Source: a bacterium (GTDB lineage Archaea > Micrarchaeota > Micrarchaeia > Micrarchaeales > CABMGC01). Taken from it: 40,726 nt of DNA. Positions 1 to 40,726 of this stretch are shown here, piece by piece. Below the pieces are notes generated by a model, which saw only the letters and a program-made list of their open reading frames with translations, did no database searches and was not told the DNA's origin. The number at the start of each line of letters is the position of its first letter. Position 1 is the first letter of the stretch. The stretch covers positions 1-40,726 of the forward strand of contig JAKBPE010000009.1 of assembly GCA_021829835.1 (NCBI GenBank), read 5' to 3'. Both the position numbers and the translations under genes were made by a program.

Positions 1-89
1 AGAGCCTGGTCAAATGCGGCGGACTCAAGATCCGTTGGCTTAGGCCTACGAGAGTTCAATAAACATTTGAACAAATCTCTCTCCCTGCA
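1..89 (+). tRNA. tRNA-Leu(CAA), 5' end truncated by window start, with about 15-nt insertion (intron) in T-loop
   Basis: Anticodon stem gcgga/tccgt around loop CTCAAGA (anticodon CAA, 26-28). Long variable region. T-stem GAGAG (50-54) / CTCTC (77-81) encloses 22 nt instead of 7. Acceptor 3' strand TCCCTGC then A. Confidence 0.85.
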
Positions 90-110
90 CTTACATTCAA
101 AAGTGATAAA

Positions 111-851
111 ATGGCTAAAAAACCCCTCTCCAAAAAAACGACAAAAAAACCAAAGACAACAAAAAAAGAAAACAAATTCCTATCTAAAATAAAGAAAACA
201 AAAATAAAGGACAAAGTAATGTTCGAATTGCCTCATTATCCACAGAGCGATGAGTTTACTAGTTCTGCAGCATCGGCAATGATGGTGTTGAAGTTTCTTA
301 ATGACAGCTTTAAGTTCAAGAAGGAAAATGAATACATGATATGGCAGGAGTCTGTAAACGGAAGTGTCTGGCATGGTTCCAAGTACGGGCTTGCCTTTGC
401 ACTTGCAAAGAGAGGTGCAAAAATAGGGATAATAAGCAATACCAAGGATGAAGGATATGAAAAGAAGATGGCTGTTTATGAGAATGTAAATCTTGATACC
501 CTCGCATCTTCATTCAACGAAATACGCACAAAAGCCCAGGATATAGGCATAGAAGAAGAACATGGCCAGGTAACCATACAGATGATAAAGAAGGCACTTT
601 CAGCCAATACAATACCAATAGTGGTGATAGATGCGAATTCTATAAATTCCTATCTTGAGTCATCTCCACACTGGATAGTTGTAAAAGGATACGATAAAGA
701 TGCTTTCTATATAAATGACCCATACTCGGACAGCACAATAACTATAGACTACAATGTCTTCAAGTCATCACTGGGATATGACAGCGACATGCACATGATA
801 GTCGCAGATGCAAAATTCTTCGATTCGAAAAAGGCAAAAGAGACTAAATAA
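111..851 (+). CDS. Peptidase C39-like family protein, putative catalytic Cys replaced by Ser
   Basis: Motifs LPHYPQSDEFTSSAASAMMVLKFL and HWIVVKGYDKDAFYINDP resemble the C39/C39-like papain fold. Confidence 0.6.
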   Translation: MAKKPLSKKTTKKPKTTKKENKFLSKIKKTKIKDKVMFELPHYPQSDEFTSSAASAMMVLKFLNDSFKFKKENEYMIWQESVNGSVWHGSKYGLAFALAKRGAKIGIISNTKDEGYEKKMAVYENVNLDTLASSFNEIRTKAQDIGIEEEHGQVTIQMIKKALSANTIPIVVIDANSINSYLESSPHWIVVKGYDKDAFYINDPYSDSTITIDYNVFKSSLGYDSDMHMIVADAKFFDSKKAKETK

Positions 852-857
852 ATCAGG

Positions 858-1760
858 CTATCCTTTTTTCAGTATCTTCCCGGAGGCGATTATTCTGGGG
901 GATTTATCCCTTATAAGGATAAATTTATCGGATTCCAGGAGCGCTGCCGGCCTTTCCAGTTTTATCTGGAATAGATTCTCTTCCTTCTTTATTCTACAGC
1001 TTACAACTGAAAAACCGCTCACAAGCGTATAACTTGTATTCTCAATATCAATCCCTTTGCATAAAGGACTCATATAAATTTCTGAAACGAATGAATCTGT
1101 CTTGGGTCTCCCTTTTCTTGAAAGTATGTCTCCCTTTTCTATCTCTTCATGACCTGCTCCTTTTACTGCAAGGCCCACTCTGTCTCCTAGCTTAGCTTCC
1201 TCTGTGTCACTGTCATGTACCTGTATAGACCTGACCAATATCTCTTTCTCTCCGTTAAGCTGAAGGTCGTCATGAACCTTTACTCTTCCAGACCTTACAA
1301 ATCCAAGAAGCACTGTGCCTATGCCTTTCACTGGAAATGCTTTATCCAGATCAATTCTGAGTTCTTCACTATCCGCCTTCCTCTCACCACATACTGATAT
1401 TATCTTTTCTGTAATCATCTTTCTATTACAAAATGAATATTCTCTAAGCACAATGCTTTTAAGGATGCCTGAAATATCATTCTCCTCAGTAAAAATGACC
1501 TTCTTTTCCAGAAGACTCGCCGCTATCACCGCCTCTCCAAAAAGCGAATCAATATTTGCAGTGCTTATCACTACAATGTCAGCAAGCGATACTGCCTCTC
1601 CCACCGCATAAAACTTGCCTGTCGCATCCGAAGGAACCAGAGCCACTATGTCTTCTCCATTCATCTTCCTGTCATAATAAGTTATTCCGTTTTGGCTTCC
1701 CTTCTTTCCTATCTCAGAAGCAAGCGACTCATCATTAGGTACTGCTACTATTATTCCCAA
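858..1760 (-). CDS. EF-Tu/SelB-like protein with degenerate GTPase domain (no P-loop) and beta-barrel domains
   Basis: DKAFPVKGIGTVLLGFVRSGRVKVHDDLQL...VRSIQVHDSDTEEAKLGDRVGLAVKG...IEKGDIL is typical of EF-Tu domain 2. No GxxxxGK in the N-terminal part. Confidence 0.7.
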   Translation of the reverse strand: MGIIVAVPNDESLASEIGKKGSQNGITYYDRKMNGEDIVALVPSDATGKFYAVGEAVSLADIVVISTANIDSLFGEAVIAASLLEKKVIFTEENDISGILKSIVLREYSFCNRKMITEKIISVCGERKADSEELRIDLDKAFPVKGIGTVLLGFVRSGRVKVHDDLQLNGEKEILVRSIQVHDSDTEEAKLGDRVGLAVKGAGHEEIEKGDILSRKGRPKTDSFVSEIYMSPLCKGIDIENTSYTLVSGFSVVSCRIKKEENLFQIKLERPAALLESDKFILIRDKSPRIIASGKILKKG

Positions 1761-2888
1761 TCAATTACCTCCATTTAAAAGTTTTTCATAAAACGATACT
1801 ACGTTAGACGTGGAGAACATCTTCAGGTTTTTAATATCTGGTTTATTATATTCTCCTCTGTTCTTCATTATCCTAATTAACTGCTTAGGTATATTCCCCT
1901 CTTTTTCAACTATGCACATCTTCTTGACCTCTTCAGGCATAGGCGAATATTCAGGAATCACTACACTAGTGCCAAGAGCGATGCTCTCAAGCGCTATAAT
2001 CCCAAGCCCTTCCCTCTCACCCATATGGAGGAGTACCTTCGATTCTGCTATAGTTTTATAAAGGTCCCTCTTATCCTTGAAAAAATGCCTTACTTTTACC
2101 AAATTTCCCAATCTCATCTCATCTATTCTTCTTTCTATATCTTCCTTTTCTATCCCGTCTCCTATCAGGAGTGCTTCAAATTCAAAACCCTCTTTTCTCA
2201 CTGCATCTACTGCAAGAAGCCATTTGTCTATCCTCTTCTCTTTTATGAACCTTCCAGAAAAAATAATCCTGTTTTTTTTCACTCTTGAAGACCTTCTAAT
2301 ATCACTTAAGATCTTGTCCTCAAGCACAGGGGCAAACCTCGAAATCCTTCTCCTTTCTATTCCTAGTCCTTCAAGTCCTCTGGCAGTAATGCTCGAATTT
2401 GCAACATACATTGCCCTTCTAGATCTTATAAGCATATTTGCGTATGCATTTGCAACACTCCCAATTCCAATCCCAAGATAATTCTGCCAATACTTGTGAT
2501 CCCAAACTTCGTCAACTTTGACCACAAGCTTCGCATTCTTTGCCCTGCAATATGCTTTTATGAGCGGCAGATGTAGAATTGGGAAAGCGTTTGTAATTAC
2601 AACATCAAAATCATACTTGAATATTTCTCTGACGTGCAAGGCAAAATAGAGAGCTTCCCTTATTGCTCTTCTGCCATGCTTGTATGCGTCTCTCTCAGTA
2701 ATGGGTTCTCCCAATGCGTGATAATGCACATTCTCATAAAAAAAATCCTCTTTCATGCCTTTCCAACGCATAGTGAAGAAGTCCACATCGTGCTTCTTGG
2801 CCATTTCCCTCGATTCCACATTGAATATCTGCTCCGCTCCACCTCTATGCCATGGATACGGAATATCATAGACAAAGGCAATCTTCAT
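1761..2888 (-). CDS. Glycosyltransferase family 4 (group 1)
   Basis: MKIAFVYDIPYPWHRGGAEQIF at N-terminus; IIFSGRFIKEKRIDKWLLAV; EGLGIIALESIALGTSVV. Confidence 0.85.
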   Translation of the reverse strand: MKIAFVYDIPYPWHRGGAEQIFNVESREMAKKHDVDFFTMRWKGMKEDFFYENVHYHALGEPITERDAYKHGRRAIREALYFALHVREIFKYDFDVVITNAFPILHLPLIKAYCRAKNAKLVVKVDEVWDHKYWQNYLGIGIGSVANAYANMLIRSRRAMYVANSSITARGLEGLGIERRRISRFAPVLEDKILSDIRRSSRVKKNRIIFSGRFIKEKRIDKWLLAVDAVRKEGFEFEALLIGDGIEKEDIERRIDEMRLGNLVKVRHFFKDKRDLYKTIAESKVLLHMGEREGLGIIALESIALGTSVVIPEYSPMPEEVKKMCIVEKEGNIPKQLIRIMKNRGEYNKPDIKNLKMFSTSNVVSFYEKLLNGGN

Positions 2889-3099
2889 GCAGACCAACGT
2901 GCCGCAACCTACTATCTATTGCAGGAAATGCTCATAAACTCTCGGTTTGTTCTACTTAGGGAATTGACATTTACTTTTAATTTAAATTTACCGTTTCGAG
3001 TAGCAGAGATTCATCCAATATATAGAAATATAAAAAAGTTAAGAAATCAAACGAATTTACCATTCGACATCTCAATTAAGCTAGTAGAGCATTATTTCT

Positions 3100-4302
3100 T
3101 CAGAACGTTTTATACTTGCCCAGAGATATATCAAGCGTAAATTCTCCTATATTGTCAAGCATTCCTTCAGCCGTGTAGTTTATCTTATTTCTAATGCTTC
3201 CGAGCTCGCTTCCCTTATCCATTATCACATTTATGTTAAGATTGTGCGGTTCGCTTATTCTCTTTCCTATCTGGCTTAGTATTGATATATCGCATTCTTT
3301 AATCTCAGGATACTCATCAGTTATCTTTCTAGCCATCTCAGTGGCAAGTATGTTGTATATCTTTCCTATATGGTTGACTGGGTTCTTGCCAGCAGCTGCC
3401 TCCAGGCTCATATGCCTGAATGGCGTTATCATCCCATTGACTCTGTTTCCCCTTCCTACCGATCCATCGTCCCCTGCCTCGCAGCTGAGCCCTGTTTTAG
3501 TTATGTATATATCTTCCTTGTCTATCGAGTCTCCAGTGTTTATGTGTACCTTTATCTCTTTGCCGGTGATTCTCTTTGCATTTTCTACTATGTCTCTCTC
3601 CACGCTCTCCTTTGTTTTTACATATTCATCAATACTGCCAATAAACTTCGATACAAATGCTATCGCTATTGTAAGCGTAATGCTCTCCCCGTCTCGCATT
3701 CCCATTACCTTTACATCTTCACCCACTGCAGGAACTCTCTTTTTGTAGTCTCTGCTATTAAGGAACTTCTCTGTTTCAAGCACTACTCTCTCAACATCAG
3801 TAAACGGGGCAAAGCCTATACCGAAAGAAGTATCATTTGCTAATGGGATTTCTTTTCCAGATCTTTCAAAGACTCCAACAAGGTCGCTGCTGCCTTTAGC
3901 TACCATTCCACTGAAATTAACCTCCTCGTCAATATCGAGGAATCTTGTATTGTTTTTTAAGTAATTCCTGGCAACATCCACCGCTATTCCATTGACATCT
4001 ATCTCCTTCCCATTTACCAGCGCGGTTGCTCTTCCAGTGACTATGACTTCAATCTTCTTTGTTATCTCTCCTCCCCCGTAACTGACTTTTGCGGCTCCTC
4101 CTACAATAAGCCCCTTGTCTACATTGTGGTGCATTATTACTCCGGCCTCCTCCATATATCTCCTGCACAATTCCACGCTTGTTGCATCGCATATGCCGTC
4201 TATGAGGCTGTCAGGGTGTCCCAATCCCTTTCTCTCAACATACTCTGTGCTCTGTTCCACTACCGGCTTTATATCTAACTGGTTGATTGTTATGCTTTTC
4301 AT
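3100..4302 (-). CDS. mat: Archaeal-type S-adenosylmethionine synthetase
   Basis: EYVERKGLGHPDSLIDGICD, DKGLIVGGAAKVSYGGGEI, TGLSCEAGDDGSVGRGNRVNGMITPFRHMSLEAAAGKNPVNHIGKIYN are characteristic of archaeal MAT. Confidence 0.96.
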   Translation of the reverse strand: MKSITINQLDIKPVVEQSTEYVERKGLGHPDSLIDGICDATSVELCRRYMEEAGVIMHHNVDKGLIVGGAAKVSYGGGEITKKIEVIVTGRATALVNGKEIDVNGIAVDVARNYLKNNTRFLDIDEEVNFSGMVAKGSSDLVGVFERSGKEIPLANDTSFGIGFAPFTDVERVVLETEKFLNSRDYKKRVPAVGEDVKVMGMRDGESITLTIAIAFVSKFIGSIDEYVKTKESVERDIVENAKRITGKEIKVHINTGDSIDKEDIYITKTGLSCEAGDDGSVGRGNRVNGMITPFRHMSLEAAAGKNPVNHIGKIYNILATEMARKITDEYPEIKECDISILSQIGKRISEPHNLNINVIMDKGSELGSIRNKINYTAEGMLDNIGEFTLDISLGKYKTF

Positions 4303-4378
4303 AAAACACACTTCATACCAATAAAGCTCTGGATATATATAATCATTTTTGCATTAAAAATTACTAATGGTAATTATA

Positions 4379-4972
4379 ATGAACGAGATTGAATCCCTGG
4401 TTTCCATATCCCTCAGGATAAAAAATACAAGGAAGGCAATAGGCATAAGCCAGAAAAAACTGGCAAACATAGCCGGGCTAAGTCAGAGCACAATAGCAAG
4501 GCTGGAGAGCGACATACTGAGCCTTAACCCAAGTTACGAAACCGTATACCGGGTTCTAGATTCCCTTCATAACTTTCAGTCTTCGGAAAAAGAGTCAAGT
4601 ATGGCAGACAAGCCTATAAAATCGGTAATGCATAAAATGGTAATATATGTCTCTCCAAAAGATCCAGTTGGCAAGGCAGTTGGCATAATGAAAGAAAACA
4701 ACTTTACCCAGCTTCCTGTGCTTGACATGAACAAAGCAGTCATTGGGACTATAAACGAAAAACGGTTATTGAAAATAGCAACAGAGAGCCCGAAGAACAT
4801 CTCCAAGCTTACCGTATCTGAGATCCTCGATCCCGCACTCCCTGCTTTCGATGAAAACACCGAGATATACCGTATAAGGCCTGTACTCGAAAACTTCGGA
4901 GCAGTACTGGCAATGCGCGGCAGCAAAGCAACCGGGATAGTTACAATATACGACCTGCTGAAGTTCCTCTAA
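4379..4972 (+). CDS. XRE-type HTH plus paired CBS domains, transcriptional regulator
   Basis: RIKNTRKAIGISQKKLANIAGLSQSTIARLESD (HTH), then VMHKMVIYVSPKDPVGKAVGIMKENNFTQLPVLD (CBS). ORF track start is 4367; ATG at 4379 (MNEIESL) preferred. Confidence 0.85.
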   Translation: MNEIESLVSISLRIKNTRKAIGISQKKLANIAGLSQSTIARLESDILSLNPSYETVYRVLDSLHNFQSSEKESSMADKPIKSVMHKMVIYVSPKDPVGKAVGIMKENNFTQLPVLDMNKAVIGTINEKRLLKIATESPKNISKLTVSEILDPALPAFDENTEIYRIRPVLENFGAVLAMRGSKATGIVTIYDLLKFL

Positions 4973-5002
4973 TCTGCCATACTAAATGGTGAATGTCTTG
5001 AA

Positions 5003-5734
5003 TCAGATTGGTACAGCACCTATGAAATGTCCTATAAGATAACCAGCAAATCCTGCAGCAAGTCCTATTATAAGCATCTGCAAACCGCTCTTCCATAATG
5101 AGCCTACAGTGGTCTTGGCTTCATAATATCCTATCAGGAAGAGCGTAATTCCGCTTACTATTATTGAAGCCAGAATGCCCATATGTATATTTTTATATAG
5201 GAATATGAACGGTATTATAGGCATTATAGAACCGAATATCGTTGACATTATCACTACCAGAAAGCTTCTAAACGGTTCAGATTTCTTTACAGGTGCAAGA
5301 TCAAGCTCAAATGCCATCATAAATTCCAGCCAGGCTCTTGGATTTGATATTATCTTCTCGGTCATGCTTTCAAGCTCCTCTCCCTTGTATCCCCATCTCT
5401 TGAATATATCCCTGACTTCTTCTTTCTCCATCTTTGGAACTTCCTTCATCTCGCGTTTCTCACGCTCAACCTCTTTAAGATACTGTTTCCTTCTTGCAGA
5501 AGTAGAGGTATACGCAACAGCTCCCATCGATATGGATTCAGCTCCCAATGCTGCAAGAGCTCCCACAAACAAAAGTCTTACATCAGAAGTAGCTGCAGAG
5601 ATCCCAAGTATTATCCCAAGAACATTTACAAGCCCGTCTTGGCTTCCAAGAATGAAATTCGAGAGAAATGAATGGCGTACATGTGTCTCACTGTGTTCAT
5701 CCTTTTCATCTTCCAAAAAAATCTTCTCCGACAC
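5003..5734 (-). CDS. VIT1/CCC1 family membrane protein (putative Fe/Mn transporter)
   Basis: NFILGSQDGLVNVLGIILGISAATSDVRLLFVGALAALGAESISMGAVAYTSTSARRKQY; C-terminal TM helices; GTG start. Confidence 0.88.
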   Translation of the reverse strand: MSEKIFLEDEKDEHSETHVRHSFLSNFILGSQDGLVNVLGIILGISAATSDVRLLFVGALAALGAESISMGAVAYTSTSARRKQYLKEVEREKREMKEVPKMEKEEVRDIFKRWGYKGEELESMTEKIISNPRAWLEFMMAFELDLAPVKKSEPFRSFLVVIMSTIFGSIMPIIPFIFLYKNIHMGILASIIVSGITLFLIGYYEAKTTVGSLWKSGLQMLIIGLAAGFAGYLIGHFIGAVPI

Positions 5735-5870
5735 TGCCGTGCATGCGCGGTATATAACTACACATGCAACACAGCGATATCTTAAGACCAGATATGTACA
5801 TCTATGTTTATATACCTAACATAAATAATAATCCTCTATCAAACCCGCTTCAAAATCAGAGTGAAAACAG

Positions 5871-6128
5871 ATGCACAAAAAAGCAAAAACCCACATAAAA
5901 AAGCTTAAACGCTGGCTTGAAATTCTTGCATTTCTTTCTCTGATAGCAGATACTGCCATATCCATATTGACATTTATCTCATTAAAATTTGGAGAGAAAT
6001 ATACGCTAAAAATATTATTCCTGGTAAACTACGTACTCAGCGGCATTGTTGTGGCATCACTGGTATGCTTCATACTGCTTGGTGTATTCATGCACTACGA
6101 CAAGTTCCTGAAACTAATAAACAGATAA
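5871..6128 (+). CDS. Small membrane protein, unknown function
   Basis: 85-aa ORF with two hydrophobic segments. Confidence 0.55.
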   Translation: MHKKAKTHIKKLKRWLEILAFLSLIADTAISILTFISLKFGEKYTLKILFLVNYVLSGIVVASLVCFILLGVFMHYDKFLKLINR

Positions 6129-6162
6129 GAAACAAGATTGTAACAAAACAGGCTCTTCCCTA

Positions 6163-7119
6163 TCAGAACATGTCAAGCGCTGCGAACATCAATGGAAGTA
6201 TTATTGTAGCGTCTCCATCGATTGTAACATACCTGGCTTTTTCCTTGACTTTGCCCCACGATACTGCCTCTGTAAGCCTGGCCCCTGAGAGCCCTCCGTC
6301 GTACTGTGAAGCTGTGGTTATATACACTGCGTAATCAAGCCCCCCTTTGAATTGGTTCCACCATATGGTATGATGTTTGCTTATGCCTCCCCCTACCATG
6401 AGTGCTCCAGTCTTTTTGTTTTCGAATGCTATATCGCTAAGCATAAGCTCATCCCTGAGAAGATTAAGCTTGAAGTCATGGTCCTGCGAAAAGATAGCCA
6501 GCTGGGTACCGAAAGCACCATCTACTATCCCAGGGCAGAAGAGCTTTACATTGTTGAGGTAAGCCTGCCTTATTATTGAGTTATTGTCCTTCATCCTCTT
6601 TCCAAATTCATAAAGAAGCTCGCTTGGACTGTATTCTTTCTTATAATCTTTTGATTTGTACAAGTCGGACATTATCTCCCTGAAGTACTTTTCCACTGTC
6701 AACCCGTATTCCTTGCTCTCTATGAATACATTTCCAAGACGGTATATGCTCATCTCGAATAGCTTGTCATCATTAGCCTCGAAACTGCCCACGCTGTACT
6801 TTCCTCCGTAAGCCCTTGCAAGATCATGATCTAGGGTTCCGCATGTGGTCATTACAGCATCAAAATACTTCATTGAAGCTGATATCATCCCCCTGAGCCC
6901 TGTAGATATTATGTTAGCGGTAAATGAAAAAAAGTTATACGAGTCGCTATCGTTCTTCATTCTCTCTAGGATTTTTATTCCGTCTACCATATGTTGTGCA
7001 GAGAACCCACCAACATCATTCATGGCATCTATGAGTTCCTTCACCCTCATGCCTTTCTTAAGCTTTATCTCCCTGACTTCTCTTGAAAGAAGCTCTTTCT
7101 TGCTGTATTTTTTCTCCAT
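6163..7119 (-). CDS. dys: Deoxyhypusine synthase family protein
   Basis: FSFTANIISTGLRGMISASMKYFDAVMTTCGTLDHDLAR; LMVGGGISKHHTIWWNQFKGGLDYAVYITTASQYDGGLSGARLTEAVSWGKV. Confidence 0.95.
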   Translation of the reverse strand: MEKKYSKKELLSREVREIKLKKGMRVKELIDAMNDVGGFSAQHMVDGIKILERMKNDSDSYNFFSFTANIISTGLRGMISASMKYFDAVMTTCGTLDHDLARAYGGKYSVGSFEANDDKLFEMSIYRLGNVFIESKEYGLTVEKYFREIMSDLYKSKDYKKEYSPSELLYEFGKRMKDNNSIIRQAYLNNVKLFCPGIVDGAFGTQLAIFSQDHDFKLNLLRDELMLSDIAFENKKTGALMVGGGISKHHTIWWNQFKGGLDYAVYITTASQYDGGLSGARLTEAVSWGKVKEKARYVTIDGDATIILPLMFAALDMF

Positions 7120-7127
7120 ATGAAAAC

Positions 7128-7661
7128 CTAAAATTTAAGAATGGAAGTGACCTTATCGTCTCCAAGAAGCGCACGTCCTGCAAGTTCTGATATTTCCACT
7201 ACAAAAAGATATCCCTCAATCAAGCCCCCCAACCTTCCCACGAGCTTTCCCGCAGCTCCGGCAGTTCCTCCTGTAGCAAGAAGATCATCTATTATAACTA
7301 TTTTTGAGCCTTTGGGAAATGAATCCTCATGCATCTCAAGCGCGGCATTGCCATACTCCAGCTGATATTCTTCGCTTATGGCTTTATAGGGTAGCTTCCC
7401 TTTTTTCCTCGCAGGAACAAAACCAAGCCCAAGCGCATATGCGACTGCTGAGCCCATTATGAATCCCCTTGCATCGATTCCGACTATATAATCGGGTTTC
7501 AGCTTCTCTGCTTTATTAGAAAGCTCTTCAATGCATCTTTTAAATGCAGAAGCATCAGAAAGCATCGGGGTTATATCTCTGAATATGATTCCCTTCTTCG
7601 GGTAATCGGGTATGGCTCTTATATACCTTCTAAGATCTATTTCTTCATCTTCAATTTCCAT
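7128..7661 (-). CDS. apt: Adenine phosphoribosyltransferase
   Basis: IPDYPKKGIIFRDITPML, GIDARGFIMGSAVAYALGLGFVPARKKGKLP, PRPP motif VIIDDLLATGGT. Confidence 0.95.
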   Translation of the reverse strand: MEIEDEEIDLRRYIRAIPDYPKKGIIFRDITPMLSDASAFKRCIEELSNKAEKLKPDYIVGIDARGFIMGSAVAYALGLGFVPARKKGKLPYKAISEEYQLEYGNAALEMHEDSFPKGSKIVIIDDLLATGGTAGAAGKLVGRLGGLIEGYLFVVEISELAGRALLGDDKVTSILKF

Positions 7662-7911
7662 TTAAACAGAATATATACTATACTTAAGGTTTTATAATCC
7701 TGCACGGAATCAATACAAAATCCTGAAAAATAGGCTATCTTTAGGATTGACAAACTAAGCCTAAGATTTCGTAGTAAACACAAGTGATTATTTAAATATT
7801 TGTATATATAATTCTTTTAATCCGTATATACTGTCCTTAATGAGAAAGTCTAAAATGAAAATATCAGTATAAATATCAAGCATATATCATAATAAATAAA
7901 AACGTAATCAA

Positions 7912-8610
7912 ATGTCCAATCAAAATTTCCCGAAGACATTGGCTCTCATACCTGACGGGAACAGGAGATGGGCAAGAAAGCACAGGCTTTCAATGCTAAA
8001 GGGCTATGACCTAGGGATCAAGAAATTCATACTATTCAGCGAATGGTGTATGCAGTATGGCATAGACAACATAGCCGTATGGGCATTCTCCACTGAGAAC
8101 TTCATGAGAAATGAAAAAGAGACAAAGACCCTATTCGGGCTTTATAAGAAGGTAGCAAATGACAAGCCCATAATAGCGCGCCTGCATTCAAACAAAACAA
8201 GGTTCAGGGTAATAGGAAACAAGGAGCTCCTGCCTCCAGATCTGCGCAGATCACTTGAAAATTTAGAGAAAGAAACAAGGAAATACAAGGGCAGGATAAT
8301 AAACATGCTAATAGGCTATGGGGGAAAGAACGATATCCTCCATGCAGTAAAGGCCATAGCCAAAAACGTCAAAGATGCAGCCTCTATAAACGAAGCGGTA
8401 ATAAGCAAGTATCTCATATCAAACTCAATACCAAATATAGATCTTGTAATCAGAACATCAGGAGAACAAAGGCTTTCAGGTTTCATGCCATGGCAGACAG
8501 AATACTCGGAGCTCTACTTTTCCAAAAAACTATGGCCAAGTTTCACTAAAAAGGACCTGAAAGCAGCGTTGACTGACTACAGCAATCGCCAGAGGCGCTT
8601 TGGCAAGTAG
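7912..8610 (+). CDS. uppS: cis-Prenyltransferase / undecaprenyl (polyprenyl) diphosphate synthase family
   Basis: LALIPDGNRRWARKH, VWAFSTENFMR, IDLVIRTSGEQRLSGFMPWQTEYSELYFSKKLWP. Confidence 0.95.
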   Translation: MSNQNFPKTLALIPDGNRRWARKHRLSMLKGYDLGIKKFILFSEWCMQYGIDNIAVWAFSTENFMRNEKETKTLFGLYKKVANDKPIIARLHSNKTRFRVIGNKELLPPDLRRSLENLEKETRKYKGRIINMLIGYGGKNDILHAVKAIAKNVKDAASINEAVISKYLISNSIPNIDLVIRTSGEQRLSGFMPWQTEYSELYFSKKLWPSFTKKDLKAALTDYSNRQRRFGK

Positions 8611-8636
8611 TCAGTTCCTTCCACCAGGGATATAGA

Positions 8637-10475
8637 ATGCCGGACCAAACCAAGGACATAATGCGTTTTTCACGTTACTTCAATATAGAAGCCCCATCAA
8701 GCTCCGTTCAGGCCCTCTTACTCGTTATTTTAGGAGCAGCAACAGGCATAATATCATATGCACTTATACATGTAAATTCGGGAATCGGCCTTTTCCAAAT
8801 CTTCTCATTCGGTTCAAGCATAGGTGTTATATTATTCACGCTCCCGAGCCTTATAACTGTCATTTCACTTAAAGCAATGAAGAAAGTTCTCAAACTGAAG
8901 CATGCCTTTTTCGCAGTTCTAGCCATATCTCTGGTATACGCTGTTTTTTTTCTTATGAATTCGATGATATTCGCATTTCTGCATAATTATTCACTGGCTT
9001 ACATAATAATTATACTAAGCAACACCATGATATACGGATACTGGTTCATGATAAACAAGGTTGTAATGTACCAGAAGCGGATACAGCTCTTCACCGCCGC
9101 TTTCCAGCCAATACTGAATATCTTTTTCTTTGTGCCTATGAACCGCTATCTTTTCGATACCAGCGTACAGCTTCCTGTGGTATTGCTCAAGCTCTGGGGC
9201 GGAATGATAGTCTTCATGTTTGTAGGTTACTATATCCTATATCTGATGGACAAACCTGCAAAAAAAGAGCTCAAGATAAGCGGAGTAGAGATAATAAGTT
9301 CAATGATAAACCAATGGCTTTATGACATAACCAACGAAGGTAGCATGCTAAACGGAACAGGGGTAAAGCGCGATATAGAGATAGACGTTATGGCTTTCAG
9401 AAACGGCAGCAGCTTTAAGGCAGTTTTTATAAATCCAGGCGTACATTATGGTCCATTCCATGATGTAGGTGGAGGCATAACTACCATGCATCTAGGCAAA
9501 AAGATAAAGGAAGGTATAGGTGCCATTCCTTTCATAATGCATGGCGCTGTAAGTTTTGAAGACAATCCAATAAGCACAAAACAGGTATATACTCTCTCAA
9601 ATGCTATCTCAAACGAGCTAAAAGCTCTTCCAATTTCTTCATTTAATCCAGCAAGAGGCTCATTCTCAAAGGGTTCATCCGGATCGTGCAATGCCCTTGC
9701 ATTCAAGATAAATGACTTCACCCTTCTCTCGCTTACAAAGGCGCCTTCTGTCACAGAAGACATAAATAAAGGCGTAGGTACCGAGCTTAAGGAATATGCT
9801 TCAAGATATTTCGGGAAGGTATCTCTTGTCGATGCCCACAATTCAAGGACAGAATCCGCATCTTCAGAAGAACTTCGTGGAATATTCGAAGGCAGCAAGT
9901 ATGTGGGAATATACAAAAATGCAATAAAGAGTGCGGCAAAAAAAATGCCAAAGGAGAAGCCTGTTCTGCTCGGAGTCTCAACAAGACTGCTTGGCAGTGA
10001 GATAAACAAAAAGGACTTAGGTGACGGATATTCAAGCATCGGAATATTTTCTTTTGGTAAAAAACGTTTCTGTATGATATATTTTGATGCAAATAACATG
10101 CTGCCAAAGCTCAGAACTGAAATAATCTCCCATGTAAGAAGGCATTTCAAAATCGATTCCGAAGTCTATACTACAGACACGCACTCGGTAAACACAATAG
10201 CGCTTCCAGCCAGCAATGTGCTGGGCAGGAAGACCAGATCAAGGGAACTGCTTCCCATACTGGACATGATGATCTCAGAGGCGCTTTCAGATATGAAGCC
10301 GGTGAAAGCAGCATATCTCAGAACAACCGTGAAAGGCTTCAAGGTATGGGGGGCAGGCTCTGAAGATACCTTAAAGAAGGTAAGCCGTGAGGTAATCCGG
10401 AACGGCAAAAGAAAGGTTCCCATCATAATAGCAGCAGGCTTTATAATTGCAGCATGGGTTATTTATCTAATATAA
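8637..10475 (+). CDS. DUF2070 family membrane protein
   Basis: N-terminal multi-TM, then a soluble domain with FINPGVHYGPFHDVGGG typical of DUF2070, and a C-terminal TM. Confidence 0.8.
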   Translation: MPDQTKDIMRFSRYFNIEAPSSSVQALLLVILGAATGIISYALIHVNSGIGLFQIFSFGSSIGVILFTLPSLITVISLKAMKKVLKLKHAFFAVLAISLVYAVFFLMNSMIFAFLHNYSLAYIIIILSNTMIYGYWFMINKVVMYQKRIQLFTAAFQPILNIFFFVPMNRYLFDTSVQLPVVLLKLWGGMIVFMFVGYYILYLMDKPAKKELKISGVEIISSMINQWLYDITNEGSMLNGTGVKRDIEIDVMAFRNGSSFKAVFINPGVHYGPFHDVGGGITTMHLGKKIKEGIGAIPFIMHGAVSFEDNPISTKQVYTLSNAISNELKALPISSFNPARGSFSKGSSGSCNALAFKINDFTLLSLTKAPSVTEDINKGVGTELKEYASRYFGKVSLVDAHNSRTESASSEELRGIFEGSKYVGIYKNAIKSAAKKMPKEKPVLLGVSTRLLGSEINKKDLGDGYSSIGIFSFGKKRFCMIYFDANNMLPKLRTEIISHVRRHFKIDSEVYTTDTHSVNTIALPASNVLGRKTRSRELLPILDMMISEALSDMKPVKAAYLRTTVKGFKVWGAGSEDTLKKVSREVIRNGKRKVPIIIAAGFIIAAWVIYLI

Positions 10476-10509
10476 AAATACGAATCGCAATCAGCAAAAG
10501 CTAAGCGAA

Positions 10510-11451
10510 GTGAGCAATATGCCTGACATTATCTTTCTTTATTTCCTATATGCTGCGGCAACCCTGATGCTCGCATACAGGCTTATAAAACTTAAAAAGT
10601 TCTCAGACCTCTCCTCATACTCTGCAATACTTGTAATAAGCATAATAGCATTCTACCTTGAGCATGCAGATATAGCACTGCTGATAAGCGGCGTAATAAT
10701 CTTTAATGCCATAATAGCATCTTACGGAAAGAAGCTATGCTATCTCTTCATATTTATAGGGATTTTATACGCTGCAGTTTCATACACCACAGGACCTGAA
10801 TTTGTACTCCAATCATTATTTCTGGGAATGCTGAGCGGTTCCAACCTTTTCGAAACAAAAAAGCAGAAAAACGAGAAAAAGAACGAACTGAGGCGAAATG
10901 CAGTTCAGATACTTGCAGGCGTATTCTTAATATCTGTTTTTTACATCCTAAAAAGCAGCATAGCCGACGCTGTGCTTTTCTGGTTTGTAATACTCGGCTC
11001 AATTTTCGGTAATTATGCATTAATCAACAGATCAGAGAAAATCTCAAAGTTTATAAACAGTTTTGAACGTTCAGAGACCACATTGGGTTCCGGGGCCAGA
11101 TGGCTTGCAATAGGTTCGCTTGCAACCGCATCATTTCTCACCGGAAATGCAGTCCTAACTGTCTTTTCAGCAATATTCATAGCAGATTCTCTTTCCACTC
11201 TTTTCGGAATATCTATAAAGACGCCAAGACTTCCATACAACCATAATAAAAGCACAGGAGGCACAGCAGTATACTTCCTCACTGTATTGGCAATTTCATA
11301 CGCGTTCATAGGTCCTCTTGCAGTACTCTTTGCCATGGCATCCTCTCTATTCGAGAGCCAGCCATACCATATAGACGACAATTTCGATGTGGCAATACTG
11401 ATGGTTGCAATATTCGTACTCCTGAAGTTCTTTGGAATAGGCATATTCTAA
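10510..11451 (+). CDS. Membrane CTP-dependent kinase / cytidylyltransferase-like protein (dolichol kinase/CarS-like)
   Basis: IFIADSLSTLFGISIKTPRLPYNHNKSTGGTAVYF; about 8 hydrophobic segments; adjacent to cis-prenyltransferase. Confidence 0.6.
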   Translation: MSNMPDIIFLYFLYAAATLMLAYRLIKLKKFSDLSSYSAILVISIIAFYLEHADIALLISGVIIFNAIIASYGKKLCYLFIFIGILYAAVSYTTGPEFVLQSLFLGMLSGSNLFETKKQKNEKKNELRRNAVQILAGVFLISVFYILKSSIADAVLFWFVILGSIFGNYALINRSEKISKFINSFERSETTLGSGARWLAIGSLATASFLTGNAVLTVFSAIFIADSLSTLFGISIKTPRLPYNHNKSTGGTAVYFLTVLAISYAFIGPLAVLFAMASSLFESQPYHIDDNFDVAILMVAIFVLLKFFGIGIF

Positions 11452-11508
11452 GAATCCCATGGAAAACTGCGAAGCACTACATCACAGCTTCAAAAAATCC
11501 ACGGCCAA

Positions 11509-12315
11509 CTATATTGGCGTAAACGTTACCCTATCCTCAATTTTCGGGCATCCGAATTTCTTCCACGCATTTCCAAGCCTTACACTTATTTCTATGAATC
11601 TCTCTTCTTCAGGTCCTGATGAACCAGGCGCAACTGAAACTTCGCCCTCCTTCACGCTGAACATCCCCTCTGCGTATCTGCCATGCAGCGACACGCCTCC
11701 AATTTCTATCTTAATCTCACTTCCAGCCCCAATTGAGAGATCAGATGCTCTGGTGGAAAGCTTCATGTTGCCATAGCCGTCTACATATGCAAGCCTGTCT
11801 CTGGGAGGTTCTGGAAGTTCTCTTGCATCAAGCTTCTCACCTAGCACAGAGTAATCCTTATTTATTACCTTTGAAAGAGGTTCAGGGTACTTATCCCTTG
11901 ATCTGAATTGCGAGCCCATATTCTCAACTTTAAGGTATCTAAGCTCCCTGATCATAGGTTTTATGAAGGAAAAGGTGTATCCCGAAAGTACAGCCACTAT
12001 TTCAAGTCCTGTATTAAGCTTTGCATAGACCAGTCTCTCCCCTTCATTCTTCTTTCTGGGGTTAGGATTATCAGCTCTAGGCGCAGTATTTGAAAAGATA
12101 TACGTATCTCCAAGTTCTTTTTTGCTACCGTCAAGCGCCAGCTGATATATACAGAATCCGGTAGAGATTGTGCTGAAAGCCTCTACTGTTACATAATCCG
12201 TATCAATACTTCCGGCAAACATCCTAAGCTTTCTCTTTATCTCAGCAAAAGCAAGATCTCCTGCTCCAAAATCACCAACTACAAATACCAAGGGTTTAGA
12301 CTTCTCCATGTGCAA
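11509..12315 (-). CDS. Divergent SAM hydrolase / SAM-dependent halogenase-like (DUF62) protein
   Basis: VGDFGAGDLAFAEIKRKL near N-terminus; C-terminal AYVDGYGNMKLSTRASDL resembles the DxFGNLxTN motif. Central motifs degenerate. Confidence 0.6.
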   Translation of the reverse strand: MHMEKSKPLVFVVGDFGAGDLAFAEIKRKLRMFAGSIDTDYVTVEAFSTISTGFCIYQLALDGSKKELGDTYIFSNTAPRADNPNPRKKNEGERLVYAKLNTGLEIVAVLSGYTFSFIKPMIRELRYLKVENMGSQFRSRDKYPEPLSKVINKDYSVLGEKLDARELPEPPRDRLAYVDGYGNMKLSTRASDLSIGAGSEIKIEIGGVSLHGRYAEGMFSVKEGEVSVAPGSSGPEEERFIEISVRLGNAWKKFGCPKIEDRVTFTPI

Positions 12316-12403
12316 TTATTAACCCCAAAGTAATTTAAAATCGGCTGCATATGCAAGATATGTGAATGATGCTTTGGCAATTAGGAAGAATGCAAGTTAA
12401 AAA

Positions 12404-12934
12404 TCAGACTCTTCTTCCTCTTCTGCCTCCGGGTCTCTTCGTAGTATCTGTAGGCATCGGGGTTACGTCTTCTATTGCGCCTATCCTGAACCCGCTTCTC
12501 GCAAGTGCTCTTACAACAGCCTGTGCGCCATGTCCAGGTGTCTTGGAGCTATGTCCCCCAACTGCCCTTATCTTAATATTTATATGCGTAATTCCCTTCT
12601 CAAGCGCTATTGATGAAACCCTATATGCTGCCTGCGTGGCTGCGAAAGGAGAGCCTTCCTCGTGGTCTGCTTCTACAACCATTCCTCCGCTTCCCACTGC
12701 TATAGTCTCTGATCCTGAGAGGTCAGTTAATGTTATTATGGTATTATTCTTTGACGAGAATATATGTGCTACTCCCCATCTCGTTCCTTTAGGCTTGCTC
12801 TTCTCCTGGATTGCCTGGACTTCAGCTTCGTAACTGAGTTCTCCTTTCCTTACCATTTCGTCTTTTTCTGATTTCTGAAGTTTCTTTGCTGCAGAAGCCT
12901 GTTTTGTACTAGTACCTTTTGCCATAAAAATCAC
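12404..12934 (-). CDS. rps11: 30S ribosomal protein S11
   Basis: [73 protein letters not shown]...RRGRRV. Confidence 0.97.
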
Positions 12935-13491
12935 TCGGTTTCCTTCCCACTCACTTCAGCTTCCTTTAAAGGTGTCGCTGCGGTTTCAGTAGGAGTAATG
13001 TTAGCCTTAGTATTTTCTATATCTATAGGCTTGTAATATGAAATTTTCTCTTCGTCCCTCTTGCTTACCAGATATCCTGGTGACTTTGCCCTTCTTCCGT
13101 CAATCGCTATGAAACCATGCGTTATAAGCTGCCTTGCCTGCTTGCTTGTTTTGGCAAGTCCCTTTCTAAGCACGACTGTCTGAAGCCTTCTCTCAAGCAT
13201 GTCTTCTGGCTTTATTTCAAGAAGGTCGTCAAGGTTCGCACCTTCTTTGACTATTCCATATCTGGAAAGCCTTGAGACAAGTTCCTTTCCATTAGATTCC
13301 TGTATCCTTCCGGAGAGAACTGCCCTAACATTTCTTCTTACTCTTCTTATCTCACTGGTTGCCCTCCATAACTCATTCAGGTTTTTTAATCCAAAATCGT
13401 CTCTAAGTTTATGCTCATCTGTTATTCTCTGAGTATTCCATATGTCTGCAGGTCTCTGCACTTTCTTTCTATTTCTTCTCGGCGCTCCCAT
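12931..13491 (-). CDS. rps4: 30S ribosomal protein S4
   Basis: [34 protein letters not shown]4 domain ...[23 protein letters not shown]. Start at [10 protein letters not shown] preferred over the upstream Met that overlaps S13. Confidence 0.95.
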
Positions 13492-13495
13492 CTCA

Positions 13496-14029
13496 TCACT
13501 TCTTCTCCTGCTGAGACTGCGTGGCTTTCGCCTGAGCCTCTGCACTCTTCTTCATAACTCCTATTGTAGCTCCAGTTCTTCCAGTGGACCTGGTTCTCTG
13601 CCCTCTTACTTTCTGTCCATACTGGTGCCTGTGACCTCTCCAAGTCTGTATTTTTATCATACTGTCAATATCCTGCCTGTTTTTAACTGTTAGGTCGACA
13701 CCTATGACGTGCATATCTTCTCCTGTCTCATTATCCTTTCTCCTGTTAAGCATGAATTTTGGTATATTCTTAAGCTTCTGGGGCTCCTTTATCATAGCTT
13801 CAAGCTGTGCAACCTGTGCATCACTGAGATCTTTGAGCTCGGTCTCCTTGCTTATCTTGTATTCGTTTTCATATGATATTGCAAGAGCCCTCGCAATGCT
13901 ATGTCCTATGCCTTTTATCTGCATAAGCCCTCTTACCATCTTGTAGCTGCCGTTTATGTCCCTTCCGGCTATTCTAATTATGCTTGTTGCTCCTTCATGC
14001 TTGTTTTTATCTTGAGCCATAAAATGCAC
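13496..14029 (-). CDS. rps13: 30S ribosomal protein S13
   Basis: IIRIAGRDINGSYKMVRGLMQIKGIGHSIARALA; TWRGHRHQYGQKVRGQRTRSTGRTGATIGV. Confidence 0.97.
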   Translation of the reverse strand: MHFMAQDKNKHEGATSIIRIAGRDINGSYKMVRGLMQIKGIGHSIARALAISYENEYKISKETELKDLSDAQVAQLEAMIKEPQKLKNIPKFMLNRRKDNETGEDMHVIGVDLTVKNRQDIDSMIKIQTWRGHRHQYGQKVRGQRTRSTGRTGATIGVMKKSAEAQAKATQSQQEKK

Positions 14030-14169
14030 TTTAAGGTATGATTAATACACTGACTAGGATATTATTCTGTCAGAAATGTCTTAAATACCTTTGCTTCTTT
14101 AGAACCTAATATGCTACATGGCAGTTTTTCACAACCCGAACGAACCAATGCATAATATCTACTCCTCCT

Positions 14170-14832
14170 TCAGGCAAAGCACTCTTTCCTAAGCTTTCTT
14201 ATGGCATCAGGAAGCCTTTCGGAATTAAGCAGGGCGCTTCCAGCAACTAGAAAATCCGCTCCGGCTTCAGCTGCCATCCTTCCTGTCTCGTTATTTATTC
14301 CTCCGTCAACTCCTACCACTGCATCAATTCCAAGCTCGCATATCTTCCTCTTTGCATGCTCTACCTTTCCAATGCACTCCATAATGAATTTCTGGCCTCC
14401 GAAACCGGGATTCACTGTCATGATCAGGATTTTATCAAGCCTGCCAGCAACTCCATCAATTCCATGTAAATCAGTAGCAGGGTTAAGCGCAAGCCCAGCC
14501 TTTAGCCCAAGCTTCTCTATCTTATCCAGAACAGGTTCCATGTCTGCATCAGATTCGAGGTGAACTATAAGCGAGTCGCATCCTGCATCTGCAAACCTCT
14601 CCAGATACTCTCCAGGCCTTTCTACCATGAGATGGGCATCCAGTTCAATATCTGTAAGCTTTCTTATGGATTTCACGAACCCCGGGCCAAAGCTGAGATT
14701 CGGCACAAAATGTCCATCCATTATGTCAAGGTGTATAGAGTCTGCCTCGCCTTCCTCTATCTCTTCTATTATATGGCCTATCTTAGCAAAATCCGCATCA
14801 AGTATTGATACTGATATCTCTGCATTCTTCAT
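14170..14832 (-). CDS. rpe: Ribulose-phosphate 3-epimerase
   Basis: VSILDADFAKIGHIIEEIEEGEADSIHLDIMDGHFVPNLSFGPGFVKSIRK; MTVNPGFGGQKFI; VGVDGGIN. Confidence 0.95.
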   Translation of the reverse strand: MKNAEISVSILDADFAKIGHIIEEIEEGEADSIHLDIMDGHFVPNLSFGPGFVKSIRKLTDIELDAHLMVERPGEYLERFADAGCDSLIVHLESDADMEPVLDKIEKLGLKAGLALNPATDLHGIDGVAGRLDKILIMTVNPGFGGQKFIMECIGKVEHAKRKICELGIDAVVGVDGGINNETGRMAAEAGADFLVAGSALLNSERLPDAIRKLRKECFA

Positions 14833-14888
14833 CTAAAACCCATCTATTATTATATCTGCAAATAAATTTCTTTATATTAAGTGCTTAA

Positions 14889-15026
14889 ATGTGTTCAAGC
14901 TGCAAAGCAGAATCAAAGTGCGCCTGCATATGTGTGGAAAACCTCGCAGTGATACAGAGTGAATTCTACCCATTCGATGTAATAAGAATAAAATGTGACG
15001 ATTGTGAACACAGCGTAGTCAGGTAA
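14889..15026 (+). CDS. Cysteine-rich 45-aa miniprotein (putative metal binding); not in ORF track
   Basis: Manual translation: MCSSCKAESKCACICVENLAVIQSEFYPFDVIRIKCDDCEHSVVR*. Confidence 0.45.
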   Translation: MCSSCKAESKCACICVENLAVIQSEFYPFDVIRIKCDDCEHSVVR

Positions 15027-15070
15027 GCAAGGCCTAAAACCCCCGAATCATATATCTCTGCTATCGAAAT

Positions 15071-15682
15071 TCAAGTGTAAACCTTCTTCACCGCAGGCCT
15101 CGCCGAAATCCTTTCAAACCATAATTTAAGATTTGGAAAGTCTTCAAGGCGCTGACCTTGTGTCTCATATGGCACTACCCAAGGATATGTGGCCATGTCT
15201 GCTATGCTATACTCTCCAACCACAAAATTCCTTCCCTCAAGCCTTTTATCAAGAACTTTATACAACCTATTGACCTCCTTCTCGTATCTCTCTATTGCAT
15301 AAGGCACCCTTTCGGTTGCAAACTTTTTGAAATGGTGCACCTGCCCTGCCATGGGTCCTAGGCCGCCGACCTGCCAGAATAGCCATTCGTTGACTTCTAT
15401 CCTCTCTCTGAAGCCCACCGGCAAAAACTTTCCACTTTTTTCTGCCAAATAAAGAAGAATTGCGCCAGACTCAAATACTGAAATAGGGCCTTTCTTATCC
15501 TTTGGATCGTGGTCTACAATTGCAGGTATCTTGTTGTTTGGAGATACTGCAAGAAATTCGGGTTTGAACTGGTCGCCATCATGTAGATTTATCTGTATCT
15601 GTTTGTATGCCAGACCTGCTTCTTCAAGAAACAATTTCACCTTCTGCCCATTTGGCGTAGCTGCATAGTATAAGTCTATCAT
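15071..15682 (-). CDS. Glutathione S-transferase, Nu-class/YfcG-like
   Basis: MIDLYYAATPNGQKVKLFLEEAGLAYKQIQINLHDGDQFKPEFLAVSPNNKIPAIVDHD...VFESGAILLYLAEKSGKFLP...WLFWQVGGLGPMAGQVHHF...PYAIERYEKEVNRLYKVLDKRL closely matches recalled E. coli YfcG. Start at MIDLYYA. Confidence 0.95.
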   Translation of the reverse strand: MIDLYYAATPNGQKVKLFLEEAGLAYKQIQINLHDGDQFKPEFLAVSPNNKIPAIVDHDPKDKKGPISVFESGAILLYLAEKSGKFLPVGFRERIEVNEWLFWQVGGLGPMAGQVHHFKKFATERVPYAIERYEKEVNRLYKVLDKRLEGRNFVVGEYSIADMATYPWVVPYETQGQRLEDFPNLKLWFERISARPAVKKVYT

Positions 15683-15797
15683 ATCATCACATTGTTCTAT
15701 GGGCAATTAAAAACTATAAAACTTTCGAGATAAAAGACGCATGCACAAAAAATAATGTAAAAATGAAGATAAAAAAAGAAGGATGTTCTAAAAGCAT

Positions 15798-15893
15798 CGC
15801 CAGGGTAGGGATTTGAACCCTAAAAGCCCGAAGGCCATACGCTTGCAGGAAAAATTTCCAGGCGTACGCGTTACCAGATTCTGCCACCCTGGC
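15798..15893 (-). tRNA. tRNA-Ser(GGA) with 12-nt anticodon-loop intron
   Basis: Acceptor GCCAGGG/CCCTGGC, T-arm TAGGG-TTCAAAT-CCCTA, variable-arm hairpin GCC-TTCG-GGC, anticodon stem TACGC/GCGTA with 19-nt loop. Excising 15844-15855 leaves CUGGAAA-type loop with GGA; G discriminator fits Ser. Confidence 0.85.
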
Positions 15894-16005
15894 ATTGGGT
15901 GATTATGCTCTAATCTTAATGCGATATATAATATAAAAGAATGCCTTCTTTCTGGAAATCATCCATTTGCTCAATCTACTGCTTAATTATTCTTTTCCAA
16001 AAAAA

Positions 16006-16683
16006 TCATTCTGCTTCAGTATCAATAAAGTTATAGATTATTCTTGCTGGAGTTTCATAATTGGCTTCCACACCATTTAAGATCTTTGATGTCTTCTTAC
16101 CGTCTCTCTCAGCCATTATTGTGGCAACATTCGGCAATATCTCAGGATGAAACTGCAGGCAGTAAAAATTCCTCAATACGTATGCCTCAATTCTTTTATC
16201 CTGTTTTGCTACTACCTTTCCTCCTTCAGGCATCTTCCTTAAGACATCTTTATGGCTTTCATAAAACTTGTCTTTTAGGCTAATTCCGGAGAAGATAGGT
16301 ATATTCTCCTCTATTATGTTTATCTTCTTGAAACCTTCTATAAATTTTTCTCCTTGGACAACCTTTCCTCCGAAGGCCTCTGCTACTATCTGAAATCCAA
16401 AGCAAATTCCAAGAGTAGGTATCCCAAGTCTGTCAATATCTGCAATAACTCCTTTCATGTTATGTATCCATTTCTCATCTTCATATACTGAAGCTCTAGA
16501 CCCTGTTATTATTACATGGTCATAGTGTTTGAGTTCATTATATTTGGGAGCTCTCCCTTCGAAAGAATTATAGATGTCCATTCTGGCGTTTTTGTATTTT
16601 CTGCTAAGCAAATTTTTTATTATTGAAGAGCCATTTGTCTTCTTGGATTTATCCATGTCGCAGTTAAGTATCAATACCCGCAT
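16006..16683 (-). CDS. Class I glutamine amidotransferase-like protein
   Basis: IITGSRASVYEDEKWI, nucleophile elbow LGICFGFQIVAEAFGG, and QFHPE. Confidence 0.88.
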   Translation of the reverse strand: MRVLILNCDMDKSKKTNGSSIIKNLLSRKYKNARMDIYNSFEGRAPKYNELKHYDHVIITGSRASVYEDEKWIHNMKGVIADIDRLGIPTLGICFGFQIVAEAFGGKVVQGEKFIEGFKKINIIEENIPIFSGISLKDKFYESHKDVLRKMPEGGKVVAKQDKRIEAYVLRNFYCLQFHPEILPNVATIMAERDGKKTSKILNGVEANYETPARIIYNFIDTEAE

Positions 16684-16720
16684 CAAACCAATCATTATAG
16701 CGTATATAATTTATTCTATC

Positions 16721-17923
16721 TTACGATCGCAGTTCCTCCGCAAGATATGTTATTAACTTTTCTGGAGCTGCGTTCTCTTTATGGCCTGAATTCATAAATG
16801 ACCTTATTCTATTTGAATCGTTGCCTCCGTTCAAAAGGTCAGATACACGTCTTGCAAAAATTCGGGCTTCTTCGCCCTGCCCTTCCTCTCTAATTCCAGA
16901 AATGGCGCAATCTGAAAGATATTCTATCATATTATATACTTTAAAACCATTTATTTCTGCGTTCATGCCGTGCATATTGACTTCTAAAAGCTCGGGATAA
17001 GATCCTTCAAAAGGAATATTCATGGATTGACTCCCGTTCCTTGCGATATAGTATGCAAGCCCAACCACAAATTGATTTATCATCTGTGCGTTATCTATCC
17101 TTATCGGAGCATCAGGTATTCGCAATTCTATTACGAACCTATTTGCTTCATTTTCAAAATCAGGTCTAGGTCTCACAAACCAGAAAATTTGATGTGGATC
17201 GAGATTCTCAAAAGGCCAGTGGCTGTATGTCCTTCCATTTTCACTTCTAATTCTGGTAAGCTCTATTAAATTAGAATCCAGTTCTCTCCTTGCGACCATA
17301 TCTTTTATTTCAGTGGATAATGCCTCAATAACAGACCAGTAACCTGTTTTCGACATTAGATAAGGAGCTTCAATCATATCTTTAGGAAAGCAGGACAAGA
17401 AATTCATATAACCTGCGATTCTGCTGCTCTGGTGTCCTGTGTCATTTATCTGTGATGGATTCTTATACTCATAAGGGGAACTTGCACTCATTGCCAATAT
17501 TATTGGATTTATCCTTCTGTAAAAATTATATAATTCAAGGCCCAGATATTCGTTGTTAATCCCAATAGTTATCTGCTGGCTCATCACGTTTAAAAAACCC
17601 CTTCCGCATTTTTCTGACAATGCTGTTGTTCTATGCCATATTGGGTCTATAGAGGAGGTATCTGCCAATATTAATCCTCCCCCGTATAATTTTCCTCCCA
17701 TTCCATGTACTTCATCCGAAAGCTGTGATGTATCTTTTCTAAGCCTTTCATTAAGCTCAATTAAATTACTTGCCATAGACACCCTAAGTTCCAGGCAATC
17801 TCTGGGGTTAACCTCTCCAGTAACATCCAGGCGTCTTCCCACTCTTCCAAGCACTTCCCTAGCGTTCACGCCAGAGAGGCCCAACTCAAGTTCATTGCTT
17901 ACCTTTAAAATCTGCCTAGTCAT
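16721..17923 (-). CDS. GCS2/YbdK-like carboxylate-amine ligase (glutamate-cysteine ligase superfamily), divergent
   Basis: VSNELELGL (metal-binding ExE position), SQQITIGINNEYLGLELYNFYRRINPIILAMSASSPYEY...DTGHQSSRIAGYMNF, and IFWFVRPRPDFENEANRFVIELRIPDAPIRI align with YbdK HVHVG / ALSAASPY / DIRPSPHFGTVEVRVMD. Confidence 0.78.
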   Translation of the reverse strand: MTRQILKVSNELELGLSGVNAREVLGRVGRRLDVTGEVNPRDCLELRVSMASNLIELNERLRKDTSQLSDEVHGMGGKLYGGGLILADTSSIDPIWHRTTALSEKCGRGFLNVMSQQITIGINNEYLGLELYNFYRRINPIILAMSASSPYEYKNPSQINDTGHQSSRIAGYMNFLSCFPKDMIEAPYLMSKTGYWSVIEALSTEIKDMVARRELDSNLIELTRIRSENGRTYSHWPFENLDPHQIFWFVRPRPDFENEANRFVIELRIPDAPIRIDNAQMINQFVVGLAYYIARNGSQSMNIPFEGSYPELLEVNMHGMNAEINGFKVYNMIEYLSDCAISGIREEGQGEEARIFARRVSDLLNGGNDSNRIRSFMNSGHKENAAPEKLITYLAEELRS

Positions 17924-18073
17924 GTTTCAGCCTCGGATTTTATCTCTATTCTGCTGATTATTGTATATATACTTGTTGTTAACGGAATAACAAATACAAT
18001 CAAAATGTAGCCGAGTATAAAAAGATTTCTATATTTCTTGGAAAAAGAACAATATTGCTGTAAATCAGGCTTC

Positions 18074-19525
18074 CTATTCCTTGCTTCTCCTCTCGGGCCT
18101 TACAGCAGGGAAAGCTATTACCTCCTTAATGGATATATTGTCTGTGAGTATCATTGTAATTCTGTCTATTGAAATGCCCAAGCCTGCTGTAGGAGGCATT
18201 CCAAATTCAATTGCCTCAAGAAAATCTTCATCTATTGGAGGAGCTTCATCGTCTCCCTTTCTCCTCTCAGCATCCTGCTCCATAAACTTTTTCCTCTGTT
18301 CCAATGGATCTGTAAGTTCAGAATACGAATTTGCCTCTTCATAACCTGCTATATATAGTTCGAATCTCTCGCTAAGTTTCGCATTCCCTCTTTTATCCTT
18401 TGTAAGAGGGCACATATAACTTGGAAAGTCTACTACAAATGTAGGATTCTGCAATTCTGGTTTTATATATTTGTCAAAAAGCCCGTCAGCCACATGGTAT
18501 CTGTTCTTTATTTTGACTTTAAGTCCCTCTTTTGCCGCTATCTCCTCTGCCTCCTTATCTGTAATATCGGAGATATCTATTCCTGCTTTATTCCTAATCT
18601 CATCTACGAAATATACTCTCTTAAAAGGCGTTTTAAAGTCAAGCTTAATACTCTGATAAGTGACAATTTCCGAGCCAACAATTTCTTTGGCGATGCCGCC
18701 AACCATTTCTTCAACCATATGCATATAGTCTTCATAGTCTTTGTATGCCTCGTAACATTCTATTATGGTAAATTCTGGATTATGGGTCGTATCTATATCC
18801 TCATTTCTAAAATCTCTAGAGACCTCGTAAACTTTTTCAAATCCTCCAACTAAAAGTTTCTTAAGATAAAGCTCGTCCGATATTCTCAAAAATACATCTG
18901 AGTCTATCGCATTAAAATGTGTTTTGAATGGCTTCGCGTTTGCGCCTCCATAAACTGGTTGCAAAATAGGTGTCTCAAACTCAAGATATCCTCTCAAATC
19001 AAGGAAATTTCTCATATACCTGAGTATTTTGGCTCTAACCCTGAAGTATTCTCTTACGTTAGGGTTTATTATCGTGTCAAGGTATCTCTTCCGGTATCTT
19101 ATCTCTATGTCTTTAAGACCGTGGAACTTTTCAGGCAAGACTCTCAGAGACTTAGAAAGCAGGGTTATTTCTTTTGCATCAATGCTCTTCTCTCCTCTCT
19201 TAGATTTAGTTATAGTACCAAATATGCCTATTATATCTCCGATATCAATTAGCTCAAGAAGTTCTATGGACTCTTTTCCTATGTAATTTTCCCTTGCTAT
19301 AGCTTGCATCTTTCCCTCTCCGTCAAGAATGTCCATGAAAAAGAGGCTTCCCATCCTGCGCATGCCTATTATCCTACCGGCTATTCTGCTATCTTTTCCT
19401 TCATAACCCTCAAAATTAGATATTATCTTTGAAATCTCCTCTCTGTCTTTATATGAATAAGGATAAGGATTAATTTCCTTTTCAATTATCCTTTTAAGTT
19501 TATTCATCTTTCCTTCGTCAGTCAT
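18074..19525 (-). CDS. lysS: Lysyl-tRNA synthetase, class II
   Basis: RYRKRYLDTIINPNVREYFRVRAKILRYMRNFLDLRGYLEFETPILQPVYGGANAKPF; FRNEDIDTTHNPEFTIIECYEAY; GLGISIDRITMILTDNISIKEVIAFPAVRPE. Confidence 0.97.
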   Translation of the reverse strand: MTDEGKMNKLKRIIEKEINPYPYSYKDREEISKIISNFEGYEGKDSRIAGRIIGMRRMGSLFFMDILDGEGKMQAIARENYIGKESIELLELIDIGDIIGIFGTITKSKRGEKSIDAKEITLLSKSLRVLPEKFHGLKDIEIRYRKRYLDTIINPNVREYFRVRAKILRYMRNFLDLRGYLEFETPILQPVYGGANAKPFKTHFNAIDSDVFLRISDELYLKKLLVGGFEKVYEVSRDFRNEDIDTTHNPEFTIIECYEAYKDYEDYMHMVEEMVGGIAKEIVGSEIVTYQSIKLDFKTPFKRVYFVDEIRNKAGIDISDITDKEAEEIAAKEGLKVKIKNRYHVADGLFDKYIKPELQNPTFVVDFPSYMCPLTKDKRGNAKLSERFELYIAGYEEANSYSELTDPLEQRKKFMEQDAERRKGDDEAPPIDEDFLEAIEFGMPPTAGLGISIDRITMILTDNISIKEVIAFPAVRPERRSKE

Positions 19526-19678
19526 AAATACCAGCGTATAAAATGTGAAATGTTTAGAATAATGCCATAATAAGTTTAATAATCAAATAGGTCTTCTCCG
19601 TTTTTCAGCACAGGCGCTTCAACCTGCCAAAATTCGCTCCTATAAGGAATGTTTATAAAGCAATAAACCTCAATAATT

Positions 19679-19996
19679 ATGACCTATATGGCAACCAAAA
19701 CAGGCACCCACGGAGAAGACAACCTTCTCTATGTAATGGCATACATTCTTTCATGGATTACAGGCATAGTGATATTTGCAATGTCAAAACCTTCAGAAAA
19801 AAGGCTAAGATTCAACGGTCTCCAGTCTATATTTCTGGGTGTAATAGGCACTATCCTATCCTTCCTTCCCATTGTTGGTTGGATACTCGGCTTGCTTTTG
19901 TACTTAGTGGGAATAGTTTCCGGTATAAAAGCATATTATGGCGAGGACGTAATTCTCCCTGTAATAGGGCAATATGCAAAAAAGTATATTGACTGA
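19679..19996 (+). CDS. DUF4870-like small membrane protein
   Basis: LLYVMAYILSWITGIVIFAM...KRLRFNGLQSIFLGVIGTILSFLPIVGWILGLLLYLVGIVSGIKAYYGEDVILPVIGQYAKKY. Confidence 0.75.
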   Translation: MTYMATKTGTHGEDNLLYVMAYILSWITGIVIFAMSKPSEKRLRFNGLQSIFLGVIGTILSFLPIVGWILGLLLYLVGIVSGIKAYYGEDVILPVIGQYAKKYID

Positions 19997-20025
19997 CTCT
20001 GCATCTGCAATGCCTAAATATTAGG

Positions 20026-20100
20026 CGGGCCCGGTGGGATTTGAACCCACGACTTAAAGGTTAAAAGCCTTCCACTCTAGCCAAGCTGAGTTACGGACCC
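20026..20100 (-). tRNA. tRNA-Lys(UUU)
   Basis: Reverse complement: GGGTCCG acceptor, anticodon arm AAGG-CTTTTAA-CCTT, T-arm GTGGG-TTCAAAT-CCCAC, CGGGCCC. Confidence 0.95.
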
Positions 20101-20469
20101 TTATTTACCTGATGTACTGGCCTTTATCCATTTTGTAAAGCCACTGTGTGGCGAAAAACTTTCAGCATTTATTACTCTCACTTTAGCGCCTCTGAAATCT
20201 CCTCCTTCAAGTTCTACATACTCCCTGTAAGAGGGCATCTCCGCATAGTAAACTTCCTGCCAGTGCTCTTTTCCTTCCATATAATCTTTGGATATATCAT
20301 TTTCTACTATTGGGGGTATCTGTTCAAACATGAAAAGAATTCCGTCACTCCAATATACTTCTTTATGGCCTGAATAATGCCCAAGGCATTCTTTAGCTAT
20401 TTCTTCCTCTGTCACTTTATAAATATGGTGTATATAAAGTGCCTTTGTTTCTATATTCTTTATTTCCAT
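20101..20469 (-). CDS. Hypothetical protein, 122 aa
   Basis: Intact ORF; no recognised family; stop codon abuts tRNA-Lys. Confidence 0.6.
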   Translation of the reverse strand: MEIKNIETKALYIHHIYKVTEEEIAKECLGHYSGHKEVYWSDGILFMFEQIPPIVENDISKDYMEGKEHWQEVYYAEMPSYREYVELEGGDFRGAKVRVINAESFSPHSGFTKWIKASTSGK

Positions 20470-20588
20470 AACTTCACATTCAAATCTAAGAATTATTTAT
20501 CGTAGTAGTCAAACTATATGCAACATCTAAATTCTTCCTATTAATTATGCTGCAATATGTATATAAAATCAAATGTCGTATCTACTTT

Positions 20589-21068
20589 ATGCAGGAGATT
20601 CCACATCCGCACAAGGAGAAGGCAAAAGCCATAATAAATGAAAATAAGTATATGGTGCTCGCCACAAGCGACAAGGAAAGCAAACCTTGGGCTTCTCCCG
20701 TCTTTTTTGCACACGATGAAAGATACAACTTTTATTTCCTCTCATCTATAAATTCAAGGCATGCAAAAAATATATTGTCAAATCCCAACGTAGGCATTGC
20801 TATATTCGATTCGAGGCAAAAAATGGGCCAAACCGAAGGACTTCAAATAGAAGCGGTGGCAGGGCAGATAGGCAAAAACAGCTTAGACAAGGCAATAGAG
20901 CATTATTGTATGAAAGCCTTTCCAAATTCAGGCTCTGGCCTTTCTCCCTCAGAAAGATACGATCCAGAAGAATACATAGAGCCTCATGACCTGAGATTCT
21001 TTAAGGTTTCACCTGAAAAGATATACATAGTGGATATAGAAAAAAGAGTAGCTGTAGATATATTCTGA
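20589..21068 (+). CDS. Pyridoxamine 5'-phosphate oxidase-like FMN-binding protein
   Basis: INENKYMVLATSDKESKPWASPVFFAHDERYNFYFLSSINSRHAKNILSNPNVGIAIFDS. Confidence 0.88.
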   Translation: MQEIPHPHKEKAKAIINENKYMVLATSDKESKPWASPVFFAHDERYNFYFLSSINSRHAKNILSNPNVGIAIFDSRQKMGQTEGLQIEAVAGQIGKNSLDKAIEHYCMKAFPNSGSGLSPSERYDPEEYIEPHDLRFFKVSPEKIYIVDIEKRVAVDIF

Positions 21069-21125
21069 CAAATCAAAACTAATCCTGTTCTTCATTTCAG
21101 ATATAATCTTCTAACTTTCGGTCTA

Positions 21126-21803
21126 CTAATTATGCTTATTCCGGTTATGAAAAATACCTGAAGATCTGCTGTAATTATGGATAAAGAAATCGTAAATTCT
21201 ACCTAAATCATTATCAAAAATCCATGATTTCATTATATAACTTCCTCCAATATCAATAAATCTTATCAGAGCACCATGGTTACTAAAATTTATAATAAAA
21301 TGCGAGTATGAAGTCGGCCTTATTATATCTTTATATTGCTCTGCTTCTCTTCCCCGCTGAAAAGATAGAAATCCTACCTCCATAACTTGGTATTCAGTCT
21401 TTATCAACAAAGGTTTTTCATCTTTCCTACTGCTTAATCTAATTCCTTCTATTACTCCATATGTAAATGTTATGTGTGTATTTTGATTATTATATCGTAT
21501 AAAAAACTGTTCATTCTTCAGGCTGACAGGCGAATTTAGAACCTTATATCTTCTTATGTATATATGATTTCCTTCATTATTTCCTTCCTTTGAATTATCA
21601 ATTAGTCTATCTTCATATCTAAATGCTATATTTTGATCTTGGGTGTTTCTGCCTACCACAACACTAATTAAATATTTCACGCTACATACTGGGAGATCTG
21701 AAAATTCCAAAGATCCACCATGTTTACTTTCTGCCTCTCTCTTCAATGAGGACAGTTCTTTATGATATTCTAATTGTCTTATATTAGAGTATTTAATGTA
21801 CAA
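21126..21803 (-). CDS. Hypothetical protein, 225 aa
   Basis: Intact ORF in AT-rich block; no recognised family. Confidence 0.55.
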   Translation of the reverse strand: MYIKYSNIRQLEYHKELSSLKREAESKHGGSLEFSDLPVCSVKYLISVVVGRNTQDQNIAFRYEDRLIDNSKEGNNEGNHIYIRRYKVLNSPVSLKNEQFFIRYNNQNTHITFTYGVIEGIRLSSRKDEKPLLIKTEYQVMEVGFLSFQRGREAEQYKDIIRPTSYSHFIINFSNHGALIRFIDIGGSYIMKSWIFDNDLGRIYDFFIHNYSRSSGIFHNRNKHN

Positions 21804-21909
21804 TTAATCCCACTTTATATCCTATTATCTGTCTATAAATATTCTTCATGCTGCACCTACAAATTTATACTTGGCTATTATACACAAAGTAGGCTCTGTG
21901 TTTAAACAC

Positions 21910-21980
21910 GGTTGATAACACAGTTGGTATATCAAATGCGGTATATCAAATGTGGGATAGCACAATGTGGAATATCAAAG
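21910..21980 (+). repeat. Degenerate 14-16-nt tandem repeats upstream of orphan gene
   Basis: Units GGTTGATAACACAGTT / GGTATATCAAATGC / GGTATATCAAATGTG / GGATAGCACAATGTG / GAATATCAAAG. Confidence 0.6.
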
Positions 21981-22023
21981 AAAATCTTTTTATATGAGAA
22001 AAAGAGAAATTATACTGATAATC

Positions 22024-22659
22024 ATGGCAAATAAAACTGTAATAAAGCAATCTAATGTCCCTGTTGATAGGGATGCTACTGTCCCTGTTGAGCTTGCGAA
22101 TGCTTTATCATTCACAGAAGCCAAAGGTATCCTGAAAGTAAAATATGATCTTAATTTAAAACAACAAAACTCCATAATGAAACAATGTGGATTGCGCCTA
22201 CTATCAATTCATGAGATACTAAAAGAAGTTATAAATGATCCATATTTAAAAAAGGAGCTAACTGAAAAAATAGTAAGAATATCAGGGCTTGATCTTGCTA
22301 TTGACTCTGGAACATATGCAATAAACAAGGAAGATGGAAGAGTAGATACATCCAGAATAATAATGAGCGTACATGAAGATTATGAAAACAACCGTCATGA
22401 TCCAGAGACTCATATATTTATACCAAATGGACGTGCTCCCCTCTCCGTTAGTATAAACGGTGATGAATATACGCAAAAATCAGGTTCAAGATATGTGATT
22501 ATTCCTGGCCTTCACCCTTCAGATATTACACCAGTTTCTTTATTTGTTAGAGATTATCTTAGTAAACCCCATCCTAACGGGTCCGTCTTTAATTATTGGG
22601 ATCTCTTAAATCAAAATCCAAGTGCATTTCAATCGCTAAGGCGGTTGCCTAACGATTAG
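22024..22659 (+). CDS. Hypothetical protein (start MANKTVIKQ preferred)
   Basis: ORF 21967-22659; TATA-like ctttttatatg at about 21986 precedes ATG 22024. Confidence 0.55.
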   Translation: MANKTVIKQSNVPVDRDATVPVELANALSFTEAKGILKVKYDLNLKQQNSIMKQCGLRLLSIHEILKEVINDPYLKKELTEKIVRISGLDLAIDSGTYAINKEDGRVDTSRIIMSVHEDYENNRHDPETHIFIPNGRAPLSVSINGDEYTQKSGSRYVIIPGLHPSDITPVSLFVRDYLSKPHPNGSVFNYWDLLNQNPSAFQSLRRLPND

Positions 22660-22736
22660 ATTATTGTGAAAAACAAAGCACAGTATTCCGTTTTCAATAG
22701 TGTCTATGCTGAACTCCTAAATATACAGGCGGAATA

Positions 22737-23372
22737 ATGCCATCTTTCGAAACTATAATGTGTAATAGGATTTCGGCAATCTCATATTCCGGAAATCGTG
22801 AAGAATCATTTAATTTTCTCAAAGAACATCATTATCAACCTTTGGATCTTCGGGAAGCCCTTTTAAGCATAAACCGAAGCAAGAAGATTAAAAATTTTGT
22901 AAAAGGCAATTGGTTTTATCTAAAAGAAGAAGAATCGGAAACTCCTTATCCTAAAGGCTACTACATATTAAGCAAGAATGGTAATATTCTTCCATTTAAT
23001 TTATACCTTAAAAAATATGGACGTACGAAAGACATAGCGGAAAAGACAATCTACATCTACAATAATGAAAAAAGCCTAAAGATGCCAACACTACTATGTG
23101 TTAATACTGACAAAATTACAAATTCAGACGGGGTGCGCTATGTTGCCTTTTCATTCTTCAGTCCGCAAAATACCGCAAATCTTATTCTTGGAAAAAGCAT
23201 CCATAACACAAACAGCACAAATGAAAATAAACATCCCCCAGAATTTAAGATTCTAATGCGAGAGATGGAAAAACTATCATGGAAATTATTATTGACTGGG
23301 GAAGCTGCAGATCCATCAATAGAAGAAAAACTTGAACAAATAAATTCAATTCTAAAGTCTATAAGAAATTAA
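22737..23372 (+). CDS. Hypothetical protein, 211 aa
   Basis: Intact ORF following the 22024 gene; no recognised family. Confidence 0.55.
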   Translation: MPSFETIMCNRISAISYSGNREESFNFLKEHHYQPLDLREALLSINRSKKIKNFVKGNWFYLKEEESETPYPKGYYILSKNGNILPFNLYLKKYGRTKDIAEKTIYIYNNEKSLKMPTLLCVNTDKITNSDGVRYVAFSFFSPQNTANLILGKSIHNTNSTNENKHPPEFKILMREMEKLSWKLLLTGEAADPSIEEKLEQINSILKSIRN

Positions 23373-23446
23373 TAACATTACGTAAAGTCAGGTTATGAAG
23401 CGAGATATTTCCTTAAGCCATACTTCACTATTCAACACGGGTAGTA

Positions 23447-24058
23447 TTAGGAACCTAGGTAAGGCCTTCTTCTATTACGACTCCTATGAAAATCATTATC
23501 ATATATTTTCCAATCCTCTCTTAATAATCCTGAAATGAATTCATCTTTTAGTTTTCCATCAGCCATACACTTGAATCTTTTTCTTCTTACACCTTCTATC
23601 TTGAAACCAAACTTCTTTTGTAGATTTAACGAGCGAATGTTACCTCTTAAAAATCCAGTTTCTATCCTTCTCAATTTTAATCTGTTAAATATAAACTTCA
23701 ATTCTGCATCTAAAGCTTCTGTACCATAGCCTTCTTTGTGATACTTTTCATTAATCCAAAATCCTATATGTGCTAATCCATTAAATTTGTTTATCTCATA
23801 TGTTCCTATGCCACCGATAACCTTTTTCTCGTTTTTAAGTTCGATAGCAAAATGGTAATTTCGATCCTTCCTTTTCTTAGATTCATTAATACAATTGTTT
23901 ATCCATTCTATCGCATCCTTTTTAGTATAAGGATATGGAACAGGGGCTAACCATCTTGAAATTTTTAGATTATTTAATCCTTCAACTAAGTCATCAGTAT
24001 CTTTTTTACTCCATTCTCTTAAGATCAGTCTTTTAGTTTTCAATTTCATTTTTATCAT
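23447..24058 (-). CDS. GNAT acetyltransferase, RimJ/RimL-like
   Basis: LKTKRLILREWSKKDTDDL...AHIGFWINEKYHKEGYGTEAL...RRIETGFLRGNIRSLNLQKKFGFKIEGVRRK. Confidence 0.92.
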   Translation of the reverse strand: MIKMKLKTKRLILREWSKKDTDDLVEGLNNLKISRWLAPVPYPYTKKDAIEWINNCINESKKRKDRNYHFAIELKNEKKVIGGIGTYEINKFNGLAHIGFWINEKYHKEGYGTEALDAELKFIFNRLKLRRIETGFLRGNIRSLNLQKKFGFKIEGVRRKRFKCMADGKLKDEFISGLLREDWKIYDNDFHRSRNRRRPYLGS

Positions 24059-24133
24059 ATCAATTCAAGATATAAAATTTAAAATCCTATAAGGTGCAAA
24101 AAGCCCATGCTATATATAAACACAAAAATAAAT

Positions 24134-24206
24134 CGGGGAGTTCGAGATTTGAACTCGAGTCTTCAGGACCCAAACCTGAAAGCCTGCCAGGCTAGCCTAA
24201 CTCCCC
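24134..24206 (-). tRNA. tRNA-Pro(UGG)
   Basis: Reverse complement: acceptor GGGGAGT/ACTCCCC, anticodon arm TCAGG-TTTGGGT-CCTGA, T-arm TCGAG-TTCAAAT-CTCGA. Confidence 0.93.
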
Positions 24207-24233
24207 CTTTATAAAATAAGCATGCTAACTAAT

Positions 24234-24893
24234 TTAATCCGTTCTCCATATAATACTTTTCGGAAGTTCATAACTGCCTATTGAAATTATCTGCATTTTT
24301 CCATTCTCTTCAGGATTTATTACTGTGAAAGATGCGTGGTCTATATAAATTCCAGCCATCTCACTTTCATTTTTCCCTTCCAAGTATGCCATTGCTGCTT
24401 TTATAAAATCCATATGGGAAACTGCAACTGTAATCACTCCTTTTCTAAGCGAATTTATGAATCTTCCAGCCCTATTCACAATATCGTCCCATCTCTCCCA
24501 CTCTTCATAGCCATTTTCTATCTGCTCCTTCTTTATTTTTCTCATGCTCTCTCTGGAATCAAACTTCATGTTATTGTACTTCCCAAAACCCCGTTCAGTC
24601 AAAAGAGGCTCTATTACTGGTTTTTGATTTATATACTTTGAGAGTATTTCTGCAGTTTCCTTGGCTCTGAGAACAGGACTAGTATAAAAATCGCCTATTG
24701 TTTTTATTCCCGCAAGTTTTCTTCCAGAATCATTGACCGCTTCTCTCCCGTAATCGGTAAGCGGATATCTATTCTCATCAGTGCTATATGTAAACGATAC
24801 GTTAGTGTGGCTCTCTCCGTGCCTTATAAGAATGCATATCCTTGAATCTGAAATGTTTACCCCATCAAGGCCATTTTCGTCTCTGCCTGACAT
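24234..24893 (-). CDS. Histidine phosphatase (phosphoglycerate mutase-like) family protein
   Basis: ICILIRHGESHTN, FYTSPVLRAKETAEIL, VTVAVSHMDFIKA. Confidence 0.88.
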   Translation of the reverse strand: MSGRDENGLDGVNISDSRICILIRHGESHTNVSFTYSTDENRYPLTDYGREAVNDSGRKLAGIKTIGDFYTSPVLRAKETAEILSKYINQKPVIEPLLTERGFGKYNNMKFDSRESMRKIKKEQIENGYEEWERWDDIVNRAGRFINSLRKGVITVAVSHMDFIKAAMAYLEGKNESEMAGIYIDHASFTVINPEENGKMQIISIGSYELPKSIIWRTD

Positions 24894-24903
24894 AAGAGCA
24901 ACA

Positions 24904-25386
24904 TTATTTTTTCGGCTGCCTTCCTCTTGGTTTAGGAAGCTTCAATTCCTTATATACTTTAGCGAGCATCTCCTGGTTAACATCAAAGTCAAAGCCCAGC
25001 GTCTGGACAACCTTTCTGAATAAATAAGTGCTGGCAATATCCTTAAGGTCAGGATTCTTAGAACAAGAGTCTTCGACCACTTTTCTGCTTTCCGAAGATG
25101 AAAGCTGTTGGATTACTTCGGCCATGTCCTTGAAATTTTTCTTTCTGTTTGAAGCTATCTTAGATGCGTAATCGTCCAGTTCTCCTATGTTTATATATTC
25201 GCCAAAAAGCTCGAACGCCTTTCTGTCTATGGACTGTCTTATGGATGCAAGGCTGAAAGCTACCTCCTCTGGTTTTGTATCCTCTCTTATGGTAATCTTC
25301 TTTACAGCTATCCAGTCCTTCCACTTTGCAGAGAACTCTACAGATCCTATCCCAGAAGACTCTTCTCCTTCCATAGTATGATTCAC
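24904..25386 (-). CDS. Hypothetical archaeal protein, possibly DUF2666
   Basis: VEFSAKWKDWIAVKKITIREDTKPEEVAFSLASIRQSIDRKAFELFG recalls the DUF2666 repeat. Confidence 0.5.
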   Translation of the reverse strand: MNHTMEGEESSGIGSVEFSAKWKDWIAVKKITIREDTKPEEVAFSLASIRQSIDRKAFELFGEYINIGELDDYASKIASNRKKNFKDMAEVIQQLSSSESRKVVEDSCSKNPDLKDIASTYLFRKVVQTLGFDFDVNQEMLAKVYKELKLPKPRGRQPKK

Positions 25387-25604
25387 TTTGATCCTATTAT
25401 ATAATATCCGGCAGATTTCTCCCTTGCAACTCTCTTTATGCTTCCTTTGTTTGCAAGAGATACCAATGTATTTGTAACCAGACCCTTAGGCCTATTTGAT
25501 TTCTTGGCTATATCATCGGCAGTCTTCTTCTTTTCTTCGTTTACTGCTCCTATCTCCTTCATAGCACTTAGAATCTCATTCTCGATCTGTGTAAGTTCAG
25601 CCAT
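25383..25604 (-). CDS. Small winged-helix DNA-binding protein
   Basis: KKTADDIAKKSNRPKGLVTNTLVSLANKGSIKRVAREKSAGYYII. Confidence 0.65.
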   Translation of the reverse strand: MAELTQIENEILSAMKEIGAVNEEKKKTADDIAKKSNRPKGLVTNTLVSLANKGSIKRVAREKSAGYYIIGSK

Positions 25605-25640
25605 CTAACCACTCTTCTATAATTAAAAACAAAAATCTGC

Positions 25641-25793
25641 CTATTTCTTGATTCTCGCATCCTTTCTTTTAACCCTAAGGTACCTGCTTCCGCATTTCCT
25701 GCATTTTTCCACTCTTGCCCTGTTCCTGGCTTTGCATCTCCTGCAAACCCATACATTTACAAGAAGTTCATCTGCCAATCCGAATTTTCCCAT
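25641..25793 (-). CDS. rpl40e: 50S ribosomal protein L40e (50 aa; not in ORF track)
   Basis: Manual translation: MGKFGLADELLVNVWVCRRCKARNRARVEKCRKCGSRYLRVKRKDARIKK*; CxxC...CxxC zinc ribbon. Confidence 0.88.
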   Translation of the reverse strand: MGKFGLADELLVNVWVCRRCKARNRARVEKCRKCGSRYLRVKRKDARIKK

Positions 25794-25999
25794 CTGAAAC
25801 ACTCTATAAGTAAGGATTAATTAATACTTTATATTGGTAAGGAAAGATATATATTAATGTTTGAATTCCTCAACCTTATAGTTACACCTTTAAAATATGC
25901 AGAATATACGGAACAATGTTCAAGTCTAATCTGTAAGCGTTCTGCGGTTTCAAGGTTATCTAAAGTAAAATTACCAAACATGGAATATGTTGTGATATT

Positions 26000-26503
26000 A
26001 TGTACAAAAAAGAGCTGATATTACTTCTTGCAGCAGCAATTTTGCTGCTTGTACTTATATATACTATAGATGTAGGAATTACTCCTACAAACAATCAGAT
26101 ACGCAATGAGCAAGTAAATGCCATAACTATAGAATATTCAAATGGCACAAATGCAAGAGAGAATGTCTATATTGCAAATACTCCTATCGAACAGGCAACA
26201 GGATTAATGTACATGAATTCAATGGAGAACTGCAACGGAATTGGAAACTGTTACGGCATGCTTTTTGTATTTCCAAACTCTTCAGATGAGTGCTTCTGGA
26301 TGAAAAATACAGAAATGCCTCTAAAACAATTTTGGATATACAACAACACAATAATCTATGAAATAAGAGGTATCCCATACTCGCTGAAGTCATTCTGCCA
26401 TTACGGCAATTATGTACTTGAGGCATCTATCAACTCAAGCCTGGGCATAGGCGACCATATTTATTTCAATTATCTTAATGGAAGCGGTTACAAAAGAAAT
26501 TGA
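26000..26503 (+). CDS. DUF192 family protein, membrane anchored
   Basis: N-terminal TM; VYIANTPIEQATGLMYMNSM...GMLFVFPNSSDECFWMKNTEMPLKQFWI. Confidence 0.88.
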   Translation: MYKKELILLLAAAILLLVLIYTIDVGITPTNNQIRNEQVNAITIEYSNGTNARENVYIANTPIEQATGLMYMNSMENCNGIGNCYGMLFVFPNSSDECFWMKNTEMPLKQFWIYNNTIIYEIRGIPYSLKSFCHYGNYVLEASINSSLGIGDHIYFNYLNGSGYKRN

Positions 26504-26655
26504 ACTGCAAACAGTCTTCTAAGGAAATATTCGATAACCTTTTTCCAATCCAGATCAATTCCTGCATTCTTTAGGCTCTGGTTTGCTATAGTGGAAATAT
26601 ATATATTTTATGAGCTATATTACTTCTATTAATAATTGTAGATTTGTTTGATAAT

Positions 26656-28821
26656 ATGGCAGCGGCAGGATTATCTAGTATAGAACTGACTGTAGCCGAC
26701 GCACTGGTTACCGATTCAGGGAGGAGCATAGCCAGAATAGACTCCAAATCAAGAAGAGCCCTAGGTGTGGTATCCGGAGACATAATAGAGATAAAAGGAA
26801 AGATAAAAACATCAGCTGCAACAGTATGGCAGGCGCATCCAAGCGATGAAGGCCTGGGCTTCATCAGAATAGACGGATACCTGAGGCAGAACCTAGGTGT
26901 TGGGATAGGAGACAAAATCTTCGTTTCAAAGACAGAGGCCAAGGAAGCTGACAAGGTAGTACTTGCGCCTCCACCAAGCCAGAGACCTCCTCTCTCTCCG
27001 GATTTTGCAGAATACGCTAAGAGAAGGCTTGAAAACAGACCTCTTACGAAAGGCGACTCAATACCTATCCCTATGTTCGGGCTTGTATTCAACTTTCTGG
27101 TAGTACAGGTAATGCCGCATGGCATTGTAAAAATAGGAAATAAGACAAATCTAATAGTAAAGGATGAGCCTGTATCTGAATCTATAGTAAAGATAGGGGA
27201 TGTACATTATGAAGACATAGGCGGTCTTGATGATGCAAAGACAAAGATACGCGAGATGGTAGAACTTCCTATACGATATCCTGAACTATTCGAGAGATTA
27301 GGAATAGACCCGCCTAAAGGCGTATTGCTTTACGGTCCTCCCGGAACAGGAAAGACCTTGTTAGCCAAAGCTGTAGCGAACGAGAGCGATGCTAATTTCA
27401 TCTCAATATCAGGACCGGAGCTTGTGAGCAAATTCGTAGGAGAGAGCGAAGAAAAGCTAAGGGAGATATTCAAGAACGCAAATGAGAAGGCCCCTACAAT
27501 AATCTTCATGGACGAGATAGATGCCATAGCGCCTAAGCGAGAGGAGGCAACAAACGAGGTAGAGCGCAGGATGGTATCACAGCTGCTTACCCTTATGGAT
27601 GGCATGCCTCCTAGAGGTCAGGTAATAATACTTGCAGCTACCAACAGACCAGATGCCATAGATCCGGCATTGAGAAGGCCAGGAAGGTTCGACCGCGAAA
27701 TAGAGATAGGTGTGCCTAATAGGAATGCAAGAAAGCAGATACTCCAGATACACACAAGGAATATGCCTATGGCAAAGAATGTAAATATAGATGAGCTTGC
27801 AGACATAACCCATGGTTATACTGGTGCAGATCTCAATGCCCTTGTGCGCGAGGCCGCAATGGCAACCCTCAGGACAATACTGCCTAAGATAATAGACAAG
27901 CAGAGCATACCTGTAGACATACTTGCAGATCTTAATGTAAACAATTCACATTTCCAGGATGCTCTCAAGAGCATACAGCCAAGTGCACTCAGGGAGGTCT
28001 TTGTCGAAAGGCCTAATGTCCACTGGACAGATATAGGTGCACTTGAAAAAGTCAAGGAAGAACTCCGTGAGGCTGTAGAGCTTCCTCTAAAGGAACCTGA
28101 ACGCTTCGAGAAGATGGGCACAAGACCAGTCAAAGGCATACTTCTTGTAGGGCCTCCGGGAACTGGAAAGACGCTTCTGGCAAAAGCCGTCGCAACAGAG
28201 CGTGAGGCAAACTTCATATCAATAAAAGGCCCTGAAGTACTTAGCAAATTCGTAGGAGAGAGCGAGAAGACAGTCAGGGAGATATTCAGGAAGGCAAGGC
28301 TTGCCGCTCCATGCATAATCTTTATTGATGAAATAGACTCCATAGCGAGGGCGCGTGGCTCATCTGACGATTCAAGAGTAACAGAACGTGTAGTCGATAC
28401 ACTGCTGACTGAAATGGACGGCCTTCAGGAATTAAAGAATGTTGTAGTCCTTGCCGCGACAAACAGGCCAGAGGATGTTGACCCTGCAATACTGAGGCCA
28501 GGAAGGTTCGACAAGATAATGGAGATACCAATGCCTGACCAGGAATCCAGATACTTTATACTTAAGGTACATACAAAGAAGATGCCTCTTGACAAGGACG
28601 TAGACCTCAAAAACCTTGCAAGCATTACTGAAAACTACACCGGCGCAGAACTTGAAAATGTTGTAAGAGAGGCAGGAATGCATGCAATAAGGAAGAAACG
28701 CGACATAGTGGTCATGGATGACTTCATGGCAGCTGTGAAAGATATACGCCCTGCAATACCCAAGGAGGTTTCCGAAAGGATAAAACGCTTCAAGGAAGAA
28801 CCTGAAACTATGTACCGTTAA
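26656..28821 (+). CDS. cdc48: CDC48/VAT (p97-like) AAA+ ATPase
   Basis: N-domain plus two AAA modules: [18 protein letters not shown]..., [32 protein letters not shown]..., [15 protein letters not shown]. Confidence 0.98.
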
Positions 28822-28843
28822 TGCAATTACACTTAGTGATATA

Positions 28844-29230
28844 ATGAAAATAGTACTATCAGACAGGAAGATTGGAAAGACTGCACAGCTTGACATACCC
28901 AAAGACAATGAAGTCATGCTGATAGGTTCAAAAATAGGCGACGTTATTGAGGGAAATTCAGCAGGGCTTCCCGGATTCAAGCTTAAAATAACAGGCCTTA
29001 GCGATAACTCCGGCGCTCCTTCAAGAAAGGAGATAGACGGAACAAGAAAGGCAAAGCCACTTCTTAGTTATGGTATAGGCATGCGAATAAGGGAGAAGGG
29101 CTACAGATCAAAGAGGCTGATTCGCGGTAATACGATAAGTGCAGATACCTCACAGATAAATACTGTAATAGAGGAATACGGGCAGAAGTCTCCTGAAGAG
29201 CTTTTCAAGAAGGCAGAGACGAAGGAATAA
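28844..29230 (+). CDS. rps6e: 30S ribosomal protein S6e
   Basis: IGDVIEGNSAGLPGFKLKITGLSDNSGAPSRKEIDGTRKAKPLLSYGIGMRIREKGYRSKRLIRGNTIS. Confidence 0.95.
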   Translation: MKIVLSDRKIGKTAQLDIPKDNEVMLIGSKIGDVIEGNSAGLPGFKLKITGLSDNSGAPSRKEIDGTRKAKPLLSYGIGMRIREKGYRSKRLIRGNTISADTSQINTVIEEYGQKSPEELFKKAETKE

Positions 29231-29262
29231 TACCTTTTGCTACCAATTATCTTATGATCCAC

Positions 29263-29736
29263 ATGAAAAAAGCAGAAAATCTTCCTGAAATCGTTGTAGG
29301 AGCCTACATAAAAAACAGCTCAGACGAATTTCTTTTTGTAAAGTCAAGATATGAAAAAAAGATCTGGACTGTTCCAGGAGGTCATGTGGAGCGCGGCGAA
29401 AGAATAGCAGACGCATTAAGGCGCACTGTATTCGAGGAAACAGGACTCGTAGTCAATCCAACGCGGCTATTGGGAATTCAGGAAAAGATTCCTGGCAGAT
29501 CTTCCAAAAAAGAGAATCTTCATTTCATATTCATGGATTTTCTCTGCGAAATAAAATCAAAGAAAATAAAGCCTCGAATATCCGAGGTAAAAAAATCAGA
29601 GTGGATAGGCAAATCAAAACTAAAAAAACTAAAAGTCGACAAATATACAAGATATACGATAAAAATGCTTGGAATGAAAGGAACATATGAGCCTTATATT
29701 CCTATTGGGCTGGAGAAAAAACTCCTAATAAAATAA
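29263..29736 (+). CDS. NUDIX hydrolase
   Basis: TVPGGHVERGERIADALRRTVFEETGL Nudix box. Confidence 0.92.
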   Translation: MKKAENLPEIVVGAYIKNSSDEFLFVKSRYEKKIWTVPGGHVERGERIADALRRTVFEETGLVVNPTRLLGIQEKIPGRSSKKENLHFIFMDFLCEIKSKKIKPRISEVKKSEWIGKSKLKKLKVDKYTRYTIKMLGMKGTYEPYIPIGLEKKLLIK

Positions 29737-29749
29737 ACGAAATGATTTA

Positions 29750-30958
29750 ATGTTAAACCAAAGCGAATTAAACATAGGCACACTTGGTCATGTAGACCAC
29801 GGAAAGACTACACTTGCCTATGCCATATCCCATGTCTGGACAGACATTCATAGTGAAAGCATAAAAAGAAGCATGACAATAAAGCTTGGATACTCCGACG
29901 CAGTCATAAGGAAATGCGGAAGCGAAAACAAGGCCTATTACACTATAGAGGAATCCTGCACAGACGGAAAAGAGTCAGTGCCATATAGACGGATATCCTT
30001 GCTTGATGCTCCAGGGCACGAAACCCTTATGGCTACCGCAATAGCAGGATCATCAATAATCGATGCCGCACTTCTTGTCATATCATCAACAGAGCAGGTT
30101 CCCATGCCTCAGACAAAGGAACATCTTATGGTAATAAATGCAATGGGCATAAAAAATGTCATAATAGCACAGACAAAGATAGACATAGTCGGAAAGGAGC
30201 GTGCAAAGAAGAACTATGATCAGATAAAGGCATTTATCAAAGGCACACCTGTAGAGAACGCACCAATAATCCCGGTAATGGCAAATAAAGGGATAAACAT
30301 TGATGCTCTTCTTAAGGAACTAGCAGAAATGAAAATTCCGGAAAGAGATCTCAAGTCAGATCCTGTAATGTATGTTGCAAGATCCTTCGACGTAAACAAG
30401 CCAGGAACTGAGATAAAAGATCTGGTAGGCGGAGTCGTAGGAGGTTCCATAATAAGGGGCCAATTCAAAATAGGTGACGAGATAGAAATACGCCCAGGCA
30501 TGAATCTTTCAAAAGACAAAGCAAAAAAAGAGAGTTACGAACCAATACTTGCATCTATAACAAGCCTGAGTGCAGCAAATCGGGAGCTAAATTCGGCGCA
30601 GGCAGGAGGCCTCATAGCTGTAGGCACGGATGCAGACCCATCCCTTACAAAGGCAGACGGGCTGGTAGGCCAGATAGTAGGAAAAGCCGGCAGCCTTCCT
30701 CCTACTGTCAATGAAATAACTCTTGAGTACCACTCGCTTGAAAGGACAGACCTTCCAAAACAATCTTTTAGGCAGTCAGAACCTCTCATACTCGGAATAG
30801 GCACCGGTACCTCAGTAGGTTACATACGATCTATAAAAAAGAACAAGCTCGATATAACGCTTAACCATCATGCATGCATAGACAAAAAAGCAAAGATAGC
30901 CGTGATGAGGAATTTCGGCCAGAGATGGAAACTTTCAGGCTTCGGAACCCTCTTATAA
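29750..30958 (+). CDS. eif2g: Translation initiation factor aIF2 subunit gamma
   Basis: IGTLGHVDHGKTTLAYAISHVW, LLDAPGHETLMATAIAGSSIIDAALLVISS, AQTKIDIV, RSFDVNKPGTEIKDLVGGVVGGSI. Confidence 0.97.
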   Translation: MLNQSELNIGTLGHVDHGKTTLAYAISHVWTDIHSESIKRSMTIKLGYSDAVIRKCGSENKAYYTIEESCTDGKESVPYRRISLLDAPGHETLMATAIAGSSIIDAALLVISSTEQVPMPQTKEHLMVINAMGIKNVIIAQTKIDIVGKERAKKNYDQIKAFIKGTPVENAPIIPVMANKGINIDALLKELAEMKIPERDLKSDPVMYVARSFDVNKPGTEIKDLVGGVVGGSIIRGQFKIGDEIEIRPGMNLSKDKAKKESYEPILASITSLSAANRELNSAQAGGLIAVGTDADPSLTKADGLVGQIVGKAGSLPPTVNEITLEYHSLERTDLPKQSFRQSEPLILGIGTGTSVGYIRSIKKNKLDITLNHHACIDKKAKIAVMRNFGQRWKLSGFGTLL

Positions 30959-30976
30959 TCAAATAACTACAAGGAT

Positions 30977-31978
30977 TTACTTCCCGTAACTCTTTTCTAT
31001 TTCTCCAGCAAGAAACTCAACAAAATTTCTTCTAGATCTTTCATCTTCAAAACTTCCAAATCTTTTTCTATCTATGGAAAAACCAGATGCGTGCGGATGG
31101 CCTCCGCCACCCATCTTTCTGGAAAGCAGAGTAGTATCCGAAACCCTGCTCCTAAGATGCCCTGTACCGTTTTCTGTATTTATATAGACAGCAATATCAC
31201 ATTTTGTTTTATTCATTATTGCCCCACAGCCTGCGGTAGACTGAAGGTCGGGGGAGAAACCAACAACTGCAAGATCTCCTATCTTATACAGGTTCTTCAG
31301 CATTATCTTGGTCAATCTCTCGTTTCTCTCAGAGAACTTCCTGCCATCTGAAACAATCTCCGGGTTTGAGAGTCTGCCCGACGCTATTGTATCTATAATA
31401 TTTCTGAGTTTTTTATCCCTATTCTCGGAAGGACCAAGCGTTATATATGACATTATGCTCATTGCATAGGTGCCTATTAATTCGTAATCTCCCCTATCTC
31501 TTGGCTTCTTGTTAAAATCAGACTTATGTACAATTGAAACAAATTTCTTAAGAAATTTTTCATCCCTACCTAGCATCTTCCCGGAAATCAGGTTCCTATA
31601 CGTTATTTCAGTTGCACAGTACCTGTTGTTCTCCCCTATTATGGCAATATCACAAAGAGATGCAATATTTTCAATCTGCAAAAGGCTCCATACATGATGA
31701 TCAAACCAGACAACTTTTCCACCCTGTTCCTTTATCTTCATTATCATTTTTTTGTACGTCTCCATCAAATAGTCATTCATTCCAAGGTCGGTTATAAAAA
31801 GAGTGACCTTCTTCTTTCCTATCCTTTCCGATAATTTTTTCATAGAGTAAGATAATCCTCCTGTAGAATAATCTGTGAAAAAGATATTTTCGCTTTTTAT
31901 CCCATATGCTATTTTCAATAAAACTGCACTGCCAAGCCCATCTATGTCATTTGCATGAGTCAGGGAAAAAATCTCCAT
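30977..31978 (-). CDS. DHH family phosphoesterase
   Basis: THANDIDGLGSAVLL, VVWFDHHVWSLLQ, HLRSRVSDTTLLSRKMGGGGHPHASGFSI. Confidence 0.9.
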   Translation of the reverse strand: MEIFSLTHANDIDGLGSAVLLKIAYGIKSENIFFTDYSTGGLSYSMKKLSERIGKKKVTLFITDLGMNDYLMETYKKMIMKIKEQGGKVVWFDHHVWSLLQIENIASLCDIAIIGENNRYCATEITYRNLISGKMLGRDEKFLKKFVSIVHKSDFNKKPRDRGDYELIGTYAMSIMSYITLGPSENRDKKLRNIIDTIASGRLSNPEIVSDGRKFSERNERLTKIMLKNLYKIGDLAVVGFSPDLQSTAGCGAIMNKTKCDIAVYINTENGTGHLRSRVSDTTLLSRKMGGGGHPHASGFSIDRKRFGSFEDERSRRNFVEFLAGEIEKSYGK

Positions 31979-32088
31979 ACCTTAATAGCTCACTATCATA
32001 ATAAAAGGCATTCCATCAAGAAAAGGAATCCGATTTTGTAGTATACGCATATATATCTTGAGTAAAAACCAGTTATATTGGGGATAAA

Positions 32089-32805
32089 ATGCAAAGCGTG
32101 CTTTATGTGGAGGTGGACCGCAGAAGTTCAGGTATAAGCATTCCAATGCACCAACTTCTAAGATCAGGTCCGCAAAGCATAGAAGCCGAGGTAGGGCAAA
32201 TGTTTCTTGATACATTTAGGAATTACACAAAAATCAAGGGAATTATACGGTGTGAAGATTATAGACATTCAGATTCTGCCAATGCAGGATTTAGAAACAA
32301 GATCCAATCAAGGACAAAAAGTACATTTTTCATCGGAACACCTCTCTCAATGGGAAGAATGAATCATCCGGAAGAAACATGGTATGAAGCAAAACTCTCA
32401 ATAAACATAATGGAAAGGGTTTCTACAGCAACCGGGAATCCTATAGACTTAAAGCCCAACGTCTGTAATATAAGGATAGACTTAAATCAGGGAAACAGGA
32501 TTACAAGATTCATAGAATTCTTCTCAGGTGAAAAGCTGATAATACGCGAAGGCCAACGCTCTCCTTTTGATGTGGTTCCTCTATTTTCAATACTCCCAAT
32601 ACTCACTGATAAATTATCAGTCTGTACAAATTCGGTGATAACTGAAAGTTCGGACAAAAACCCCAAAGCGCTGTCTGAACTTCTATTATATTCCCTGCAG
32701 ATTTCAAGGGAGCTTGAATCTAAGGTCAACAAGCTAAAGATTGAAAATGTTGATCCTGAACCTACAAACATACAGGAAGAGGCAAAGTATATAGTAAAAC
32801 ACTAA
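32089..32805 (+). CDS. Hypothetical protein, 238 aa
   Basis: Intact ORF preceded by TATA-like gcatatatatctt; no recognised family. Confidence 0.55.
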   Translation: MQSVLYVEVDRRSSGISIPMHQLLRSGPQSIEAEVGQMFLDTFRNYTKIKGIIRCEDYRHSDSANAGFRNKIQSRTKSTFFIGTPLSMGRMNHPEETWYEAKLSINIMERVSTATGNPIDLKPNVCNIRIDLNQGNRITRFIEFFSGEKLIIREGQRSPFDVVPLFSILPILTDKLSVCTNSVITESSDKNPKALSELLLYSLQISRELESKVNKLKIENVDPEPTNIQEEAKYIVKH

Positions 32806-32867
32806 TCCTTTGTTAGTATAAAATCTAAGATAAGCGTCTAAACATCCTCATTACATCAAAAAAATAG

Positions 32868-32894
32868 ACAGTAAGACATTCGACGTCTTACTGT
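32868..32894 (-). terminator. Intrinsic-terminator-like hairpin plus T-run at the end of the 32888-33415 gene
   Basis: Minus strand: ACAGTAAGAC-gtcgaat-GTCTTACTGT followed by ctaTTTTTTTg; 10-bp perfect stem overlapping the TAA stop. Confidence 0.6.
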
Positions 32895-33415
32895 GAAGGT
32901 GATATAATGAGTGTATTGGTCGTCTTGCCAGCGTCAAATTTATAATAAACTTTGTGCCCTAGTTGATATCTATCAAGGATTCCCTGTCTGTACAGTTTGT
33001 TAAGCCTTGCACATGCAGCGTTCCTTCCCCTATACTTCATGAAAGCTACAAGGTCATCTGCACATATCATCTCCTTAGACTGAACAAAATTGAGTATCTT
33101 GGAATCAAGTTCGGAAAGAGGCACTTCCCTGTTGCTTACAGCATCAAATTCCTGAATTTCGCTCTCTGATGGCTCTTTATAATCCTTTACTTCTATCTCC
33201 TTCTCCAGCTTCGCAATCTTCTCTGTTATGCTTTCCAGTAATTTATTGGATCTCTCCCTCTCATCAACTAACTGTTTCATCAATGATGAAACTGTATTCT
33301 CGTCTAAGACCTTCTTCTTCTTTGAAGATAATTGGCTTATCTCATATTTTAGGTCTTCCAATTCCCTTTCAAGTTGTTCAGTTTTCTTAGACAATTTTAC
33401 ACCAATCACAAACAA
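32888..33415 (-). CDS. Coiled-coil plus winged-helix protein
   Basis: LSKKTEQLERELEDLKYEISQLSSKKKKVLDE coiled coil; LDSKILNFVQSKEMICADDLVAFMKYRGRNAACARLNKLYRQGILDRYQLGHKVYYKF wHTH. Confidence 0.65.
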   Translation of the reverse strand: MFVIGVKLSKKTEQLERELEDLKYEISQLSSKKKKVLDENTVSSLMKQLVDERERSNKLLESITEKIAKLEKEIEVKDYKEPSESEIQEFDAVSNREVPLSELDSKILNFVQSKEMICADDLVAFMKYRGRNAACARLNKLYRQGILDRYQLGHKVYYKFDAGKTTNTLIISPSQ

Positions 33416-33606
33416 TACATATCCCTATCGCGAACACTTCATATCCTTTTCATGAAAGAATCACGATACAATCACATATAAGTATAGTAAAGATATATAA
33501 ACCTATTCTAGATACTGACGATATATAATATACAGTCTAAAAAGCAGAATCTGATTCTTATGTGATTCCTGGCTTGCAATATCTAAAGAATCATTCCCAG
33601 AGGTTT

Positions 33607-34431
33607 TCAGAGCCTGGAGTACTGGATGGGCTTTATATTCTTTGATATGGCTTCATAGGAATAGGATGCAGACGCATGCCACCATGAAAGGCAGAATTCA
33701 GAAACTACAAAAATCACAGGCAGAATATACAATGCAATTGTAGTATTGTTCCTAAATACGACTTCTGCAAAGACTGCAAATATAAGCGGTAAAAACACAA
33801 CCACATTTATTAAAAGCATAGAAAGAGACTGTCCGCTTATCATCATCCAGCTGCGGCTCAAGGCAGTATTTCTATCTATCTTTTTTTCATACATTGCGTC
33901 TGTAGCAAGCGATACATTAAGGTTTGCTATATGCAGAATAACTGCCAATATAAGCACAACTAAAGATATGAGTATGCTGATTACAGGCAGCAATACAAAA
34001 TAACGCATTGCAAAGATCAATCCAACTAAATACAATATAGGCACAAGAGGCGAAAGGTAAGTCAGTGACATGAGCATAGGTTTTGCCGCGCTTCCCGGTT
34101 CAATATTTGCGAATTTGGCCTTTGAAAATGCACTCAGCGGCGAGACAACAATTATCTCAAGTATGAAAAAGAGTATAGTGTAAATAAGCAAATCTGCCAA
34201 TGATGCCAAATGCCCAAATATCTCGAATACATAAACTGCAAGTATGAGGCTTCCTGCTATATTGGCAATCCACGGGTATGTGCTTGAAAAAACCATCCCT
34301 AAAGAACTACTCAATGTTTTTCCGATATCAAACTCCGGGACAACACCATGAGTCCATCTGAACTCATCCTTCTTGTCTTCACTAAACGTATGTTTCTTAA
34401 GTTTATTTCTCTCCGCTTCTGTTATTGGCAT
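33607..34431 (-). CDS. Multi-pass membrane protein, unknown
   Basis: About 6 hydrophobic segments. Confidence 0.6.
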   Translation of the reverse strand: MPITEAERNKLKKHTFSEDKKDEFRWTHGVVPEFDIGKTLSSSLGMVFSSTYPWIANIAGSLILAVYVFEIFGHLASLADLLIYTILFFILEIIVVSPLSAFSKAKFANIEPGSAAKPMLMSLTYLSPLVPILYLVGLIFAMRYFVLLPVISILISLVVLILAVILHIANLNVSLATDAMYEKKIDRNTALSRSWMMISGQSLSMLLINVVVFLPLIFAVFAEVVFRNNTTIALYILPVIFVVSEFCLSWWHASASYSYEAISKNIKPIQYSRL

Positions 34432-34436
34432 CCTAT

Positions 34437-34850
34437 CTACTTATCAATCGGAAGCACTATTGTAGGCTTATTTCCTGAACTTCCCTTGCCAGTACCTGTG
34501 TATCTTATTGCTGTGCCTATTGCAGTTATCTCCATCCAGTTTCCCATAGGGATCACATTAAGCTTTACCTCTACGACTCCATCTGCTCCAAGCTTCTCCG
34601 CTTCATCCTTCATCCTTCCAAGCGCCAGTTCCCTTGCATTGTACATAAGTTCAGTTATCTGTGGTATTTCTCCTTTCGCCATTCCCTTAAGTGAGCTTCC
34701 CACGCCTCCAACAAAACCCATACTGTAAACTGAGTTGCCCATTACAAGCCCTACCGGCATATATCCTTTGTCAAGAAGAAGCCAAAAGTCTGATGTGCTT
34801 AAATCGCTTGTAAATACTTGGTTTTTTGATTCTGCCATTATACCACGCAC
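34437..34850 (-). CDS. YbjQ family (DUF74-like) protein
   Basis: MPVGLVMGNSVYSMGF...LMYNARELALGRMKDEAEKLGADGVVEVKLNV. Confidence 0.75.
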   Translation of the reverse strand: MRGIMAESKNQVFTSDLSTSDFWLLLDKGYMPVGLVMGNSVYSMGFVGGVGSSLKGMAKGEIPQITELMYNARELALGRMKDEAEKLGADGVVEVKLNVIPMGNWMEITAIGTAIRYTGTGKGSSGNKPTIVLPIDK

Positions 34851-34902
34851 TTAATTACAAAGTCAAATTTAAATACCCGTTCTATCTATTACCTTTGATT
34901 CA

Positions 34903-35421
34903 ATGTCTTATTCAGGAACTGTCCTTCTGGTAGTATTCGGAATTATACTACTGGTTTTCGGAACAGCATTCTTCTTCGCAGGCATATTCATAACCGGAAT
35001 CATACTAATACTGATAGGCATCATCCTTCTCTTCCTGTCCAAACTTGGAATATCTCAATTCATATCCTCCTACAAAATGCAGAAAGGCCTATCTAACAGG
35101 TCATCATATGGGGGCAGTATAAACTCATTCCAAAACTCGAGCAACACGCAAGGTTTTCCAGCAATTTCCAACTCAAGCTACGGCAATATTAAAAACTACT
35201 ATTTCAAACAACCTAACCGGATAGGAAAAAATTCGATCATAGCATACGTAATACTTCTATTCATTGTTCAGGCTTTCATAGGTACACTGTATGCATACAT
35301 ACTCATAGTACTATTCGCCTTCTTCTATTTTAAAAAGTCTCCTGCCGCATACGGCACAGGCAGGTTCAAATCCCAAGACTATTCAGGAACTGCATACGGG
35401 GAATCAGACGGGCTAGAATAG
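34903..35421 (+). CDS. Small membrane protein, unknown
   Basis: Two hydrophobic regions flanking a Ser/Asn-rich linker. Confidence 0.55.
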   Translation: MSYSGTVLLVVFGIILLVFGTAFFFAGIFITGIILILIGIILLFLSKLGISQFISSYKMQKGLSNRSSYGGSINSFQNSSNTQGFPAISNSSYGNIKNYYFKQPNRIGKNSIIAYVILLFIVQAFIGTLYAYILIVLFAFFYFKKSPAAYGTGRFKSQDYSGTAYGESDGLE

Positions 35422-35604
35422 AATTGCCATAGGATTAAATTTACTTTATTTTTTTAGAATGTCTAGATTATTAGGCATCTTCGGTATTGTAATTGTAAAA
35501 ATCTCTACTTTCTAGCTCCTTCTTTATAATTATTGTTTCTTCAGCTGTCCTGATAGAACCACAGGTTCTGCCTAATTCTTATCTCCATTTGCCAAATTTG
35601 TAAA

Positions 35605-35714
35605 TGGGCCCAGTGAGATTTGAACTCACGACATCTGGCTTTCTTAGTTTAATGAAACTTTTATCCAAAGTTCCTTATAAGACCAGCGCTCTGACCAGGC
35701 TGAGCTATGAGCCC
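35605..35714 (-). tRNA. tRNA-Ile(UAU) with about 35-nt anticodon-loop intron
   Basis: Acceptor GGGCTCA/TGGGCCC, D-arm TAGCTCAGCCTGGTCAGAGC, anticodon stem CTGGT/GCCAG, T-arm GTGAG-TTCAAAT-CTCAC, 42-nt loop. Removing 35641-35675 leaves CTTATAA with anticodon TAT (35677-35679). Confidence 0.85.
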
Positions 35715-35874
35715 TTGCTATTCAATAGCATTTAAATAAGTGTGAATACCAATATAAACATATCTGGCTTCGGGTGAAACATTAAAAACACCATTGCAGA
35801 ATATGTCAAATGTTGTAATGAAAAGTCTTCACATCCACTGGCTGGAAACTCACTGTCATTAAAAGGCAATATTT

Positions 35875-37188
35875 ATGGATTTAGGAGAAGGGATAAGAAA
35901 GGCAATATCAAAGCTTACAGGAGCTACGGTGATAGATGCAAAGGTAATACGCGAGTTCAACAAGGAGCTTCAAAAGGCAATGATATCGGCAGATGTAGAG
36001 ATAGCCCTGGTATCCTCATTCACCAAGCGCATAGAAGATGCAGCATTAAAGGAAAAGATACCTCCAGGAGTAAGCCCAAAGGACTACATAACTAACATGG
36101 TTTATACTGAACTAGTAAATATGATGGGGGAGAGCTACTCCCCGGAAATAAAGCCAAAGCGCATACTGCTGCTGGGGCTCTACGGTTCAGGCAAAACAAC
36201 CACTGCAGCAAAGCTTGCAAAGTTTTACCAGGACAGGGGTCTAAGTGTAGGCCTTATAGCATGCGATGTAACGCGTCCGGCAGCCTACGAGCAGCTGGAG
36301 ACCCTTTCCAAGCAGGCAAACGTATCCTTTTTTGGAATTAAAGGAGAGGCAGACATAGGCAAAATAATAAAAGACGGTCTGAAAGCCCTTAAAGACAGAA
36401 AAGTAATCATATGTGACTCAGGAGGCAGAAGCGCATTTGATGAAGAGCTTGTAGATCAGCTTAAAATAATAAACGGGGAATTCCAGCCTTCCGAGAAGCT
36501 TCTTGTAATAAATGCAGACACTGGCCAGATTGCGGGAAGGCAGGCAAAGGAATTCGACAACGCTGTAAAGATAACCGGAGTTATAATAACGAAGCTAGAC
36601 GGCTCGGGAAGAGGAGGCGGAGCTCTCAGTGCAGTAAATTCATCTAAAGTAAAAGCGATGTTTGTCGGCACCGGAGAGAAATTAAATGCGCTTGAGCTAT
36701 ACGATTCAAAAAAGTTTGTTGGGAAACTTCTAGGCATACCTGATATAGAATCCCTTATCAAAACAGTAAATGATGCAGTCAAGGAAGCAAATATAAATCC
36801 TGAAGAAATAAATATGGAAAATCTGGATTTCCAGACATTCTATACTCAGCTTAAAGCCATGTCAAAAATGGGACCCATGAAGAACGTGCTCGGAATGATG
36901 GGTCTCAGCGATGTCCCAAAGAACGTTGCTGAGGAATCGCAGGAAAAACTCAAGAAATACGAAGCAATAATAAGCTCAATGACAATTGAAGAGAGGAAGC
37001 ATGAAAACATAGTGAAGGAGCACTCCAGGATTGCAAGGATAGCAAAGGGAAGCGGCACATCTGAAAAGGACGTTAAAAACCTATTGGGAGACTTTAACAA
37101 GATGAAAAAGTTCTACGGGATGTTCAAGAATGATCGTTCATTCAATAAAAAGATATCCAAATTCATGGGCTCAGGCTTTCCCCAATGA
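35875..37188 (+). CDS. srp54: Signal recognition particle 54 kDa protein
   Basis: LLLGLYGSGKTTTAAKLAKFYQDRGLSVGLIACDVTRPAAYEQL; ITKLDGSGRGGGALS; Met-rich M domain. Confidence 0.97.
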   Translation: MDLGEGIRKAISKLTGATVIDAKVIREFNKELQKAMISADVEIALVSSFTKRIEDAALKEKIPPGVSPKDYITNMVYTELVNMMGESYSPEIKPKRILLLGLYGSGKTTTAAKLAKFYQDRGLSVGLIACDVTRPAAYEQLETLSKQANVSFFGIKGEADIGKIIKDGLKALKDRKVIICDSGGRSAFDEELVDQLKIINGEFQPSEKLLVINADTGQIAGRQAKEFDNAVKITGVIITKLDGSGRGGGALSAVNSSKVKAMFVGTGEKLNALELYDSKKFVGKLLGIPDIESLIKTVNDAVKEANINPEEINMENLDFQTFYTQLKAMSKMGPMKNVLGMMGLSDVPKNVAEESQEKLKKYEAIISSMTIEERKHENIVKEHSRIARIAKGSGTSEKDVKNLLGDFNKMKKFYGMFKNDRSFNKKISKFMGSGFPQ

Positions 37189-37298
37189 CTCTTTCGCAAT
37201 TAATCAGATTTTCTAATCTATAATTGTCCTGAATTTCAGAAGCACTTTCGCAGACTAAAGAATAAATAGCCTATCCTCTCATTAGTTAACTGATAAGC

Positions 37299-38024
37299 TT
37301 GCCTGAAGAATCCATACCAATACCAAAAATGGAAAAACTTGTATTCCAAGCGAAGTTATCGGGCAGTATGGAAAATCTTCATGATATCCTAAAATCATTA
37401 CCACTGTATTATGTTGACATGGAAGGCGAGGTTCTCACGCTTGCAAGAGTCGAGAGCCGCAATATACACAAAATACCATATCTTTTTTACATTGTAGAGA
37501 TGAAAAGCGATGAAGCAACTGTCTCATATTCAATACCCAATAACACAGGCGAGATACTCAGGAGGGCATCAATACTTAGGGACTTCTCTTCACTCATATC
37601 CCTTGTATCCGAGTACTACACTATAGATCAAGGCAAGCTTATGCAGTACATTACATCCACACTGGATACTACCATAAAGGGAATAAGTCAGCCATACAGC
37701 ACTCTCTTCAACCAATATAACACCATGCTGGTAGACTATAGGGCAGTAAAGCGCCTTAATGTGGAGTTATCCGCATCAAACAGAAATCTCATAGTTCAGA
37801 CGAGCCAGCTTACTGAAGAAAACAAGAAAATGTCAGAAGAGCTCCAAAAATTGAAAAAGTATTCTGACGAATCACTAATGGTAATGGTTCAAGACTGGAT
37901 AGATGTCCATAACAACTCCATAGACATAAACCAGTTTGCAAAGACATACGGGATCACAATCCCAAGGGCAGAAGAGATACTCGATAAGATGGTCTCAATG
38001 GGTTATCTCGAGATGAAAGGATAG
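37299..38024 (+). CDS. Coiled-coil/helical protein with C-terminal HTH-like segment (TTG start)
   Basis: LSASNRNLIVQTSQLTEENKKMSEELQKLKKY coiled coil; IDINQFAKTYGITIPRAEEILDKMVSMGYLEM. Confidence 0.6.
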   Translation: MPEESIPIPKMEKLVFQAKLSGSMENLHDILKSLPLYYVDMEGEVLTLARVESRNIHKIPYLFYIVEMKSDEATVSYSIPNNTGEILRRASILRDFSSLISLVSEYYTIDQGKLMQYITSTLDTTIKGISQPYSTLFNQYNTMLVDYRAVKRLNVELSASNRNLIVQTSQLTEENKKMSEELQKLKKYSDESLMVMVQDWIDVHNNSIDINQFAKTYGITIPRAEEILDKMVSMGYLEMKG

Positions 38025-38035
38025 ACGGGTTTCAT

Positions 38036-38182
38036 ATGGAATACAATATACAGATAAAAAAGAGGTTCAAATACCTACGAATATACAGAATCTCAAAACG
38101 CATCAACGACAATACTAATATCGTCTCAAGGGCCATGCAGTCACTAGTCGACAAATATATCTTGAAAAAGACAGAGGAGTAA
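38036..38182 (+). CDS. Small basic 48-aa protein (not in ORF track)
   Basis: Manual translation: MEYNIQIKKRFKYLRIYRISKRINDNTNIVSRAMQSLVDKYILKKTEE*; tightly spaced between neighbours. Confidence 0.45.
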   Translation: MEYNIQIKKRFKYLRIYRISKRINDNTNIVSRAMQSLVDKYILKKTEE

Positions 38183-38188
38183 ATTCAC

Positions 38189-40570
38189 ATGGTATCAAAA
38201 ATAATGCTTATAGGCGCTGGAGGAGCCTTAATGGGTATACTGGCTCTGATATTCATGATGGTATACATATCCTCCCAGGCAACTATCCTTGTGGCAACTC
38301 TCAAGTCGCAAAACGTTTCAGTTCTTGGGCCTCTAAATGGCAACGCGTCCCTTTCCTCATATGGCATATTCTCATATAACAACTCTGAAAAAGTGGCAGA
38401 ATCTGCAACCATGAAATACAATTTTCCAAACGCAACTCTCGGATATGCAATACTGCGCACTTACTCTACAAATCCTATACGCAGAGTATACCTGGTGAAT
38501 ACTGGGTTTTCCTGTTTTAAATGCTTCAGCTACTCATCAATATACTACAATCTCTACCAATTCATGTCAATATATGGTCTCATACTAAACTCGAGCAGCC
38601 TTACCATGGTAAATCTAAGCTCGATAGGCAGCCTTCCCCCCGGATCCATACTCATAATACCTTCAGGGCTTATGCCATCATCCCTCATTCCGGATTTCAA
38701 TACGGGCCAGAATTCCAGCCAAACAAACATATTAACCCTTTTATCAAATGGTGACACAATCATCTATGTTGGTGACAACTTTTCAAGGTCCATAGAAAAC
38801 GGAATAACCTATTTCAATCCACAATCCACAATACAGCAGTTATCATTAGCCAATCTTACAACTACCTATCCAAAGGCACAGTCTGTAGGAGCAAATTCCT
38901 TTTTCTTCAATTCTTCCACATTTTCATTTTCCAGCGGAAAGACATACGGTAGTGCATCATACAAAAACTATACAACAGGAACCCTCATCACATTCTCGAA
39001 TTACCCTCAGAAGGGATGGCTAAATGCCAATATGATGAGTCTAGATCTTACAGACGCATTAAGGCTTCGCTTTTGGATGAATCTGACAGAAGAGAGCAAT
39101 ATATCAGAATTTTCAGGGCCATCCGGTTCAGTAAACTTATTCACCACAAACCTCATGCTTAACGATTCCCCCGACATAACCACAATAATAAATAATTCAT
39201 ACTCGCTTGTAACTGCAAGCTTCTTTAATCGTACAGCTTTCATAGACAGGCAGATGCCCTTCAGGCTTAAATTCATAAGGAACGGCACACTGAGCATGCC
39301 TGCAAAGATAGGAGAGAACCAGACAGTGCCTTTATCCCTATCCATAAATTCTTCAGCAATACCAATAGGCAGCTCTATCAACTCCCAGCTATTCCACATA
39401 GACATATATAATGCAAGCCACGGTTATGTATATTCGTTAAGGGTAGGGTTCTTCAACACCTCCCTGAATGTAGTAACCTACACCTCCTTCATATTCAAGC
39501 CAGGCAATTATACTGCATATCTGAAAGACAGCAACAACCGGATATACGGAGCAGCGTTGTTCCAGATCCCTCCTTTATACATAAACTCTAATGTCATCAA
39601 CCTTGCAAACGGCACTCTAAGATTCACAGTTATAAACAATAATGTAACTGGCACAAAGATGCCTTACAATATAAGCATAAATCATGAGTATACACAATCA
39701 GGAGTCATAACCAACGGAACGCTTACATATATACTTCCACACGAATCAGTAATACCTTACGGAAATGAAACCATAAACCTGACTATCTTCGGAATAGGCA
39801 ATAATTTCGTTTATTATTATTCAAAGCCTTTTGTCGCAGGAATACCCTCCTTATATGTGGAATTTGGTATAGCCGCATTCTTCATTATAGTCCTAAATCT
39901 TCTTGTGAAAGATCCAAACCGGGACGAATTCTTCATAGATGTGCCTTCATTTCCTCCTATCGAGAAGACAGTGATAAAAATACCAGAAGAGGAGGTGCTG
40001 AGCATCTTCAATTCTACCAACGAGAGATTCGGATGGCACCATATGCCTTTAACTGCAGACGAGGTAAAGACTGGCATAAATTATGGAATAAAGTACAACG
40101 ATATGCCCATAACAGTAACTTCTGCAAATTCATCCGAGCTTCTTTACAAGCTTTATACTGAAGGAAAAATAGAAAATATACTTTCTTACTTCATGCCTAA
40201 AAAATGGGAAGAAGAATCAGGCCATGATATAAAATACCTTGCCATATTCAGAAACATACATGACTTTGCAGTCAAGAATGCCCTGTTATTTACGGATATA
40301 GATAAAGCAGGCGACTGTGACATGCTGATAAACAACAAGGGCATCCAGCGGCGTGTCTATTTCTATTCGGAAAAATCAGGAACCAGAAAGATAAAGATAT
40401 TAAAAAGTGCACCGGCATTCCTTGTATTCATTACTTCAGAAGAGCGCCTATCATTCATCGATAGACTCTACAACACATACGGCAAGGAGGCGGAGAGGCT
40501 CAGGAATGCGATAGAGTCCTCAGAATTAATACTTGTAGATACAGAAAACCTAAAGCCTCTTCTTTACTGA
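38189..40570 (+). CDS. Large membrane protein with sequon-rich ectodomain and C-terminal cytoplasmic domain
   Basis: N-terminal TM, about 500 aa rich in N-x-S/T, second TM (IPSLYVEFGIAAFFIIVLNLLV), then a charged soluble domain. Confidence 0.7.
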   Translation: MVSKIMLIGAGGALMGILALIFMMVYISSQATILVATLKSQNVSVLGPLNGNASLSSYGIFSYNNSEKVAESATMKYNFPNATLGYAILRTYSTNPIRRVYLVNTGFSCFKCFSYSSIYYNLYQFMSIYGLILNSSSLTMVNLSSIGSLPPGSILIIPSGLMPSSLIPDFNTGQNSSQTNILTLLSNGDTIIYVGDNFSRSIENGITYFNPQSTIQQLSLANLTTTYPKAQSVGANSFFFNSSTFSFSSGKTYGSASYKNYTTGTLITFSNYPQKGWLNANMMSLDLTDALRLRFWMNLTEESNISEFSGPSGSVNLFTTNLMLNDSPDITTIINNSYSLVTASFFNRTAFIDRQMPFRLKFIRNGTLSMPAKIGENQTVPLSLSINSSAIPIGSSINSQLFHIDIYNASHGYVYSLRVGFFNTSLNVVTYTSFIFKPGNYTAYLKDSNNRIYGAALFQIPPLYINSNVINLANGTLRFTVINNNVTGTKMPYNISINHEYTQSGVITNGTLTYILPHESVIPYGNETINLTIFGIGNNFVYYYSKPFVAGIPSLYVEFGIAAFFIIVLNLLVKDPNRDEFFIDVPSFPPIEKTVIKIPEEEVLSIFNSTNERFGWHHMPLTADEVKTGINYGIKYNDMPITVTSANSSELLYKLYTEGKIENILSYFMPKKWEEESGHDIKYLAIFRNIHDFAVKNALLFTDIDKAGDCDMLINNKGIQRRVYFYSEKSGTRKIKILKSAPAFLVFITSEERLSFIDRLYNTYGKEAERLRNAIESSELILVDTENLKPLLY

Positions 40571-40692
40571 AATATCTTACTTTAAAGTTAAAAATAAGGA
40601 CCTAACTTTCTGAACTCGAGTTCAGGATAGTTTACACTACATTTTACTTTACGTCGAAAATATATCTAAACTTGACCGAAAGCTTTTTATAA

Positions 40693-40716
40693 ATGTAATA
40701 TAAATTTATATTACAT
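40693..40716. promoter_or_regulatory. 24-bp perfect palindrome overlapping a candidate start codon
   Basis: ATGTAATATAAATTTATATTACAT; TATA-like ctttttataaa just upstream; ATG at 40715 begins MTFI... Confidence 0.6.
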
Positions 40717-40726
40717 GACCTTCATT

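Follow-up and report, generated by a model that had tools for sequence, protein, structure and literature searches.

The window, by which we mean the whole stretch of 40,726 nucleotides that was analysed (contig C38 of the draft genome of an archaeon from the ultra-small Micrarchaeota, with 992,079 bases, 38 contigs, 89.1% complete), carries a real tRNA gene with a UAU anticodon and an intron, the features of which are listed in Table 1. According to our main reading, to which we attribute a probability of about 85%, the precursor would be spliced after position 37 to give a tRNA-Ile(UAU) that replaces the agmatidine/TiaS system in the decoding of AUA, with a U34 lacking the Elp3-type side chain. 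The gene itself is a further example of a published type; less expected are the enzyme losses and the preference for AUA that extend over the entire order to which the genome belongs. To our knowledge, nearly all prokaryotes ensure that AUA, and not AUG, is read as isoleucine by means of a special cytidine modification. A large archaeal group seems instead to manage AUA without it, and one order also does without the usual U34 enzyme, yet uses AUA as its main isoleucine codon even in GC-rich genomes. This order would thus offer a clean natural system for studying how a plain UAU anticodon can keep isoleucine and methionine apart in the genetic code.

Gene structure and anticodon

The Rfam tRNA model RF00005 matched the minus strand from nt 35714 to nt 35605 (57.5 bits, E 5.6e-10) and ARAGORN, when introns were allowed, called at the same place a tRNA-Ile(tat) with a 35-nt intron (locus L019); in bacterial mode with introns off, the gene was missed. 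The coordinates and the length given by the initial annotation hold, and the strand, which it had left unstated, is the minus one. The folding energy of the pre-tRNA was -35.9 kcal/mol, versus -25.7 kcal/mol for shuffled sequences (z -2.95), and excision of nt 35641–35675 leaves a 75-nt type I tRNA with a complete cloverleaf in the predicted fold, showing a C-U-U-A-U-A-A anticodon loop and an A at residue 73. The residues A73, A38, U12-A23 and C4-G69, i.e., the isoleucine identity set of the E. coli tRNA, are all found in the sequence; charging of the spliced product with isoleucine is presumed. The A/T-rich box upstream of the gene is nearly identical in two congeners (L289 and L290). The tRNA gene stands upstream of an SRP54 gene (PF00448, PF02978), in divergent orientation.

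Table 1. Position of the tRNA-Ile(UAU) gene and its elements in the window
Feature	Position (nt)	Strand	Basis
tRNA-Ile(UAU) gene, 110 nt including the intron	35605..35714	minus	Rfam RF00005, 57.5 bits; ARAGORN with introns
5' exon, tRNA positions 1–37, 39 nt	35676..35714	minus	identical in three congeners
Anticodon UAU, positions 34–36	35677..35679	minus	ARAGORN anticodon position 36; intronless relative L134
Intron, 35 nt, canonical 37/38 position	35641..35675	minus	congener introns of 34–37 nt diverged, exons identical
3' exon, positions 38–73, 36 nt, CCA not encoded	35605..35640	minus	tRNA model alignment
CUUA, 5' strand of the 4-bp central helix, positions 32–35	35678..35681	minus	predicted fold
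UAAG, 3' strand of the central helix, in the intron	35643..35646	minus	at least 3 of 4 pairs in 45/45 intron-bearing relatives
3-nt bulge AAA with the 3' splice site	35640..35642	minus	predicted fold
Putative A/T-rich TATA-like box, ~15–25 nt upstream	35729..35739	minus	comparison of the window with L289 and L290

In three congeners (G170, G121 and G237) the exons are the same as in the window, with introns of 35, 37 and 34 nt, respectively, that are all different. Moreover, in locus L134 (JAJZAJ010000001.1), belonging to a micrarchaeon of the same order, the exons are one base off those of the window and no intron occurs, CTTATAAG being read directly in the DNA (wider stretch ...GGTCTTATAAGCCAG...). 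These intronless exons fix the splice product as UAU, and every splice compatible with a loop of 7 nt in a type I tRNA likewise gives UAU. The TAT reading originally proposed is borne out on both counts, and tRNA-Ile(UAU) is supported as the predicted spliced product. It is true that sliding of the junctions, as read from the sequence, can put other triplets at positions 34–36, so that an alternative splice might in principle yield a different anticodon, e.g., UAA or UGA. Leu and Ser tRNAs, to which UAA and UGA would correspond, are however type II with a long variable arm, while the gene described here is type I, and UAU is seen directly in the intronless L134; the chances of such an anticodon are therefore minimal. 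None of the slid junctions gave a type I tRNA other than UAU.

Splice motif and tRNA introns

In the predicted fold, C32-U33-U34-A35 pairs with a UAAG located towards the 3' end of the intron; the next three nucleotides, AAA, form a bulge in which the 3' cut lies. The pairing between TCTTA in the anticodon loop and TAAGA in the intron, already pointed out in the initial annotation as compatible with a bulge-helix-bulge motif, corresponds to the central helix of this splice motif and is retained in all 45 intron-bearing relatives with at least three of the four pairs (UAAG itself in 24, the others having mostly G-U-compatible variants). In the same fold, base pairs are drawn where the 3-nt 5' bulge would be expected, around the 5' cut, and the offset inner helix departs from the strict symmetrical bulge-helix-bulge. 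As modelled, only the 3' side of the splice motif has the canonical form, the other side being relaxed. The pre-tRNA would be transcribed with the intron directly after position 37, and a Micrarchaeum-type splicing endonuclease would cut this bulge-helix-bulge despite its relaxed inner side.

Among the complete UAU copies, an intron was present in 25/25 from Woese-, Pace- and Nanoarchaeota, in 12/20 from Micrarchaeota and in 3/9 from Diapherotrites. The intron is thus dispensable for function, given the intronless UAU genes of relatives, which rule it out as a functional requirement. 

Introns were also observed in the elongator tRNA-Met(CAU) genes of the same genomes (C12:21935, locus L292, and C34:11611, locus L068, in the genome of the window; L214–L243 in relatives). 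In 29 of 30 loci they contain the sequence ATGAGT, which is antisense to the anticodon loop and is followed at fixed spacing by CTGA or ATGA and then by a C'-like box. The methylation target of a C/D guide is set by the N+5 rule, and the sequence predicts that the elongator tRNA-Met intron could guide 2'-O-methylation of C34 of tRNA-Met. The occurrence of these antisense elements beside C/D-like boxes might suggest that the tRNA-Ile(UAU) intron is likewise a box C/D or antisense guide for its own anticodon loop. The antisense TATAAG and the C box (RTGATGA) were however each found in 0 of 45 UAU introns, and the intron is lost in some relatives, so that a modification guide is most improbable here and is already largely refuted by the sequences.

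Further unusual introns were noted. Those of tRNA-Ser(UGA) (C17:59057-59180, locus L031, in the genome of the window; L282 in a relative) contain TCAAGAG-CTGATT, antisense to their own anticodon loop, and a GTGATG box; the N+5 target would be U34. On the minus strand of the window, at nt 15798–15893, lies a type II tRNA whose anticodon loop is interrupted by an intron of 12 nt; ARAGORN called it Ala(GGC), but its long variable arm and its CTGGAAA loop make it best read as a putative tRNA-Ser(GGA). T-loop introns located just after GTTCA appear in tRNA-Arg(UCU), tRNA-Ala(GGC) and tRNA-Leu(CAA) of the same genome (C30:30614, C10:4936 and C35:10931; loci L032, L033 and L067) and, apparently, in the initiator tRNA-Met of the relative G021 (L288). 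Genes with T-loop introns are truncated by the standard tRNA models.

Absence of TiaS and Elp3 and use of AUA

In most archaea AUA is read by a tRNA-Ile2(CAU) carrying agmatidine, introduced via TiaS. No match with TiaS (PF08489) was retrieved up to E 10 in the genome of the window, nor in any of 245 genomes of the phylum or of 50 other archaeal genomes carrying tRNA-Ile(UAU), four out of four control archaea being positive. The lack of tiaS that the initial annotation associated with UAU-bearing lineages was thus verified in all three sets. Absences from the genome of the window are weak if taken alone, since the draft is incomplete and neither the initiator tRNA-Met nor tRNA-Ile(GAU) was recovered from it. 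For this reason, and because T-loop introns break the tRNA model, tRNA-Ile2(CAU) was counted in G021, a relative assembled as one contig of 771,545 bases, whose tRNA set was read out. Its CAU tRNAs are the initiator (L288) and the elongator (L272) tRNA-Met only, and its isoleucine tRNAs are GAU, interrupted by an intron of 14 nt, and an intronless UAU. No tRNA-Ile2(CAU), whose search had been proposed together with that of tiaS, was therefore found in G021, nor in the draft genome, where the only CAU tRNA is the elongator tRNA-Met gene, split over two contig ends; a loose CAU pattern gave 102 matches in the latter, mostly due to chance and uninformative beyond that gene. The elongator-type CAU tRNAs of 117 genomes of the phylum belong to a single type (RCYAGACTCATA) and usually occur once in a genome; one genome showed two identical partial matches.

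AUA accounts for 643 of the 886 isoleucine codons (73%) in 30 ORFs of the window, exceeding the A-ending share of every four-fold box (0.14–0.62). Codon counts on 20-kb samples, with non-overlapping ORFs of at least 150 aa taken mechanically, gave 62–78% AUA among isoleucine codons in ten out of ten genomes sampled within the order, whose GC3 ranged from 0.30 to 0.76, and 6–55% in ten genomes of the class outside the order. The excess of AUA over the A-ending share of the respective genome was 0.29 in the order versus 0.08 in the rest (Mann-Whitney p 0.0006, a value overstating independence, since the genomes are related, so that the safe statement is of one clade-wide shift). AUA is the favourite isoleucine codon across the order, whatever the GC content.

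These data also bear on the possibility that the gene is a degenerate, non-functional copy and that AUA is read by a tRNA-Ile2(CAU) escaping detection, modified by an unidentified enzyme. The incomplete state of the draft would leave some room for it, but the exons are perfectly conserved within the genus while the introns drift, AUA is the main isoleucine codon and a third CAU tRNA is missing from the single-contig G021, all of which makes this explanation very hard to sustain.

As for the state of U34, the usual side chain at this position is started by Elp3. Elp3 (TIGR01211) was found in 0 of 57 genomes of the order, including that of the window, and scored above the cut-off in 41/41 sampled genomes from the rest of the class. 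Without Elp3, U34 in the order cannot carry an Elp3-type side chain and is probably plain or changed in some other way. Such a change may be, for instance, a thiolation, a ribose methylation or an RNA-guided pseudouridylation. In a rival explanation, a Pus1/TruA-type enzyme would pseudouridylate U34 and U36 before splicing, the intron being kept for that purpose. Indeed, in eukaryotes tRNA-Ile(UAU) has both an intron and psi-A-psi (PMC9602550, PMC6000648), and all the complete copies sampled from Woese-, Pace- and Nanoarchaeota retain an intron. On the contrary, TruA/Pus1 (PF01416) was detected in 0/40 genomes of the order and in 1/61 overall, versus 12/14 controls, and many UAU genes of Micrarchaeota and Diapherotrites are intronless, one of them with nearly identical exons. 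Pseudouridylation by an enzyme of this type is thus quite unlikely, although an RNA-guided one may occur.

In our main reading, the spliced tRNA-Ile(UAU) would read AUA instead of the agmatidine-CAU tRNA-Ile2/TiaS system, by means of a U34 that is most likely unmodified or altered in another way, in a manner resembling Mycoplasma mobile; tRNA-Ile(GAU) would read AUC and AUU, and AUG would be left to the elongator tRNA-Met. Against this reading, binding also to AUG was reported for a haloarchaeal UAU mutant tRNA containing cnm5U (PMC7694415), which raises the question of how the order reserves AUG for methionine. We tentatively suggest, at slightly less than even odds, that the whole order reads its dominant AUA with UAU, U34 being free of agmatidine-, Elp3- and Pus1-type chemistry, and that AUG is kept for methionine by other means. 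These might include, for instance, a 2'-O-methylated C34 on the elongator tRNA-Met, guided by its own intron, together with changes in the synthetase or the ribosome. If so, the disappearance of Elp3 and the shift of preference towards AUA would belong together.

Distribution and comparison with known systems

A pattern of the 5' half of tRNA-Ile(UAU) matched at least 80 loci in named genomes, those listed being nearly all from DPANN (Micrarchaeota, Woesearchaeota, Pacearchaeota, Nanoarchaeota, Diapherotrites and others) with a few from bacteria. Within the phylum the pattern was present in 171 of 245 genomes, including 56 of the 62 from the same family as the window, and missing in 74. A 2018 survey of 167 archaea reported tRNA-Ile(UAU) in Korarchaeum and Nanoarchaeum only (PMC6000648). 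Its rarity in archaea thus reflects old sampling, and the initial description of a genome-encoded UAU as uncommon, limited to lineages such as these two, is outdated, the gene being now widespread in DPANN. Neither the UAU pattern nor TiaS was matched in families f17, f15 and f10 of the class, in most of f12 and f13 and in genus g55, groups that would have either a divergent UAU gene or another solution for AUA. In two genomes from such groups (G074 and G063) AUA is rare, with 6% and 17% of isoleucine codons, respectively.

In the open-licence literature we found no description of an order combining the absence of TiaS, Elp3 and Pus1/TruA with AUA as its main isoleucine codon. The gene type is instead already known, since cleavage of an intron-bearing pre-tRNA-Ile(UAU) of ARMAN-2 (Ca. 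Micrarchaeum acidiphilum) by the endonuclease of the same organism was demonstrated in vitro (PMC12397907). The two share the phylum, the isoacceptor and an intron removed through a bulge-helix-bulge, a likeness drawn from the published description; as a difference, the predicted inner helix of the window gene is offset on the 3' side.

With the archaeal tRNA-Ile2(CAU)/TiaS system the window gene has in common the AUA codon, but the searches for the CAU tRNA-Ile2 and for TiaS were both negative here. The eukaryotic tRNA-Ile(UAU) with psi-A-psi also has UAU and an intron after position 37, whereas the order lacks the Pus1/TruA family and some relatives do without the intron. In bacteria such as Mycoplasma mobile, AUA is read with UAU without a C34-modifying enzyme, U34 being thought to be unmodified (PMC4810244); these are however bacterial systems, and here AUA is the dominant isoleucine codon. 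Finally, UAU is genome-encoded also in Korarchaeum cryptofilum and Nanoarchaeum equitans, the gene of the former being likewise interrupted by an intron (PMC6000648). In those cases it was regarded as a rare gain of single species (PMC6000648), whereas it has become fixed in the larger part of the phylum studied here.
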